From the IMG/VR virus record IMGVR_UViG_3300009177_000136, positions 1 through 20,622 of that record: a DNA stretch of 20,622 nt. One strand, written 5' to 3'. Both the position numbers and the translations under genes were made by a program. This DNA is from a virus. Every line of letters starts with the position of its first letter. The first letter of the stretch is position 1. Shown in pieces: positions 1 to 20,622 of this stretch. The notes under the pieces were generated by a model that saw only the letters and a list, made by a program, of their open reading frames with translations, made no database searches and had not been told where the DNA came from.

Positions 1-61
1 AGTCTACTGCAAAGGGCTGGGGATTACCGCAACGCTTCCACCTGCGTTTGGTGCCGCATGA
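1..61 (+). CDS. 3' end of an upstream phage gene (partial)
   Basis: The frame starting at base 2 is open to a TGA at 59-61 and gives about 19 residues ending PPAFGAA. The start lies outside the window. The TGA overlaps the ATG at 58 of the next small gene in an ATGA arrangement, the same coupling used by most genes of this module, which supports this as a real gene end. Too little is visible to name a function. Confidence 0.5.
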   Translation, partial: VYCKGLGITATLPPAFGAA

Positions 62-204
62 GAATCACGCTCATGTCGATCAACATGACTGCCCTTCTCG
101 TCTTCCTATCGCTTCAGGGGATCGAGATTGGAGGCAAGCCCTACTGGATTGTGTGCGCGCTCGTCACTGTACATGGGGCTATATGCGGATGGGGGCGGAA
201 GTGA
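58..204 (+). CDS. Small membrane protein, 48 aa
   Basis: A 48-codon frame begins with ATG at 58, overlapping the upstream stop, and ends with TGA at 202-204, which overlaps the GTG start of the next gene at 201. The peptide is strongly hydrophobic: one segment spans about residues 5-22 (TALLVFLSL) and a second about 28-44 (YWIVCALVTVHGAICGW), with a short GGK turn between them, so it looks like a two-helix membrane hairpin. Stop/start overlaps at both ends indicate translational coupling and argue that it is a real gene. Function is unknown; phage early operons often carry such small inner-membrane proteins. Confidence 0.6.
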   Translation: MRITLMSINMTALLVFLSLQGIEIGGKPYWIVCALVTVHGAICGWGRK

Positions 205-488
205 ACCTAATCCACCTCTCCCTAGGCGGCCCAGACCATTCAATCGTAGTCGAAGGCAAGCGCTACCGCTTCGAAATGCATCCGCAGTGCGGCCCGGTGG
301 TTCTCAATGGTTCTGGCGATGAGGGGCGTCAGCCGGCAGCGCGATCACCCTTTTGGCCAGCAGTCTCGCTATGGGCGCAACAAGGCAAGCAACTGGACCG
401 CAACGGCGATTGCATCTGGAAGGAAGAACCCAAGCCAGTGCTGGAGCATATCGTCGGCAAACACTACAGGGTGGTGGGATGGGAGTGA
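201..488 (+). CDS. Conserved small phage protein, 95 aa
   Basis: I choose the GTG at 201 because it overlaps the preceding stop as GTGA and is preceded by a purine-rich GGGGGCGGAA ribosome-binding site. In-frame ATGs at 183 and 189 are possible alternatives. The protein opens with LIHLSLGGPDHSIVVEGKRY, contains an FEMHPQCGP segment, and ends with a PVLEHIVGKHYRVVGW segment. It resembles small uncharacterised proteins common in beta-proteobacterial prophages, usually near DNA-modification and ninG genes. No catalytic motif is visible. Its end overlaps the next gene by 10 bases. Confidence 0.7.
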   Translation: MNLIHLSLGGPDHSIVVEGKRYRFEMHPQCGPVVLNGSGDEGRQPAARSPFWPAVSLWAQQGKQLDRNGDCIWKEEPKPVLEHIVGKHYRVVGWE

Positions 489-1150
489 ACCGGGGAACAG
501 TACTTCTACTCTGCAATCTGACGATGAACTTCGCGGAGCCGTGGCTTGATGGTGGCTACCGCGTTGTCATGGTCGACCCGCAGCACGACGAGACTGTCGA
601 TGACGGGCGCCTGTTTCGCATCAAGGCTACTGTGCTTGAGGCTATGCCACTGCTGAGGCACATCATGCGGACGGAGAACGTTGTTTTCGGCGCGGCATTC
701 CCGCCCTGCACGGATATGGCCGTCTCCGGTGCGCGATGGTTCGAGCACAAGCGCAAGGCCGATCCGATGTTTCAGGCAAAGGCCGTGTCTGTGGCAGAGC
801 AATGCCGCACCGTACTGACGCTGGCCGGCGCCCCTGGCTTTCTGGAGAACCCGGTGAGCGTCCTGTCGCGCGTGTTTGGTAAGGCGCAGCACTCGTTTCA
901 TCCGCATCAGTACACGGGCCACTGCCCGGACGATAACTACACCAAAAATACGCAACTGTGGACCTTTGGTGACTTCGTGATGCCTCCGGAGGTCAAACTC
1001 TATTCGCTGGGCGCTCCCGACGATCGGATCCACAAGGCGCCACCCAGCGAGCAGCGCGGCAACATCCGCAGCGCGACGCCGCGGGGCTTCTCGATCGCAT
1101 GCTACATCGCCAACGCTCCGCATCTCCGCGGGCAAAGGATGGCGGCATGA
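479..1150 (+). CDS. Cytosine DNA methyltransferase-like protein, 223 aa
   Basis: This resembles the short phage proteins annotated as cytosine-5 DNA methyltransferases. Seen: an N-terminal Rossmann-like strand (GTVLLLCN) followed by FAEPWLDGGYRVVMVD at about residues 18-33; a PPCT motif with Cys77 as the presumed nucleophile (motif IV); and FLENPVSVLS at about 121-130 in the place of the motif VI Glu-Asn. At 223 residues it is shorter than typical Dcm enzymes (over 300) and lacks a recognisable FxGxG motif I and a clear target-recognition domain. The ATG at 479 follows an AGGGTGGTGGG stretch; the longer upstream frame overlaps the previous gene. It may modify phage DNA against host restriction, but activity is inferred, not shown. 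Confidence 0.7.
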   Translation: MGVNRGTVLLLCNLTMNFAEPWLDGGYRVVMVDPQHDETVDDGRLFRIKATVLEAMPLLRHIMRTENVVFGAAFPPCTDMAVSGARWFEHKRKADPMFQAKAVSVAEQCRTVLTLAGAPGFLENPVSVLSRVFGKAQHSFHPHQYTGHCPDDNYTKNTQLWTFGDFVMPPEVKLYSLGAPDDRIHKAPPSEQRGNIRSATPRGFSIACYIANAPHLRGQRMAA

Positions 1151-1773
1151 TGCGCGCCACGCTGAAGCCGAAGAAATGCGCTCAGTGCAAAGTCGTGTTC
1201 ACTCCGACCCGATCCATGCAGAAGGTTTGCGGGCCGGTGTGCGCGTCTGCATGGGCTGCCAAGATCAAGGCCCAAAAGCTGGCGCGAGCGAACAAAGAGG
1301 AAAGAAAGTCTCTCGCGGAACGGAAGGCCAAACTCAAGACGCGCCGCGAGTGGATTGCCGAGGCGCAAGCGGTCGTTAATAAGGTTGCGAGACTGCGAGA
1401 CACGCTCGCCGGCCATGGGTGCATCTCCTGCGGCGCGCGACCTGCCGCGAGATTTGGCGGTGCCATGGACGCCGGGCATTTCCGCAGCGTCGGCAGCGCG
1501 GCACACATGCGGTTTTTTCTGCCCAATATTTCGGCGCAGTGCAAAAAATGCAATCGCGACATGGGTGGGGCGCACTCGAACTACCGTGCGGGCCTTGTCG
1601 AGCGCATCGGCATCAACCGCGTCGAAGAAATCGAGTCCATGCAATGGACAGCAAAATGGTCCGTCGAGTATTTGCAGCGGCTAAAGAAGGTGATGAGAAA
1701 GAAGGCTCGCAGGCTGGAAAAGCGAATCGAGGCACGGGCTGATTTTAATCAACATGAAAAGGAAGCCGCATGA
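1147..1773 (+). CDS. ninG: NinG (Rap) recombination protein, 208 aa
   Basis: The protein matches the NinG/Rap family, DNA-structure-specific nucleases acting on recombination intermediates such as Holliday junctions and D-loops in lambdoid phages. Seen: an N-terminal zinc-ribbon-like CAQC at residues 11-14 with further Cys at 28 and 32; a long basic, helical segment at about 35-75; CISC at 92-95; a DAGHF motif at 108-112; and QCKKCNRD at 131-138, giving an HNH-like metal site. The length is normal for the family. The ATG at 1147 overlaps the upstream stop (ATGA) with AAAGGA as ribosome-binding site. NinG usually sits just upstream of the late regulator, as it does here. Confidence 0.9.
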   Translation: MMRATLKPKKCAQCKVVFTPTRSMQKVCGPVCASAWAAKIKAQKLARANKEERKSLAERKAKLKTRREWIAEAQAVVNKVARLRDTLAGHGCISCGARPAARFGGAMDAGHFRSVGSAAHMRFFLPNISAQCKKCNRDMGGAHSNYRAGLVERIGINRVEEIESMQWTAKWSVEYLQRLKKVMRKKARRLEKRIEARADFNQHEKEAA

Positions 1774-2153
1774 CCATCGACCTAGACGCACTCGAATCAC
1801 TCGCCAAGGCGGCCAATCGTTGCGAGTGGGGTGACGCCATGGAGTGGTCAGCCGCATCAGGCGACCGCACTGAGGGCCAATTCATCGCTGCCGCATCGCC
1901 ATCCGCCATCCTCGATCTATGCGCGGAAGTGCGGAGACTGCGGGAGTTGCAAGCGGCTAATGTAGAAATCAAGGCTGCGATGCAACTTGGTTTGAATCGA
2001 TACGCCTTCTTGCACCGTCGAGCCGAACTAAGGGCGCACGAAATGGGCCACTACTGGTACATCAAGACCGTTGACGTGCCGACGGGAATGCCAATTAAGG
2101 AGGCAAGCCTATCAAACGTGATCGATGCAATCACGGCAAAGGCCAACCCATGA
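1770..2153 (+). CDS. Ea22-like phage protein, 127 aa
   Basis: The start overlaps the ninG stop (ATGA). The N-terminus (LDALESLAKAANRCEW), followed by an AILDLCAEVRRLRELQ helix near residues 47-62, resembles the Ea22/ead-type proteins of enteric and beta-proteobacterial phages, where an aspartate- and alanine-rich first part precedes a variable tail. The C-terminal half contains GHYWYIKTVDVPTGMP. Function in this family is not established. It appears to be translated with ninG and the next membrane protein as one coupled series. Confidence 0.65.
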   Translation: MTIDLDALESLAKAANRCEWGDAMEWSAASGDRTEGQFIAAASPSAILDLCAEVRRLRELQAANVEIKAAMQLGLNRYAFLHRRAELRAHEMGHYWYIKTVDVPTGMPIKEASLSNVIDAITAKANP

Positions 2154-2341
2154 CCATCCCCTCCTTCCTAACCGGCTACATCCTCGGCATCGCCACACTC
2201 TGGGCGTTCCCCGAAGTCATTTCCTTTGCTGCTGTGCGGAGGTCGAGGATTCCGCCTGCCAGGGAGGCGGATTATTGGAGTTTGGTGGAGGCGGATGGCG
2301 TTTCGTATCGGTTTCTGGGTGTTACTGGGGAGGAAAGATGA
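2150..2341 (+). CDS. Small single-pass membrane protein, 63 aa
   Basis: The start overlaps the preceding stop (ATGA, 2150-2153) and the end overlaps the next ATG at 2338, so it is coupled on both sides. Residues 5-28 (FLTGYILGIATLWAFPEVISFAAV) form one probable transmembrane segment, followed by a basic stretch (RRSRIPPAR) that would sit in the cytoplasm and a soluble tail. I do not recognise a family. Confidence 0.55.
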   Translation: MTIPSFLTGYILGIATLWAFPEVISFAAVRRSRIPPAREADYWSLVEADGVSYRFLGVTGEER

Positions 2342-2673
2342 AAGTGATCGTATGCGGTGGGCGCGACTACGACGATCAGCGTCGAGCTTACGAGGTGCTG
2401 GACCAGCAAATGCCGACCATATCGCTTGTTATCGAGGGCGGCGCTCGCGGAGCCGATACATTGGCGCGGATGTGGGCTGATTTGCGCCGCGTTGATTGCC
2501 TCACTGTTCCGGCCAACTGGGATCGCGATGGGTTCTCTGCGGGGCCAAGGCGCAATACGCGAATGCTCACCTACAGTCCTGATTTGGTGATCGCGCTTCC
2601 AGGTGGTCGCGGAACCGCGAACATGATCGGTCAGGCGCGCAAGGCTGGCGTCAAAGTGATTGAGGTTGAGTGA
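2338..2673 (+). CDS. YspA-like SLOG-family protein (DUF2493), 111 aa
   Basis: The ATG at 2338 has a strong GAGGAAAG ribosome-binding site directly upstream. The protein has the DUF2493/YspA pattern: MKVIVCGGRDY at residues 1-11, EGGARGAD at 33-40, GPRRN at 69-73 and LPGGRGTANM at 88-97. This is a SLOG/DprA-like Rossmann fold expected to bind a nucleotide or nucleotide-derived ligand; the biochemical role of phage members is unknown. The length fits the family. It is the last gene of the coupled early series, followed by about 100 bases without a gene. Confidence 0.85.
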   Translation: MKVIVCGGRDYDDQRRAYEVLDQQMPTISLVIEGGARGADTLARMWADLRRVDCLTVPANWDRDGFSAGPRRNTRMLTYSPDLVIALPGGRGTANMIGQARKAGVKVIEVE

Positions 2674-2772
2674 CGCCATAGCACAACATCACGATTTTCG
2701 CACTACTTATTGATGTACAATATAGCGCTGTAATTCGAGGTTTCCCACAACATCTGGTGTGCGGGGTATCAC

Positions 2773-3165
2773 ATGGAAAGCCTAGCCGATCACGAACTGA
2801 AAAACTGGAGTCGGTGGTGCAACAGCGGCGCGCTGCCGCATCCGCTTCCGCCGAGTCGGTGTGCCTCACTGGAGAGCCGATACCTACCAGAAGCCTTGCA
2901 TGCAGCAGCAGAAGACGCGCCGCCGCCGATTCACGTAGACAACGCCAAGCGCGTGCAAACGGTATTCGATTCGGCAGTCACAATCGAGCGCAAAATCCTC
3001 CAAGCTGAGTACCTGTCGCCGTGGCAATACTCTCGCTACAGCGGGGGCATCCCAGCGGCAGTGAGAAAGATCAATAACATTGATCCGGATGTGGGGCTAA
3101 GCGTGGCGGCATACGAAACAATCCTGGCCAGTGTGAAGCGTCGAGTAGAGAGGATTTTTTCGTGA
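2773..3165 (+). CDS. Phage protein at the late-regulator (Q) position, 130 aa
   Basis: The frame opens with MESLADHELKNWSRWCNSG and contains a central helical region (AKRVQTVFDSAVTIERKILQ, about 59-78) and a C-terminal VAAYETILASVKRRVERIF helix. This layout resembles short beta-proteobacterial phage proteins that I think belong with Q-, RinA- or ArpU-like late transcription regulators, but I cannot see a decisive motif. Context supports the idea: it follows ninG and precedes a tRNA and the packaging genes. The ribosome-binding site is weak (GCGGGG). Its stop overlaps the next gene. Confidence 0.6.
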   Translation: MESLADHELKNWSRWCNSGALPHPLPPSRCASLESRYLPEALHAAAEDAPPPIHVDNAKRVQTVFDSAVTIERKILQAEYLSPWQYSRYSGGIPAAVRKINNIDPDVGLSVAAYETILASVKRRVERIFS

Positions 3166-3440
3166 AGCACGCAGCAGAAATCATGGCCTTGTTGGCGCCC
3201 TACCCTGGCCGCGAGTTTCGTATGCGGCAGATCGTGAACTACGTCGCGCCAAAGAAGGCCGACGAACGAGAACGCAAACGCGTGCAGATGGCTGTGTATC
3301 GGGTGCTGCAGGCGCTTGCGGAATCGGGGCAAGTCATCATCAAGGAAAGGTCGACCAATGGTGCGCCGGCATCATATTCGTGGCGTGTTCTGGAGGTTGC
3401 GCAAAACCGTTACACGGACTCATTGCATACCGTTACGTGA
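3162..3440 (+). CDS. Winged-helix DNA-binding-like protein, 92 aa
   Basis: The start is a GTG overlapping the previous stop (GTGA) with AGAGAGGA upstream as ribosome-binding site. The protein is basic. Helices HAAEIMALLAPY and RMRQIVNYVA, then a predicted recognition helix (QMAVYRVLQALAESGQ) and a beta wing (VIIKERSTNGAPASYSWRV), fit a winged helix-turn-helix. Coupling to the preceding gene suggests the two act together, possibly in late-gene control. Assignment to a named family is not possible by eye. Confidence 0.6.
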   Translation: MKHAAEIMALLAPYPGREFRMRQIVNYVAPKKADERERKRVQMAVYRVLQALAESGQVIIKERSTNGAPASYSWRVLEVAQNRYTDSLHTVT

Positions 3441-3451
3441 ACCGGTACATT
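3423..3451 (+). promoter_or_regulatory. Candidate sigma70 promoter before the tRNA
   Basis: TTGCAT at 3423-3428 and TACATT at 3446-3451 are separated by exactly 17 bases and lie about 40 bases upstream of the tRNA. The -35 box matches the consensus poorly (3 of 6) and the -10 box moderately (4 of 6). A 6-bp hairpin (3465-3470 with 3477-3482) lies between it and the tRNA. This is a suggestion only. Confidence 0.25.
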
Positions 3452-3489
3452 TATCGCAAGCCAAGTTGCGTCCACGCGCAACGCTCGAT

Positions 3490-3562
3490 AGCGAGGTAGT
3501 GTAAAGGCTGCATATCGGGCTCATAACCCGAAGGTCCGGTTCGAATCCGGCGATCGCTTCCA
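3490..3562 (+). tRNA. tRNA with CAU anticodon (Met-type, or Ile if modified), non-canonical
   Basis: A cloverleaf of 73 nt including an encoded CCA can be drawn. The anticodon stem TCGGG/CCCGA (3515-3519/3527-3531) encloses the loop CTCATAA with anticodon CAT at 3522-3524. The T arm has the TTCGAAT loop with a 4-bp CCGG stem. The D stem GTGT/GCAT has two G-U pairs and a short GG-containing loop. The acceptor pairs AGCGA with TCGCT, but its last two pairs are mismatched. CAU anticodons read Met, or Ile AUA when lysidine-modified. Variable loop, T stem and acceptor all depart from the usual form. The hairpin terminator right after it supports a transcript ending here. Confidence 0.7.
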
Positions 3563-3570
3563 AGTTTTAA

Positions 3571-3595
3571 GGCCCTGCGTTTGCGGGGCTTTTTT
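3571..3595 (+). terminator. Intrinsic terminator after the tRNA
   Basis: GCCCTGC (3572-3578) pairs with GCGGGGC (3583-3589) with one T-G pair around a GTTT-type loop, and a run of six T follows from 3590. It lies 9 bases after the tRNA CCA and would end a tRNA transcript or a read-through transcript from the regulator genes. Confidence 0.75.
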
Positions 3596-3606
3596 AGTTT
3601 ACGCCC

Positions 3607-3792
3607 ATGCGCTCCACTGCTCTCCCCTCGCGTTCATATCGCGACCCGATGGAAGTGCTTGAGGAAAAGCAGCAGCGCGCCCAGCGAGAATCGCGGAGAG
3701 TCGGCGAAGAACTCGGCAAGCGCTGGTCCGCAGCACGCGAGGCCGCGGAAGCTTTGTTTGATCTTCCGGGCCAGAAAAGCATCCGCGAATGA
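3607..3792 (+). CDS. Small coiled-coil hypothetical protein, 61 aa
   Basis: After an Arg/Ser-rich start the protein is highly charged and helical (MEVLEEKQQRAQRESRR then ELGKRWSAAREAAEALF), consistent with a short coiled coil. There is no clear ribosome-binding site at 3607 or at the in-frame ATG at 3649 (residue 15), so the start is uncertain. No family recognised. It begins just past the tRNA terminator and would need its own promoter or antitermination. Confidence 0.45.
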   Translation: MRSTALPSRSYRDPMEVLEEKQQRAQRESRRVGEELGKRWSAAREAAEALFDLPGQKSIRE

Positions 3793-3848
3793 TGCTTTTG
3801 ACGCGCATTCCTCGCCTCAACGCCTGAAACGTTAGGCAAACCGCCCAC

Positions 3849-4163
3849 ATGAAGACATTCCCGATTCTGGATTCCTGCGTTCGCCGCTGCCGTGAACAGC
3901 ATTTCCAGTCGCCGCTTGGCGTGTCGTTCGATCTGGTCAAGCGCCATGAGCAGCAAGCCTTTACGAATCACAGCCAGAGCGTCGAGCGCCTTGCTGAGCG
4001 CGGCGGCTTGTCATGGTTCGAATTGCTCATGGTCATCTCCGACAAGGGTCCGCGTGACGAATACTGGACCCGAATCGAAGGGATGAAACTCACCGAGGCT
4101 GAGCTATTTCGGATCGTCTCGATCAGCATGATGCATGAGTTCAGTAACGCGTATTGCCGATAG
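3849..4163 (+). CDS. Hypothetical phage protein, 104 aa
   Basis: The frame encodes a soluble, mixed-charge protein with segments such as GVSFDLVKRHEQQAF (24-38), SVERLAERGGLSWFELL (44-60) and LTEAELFRIVSISMMHEF (80-97), giving the look of a small all-helical protein. Composition and hydrophobic pattern look genuine and the other strand gives only low-complexity frames, but no clear ribosome-binding site precedes the ATG. Function unknown. Confidence 0.6.
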   Translation: MKTFPILDSCVRRCREQHFQSPLGVSFDLVKRHEQQAFTNHSQSVERLAERGGLSWFELLMVISDKGPRDEYWTRIEGMKLTEAELFRIVSISMMHEFSNAYCR

Positions 4164-4318
4164 TACTTGGGCCTAGCCATCCCCTGCGGCACAACAGGCT
4201 GCCTCCACCGAGGCGCTTCAGAGTTTGGGCTGATTCTGCGACCAAAAGTTGGGCATTGCGATGCCGGTCGGCTCAAGCTCTGAGGGTGAATTCGTAGAAT
4301 TTATGGCGAGATCCGGTC

Positions 4319-4525
4319 ATGGCGTGCTTTCCTCGAGACCGCTCACCTTGCCGAGATGGATATGATGCAAAAGCGGTCGAGATAGGGGATATCGGCTGGG
4401 AGCGCGCCCGCGAAGCATTTAATGCTGCCAATCCGCCCGGCCAGAAGTGGGCCCGCAGCGCAGAGGATTTGAATTACGCTCAAGGCGAGTATCGCGCATT
4501 GTGTGACCGGGTGCCTAAGCGCTAA
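4319..4525 (+). CDS. Small hypothetical protein, 68 aa
   Basis: The part from about residue 22 (EIGDIGWERAREAFNAANPP) to the end reads like a normal protein with an amphipathic helix and an aromatic/charged C-terminus (LNYAQGEYRALCDRV). The first 20 residues are less convincing and the ribosome-binding site is unclear, so the true start may differ. No family recognised. The 155 bases before it hold nothing I can identify. Confidence 0.45.
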   Translation: MACFPRDRSPCRDGYDAKAVEIGDIGWERAREAFNAANPPGQKWARSAEDLNYAQGEYRALCDRVPKR

Positions 4526-4554
4526 ACGAGCCACGCAAATAATAGGAGCAGGAA

Positions 4555-4746
4555 ATGACCGTTATCGTTACCGTTGAATGCCCGGATCAGCCAGTCAAGG
4601 TGCTGGTCCGCGAATGTTTTCCTTACCCGCAATCAGATGCGCCTCATTGGGTTCGGCGCAACGAGAAGGCAACTTTCTCGGTCTGGTCCGGCAAGACTCT
4701 GGCTATTGAAGAATGGCCCGAGGACAAAGAGCCTCAAGATTCGTAA
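4555..4746 (+). CDS. Small hypothetical protein, 63 aa
   Basis: A strong AGGAGCAGGAA ribosome-binding site precedes the ATG at 4555. The protein begins with a beta-rich TVIVTVECPDQPVKVLV stretch and ends in an acidic EEWPEDKEPQDS tail. It could be a small beta-sheet protein. No family recognised. It is the last gene before the long noncoding RNA candidate, whose first helices start about 15-20 bases past the stop codon, so the RNA may be cotranscribed with it. Confidence 0.7.
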   Translation: MTVIVTVECPDQPVKVLVRECFPYPQSDAPHWVRRNEKATFSVWSGKTLAIEEWPEDKEPQDS

Positions 4747-5576
4747 CGGCAACAGTCGGGAGCAAAGGGGTGAAGCCGCCCCGCCCTATGGGTCCTAGGC
4801 TTGGGTGATACGCCAGTTCATAAGCCCAAAGCGTATCCGGTTCCGCACGAAACGCGGGCTTTATCGATACTCGATTGCCGATTGCGACTACGCGGTTGGG
4901 GTACGACAGTCGGGTATCAAGAGGTGAATGCGCGCAAGCGCTAGGCTCAATACCGAGCCAAGCCAGCCAATAGCGTCCCCGGCGAAAGCTGGATCCACTA
5001 GGGCGACACCGCGAGATTGGCGCGCGGCACTTTCGAAGCCTCGCTGCACCGGGGCTTTCGTAAGGGGTGGTTGCAGCCACCCTGGGTTTTGATTCACTGC
5101 TTCACTGCTACTTCATTAGCGTTCCCAGGATCGTCGTGAGACGTACCGCAGTACGCCTGAGCTACGGCTCGGGCCTTCATGAATCACGATTGGATCAGTC
5201 CGTATAGCAGCGCAAGCGAAGCACGGGAAATCCAAAGACGCCGACAACTGTTGAGGCGTACCAGTCGTGATTCACGAAGGTAGGTAATCGCACAGGTGCA
5301 AAGAGATATCCCCGACACGCCGGGTAGTCAGCTGCGTGTAGCCTGGCTGGCTCAACCAGCCGCTTCATAGCGTGGTCTGCGTTGGGATCGTCCGGAAGTG
5401 CCCCGATGCCGAAGTGGAGTCATGACCCGCCGGTCTACGGGCCACGCTATGAGGGCGAAATCCAGCGACGCGCGCGCCGATTGGCGGGTAAGTGCCCATG
5501 CGGTCGCCAAAGTAGTTCTCAACCTGTCTCCTCTTGACCCTTCGTCAAGGTTTGCTCGCTTCGGTGGGCAATTTTT
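4747..5576 (+). ncRNA. Giant structured noncoding RNA candidate, about 830 nt (GOLLD/ROOL-like in size and setting)
   Basis: No credible gene covers this stretch, yet it is full of paired arms. Local hairpins include 4767-4772/4777-4782; 4866-4877/4907-4918 (12 bp) enclosing 4878-4886/4891-4899 (9 bp); 4930-4933/4938-4941 (GCAA loop); 4944-4948/4955-4959; 4979-4983/4988-4992 (GAAA loop); 5036-5043/5050-5057 (8 bp); 5064-5071/5076-5083; 5142-5146/5151-5155; 5156-5162/5167-5173 (UACG loop); and 5345-5350/5356-5361. Two long helices close large domains: 5174-5193/5261-5280 (19 bp with one A-C mismatch) and 5364-5375/5442-5453 (12 bp). A UUCG-capped terminator ends it. Giant phage RNAs such as GOLLD and ROOL have this size, no ORF, and tRNA-adjacent positions. 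Whether this is a member, a new class, or an outlier is not decidable by eye. The 5' end is approximate and no promoter was found. Confidence 0.75.
5552..5576 (+). terminator. Intrinsic terminator with UUCG loop, 3' end of the long RNA
   Basis: Bases 5552-5559 pair with 5564-5571 (8 bp, including two G-U pairs) around a TTCG tetraloop, followed directly by five T at 5572-5576. A second 6-bp hairpin (CTTGAC with GTCAAG, 5533-5538/5544-5549) lies just upstream. This marks a defined transcript end 13 bases before the next gene's start codon. Confidence 0.85.
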
Positions 5577-5589
5577 ATTCGAGCGTCCG

Positions 5590-5805
5590 ATGGCAGCGCG
5601 AAAGCCGAAAGTGATTCCGGTCGAGCCGGTCGAAAACTGCCGCGAATGCCGATGCAGCAAGATGATTCCTGGCGATGGGCTGTACTGCCGCAGGTATCCG
5701 CCGAAGTTGGTGTATGACGCCAGCACGGGGCTGAATGTGGCCCGCGATGTGGAAGTGAACCCGACGCACTGGTGTGGCGAATTTTCTCCGCACCTGAGTT
5801 CGTAA
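5590..5805 (+). CDS. Small Cys-rich protein, 71 aa
   Basis: Translation from the ATG at 5590 gives a basic N-terminus, then CRECRC (Cys at about 17, 20 and 22), a further Cys at 33 in GLYCRRYPP, and HWCGEF near residue 62. The five Cys and one His suggest a small zinc-binding or otherwise metal-stabilised fold. The open frame extends further 5' but that part lies inside the RNA terminator and long RNA, so the short start is preferred; the ribosome-binding site is weak (GAGCG). Similar short Cys proteins occur in phage genomes without known function. Confidence 0.65.
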   Translation: MAARKPKVIPVEPVENCRECRCSKMIPGDGLYCRRYPPKLVYDASTGLNVARDVEVNPTHWCGEFSPHLSS

Positions 5806-5958
5806 CCAGCAAAACTCCGCCAGTTAAGCCCGATTCCGGGTGATAGGCGGAAGGGATTTGCCGGTTAGGCGAAGTGACATTATTGCTTCGGCTGGGTTGG
5901 CTCGCGGCAAAGAATAATGACGGATTTTTATCTTATCTGGTGACTTCGACCGGATAAG
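5806..5958 (+). other. Second compact structured region ahead of the packaging genes
   Basis: No gene is seen, but four stems can be drawn in order: TCCGCC 5816-5821 with GGCGGA 5846-5851 enclosing CCCG/CGGG (5829-5832/5837-5840); TTTGCCG 5857-5863 with CGGCAAA 5905-5911 enclosing CGAAG/CTTCG (5870-5874/5886-5890); and a 9-bp stem 5932-5940/5950-5958 with one T-G pair. Between the last two lies an A/T-rich linker. It could be a structured leader, a small RNA, or part of a packaging recognition site. Not assigned to a known class. Confidence 0.45.
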
Positions 5959-5983
5959 TCTTCAGATATACAATCGGAGCCCC

Positions 5984-7153
5984 ATGAACGTAGACGACAA
6001 TTTGCGCTCATGGGCCACGGTTCGCCAACTCGAGATACTTGAAGCGGTCGAGAAATACGGCACGCAACGGGCTGCTGCTGAGGCGCTTGGTGTCGCACAT
6101 GGCACTGTAGGCGACTCGATGAAGGCGCTGAAGAAGAAGGCGGCGCGCGCAGGGTATTCTCCGGAACACGACAACAGCCACTCTGTACCTGACGGATTTA
6201 GGCTTAAAGGCACGTCGACGCTGTACGACGCAGACGGTAACCTTAAGCTTCAGTGGGTCAAGTCAACAATCGACCATGAGCGGGCTGATGAAATCGCCCG
6301 TCAGGCTGTTGAGGCGCTATCGAGAAGCGTGGAAGGGATGGCGCCGATAACGCCCGCTCCGCTGCGTGTGATGTCCGACCTGCTGGCCGTGTATCCGTTC
6401 GGCGACCCGCATGTGGGGCTTTACGTCTGGGCCAAGGAATGCGGCGATGCGTTCGACCTGGAGATTGGTCGGAAACTGACGCTAGGTGCTGTCGACCGCC
6501 TGGTAGCCACCGCACCTCCCGCAGAGACTGCGATCCTTCTGCTTCTCGGGGACGTGTACCATCAGAACGATCAGACCAACCAGACGCCAGCACACCGGCA
6601 CCAACTTGACGTCGATTCGCGTTATGTGAAGGTGCTGCAGGTAGGCATCGAGACTTACCGGCACGCCATTCTGCGCGCGCTGGAGAAGCACAACCGTGTG
6701 ATCGTCAAAGCCATCCCTGGTAATCACGATCCGCAGGCGATATGGGCGCTGATCTTCACGCTGGCGGCGTACTTCTCTAATGAGCCTCGCGTTGAGGTAG
6801 ACATTGGCCCCGCGAAGCATTGGTACTTCCGCTTCGGAAAGGTGCTGATCGGCTCGACCCACGGCGACACCACGAAGCATGAAAAGCTCGGTGGCGTCAT
6901 GGCGTGCGACCGCGCCAAGGATTGGGGCGAGACGCTGTACCGCTACTGGTACACCGGCCACATCCATTCGAAGACGGTCACGGAAGTGCCTGGCGTGATC
7001 TGCGAATCCTTCCGCACACTGGCGGCGCAGGATTCGTACGCAGCTGGGCATGGATATCGCGCTGGGCGGGACATGCTGTGCATCGTCCACCACCGCGACT
7101 ACGGCGAAATTGAGAGACACCGCGCAGACATTGCGCTATTGGAAGCGGCATGA
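5984..7153 (+). CDS. HTH-metallophosphoesterase fusion, 389 aa
   Basis: The C-terminal two-thirds is a calcineurin-like metallophosphoesterase with the full di-metal signature: GDPH at 140-143, LLGD at 187-190, GNHD at 246-249, HGD at 293-295 and GHIH at 325-328. The first 55 residues form a helix-turn-helix (RQLEILEAVEKYGTQRAAAEALGVAHGTVGDSMKALKK in part), so the protein probably binds DNA. The family includes phosphatases and Mre11/SbcD-type nucleases, so a DNA-processing role near packaging is possible. The start has CGGAG 5 bases upstream. Linker residues 60-125 are low in motif content. It leads the packaging operon and overlaps the next gene by ATGA. Confidence 0.88.
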   Translation: MNVDDNLRSWATVRQLEILEAVEKYGTQRAAAEALGVAHGTVGDSMKALKKKAARAGYSPEHDNSHSVPDGFRLKGTSTLYDADGNLKLQWVKSTIDHERADEIARQAVEALSRSVEGMAPITPAPLRVMSDLLAVYPFGDPHVGLYVWAKECGDAFDLEIGRKLTLGAVDRLVATAPPAETAILLLLGDVYHQNDQTNQTPAHRHQLDVDSRYVKVLQVGIETYRHAILRALEKHNRVIVKAIPGNHDPQAIWALIFTLAAYFSNEPRVEVDIGPAKHWYFRFGKVLIGSTHGDTTKHEKLGGVMACDRAKDWGETLYRYWYTGHIHSKTVTEVPGVICESFRTLAAQDSYAAGHGYRAGRDMLCIVHHRDYGEIERHRADIALLEAA

Positions 7154-7395
7154 ACGCACAAGACTTCGCATATTGGCTGCACGGCTTCGTCGAACTGACC
7201 CAAGGCCAGACGCCAAACCCGGCGCAATGGAAAGCCATCTGCGAGCACCTGGATCTGGTGTTCAAGAAGGTGACGCCGAAGGTCGACCCGCTGCAAGTGC
7301 CGCAGACCACGAAGCCGATCGATTGGGCAGAGATGCAGCGCATCTTTCGTGGCAGCAATCAATGGCCGACGCAGCCATACGTCATCACCTGCTAA
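7150..7395 (+). CDS. Conserved small phage protein, 81 aa
   Basis: The start overlaps the previous stop (ATGA). The sequence AQDFAYWLHGFVELTQG at residues 3-19 followed by PAQWKAICEHLDLVFKKVTP resembles a very common small prophage protein found next to packaging or tail genes in proteobacterial phages, function unknown. Tight coupling suggests it works with, or is dosed with, the metallophosphoesterase. Confidence 0.75.
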   Translation: MNAQDFAYWLHGFVELTQGQTPNPAQWKAICEHLDLVFKKVTPKVDPLQVPQTTKPIDWAEMQRIFRGSNQWPTQPYVITC

Positions 7396-7483
7396 CCCCC
7401 TCCCCGCAGCCAGACCATGGCTAATCAGCCGTCCCTCGGTCTGGCCATCCGCAGCAATGCGGTGCGCCCGAAAGGGCAATAAC
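7396..7483 (+). other. Hairpin-rich spacer
   Basis: Three stems fill this 88-base spacer. GCCAGACC (7409-7416) pairs perfectly with GGTCTGGC (7438-7445) and encloses GGCT/AGCC (7419-7422/7427-7430). CCGCA/TGCGG (7449-7453/7458-7462) is capped by GCAA. GCCC/GGGC (7466-7469/7474-7477) is capped by GAAA. The last stem abuts the next short reading frame, so the structure may control translation or mRNA stability. There is no T run, so it is not an intrinsic terminator. Confidence 0.5.
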
Positions 7484-7534
7484 ATGAGTAGTTTTCGCTC
7501 ATCGCCCGCGACCCTGGAAGAAATGAATGGCTAG
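7484..7534 (+). CDS. Possible 16-aa leader peptide
   Basis: A short frame reads MSSFRSSPATLEEMNG and stops at 7532-7534, overlapping the ATG of the next gene at 7527 by 8 bases. AAAGGGC about 6 bases upstream could serve as its ribosome-binding site, and that site lies inside the GAAA-capped hairpin. It could couple translation to the metallopeptidase gene. Chance occurrence is quite possible at this length. Confidence 0.3.
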   Translation: MSSFRSSPATLEEMNG

Positions 7535-8189
7535 GCGATCGCAATCGAATGAGTCGAAAGCTTTAGCTTCGAGGCCAAAACCGCCCGAAGCGCTGTTTGA
7601 TGCCGGTAACTGGTTTCGGCGCTTCATGCCTGCCGATGGTGTGGCCGAATGGGTGGCGAGAACGTTTCTAGATGAGCACTCGCCGCTCTTTAACGAAGAC
7701 CATTTTCACCTAAAGAATGCCGACATTGAGTTCCTGTGGGCCGCACAGGAAAATAGTAGGCAGATGCGCCGAGTGGTCGGGCAGTGTGAAGAAGTGACGT
7801 TCCGCTGTGGTGCGTGGCAGAAAGGTCGGCAAGAGCAACAGATGTACGAATGGTTCGGGCGCGTCCCGGCCTACCTGATTACGCTTGACGCGATGTATGC
7901 CAATGAGTGCTCCGACGCCGAGTTCTGTTCGCTGATCGAGCATGAGATGTATCACATAGCGCAAAAGAGTGACGAGTTCGGCGCTCCCGCCTTCACCAAG
8001 GATGGGGCTCCCAAGCTTGGCATCCAATCACACGATGTCGAGGAATTCGTCGGCATTGTCCGCAGGTACGGCGTTGGCGCTGCTGCGGGCAAGACAGCCA
8101 AATTGGTCGAGGCCGCACAGAAAACGCCCGAGATCGGATCATTCAACATTGCGCAGGCTTGTGGGACGTGTCTATTAAGGGCGGCATGA
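7527..8189 (+). CDS. Putative phage metallopeptidase, 220 aa
   Basis: The protein matches the phage putative metallopeptidase family: an aromatic-rich middle (ADIEFLWAAQENSRQM, 65-80), a beta segment (RVPAYLITLDAMYAN, 112-126) and a zincin-type HEMYH at residues 139-143 in LIEHEMYHIAQ, with HDVEEFVGIVRRYG downstream (169-182) likely giving the third ligand. Members sit just upstream of terminase genes in many prophages; substrate unknown. A GGAAGAA ribosome-binding site precedes the ATG at 7527. The C-terminus contains ACGTCLL. Confidence 0.85.
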   Translation: MARRSQSNESKALASRPKPPEALFDAGNWFRRFMPADGVAEWVARTFLDEHSPLFNEDHFHLKNADIEFLWAAQENSRQMRRVVGQCEEVTFRCGAWQKGRQEQQMYEWFGRVPAYLITLDAMYANECSDAEFCSLIEHEMYHIAQKSDEFGAPAFTKDGAPKLGIQSHDVEEFVGIVRRYGVGAAAGKTAKLVEAAQKTPEIGSFNIAQACGTCLLRAA

Positions 8190-8217
8190 CTTGGAAGCCG
8201 CCTGGAAGAATTTAAAA

Positions 8218-8724
8218 ATGGCGGCACTCACCGAAAACGTAAAACTTCGCATCGTTCAGGCTCTGGCCTGCTTCGATACGCCATCACAGGCAGCGAAGGC
8301 AATCAAAGAGGAATTCGGGCTGCCTGTTACCCCGCAGCAGTGCGAGGCCTACGACCCAAACAAGCGCTCTGGCAATCGCCTGAGCGATAAGTACCGCCAG
8401 ATATTCGCCGAGACCCGCAAGACGTTTCTGGAAGACACCAGCCTGATTGGCGTGTCGCACCGGGCCGTCAGGCTGCGCACGCTGCAACGGATGATTGACA
8501 AAGCGGAGTTGCTGGGCAACATGGCTTTGGCGGCGCAGTTGCTCGAGCAGGTCGCGAAAGAAACGGGCGACGCCTACACCAACAGACACAAGCTGGAGCA
8601 CACCGGCAGAGACGGTGGTCCGATCAAGACGCAGCCCGTTCCGGTCGATCTCACTGATATGACCGATGAAGAACTTGCCGTCCTCGAACGCCTCGCTGCC
8701 AAGTCTGGCGCAGATCAAGGCTGA
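8218..8724 (+). CDS. DUF2280 protein, probable small terminase subunit, 168 aa
   Basis: The N-terminus ([20 protein letters not shown]) and [16 protein letters not shown] are typical of DUF2280, which occurs directly upstream of large terminase genes and is the likely small terminase (DNA-recognition) subunit. Residues 1-45 look like a helix-turn-helix; a helical middle follows, then an acidic tail ([15 protein letters not shown]). I choose ATG 8218 because it matches the family start and has GGAAGAA upstream; a TTG at 8191 would add nine residues. It overlaps the large terminase by 59 bases. Confidence 0.85.
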
Positions 8725-10246
8725 AAAGCTTCGCCGGCTGCGCATCAGGCTGGAAGGTGATCACCTCGAATTCACGAAGCACTTCTTCAGGATTCGGCAG
8801 GGCATCGACTTTCGGGTCAACTGGCACCACGTCTATATTGCGTTCATCCTCGAGAAGGTCATTCGGGGCGAGATAAAGAACGTTGTATTCAACGTTTCGC
8901 CGGGTTCGTCGAAGACCGAGGAGGTGGTGATCAACCTGATCGCCCGCGGCCTCGCATTGAATGCCCGCGCCCGCTTCCTGCACATCTCGTATTCGGACGA
9001 CCTTGCGGTACTGAATTCTGAAACGGCCCGTGAGGTCGTGCGCTCCGAGGAATACCAGCAACTGTGGCCGCGCAAGATTGCGGGCGACGCTGACTCAAAG
9101 AAGCGTTGGAATGTCGAGGATAACGGCAAGAAGGCCGGCGGCGTCTACGCTACTTCGCTGGGCGGCCAGATCACCGGTTTCCGTGCCGGGCACATGGCCG
9201 ATGGGTGGCAAGGCGCCATCCTGATCGATGACCCGCTAAAGGTCGAGGACGCGTACAGCAAAACGAATCGCGACAAGGCGAACCGCAAGATTATCTCGAC
9301 GGTAAAAAGCCGCCGGGCCAATCCCGATACGCCGATCGTCCTGATCATGCAGCGCCTGGCTGAGGAAGACCCTACGGGCTTTATCAAGGCTGGCAAGGTT
9401 CCCGGTGAGTGGACATTCATCGAAATACCCGCGCTGATCACCGACGAGTATGTCGAAAATCTTCCTGAGCACATCCGCCCGATGGTGGATAGTTCGGAGC
9501 GAGATGAAGACGGCCGGTTCAGCTATTGGCCATATAAAGAACCGCTGCAGGACTTGCTGGCGTCCGAAAAGGCCGACCGCTATGTGTTCAGCGGCCAGTA
9601 CATGCAGCGCCCCTCCCCACTTGGCGGCGGCATCATCCAGTCTGGCAAGTTCGTTCGCTACGGCGCGTTGCCTCAGTTGCGCTACCGGAAGATTTACGCT
9701 GATACGGCGCAGAAGACTGCTGAACGTAACGACTACAGCGTGTTTCAGTGCTGGGGGTATGGCCAGGACAATCGCATCTATCTGCTCGACCTGATCCGCG
9801 GCAAGTGGGAAGCGCCTGAATTGAAGCGCCGAGCCATTGATTTCTGGAACAAACACAAAGCCATAGGCGCTGGCGATCGCGACGCTCCGGCGTTGAGGCA
9901 GATGCTGGTTGAGGATAAGGCGTCGGGCACAGGGCTGATCCAGGAAGTCAAATCCGATGGCGGCATTCCGGTCAAAGGCATCGAGCGCACCAAAGACAAA
10001 CTGACGCGGGTCATGGATGTGGTTAGCCATATCGACGTCGGCAATGTCTGCGTTCCCGAAAACGCACCTTGGGTGAGCGACTTTGTTGGCGAGTGTGATG
10101 CATTCACTGCCGACGATACGCACGCACACGACGACCAGATAGACCCGATGGTAGACGCAATCACCGACATGCTGGGTGGTGGCGCGCCTCTTGTTATTTC
10201 AGACGACGTAGTCAAGCAACTATCCCGCATGGGACGCACCCGATGA
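8666..10246 (+). CDS. terL: Terminase large subunit, 526 aa
   Basis: This is the packaging motor ATPase and nuclease. Seen: a Walker A-type loop [10 protein letters not shown] at about 76-85 after [16 protein letters not shown] (108-118); GFRAGHM (171-177); Walker B ILIDDP at 185-190; and [12 protein letters not shown] (228-238) as the coupling motif. The RNase H-like nuclease domain has Asp346 in YADTAQ, Glu417/Asp418 in [10 protein letters not shown] and Asp489/Asp490 in [12 protein letters not shown]. The length is normal and intact. The start at 8666 lies inside the small terminase gene with a poor ribosome-binding site, so translation is probably coupled. The stop overlaps the portal start. 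Confidence 0.95.
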
Positions 10247-11811
10247 ATCGCAAGCAACGCAAACAGGCGCAGATGGCCGCAAGACATGCCACTGCGCCCG
10301 CGGTGCGTCAGCCATCGGGAATGCGTATCTCGGCGGATACTGTGCTGGCTATGCGCGCCAAGCCGGCCACGAAATACGCTCCGACGCAGGAGATGTTCAA
10401 GCCGTACGAGCCGATGAAGGGCGTTTTGCCTTCTGGCAGAACCGGCAGCAAGCTCGCGATGGATGCCGGGTTCGATCCGGGCGCAGCATTCCAGTTGGCG
10501 TCGCTCGAGAACATCAACGGCGCCTTTACGGAAGGCTATGCGTTCCCCGGCTTCACGCTGCTGGCCAACTGGTCGCAGATCCCGGAGTTCCGCAAGCCAG
10601 CCGAGGTCTACGCGCGGGAAATGACCCGCAAGTGGATCAAACTGAACGCTACGGGCGAAACGGACAAGTCGGACAAGATCAAGCGTATTGACGCCGAGTT
10701 CAAGCGCCTGAACGTGCAGGCCAAGGTTCGCGAGGCAATTGAGCAGGACGGCCTGTACGGGCGCTCGCAAATCTTCATCGACGTTGGCATGGAGTCGGAT
10801 CAACTCGATCCGGACGAACTGAAGACCGAGTTGATCGAATCGCCGACCAAGGTTGGTATAGGCTCGATCAAACGCCTGACGGTGGTTGAGCCGATCTGGT
10901 CATACCCGAACCGGTACAACGCGAACGACCCGCTCGATCCGACGTTCTACAAGCCGATCAGCTGGTTCGTGATGGGCAAGGAGATCCACTCCAGCCGCCT
11001 GCTGACGGTCATCACGCGCGACGTGCCAGACATCCTCAAGCCAGCGTACGCATTTGCTGGCCTGTCGTTGTCGCAGATGATCAAGCCGTACGTTGATAAC
11101 TGGCTGCGCACCCGTCAGTCCGTGTCTGACCTGATCCACGCCTTCACGGTGTGGACGCTCAAGACGGACATGAGCAATCTGCTTAACGAGAATGGCGTTG
11201 AGCAGTTTTACCGGCGCATGCAGGTTTTCAACCTTGGCCGGGATAATCACGGTGTCAATGCGATCAACAGGGACACGGAGGAGTTTGACAACATCTCCGC
11301 GCCGCTGGGCAGCCTTGACAAGTTGCAGGCGCAAGCACAAGAGCAGCAGTGCGCGCCGACCGGTCTCCCGTTGATCTACCTGACCGGCATCACGCCGGCT
11401 GGCCTGAACGCTTCGTCGCAAGACGAGATCGAGGTGTTCCAGGACACGGTCGCGGCGAACCAGGAGATCTACACGCCGATCGTTTCGAAGATCCTTAACC
11501 TAGTGCAACTCTCGCTATTTGGTGAGATTGACCGGGAAATCGGCTTCGAGTGGCAGCAGATGAAAGTCGTGTCGGAAATGGACAAGGCGAACATCCGCAA
11601 GGTCAATATGGAAACGGATGCGACGGCGATTGGCGCAACCATTCTGTCTCCCGACGAATCACGCAAGCGGATCGCCGCGGAAGAAGATTCTCCCTACCAT
11701 GGGCTGGATCTGAACGTTGATTTGCCTGAGCCGCCGGATATTACGTCTGGTCCGATGGGGCATGCCGAGAAGTTGAGTGGCGTGAGAGAGGAAGAAGAGG
11801 AAACAGCCTAG
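10243..11811 (+). CDS. DUF1073-type portal protein, 522 aa
   Basis: The protein belongs to the DUF1073 portal group. Seen: a basic N-terminus (NRKQRKQAQ); [17 protein letters not shown] at about 105-121; [14 protein letters not shown] near 166-179; the [13 protein letters not shown] segment; and the late [23 protein letters not shown], a hallmark of this family. It forms the ring at the capsid vertex through which DNA enters. The C-terminus is acidic (REEEEETA). The ATG at 10243 overlaps the terL stop. The same Pfam family also covers an N-terminal part of the anti-CBASS protein Acb1; here the position and length favour portal. Confidence 0.92.
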
Positions 11812-12056
11812 CCGTATTTGATGGCTCGGATGCGTCGAACCATCTCGGTTAGCTCAACTTCCAGCGCATCGAATCGCGGCTTGCCTGCGCTGTCGGTCAT
11901 GCCGTTCGACAGTTTGAACATGTCGAGCTCGGTGTCCAGCAAATCGGACAGGTTGAACCGGGCAGACAGTTCATCGTTCTCGCCGACATACACCACGACG
12001 CGCTGCGATTCTTCATGGTCGTAGCCGACGTAGTCAACTTCCACATCCTGTTTCAT
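11808..12056 (-). CDS. Minus-strand acidic small protein, 82 aa (moron-like)
   Basis: Read on the minus strand from ATG at 12056 to the stop at 11808-11810, abutting the portal stop tail to tail. A GGAG lies 8 bases upstream of the ATG. The protein is soluble and acidic (MKQDVEVDYVGYDHEESQRV at the start, then LSDLLDTELDMFKL), with a C-terminal [16 protein letters not shown] helix. The opposite-strand frame is serine-rich and implausible. Insertion between two head genes, opposite to the operon, is typical of a moron, although it may simply be an uncharacterised phage gene. Function unknown. Confidence 0.7.
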   Translation of the reverse strand: MKQDVEVDYVGYDHEESQRVVVYVGENDELSARFNLSDLLDTELDMFKLSNGMTDSAGKPRFDALEVELTEMVRRIRAIKYG

Positions 12057-12067
12057 CTGGGTACTCC

Positions 12068-12910
12068 ATGGGTCTCGTATCGCCTACCGGGAAGGACGTT
12101 GTCCTGCGCCCGGTGAGGCCCAATGCGGGCGTTGAGGCCGCGTACAACAAGGCATTGCAGGCTTGGGTAGATGCAATGCACAAATCGCTTCTGTACTGGA
12201 TAACGGCACAGTATAGAGCGAATCCTCCGCCCTCCTTGGCGCAGGACGCCGGGATGGAATCGTTCCGGGATGGCAGTCCAGCCAATGCAATGCGCCGGTC
12301 GATTCACCGCATGTCTCGGCGCTGGATGAAAGCATTCGACAAGGGGTCTCAGGATCTCGCGAAATACTTTGTCGACAAGGCAGCTGGCACGACGGATGTG
12401 CAGTTGAAAGACATTCTCAAGAAGGCAGGTTTCACGGTCGAATTCAAGTCGACCGCGGCAATCAACAATGCCATGCAGGCGGCGATCGGCGAAAACGTCT
12501 CGCTGATCAGCAGTATTGCCGAGCAGCATCTCAGCGAGGTTGAGGGTCTGGTAATGCGCTCCATGCAGCGCGGCCGAGATCTTGGCTCGCTGACCGAAGA
12601 GTTGACTAACCGGTATGACCTGACAAAGCGCCGGGCAGCATTCATCGCTCGAGACCAGTCCAACAAGATGACTGCGGTCATCAATCGTACCCGGCAGGTC
12701 GAACTGGGCATCACCCAGGCGCGCTGGCGTCACTCACACGGCGGCAAGCATCCTCGCAAGTCCCATGTCGAAGCCAGCCAGTCTGACGGCGGCAAGGGGA
12801 AACTCTACGACGTCACCAAAGGTTGCCTGATCGACGGCGAAATGATCTGGCCCGGCGAGCTGCCAAACTGCCGCTGCACCGCTCAATCAGTGATACCCGG
12901 TCTTGGATAA
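12068..12910 (+). CDS. Mu F-like minor head protein, 280 aa
   Basis: This matches the Mu gpF/SPP1 gp7-like minor head proteins, which act in head assembly or DNA ejection. Diagnostic region: NKMTAVINRTRQVELG (201-216), ARWRHSHGGKHPRKSHVEA (219-237), then the terminal PGELPNCRCTAQSVIP (262-277). The N-terminal part is helical. The start at 12068 follows GGGTACTCC and lies 11 bases from the divergent minus-strand start, so the two genes share a tiny intergenic gap. It follows the portal as usual in this head module. Confidence 0.9.
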   Translation: MGLVSPTGKDVVLRPVRPNAGVEAAYNKALQAWVDAMHKSLLYWITAQYRANPPPSLAQDAGMESFRDGSPANAMRRSIHRMSRRWMKAFDKGSQDLAKYFVDKAAGTTDVQLKDILKKAGFTVEFKSTAAINNAMQAAIGENVSLISSIAEQHLSEVEGLVMRSMQRGRDLGSLTEELTNRYDLTKRRAAFIARDQSNKMTAVINRTRQVELGITQARWRHSHGGKHPRKSHVEASQSDGGKGKLYDVTKGCLIDGEMIWPGELPNCRCTAQSVIPGLG

Positions 12911-12913
12911 ATC

Positions 12914-13204
12914 ATGGCAATAGCATCACTCGAAGTAACTGGCATCGCCTTCATGAGCGCTACGCCGGTATCCCAATCCATTGCGATTCCAGAAACGGGA
13001 ACGCCTACCGTCGCACTGGTGACGAACATCAGCGATGAGGTCGCATTTGTGGCGCTCGGGGACGATACGGTAGAAGCGACTCAGTACGAGTCAGTTGCGG
13101 TTCTTCCGCGCAGCCCGGTTGCGCTCACCATCGGTGCAGCAACCAACATCGCAGCGGTAACGCTGAATGGTGTGGCTGGCCTGAATATCGCGTTCGGCAC
13201 CTGA
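12914..13204 (+). CDS. Small beta-rich virion protein, 96 aa
   Basis: The gene starts 3 bases after the Mu F-like stop. The protein is almost all short, beta-prone segments (SQSIAIPETGTPTVALVTN, AFVALGDDTVEAT, ESVAVLPRSPVALTIG), typical of small capsid or head-decoration proteins. It has no charged helical region and no enzymatic motif. Position between the minor head protein and the protease gene supports a virion role. Confidence 0.7.
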   Translation: MAIASLEVTGIAFMSATPVSQSIAIPETGTPTVALVTNISDEVAFVALGDDTVEATQYESVAVLPRSPVALTIGAATNIAAVTLNGVAGLNIAFGT

Positions 13205-13528
13205 TTACTGCAGTGGCTTGTATTCCTTTGGTCCGCTCAGACAGTAATCCAGCATCTGCTTCTTTAGCGCGAATCCGCCAGCGTTAGCAAACCGGTCATC
13301 GAAATAGACCGTGTTGATGATTTTTTTGAAGTCTACGTCGGAAATAAATCGGCTTCGATAGGCGCCCAGGAATTTCGCTGCGTCCTGCGGCGATTGATTG
13401 TGGTCGCGCATATCCGCTGCGCCGCGATAAAGATCGGCCTTGAGCGCGCACGCCGAAACGTCATCCTGCGTTACCGCAAAAACAGAAGTTGATGCAACCA
13501 GCATCAGCAAAGCAAAAACGGTTTTCAT
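13205..13528 (-). CDS. Secreted small protein, 107 aa (moron candidate)
   Basis: Minus-strand frame. I choose ATG 13528 because AGGAAAG sits 5 bases upstream; ATG 13540 is part of that site. Residues 1-18 ([18 protein letters not shown]) are a textbook Sec signal peptide with likely cleavage after SVFA. The mature protein of about 89 residues has two Cys (about 27 and 96), able to form one disulfide, and an aromatic [18 protein letters not shown] segment. It abuts the previous gene tail to tail. A periplasmic protein among head genes on the opposite strand suggests lysogenic conversion, for example fitness or superinfection exclusion. Family not recognised. Confidence 0.75.
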
Positions 13529-13611
13529 CTCTTTCCTCATTCGCCCTTGGCGATAGTTTTAACTCGTTGATCCTACAACGGAAGCCCGCGTTAGTGCGTG
13601 CTTTTCAATAC

Positions 13612-15081
13612 ATGCCGACTCTAGTAACCGACCTTGCGATGGATAAGGCTATGCAGCCTGCTCTGTTGAATCGGCGCTGCATGGCATTCGATCGCGGCAG
13701 TGTCCGGTCATTCGACCAGGACGGACGCTTGCATGTCGAAATCACGCACATCAGTAAGGCAAACGTCTGCCCTTACCGCGGCGACGAGATCCCCGATCAC
13801 GAAAAGCTCGGACTCGAGCCAAACCGCATTTACATGCTGTTGCGTGATCCGGCGGAACTGGAGAAAGGCGCATCGACCGCCAATAACCTTCCAGTCCTGA
13901 ACGCGCACATCCCCGTTAGCGCGGTCGACCACAAGCCAGAAAACGTGGTTGGTGCGACCGGCTCGGATGCTGTTTTCAACGCGCCCTACCTCGATAACTC
14001 GATGGTGATCTGGGTGCAGGACTCGATCCAGAAGATCGAAGACGGCTCGGAACAGGAACTCTCAAGCGCGTACTACTACGACGCCGATATGACGCCCGGC
14101 ACTTACGAGGGCGAGCACTACGACGGCGTGATGCGCAATATCAGATTCAACCATGTGGCACTTGTGCCAAAAGGCCGCGCCGGGCCGGATGTGATGGTCG
14201 GCGACTCCTCTCTTGAAAACACTGGAGCTTTGAATATGAGCAAGCAGTCCCTCAGCAAGAAGGCCGTTCTCGCCAAGGGGGCCATGCTGGCTGTCCTGCG
14301 GCCGAAGATGGCCGCAGATGCAAAACTCGACCTGGACAAGATGCTGGCCGGCGTCACGAACAAGAACTGGGCCGAAAAAAAGCCCGCTCTCGTTGCTGCA
14401 ATCAAGCCATTGCTGGCTAAAGACGCAGACCTGGCCGACGTGGTCGAACTCCTCGACAAACTCGACGGCGAGCAACCTGATGACGATAACGTCGCACAGG
14501 ACGAACCGGATCCGAAGTGCGCCGAAATCCTCAACATGCTGCGCGGCAAGATCAGCGATGAAGACCTCGCGCAGATCGAGGCCAAGATGTCGGCGCCCGC
14601 TGCTGGCGCGGTCAAGCCCCAAGCCACGGACGAGCCGGTGCAAACGCCCGGCGCAGCCAATGCCAACCCGAAGGACGACGAAAACAAGAAGCCGATTCCG
14701 GGCGCGAACGACGACGATGACGGCGTGAGCCAGGCCGCGATGGACAAAGCAATCAAGTTGGCGGTCGACGCTGCACGGGCAGACACCAAGGCTCAGACCC
14801 TGGCGCTGTTCCGCGGCATCCAGGAAGCCGAAGACCTGGTGAAGCCTTACGTGGGCAAGTTGGCTGTCGCGATGGACAGCGCAGAGGCCGTGTACAAGAC
14901 GGCGCTCGAAATGCTGAAGGTCGACATCAAGGGTGTTCACCCCAGCGCGTTCAAGGCAATCCTGACCGCCCAGCCGAAGCCCGGCGCAGAAGTGAAGCCG
15001 CGCATTGCTCAGGATAGCGGCGCATCGGTTTCGGCTGACTTCCTCGAAGCGTTCCCGGACGCCAACCGCATCAGCCGCTAA
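13612..15081 (+). CDS. DUF2213 head maturation protease with C-terminal scaffold region, 489 aa
   Basis: Residues 20-200 are a DUF2213 domain: [50 protein letters not shown] (His99), [12 protein letters not shown] (Ser151/152) and [13 protein letters not shown] (His181). The spacing of His and Ser motifs resembles prohead proteases. Residues 209-489 are rich in Ala, Lys, Asp and Glu with a [18 protein letters not shown] linker, like scaffolding proteins. Gene position before the cement and capsid genes agrees. Start is uncertain: ATG 13612 has no clear ribosome-binding site; GTG 13594 (GGAAG upstream) and ATG 13639 are alternatives. Confidence 0.8.
14236..15081 (+). CDS. Probable nested scaffolding protein, 281 aa
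   Basis: An in-frame ATG at 14236 (residue 209 of the protease gene) is preceded by GGAG at 14224-14227 with 8 bases spacing, a better ribosome-binding site than the full-length gene has. The product starts [16 protein letters not shown] and contains only the charged, helical, linker-rich half without the protease motifs. This is the same arrangement as lambda C/Nu3, where a scaffold is made from an internal start in the protease gene. Independent translation is inferred. Confidence 0.55.
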
Positions 15082-15105
15082 TCATTCAGATACAGGAGTT
15101 GAATC

Positions 15106-16011
15106 ATGGGTTTTCCGCAACAAGTGAATGTGCAGGCGGCACCGGCGGTACTGGGTGACTTCTGCGACTCGAATCCGCGCGCAACGGTCGATGCCGGCCA
15201 AGGCGCGCTGGTAGTGGGCCCGAATGGCCTGTCGGTCGGCCTGTTCGCGTGGATCGATCCGACCGATGGCCGGTCGGTGAACAACTACGGCGCAGGTGCG
15301 CCGGATGGTTTCGTGCACCGCGACCAGCAAGCGATCATCACGCAATACCTAGCCGAAGAAACGCTGGCGCTGTCGCAAGGCTTCCCGGTCACGCTGTTCA
15401 ACGCAGGTGGCTTCTGGGTGGTGAACGCGGGCGCGAGCACGACCCTTCCGGGTCAGGCTGCATTTGCCAACAACTCGACCGGTGCAGTCCAGTTCGGCAC
15501 GAACTTCACGGGCGCAAGTGTCACGGGCGCGATCGCCGCGAACGTGGTGACGGGCTCGATCGCCGGCACCACGCTGACGGTATCGGCAGTCACGACCGGC
15601 GTTCTGACCGAAGGCCAGACGATCAGCGGTACGAACGTCACCGCCGGTACGCAGATCCTGGCGCAGTTGACCGGCACGCCGGGCGGCGTTGGCACGTATC
15701 AGGTCAGCACCCCGCAAACGGTGGCCAGCACGACCATCACTGGCTCGGGCGGCACGCTGACGGTATCGGCTGTGGCGTCGGGTGTGCTGGGACTCGGCGA
15801 TGCGCTGACTGGCTCCGGCATCACCGCTGGCACGGCAATCAACGGATTCCTGACGGGCGCGGGCGGCACGGGCACGTATGCAGTGAATATCGGGCAAACC
15901 GCAGCGTCGACCACGATCACGGTCGCCGCGGGTACTGCTACGAAATGGGTCGCTTCCTCGATCGGTGCGCCGGGCGAGTTGGTGAAGATGACGACCTGGA
16001 AGAACGGCTAA
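15106..16011 (+). CDS. Capsid cement (decoration) protein with inserted repeats, 301 aa
   Basis: The N-terminal half ([20 protein letters not shown] at 3-22, [20 protein letters not shown] at 41-60, [28 protein letters not shown]) matches the phage structural cement protein family. A short C-terminal return ([21 protein letters not shown]) completes that fold. Between them are two beta-repeat units, about residues 151-213 and 214-273, each of the TLTVSAV-x-GVL-x-G ... GTY-x-V-x-QT-ASTTIT pattern. TACAGGAGTTGAATC precedes the ATG with AGGAG as ribosome-binding site. The cement role stabilises capsids; the repeats probably project from the surface. Confidence 0.8.
15556..15924 (+). repeat. Two direct repeat units within the cement gene
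   Basis: Two in-frame units of about 180-190 bases (about 15556-15744 and 15745-15924) encode similar 60-residue segments. They share stretches such as ACGCTGACGGTATCGGC and a GGCACGTAT ... CAGCGTCGACC/CCAGCACGACC ending. Such units commonly expand or contract by recombination and are found in many phage surface proteins. Confidence 0.7.
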
Positions 16012-16040
16012 CCCGCCACCCGTCCAACAACTGATGCATG

Positions 16041-16064
16041 GCCGCCTTTAGGGCGGCTTTTTTT
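16041..16064 (+). terminator. Intrinsic terminator between cement and capsid genes
   Basis: GCCGCC (16041-16046) pairs with GGCGGC (16052-16057) around TTTAG, followed by seven T. It lies 30 bases after the cement stop and just before the capsid ribosome-binding site, so it probably trims head transcripts and adjusts cement to capsid ratio. Confidence 0.8.
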
Positions 16065-16085
16065 ATTGCTCAAAGGAATCTGACC

Positions 16086-17186
16086 ATGCCTAAGATGGCG
16101 TATGACATGTCGCCGCAGGAACAAAGTGCGGCGATCGACTACCACCGTACCCGCTGGGGTATCGACTTCAACGGGCCGCGTGCGTTCTGCCGCCCGGAGT
16201 GGAAGGAAAACATCGAGCTGGCGATGGATGCCCAGCCGCAACTGGTGACGACGCCGAACACGGGCGTTCCGGCTTACCTGACGTTCTTCACTGATCCGGA
16301 CATTCTCCGCGTGCTCACCGCAGCGAACGAAGGCGCCGAGATTTTCGGCGAGAAGCAGAAAGGCGAATGGACCTCGACCACGCTGATCTTCCCGGTTGTG
16401 GAGCGCACGTACGAAGTCTCGAGCTACGGCGATTACAACAACAACGGTCGCGCCGGCATCAACACGAACTTCCCGGAGCGCCAGCCGTATCTGTACCAGA
16501 CCGTGGTCGAGTACGGTGATCTGGAGATCGAACGCGTTGGCCTGGCGAAGATCGGTTTCGTCGCTGAGCAGAAAGAAGCGGCGATCGACGGCCTGAACAA
16601 GTTCGGCAACCTGACCTACTTCCGAGGTGTGGCTGGCCTGCAGAACTACGGCTGCCTGAACGATCCGTCGCTGCATCCGGCAATCGCTCCGGCGCCTAAG
16701 GCTGCTGGTGGCAATGCGTGGATGAATGGCAACGTGGTGGTTGCTACCGCGAACGAGATCTTCACCGACATCCAGTCGGCTGTTATCCAACTGATCAACC
16801 AGTCGGCCGGCCGCGTCAATACAAAGAGCAAGTTTGTTCTGGCTCTCTCGCCGGCTCGCGAAGGTGCGATGACTGCAACCAACACGTTCAACGTGAACGT
16901 GGCCGCGTTGCTGAAGAGCAACTTCCCGAATCTGGAAGTGAAGACGGCTGTTCAGTACGGCGCACTCACCGCGCAGAACCCGCAAGGCTCGGCGCTCGGC
17001 GAAATCATGCAGCTCTGGTGCCCGGACGCAACCGGCCAGGATTCGGGCTATTGCTCGTTCAACGCCAAGTTGCGTGCAGGTCCGGTGGTGCGTGAACTGA
17101 GCGCCTATAAACAGAAGCTCTCGCAAGGCACCAGCGGCTTCATCATGCGGCAGCCGTTCGCCATGTCGACCACGGTCGGCATCTAA
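16086..17186 (+). CDS. Major capsid protein, DUF2184 family, 366 aa
   Basis: The sequence fits the DUF2184 major capsid group: SPQEQSAAIDYHRTRWGIDFN near the start, NTGVPAYLTFFTDPDILRVLT, GEWTSTTLIFPVVERTYEVSSYGDYNNNGRAGINTNFPERQ in part, QPYLYQTVVEYGDLEIERVG, and the C-terminal GFIMRQPFAMSTTVGI. ATG 16086 has AAAGGA upstream; the open frame extends into the terminator and is not used. Its position after protease, scaffold and cement genes is standard. Confidence 0.92.
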   Translation: MPKMAYDMSPQEQSAAIDYHRTRWGIDFNGPRAFCRPEWKENIELAMDAQPQLVTTPNTGVPAYLTFFTDPDILRVLTAANEGAEIFGEKQKGEWTSTTLIFPVVERTYEVSSYGDYNNNGRAGINTNFPERQPYLYQTVVEYGDLEIERVGLAKIGFVAEQKEAAIDGLNKFGNLTYFRGVAGLQNYGCLNDPSLHPAIAPAPKAAGGNAWMNGNVVVATANEIFTDIQSAVIQLINQSAGRVNTKSKFVLALSPAREGAMTATNTFNVNVAALLKSNFPNLEVKTAVQYGALTAQNPQGSALGEIMQLWCPDATGQDSGYCSFNAKLRAGPVVRELSAYKQKLSQGTSGFIMRQPFAMSTTVGI

Positions 17187-17199
17187 ACAGTTGCTGTAA

Positions 17200-17254
17200 C
17201 CGCGCGCCTAGAGTCATTCTCAAAAACCGGCTGACCGTACCGGCTGGCGCGCGG
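17200..17254 (+). other. Strong GC hairpin after the capsid gene
   Basis: CCGCGCGCC (17200-17208) pairs perfectly with GGCGCGCGG (17246-17254). The loop contains two copies of ACCGGCTG 5 bases apart. No T run follows, so it is more likely an mRNA-stabilising or processing structure than an intrinsic terminator. Confidence 0.5.
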
Positions 17255-17287
17255 CCCCTCTTTCGGTCATTCATATAGGCGGTCAAT

Positions 17288-17770
17288 ATGGCAACGCAAG
17301 AAAGCACCCTCCATCTCAAAAAGAACAACGACGTCGCATCGAATGCCACCGTCACCGTGGCCAGCAAGATGCCGTTCGATTTCACGCTGAAACTGTACGA
17401 CTTTGTTGAGCGCGCTGAACCTGTTCTGGGTGGCGGCATGCGCAACGTGAAGGTCGCGCAGGAGCGTCGCAATACGAAGTCGTTCATCGTGCAAGGCAAT
17501 TCCTTCCCGCAGAACAAGGGCGCTCACCAGCAGATCGTTAGCGGGTTCGCATTCACGCACGGCATCCCGAAGGCATTCTGGGACGAGTGGCTCGAGCAGA
17601 ACAAGGACGCCGACTACATCGTCAACAGCATGTTGTTCGCTCACGCCGATAGCGCAAGCACGGCGGCAGAAGCGAAGGAAAAAGAGAAGTTGCCTTCGAA
17701 CGTAGACCGCCTCGATCCGAACAACCTTCCGAAGGGTCTCCAGACTTCGGACATGCGTAGGGCATCGTAA
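17288..17770 (+). CDS. Conserved phage virion-associated protein, 160 aa
   Basis: AGGCGG precedes the ATG at 17288. The protein starts polar, has a beta segment (SNATVTVASKMPFDFTLKLYDF, in part 18-39), GGGMRNVKVAQERRN, then GIPKAFWDEWLEQNKDADYIVNSMLF at about 92-117, and a charged tail with KEKEKLPSNVDRLDPNNLPKG. Genes with this position and layout follow DUF2184 capsid genes in related prophages; function unknown. Confidence 0.7.
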   Translation: MATQESTLHLKKNNDVASNATVTVASKMPFDFTLKLYDFVERAEPVLGGGMRNVKVAQERRNTKSFIVQGNSFPQNKGAHQQIVSGFAFTHGIPKAFWDEWLEQNKDADYIVNSMLFAHADSASTAAEAKEKEKLPSNVDRLDPNNLPKGLQTSDMRRAS

Positions 17771-17772
17771 TC

Positions 17773-18222
17773 ATGAATGGCGTTGTGGTCTTCGACTATA
17801 CGGCGTGGGCCGCACGCTATCCAGAGTTGGCTTCGTCAGTGGCGCAGCCGCTCGCGCAGCAGTATTTCTGCGAAGCGCAACTGTATTGCGACAACACGCC
17901 ATGCAGCATCATCCAGGATCTGTGCAAACGGGCGATGCTGCTCAACATGATGACCGCCCACATCGCGGCATTGAACGCGCCGCTCAATGGGCAGCCATCA
18001 AGCCCGCTGGTCGGGCGCATCAATAGCGCGACGGAAGGCAGTGTATCTGTCGGCACCCAGTTGGACATGCCGCCCGGCTCGGCCCAGTGGTATTCGCAGA
18101 CGAAGTATGGCCTCGCCTTCTGGCAGGCGACGTCCCAGTATCGAACGATGCGATACGTTCCCGGCCCAGTCCCGCCGGTTAATCCTTGGGGCATCGGGTA
18201 TCGAGGCTTTGGGAGGTTCTGA
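17773..18222 (+). CDS. DUF4054-type head-tail connector, 149 aa
   Basis: The N-terminus VVVFDYTAWAARYPELASSV, followed by a helical AQQYFCEAQLYCDN and KRAMLLNMMTAHIAALN segment, and then the GRINSATEGSVSVGTQ loop and WYSQTKYGLAFWQATSQYR helix, is typical of DUF4054, an adaptor-like protein joining portal to neck. The length is normal. The stop TGA overlaps the next ATG. Confidence 0.85.
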   Translation: MNGVVVFDYTAWAARYPELASSVAQPLAQQYFCEAQLYCDNTPCSIIQDLCKRAMLLNMMTAHIAALNAPLNGQPSSPLVGRINSATEGSVSVGTQLDMPPGSAQWYSQTKYGLAFWQATSQYRTMRYVPGPVPPVNPWGIGYRGFGRF

Positions 18223-18815
18223 TGGCTAACATCGCCTTCGCGGGCGGCGCGGCACTCGAAGCAAAGTTGCGTGAGATTGCCGAGCGCGCGGGAGCGCCAA
18301 AGGCTGTGCGCGTTGGATTCCTTGAGGGGGCGACATACCCTGATGGAACGCCGGTAGCTCTCGTCGCGGCAACTAATGAGTTCGGTGGCTCCGTGACAGT
18401 GCCGGCTCATGATGTCACAATCAATCGCAACATCAACAAGGACGGATCGTTTGCCAACGATGGAAAATTCGCCAAGGCTGATAAAGCGAATTTTCAGACC
18501 ACGCATCATGTTGAGGAATACACGATAGAAATACCTGCTCGCCCCTATTTCCGCAGTATGGTCGAAAAGAACAAGGGTGCATGGTCTAGTGATCTAGGAA
18601 AAATTATCGTCGCGTCGAATTACGACCAAGATCTGTCGTTAGGTCGCATGGGTAAGCGCATCGAAGACCAGTTGCAGGAGTCCATTCGTGAGTTTAACTA
18701 CCCGGAAAACGCAAAATCGACGGTCGACAAAAAGGGTTTCAACGATCCGCTAGTTGACTCGGCGCACATGCTGAACAGTGTCGCATCGGAAATCAAGCCT
18801 GGAGATGGATCGTGA
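18222..18815 (+). CDS. Tail-completion/neck-like protein, 197 aa
   Basis: The ATG at 18222 overlaps the previous stop (TGATG) with GGGAGG upstream. Residues 22-45 (APKAVRVGFLEGATYPDGTPVALV), ATNEFGGSVTVPAHDV, and IPARPYFRSMVEKNKGAW (about 103-120) are typical of gp10-like phage tail-completion or neck proteins, in which the PARPFFR-type motif is diagnostic. The C-terminal part ends with FNDPLVDSAHMLNSVASEI. It is read as part of the connector cluster. Confidence 0.7.
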   Translation: MANIAFAGGAALEAKLREIAERAGAPKAVRVGFLEGATYPDGTPVALVAATNEFGGSVTVPAHDVTINRNINKDGSFANDGKFAKADKANFQTTHHVEEYTIEIPARPYFRSMVEKNKGAWSSDLGKIIVASNYDQDLSLGRMGKRIEDQLQESIREFNYPENAKSTVDKKGFNDPLVDSAHMLNSVASEIKPGDGS

Positions 18816-19183
18816 ACCTGCACCAGATAGTCTCCGGTGCGATCGGCGCGATCAACCCATTCCACACGGCGACCGTTCAGTACAGCTCAGGCTACACAAC
18901 CTCTGCTGATGGGTCTCAGGTTCCGCAATACACCACCGTATCCGGCGTGCAGGTTCAAGTACAAGCCCTGAGCGCGAAAGAATTGCAGCACCTCGATTCC
19001 CTGAATATTCAGGGTGTGTTGCGGGCCATCTATCTGAACGGAGACGTCCAGGGAGTTGATCGTCCTCTTGGCAAGGGTGGCGATCTCTTCACGTTACCGA
19101 CTGGCAATTGGCTCACGACTACGGTTCTCGAGACGTGGGATGGTGGATGGTGCAAGGTCGCTGTGACGCTACAGGAAAACTAG
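18812..19183 (+). CDS. Neck-region hypothetical protein, 123 aa
   Basis: A GTG start overlaps the previous stop (GTGA). It opens with NLHQIVSGAIGAINPFHTAT and carries a beta-rich core (VQYSSGYTT, VSGVQVQVQALS) plus GNWLTTTVLETWDGGWCKVAVTL at the end. The position between the gp10-like and terminator proteins suggests a head-tail stopper or neck component. I cannot name the family from motifs. Confidence 0.7.
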   Translation: MNLHQIVSGAIGAINPFHTATVQYSSGYTTSADGSQVPQYTTVSGVQVQVQALSAKELQHLDSLNIQGVLRAIYLNGDVQGVDRPLGKGGDLFTLPTGNWLTTTVLETWDGGWCKVAVTLQEN

Positions 19184-19186
19184 AGC

Positions 19187-19717
19187 ATGGCCGCCACCGT
19201 ATCAATCACAGAAACGCAAGCGTTGACGGTTTTGCGGGCATTCATCCTGTCACTAGTTGATCTGGATGGCGACCATGTGATCCGCGGCCTGAAGAATCGT
19301 GCGGCGATGCCGTCCGGTGATTTCATTGTGATGACGCCGCTATTGAACACGCCGCTCTCGACCAACGTCGAGACATATACGCCGGCTGGAAGTCTCGCTA
19401 ACAACAAACGGTCAACCCAGTTTGGCGTACAGATCGACTGCTACGGCGACCTTTCCATGGATCGGGCAAACATGCTTTCGATCATGGTTCGCAGCGATTA
19501 CGCGTGCCAGCAGTTCGCTCAGTCCGGTCTGGATATGCAGCCCCTGTATGCCAGCGATGCCGCGCAACGCCCGTTTGTCAGTGGTGAGGCGCAATACATC
19601 GAGCGATGGGGATTTGACGCCGTAATGCAGATCAACCCTGTTGTTACCGTTCCACAGCAATTCGCCGATTCGCTCGATGTTGGCCTGATCGACGTCGACG
19701 TCGTGTACCCGCCTTAA
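19187..19717 (+). CDS. Phage tail/neck terminator protein, 176 aa
   Basis: The start lies 3 bases after the previous stop. Residues 9-25 (TQALTVLRAFILSLVDL), then GDFIVMTPLLNTPLSTNVETY and TQFGVQIDCYGDLSMDRANML (about 78-98), with a final DVVYPP, match phage tail-terminator proteins of the gp12/LIC_12616 kind. These sit at the top of the tail and control joining to the head. Position immediately before the sheath gene fits. Confidence 0.78.
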   Translation: MAATVSITETQALTVLRAFILSLVDLDGDHVIRGLKNRAAMPSGDFIVMTPLLNTPLSTNVETYTPAGSLANNKRSTQFGVQIDCYGDLSMDRANMLSIMVRSDYACQQFAQSGLDMQPLYASDAAQRPFVSGEAQYIERWGFDAVMQINPVVTVPQQFADSLDVGLIDVDVVYPP

Positions 19718-19742
19718 CCAGCATCAGCCGCCCACCACCCCG

Positions 19743-19766
19743 AACCCCGCCATGTGCGGGGTTTTT
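19743..19766 (+). terminator. Intrinsic terminator before the tail sheath gene
   Basis: AACCCCGC (19743-19750) pairs with GCGGGGTT (19756-19763) around CATGT, with a run of five T at 19762-19766. It separates the connector cluster from the sheath gene. Confidence 0.85.
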
Positions 19767-19804
19767 GCATTTGAGCGCCGGAAACGGCCCACCTGGAGTT
19801 TTAC

Positions 19805-20622
19805 ATGAGCATTCCTGCCTCGGACATTGTCGATGTTCAGCCGGGCGTCGTTGGCGCGGGCGGATCGGCATTTGACCTGAACGGCCTGATTCTGACAGCC
19901 GATACCTCTGTGCCGATCGGCACTGTCATGTCGTTCGCAAATGGTGACGACGTCGATGCATTCTTCGGTGCGACGGCGCCTGAGGCGATTTACGCAGGGA
20001 ACTATTTCCTGTCGTATGTGAATGCGACGAAGACGCCGGGTGCAGTTCTGTTCGCCCAGTATCCGACCGCCAGCGTATCGGCATACGTGCGCGGCGGTTC
20101 TGTCGCCGGCCTCACGCTCACGCAATTGCAGGCTTTGTCCGGCACGCTGATCGTGACCGTGGATGGAACGCTCAAGACTTCCACCTCGATCAACCTTTCG
20201 GCCGCAACAAGCTTTTCCAATGCGGCAACGATCATCGCTGCAGGCTTTACGTCGCTCGGCGGCACGGTCAGCTACGACAGCCAGCGCGCAGCGTTCAAGA
20301 TCACGTCGTCCACGACTGGCGCGACGTCCACGATGAGCTTCGTGTCAGGAACGCTCGCGGCCGGCCTGAACATGACCGCCGCTACTGGCGCTGTTACGTC
20401 GCAGGGTGCCGTTGCTGGTGTGCCTGCCACCAACATGCAGGCCATCGTCCAGATCTCGCAGAACTGGGCCGCATTCATGACCGTGTTCGAACCGATCACT
20501 GCCGACAAGATGGCGTTCGCGGCGTGGGTCAACTCGAAAAATAACCGGTACGCCTACGTAGGCTGGGACACCGATGCTCAGGCCATCGTGCAGAACAGCA
20601 CGACCTGCTTCGTGCTCGCGGC
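19805..20622 (+). CDS. DUF3383 tail sheath protein (partial, 3' end beyond window)
   Basis: Translation from ATG 19805 (GGAG 8 bases upstream) gives 272 residues beginning [20 protein letters not shown], with [32 protein letters not shown], a long Ser/Thr-rich beta region, then [16 protein letters not shown] and [17 protein letters not shown]. This matches DUF3383 sheath-like proteins of contractile tails. The frame is open to the end of the window. It identifies the phage as myovirus-like. Confidence 0.88.

Follow-up and report, generated by a model that had tools for sequence, protein, structure and literature searches.

The locus and its gene content

The window, by which we mean the whole stretch of DNA analysed, is a 20,622-base virus record that carries genes for NinG, an exonuclease, a metallopeptidase, a terminase and a portal protein. 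Between the stop codon of one of its genes at position 4746 and the next ATG at 5590 lies a gap without a plausible gene, as the first-pass annotation had claimed; the chance open frames present in the window are not conserved, and a search for a conserved protein frame over the RNA core described below found none that stays open beyond 12 of the 36 family members. Positions 4748–5576 encode a structured non-coding RNA that ends in an intrinsic terminator (Table 1). This RNA lies between NinG/tRNA and exonuclease/terminase, on the strand of the downstream genes; the tRNA said to be situated about 1.2 kb upstream is indeed there, a tRNA-Met, and no promoter was found just upstream of the RNA. 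A frequent gene order among members is the homologue of the ORF at 3607, the RNA, its terminator, the Cys-rich ORF, the exonuclease and the terminase.

The dense folding reported earlier for this region is borne out by a minimum free energy of −355.9 kcal/mol for positions 4740–5585 (z = −3.36 versus 20 dinucleotide shuffles). A helix scan recovered the long helix previously drawn at 5174–5193/5261–5280, while the helix at 5364–5375/5442–5453 proved to be part of a longer one of 16 bp at 5363–5378/5439–5454 (P_A). The intrinsic terminator that had been described as clean consists of a stem and a T-run, and a T-run is found 3′ of the core in most members.

Elsewhere in the window, a 130-aa ORF (2773–3165, + strand) has no Pfam or PHROG match; it resembles Q-type antiterminators by eye and gives a weak BLASTP match (E 0.002) to a gene of Xanthomonas phage PBR31 annotated as Q. 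An int-alpA RNA (RF02996) scores above the gathering threshold at 17201–17267 (+ strand), between structural genes, and another is present in L137 close to the core of the new RNA. A lone ORF on the reverse strand (13205–13540, − strand), which seems to encode a signal peptide, sits within the forward structural block and is a possible moron.

Table 1. Features of the locus, with positions counted along the window
Feature	Position	Strand	Remarks
tRNA-Met(CAU)	3490–3562	+	1.2 kb upstream of the RNA
Related upstream module A	4153–4300	+	M3 element 4153–4207; P_A helix 4216–4231/4270–4285; GAGGGUGAA
M2 5′ domain	4748–4857	+	Homologous in L085, L104, L100
P_A-like module B	4860–4924	+	Helix 4860–4874/4910–4924, then UGAA; scan score 16.0
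P_A-like module C	4976–5067	+	Helix 4976–4990/5053–5067; scan score 16.0, weak alone
P_A-like module D	5174–5280	+	About 19 bp, CUUC..GAAG at base; score 18.2
P0 hairpin	5344–5362	+	UGGCUGG-CUCAA-CCAGCCG; immediately before P_A
P_A helix	5363–5454	+	5363–5378/5439–5454; about 16 bp; closes variable hairpin domain
Core	5451–5520	+	R1 match, 45 loci, covariation
P1	5451–5456/5515–5520	+	Core
P2	5465–5469/5503–5507 and 5471–5474/5499–5502	+	Core
P3 hairpin	within 5451–5520	+	Core; GCC-GAUU-GGC
P4 hairpin	within 5451–5520	+	Core; GGGU-AAGU-GCCC
C/U-rich linker and small hairpin	5521–5551	+	AACCUGUCUCCUC; CUUGAC..GUCAAG; UCUCCU recurrence
Intrinsic terminator	5552–5576	+	Stem 5552–5571, then T-run
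Small Cys-rich ORF	5590–5805	+	Follows the RNA; many members conserve it
DNA repair exonuclease	5984–7153	+	phrog_704; locus marker

Relatives in phages and prophages

When the entire region was compared by blastn with the phages and plasmids in GenBank, no match emerged, and four other members searched against phages gave no convincing one. Loci around the downstream exonuclease served as the starting set. Another phage, L011, shares a single 34-base match with the window, in the same orientation and likewise upstream of the exonuclease. A pattern derived from the window and L011 led to further contigs, upstream elements led to more, and a core alignment of seven sequences yielded the covariance model R1. 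The match of R1 to the window (E = 4.9e-20) is that of a training sequence; matches outside the training set include L009 (with L006 and L010) and L107. In genomes of Burkholderiaceae, the family to which Chitinasiproducens palmae belongs, R1 also located three prophage copies, each 5′ of a distant exonuclease; independent members that the model found in bacterial genomes, 5′ of the exonuclease, include L124, L122 and L121. With two looser patterns added, the collection reached 45 loci and 36 distinct sequences; these come from phage contigs in IMG/VR and from prophages of Burkholderiaceae, and many were outside the training set. The prophage copies support the earlier guess that the host belongs to the Burkholderiales.

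Since the pattern scans require conserved bases in P3 and P4, the member set is biased towards certain letters there; this bias hardly touches the pairing changes seen in P2, in the stem of P3 and in P_A. Thirteen matches from a scan of genome contigs with the window-type P4 hairpin were rejected, as no flanking core was visible by eye and most looked protein-coding. A pattern search in 369 genomes of the wider class produced four matches, none of which was confirmed by the model.

The genes 3′ of the RNA differ among members and can be the Cys-rich ORF, a tail spike-like gene, a gene for a tail-like protein or a tRNA gene. A second group of members has the RNA ahead of genes that look tail-like by eye, and in L126, L130 and L152 it precedes tail-like or unrelated genes. 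Upstream tRNAs are present in the window, L009, L082 and L144, and a tRNA directly follows the core in L121 (at 4 nt) and L153 (at 11 nt). About six members (L009, L138, L133, L161, L135, L082) have a gene start 16–27 nt past the core, and no terminator was found in them.

A constant 3′ domain with a two-partner strand

The 3′ domain (5344–5576) defines an RNA family that is absent from Rfam at E-values up to 10. Its constant part begins at the 5′ side with the P0 hairpin, followed by P_A and then by the core with P1–P4; the domains upstream of it are mosaic. A P0-like hairpin is clear in the majority of members, and one with a score of at least 7 occurs in 47% of them versus 6% of shuffles. 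The window possesses the covarying P1–P4 core with its C-GAUN-G hairpin, in which the covarying pairs of P3 are closed over GAUN, and P_A lies directly upstream of this core and ends in GARGG. Past the core, most members continue with a linker rich in C and U, then a small hairpin and the terminator; the motif UCUCCU is found at most 175 nt from the core in 17 of the 36 members, usually 6 nt past it and mostly beside a terminator.

Covariation, which the first-pass annotation had named as a check on its helices, is strong among the homologues. The seven-sequence core alignment contains 15 compensatory cells versus 4.4 ± 1.7 in shuffles. With 36 sequences, 95% of the cells pair and 87 are compensatory, as compared to 24.7 ± 4.0 in shuffles and 1–24 in slid controls, in an alignment whose fitting to the model favours the structure; RNAalifold recovers the core on it. 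When column pairs were scored all against all (4950 pairs), the top ten scores all fell on proposed P_A or core pairs. P_A was identified outside the R1 model, and it scores at least 16 in 34 of the 36 members versus 26 of 2186 background sites (1.2%) at the same loci. Its pairs are kept in 89.6% of cases versus 58.5 ± 2.3% with partners swapped (36 members), the former value being inflated by the choice of the best-pairing partner.

One strand, GARGG, serves P_A as its 3′ base and P1 as its 5′ strand. It pairs with an upstream CYUUC (P_A) and a downstream CYUYC (P1) in nearly every member, and one molecule cannot hold both pairings. Position by position, it is paired upstream in 88–100% and downstream in 97–100% of 33 members, and its position 3 varies with both partners. 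The two pairing states of the window's 3′ domain were calculated at −93.0 and −93.6 kcal/mol, a difference within error; over 4741–5576, the P_A state is favoured (−352.9 vs −344.1). The mutual exclusion of P_A and P1, together with their near-equal energies in the window, makes a two-state fold of the GARGG strand likely in these predictions. Both helices end before 5521 and do not overlap with the terminator stem at 5552–5571; an alternative pairing that includes this stem, as in a riboswitch-like attenuator leader, was not found in the window.

Mosaic upstream modules

The M2 domain at the 5′ end of the RNA contains a long-range helix (GCAACAGUC../..GGCU..UGAUAC), a hairpin GGGG-UGAAGCCG-CCCC and another with the loop ACGAAAC; compensatory change affects 6 of its 26 pairs among four sequences, and an R2 search is further evidence for M2. 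In L100 (1887–2015, minus strand), and also in L102 and L103, M2 is present without a recognisable core; copies of the L100 type may be decayed or may belong to a different 3′ domain. The M3 element is placed directly before P_A and the core in L011 and L106 and lies 1.3 kb upstream in the window as part of module A, which is 80% identical to L011 5498–5552, a segment that adjoins the core there. The helix of module A is perfect and P_A-like, with a score of 18.6 that none of the 2186 background sites reaches. M4 occurs in other members and is absent from the window. In L126, the RNA core is followed by a tail-spike-like gene and this in turn by an M4 element (3825–3888), a hint that a phage can have several RNA loci. 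The modules lie at differing distances from the core among phages, and M2, M3 and M4 are exchanged between phages.

The stretch 4860–5340 is mostly particular to the phage of the window and is without covariation support; thermodynamics and internal repetition are what speak for it. No background site among the 2186 reaches a score of 18 and hence that of module D, and module B is weak on its own because 26 of these sites attain 16.0. With two strong extra P_A modules (4216–4285 and 5175–5279) and two weaker ones, the 830 nt of the window represent an expanded version of an RNA for which simple members need about 200–250 nt. The single 830-nt unit proposed in the first-pass annotation persists as a structured, terminated RNA, but a constant 3′ domain with exchangeable, duplicated upstream modules describes it more aptly; within its limits, 5344–5576 and M2 are conserved, whereas 4860–5340 is mostly phage-specific and a related module lies outside, at 4153–4300.

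The element M1, common to L011, L085 and L107, was discarded as part of the RNA and corresponds to the 5′ end of a small gene. A conserved leader of about 130 nt (GATAGTTCTGATGGA..AGGAA) precedes the small gene MKTFP.. and is found at L011 5365–5497, L085 8613–8745 and L107 about 740–890; the gene itself is missing in L011 and L085, where its leader is retained.

Comparison with known RNAs

A search of all 4227 Rfam families revealed no relative of the RNA, either with the window or with its relatives. The GOLLD and ROOL models gave no match at E-values up to 10 in the full window, the short stretch or L104, and in 18 relatives neither reached the gathering score; no Rfam match was obtained for ribozymes either, whether hammerhead, HDV-like or other. 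Literature searches, which covered few subscription journals, yielded no description of the family. The initial view of a large, structured and terminated phage RNA near tRNAs is thus upheld, covariation included; of its two options, a distant GOLLD or ROOL member or a new class, the former finds no model match and the latter stands.

GOLLD forms a homo-oligomeric cage (14-mer), and its expression goes up during lysis. It has a variable 5′ and a constant 3′ part, is phage- or prophage-borne and often exceeds 0.8 kb (PMC12286853), as compared to about 0.83 kb here; the constant 3′ domain, the variable 5′ part, nearby or contained tRNAs and the location in phages were all found for the new RNA as well (PMC12286853). 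The latter differs from GOLLD in its conserved core, its Burkholderiaceae hosts, the shuffling of modules and the two-partner strand. T4 stable RNAs C and D are non-tRNA RNAs in the tRNA region of a phage; they recall the proposed nature of the new RNA as a stable non-tRNA molecule among phage tRNAs but are much shorter, and homology was compared through Rfam. In lambda, the segment with pR′, 6S RNA and tR′ lies between the early-late control genes and the late genes. By position, between early-late control and late genes and with an intrinsic terminator at its end, the new RNA resembles 6S RNA and StxS, yet it is far more elaborately folded and precedes tail-like genes in several relatives. 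StxS originates from the pR′–tR′ region in Stx phages, and its binding targets are the stx1B ribosome-binding site and rpoS (PMC7873438). ROOL is likewise a large structured phage RNA near tRNA islands (PMC12286853), but its model does not match, and we did not find it described as a mosaic with exchangeable 5′ domains.

Proposed function and alternatives

Most likely, by analogy, the RNA functions as a stable, structured molecule that acts in trans and is released by termination or processing. It would be transcribed on the + strand along with the segment of tRNA and small genes that precedes the late genes, and ended at 5576 by its own terminator; in relatives, it may be released beside a tRNA. 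It would then accumulate as a stable molecule and act through its fold, as has been surmised for GOLLD and ROOL. P_A would be the first helix to form during synthesis, and once the core is complete, P1 could replace P_A at its base through strand exchange, leading either to an early and a mature fold or to an exchange of the GARGG strand between two molecules. An own terminator in most members combined with differing downstream genes favours an RNA with a role of its own, and we infer action in trans from this variety of downstream genes and from the fact that the terminator takes part in neither pairing state. For the explanation as a whole, in which the new family with its constant 3′ domain and mosaic 5′ domains works in trans by such a mechanism, our confidence is evenly balanced. 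It is doubtful, though conceivable by analogy, that the constant domain swaps its strand from one helix to the other, inside a single molecule or from molecule to molecule, and that copies with shuffled 5′ domains build an RNA-only complex around or next to the phage tRNAs.

The strongest rival to action in trans is a cis-acting leader of the late operon, in which the choice between P_A and P1 would alter downstream termination or translation, or in which the RNA would modify RNA polymerase as do the HK022 put RNAs, which cause processive antitermination in cis. The position, which is that of lambda pR′, 6S RNA and tR′, the constant orientation on the strand of the downstream genes and the conserved two-partner strand all suit such a leader; the six or so members in which a gene starts shortly past the core look like 5′ leaders, and a possible Q-type ORF (2773–3165; weak similarity, E 0.002) is present. 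However, neither pairing state overlaps the terminator stem, the element past the core may be a terminator, a tRNA or an ORF, tail-like or unrelated genes follow in L126, L130 and L152, and the Q family PF06530 does not exceed the cut-off in any record, whether the RNA is present or not. We regard this leader as somewhat unlikely, albeit a reading to be taken seriously.

Rather improbable is a phage sRNA of the StxS kind, whose C/U-rich linker (UCUCCUC) would pair with ribosome-binding sites of target mRNAs while the fold confers stability. The recurrence of UCUCCU in 17 of 36 tails and the precedent of StxS (PMC7873438) fit this idea, but the linker sequence is not universal, the window's coding strand holds no perfect GAGGAGAC, and neither the elaborate covarying junction nor the modular 5′ half would be needed. 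A divergent GOLLD or ROOL member is very improbable: the phage location, the tRNA close by and the layout of a variable 5′ and a constant 3′ part recall GOLLD (PMC12286853), but neither Rfam model matches in any of the searches. Just as little credence is given to a structured DNA or repeat element, such as mobile hairpins or recombination sites, with no role as RNA; modules that recur at varied distances from the core and are duplicated in the window would fit it, whereas G-U pairs, strand-specific terminators, constant orientation and a covarying branched core point to RNA.

To our knowledge, very few classes of large structured phage RNAs have been recognised, and what GOLLD and ROOL do has yet to be established. 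The RNA described here adds a further family, unrelated to these two and from another host group, whose prophage copies in bacterial genomes would permit genetics; the shuffling of its modules between phages and its conserved two-partner strand provide testable features.
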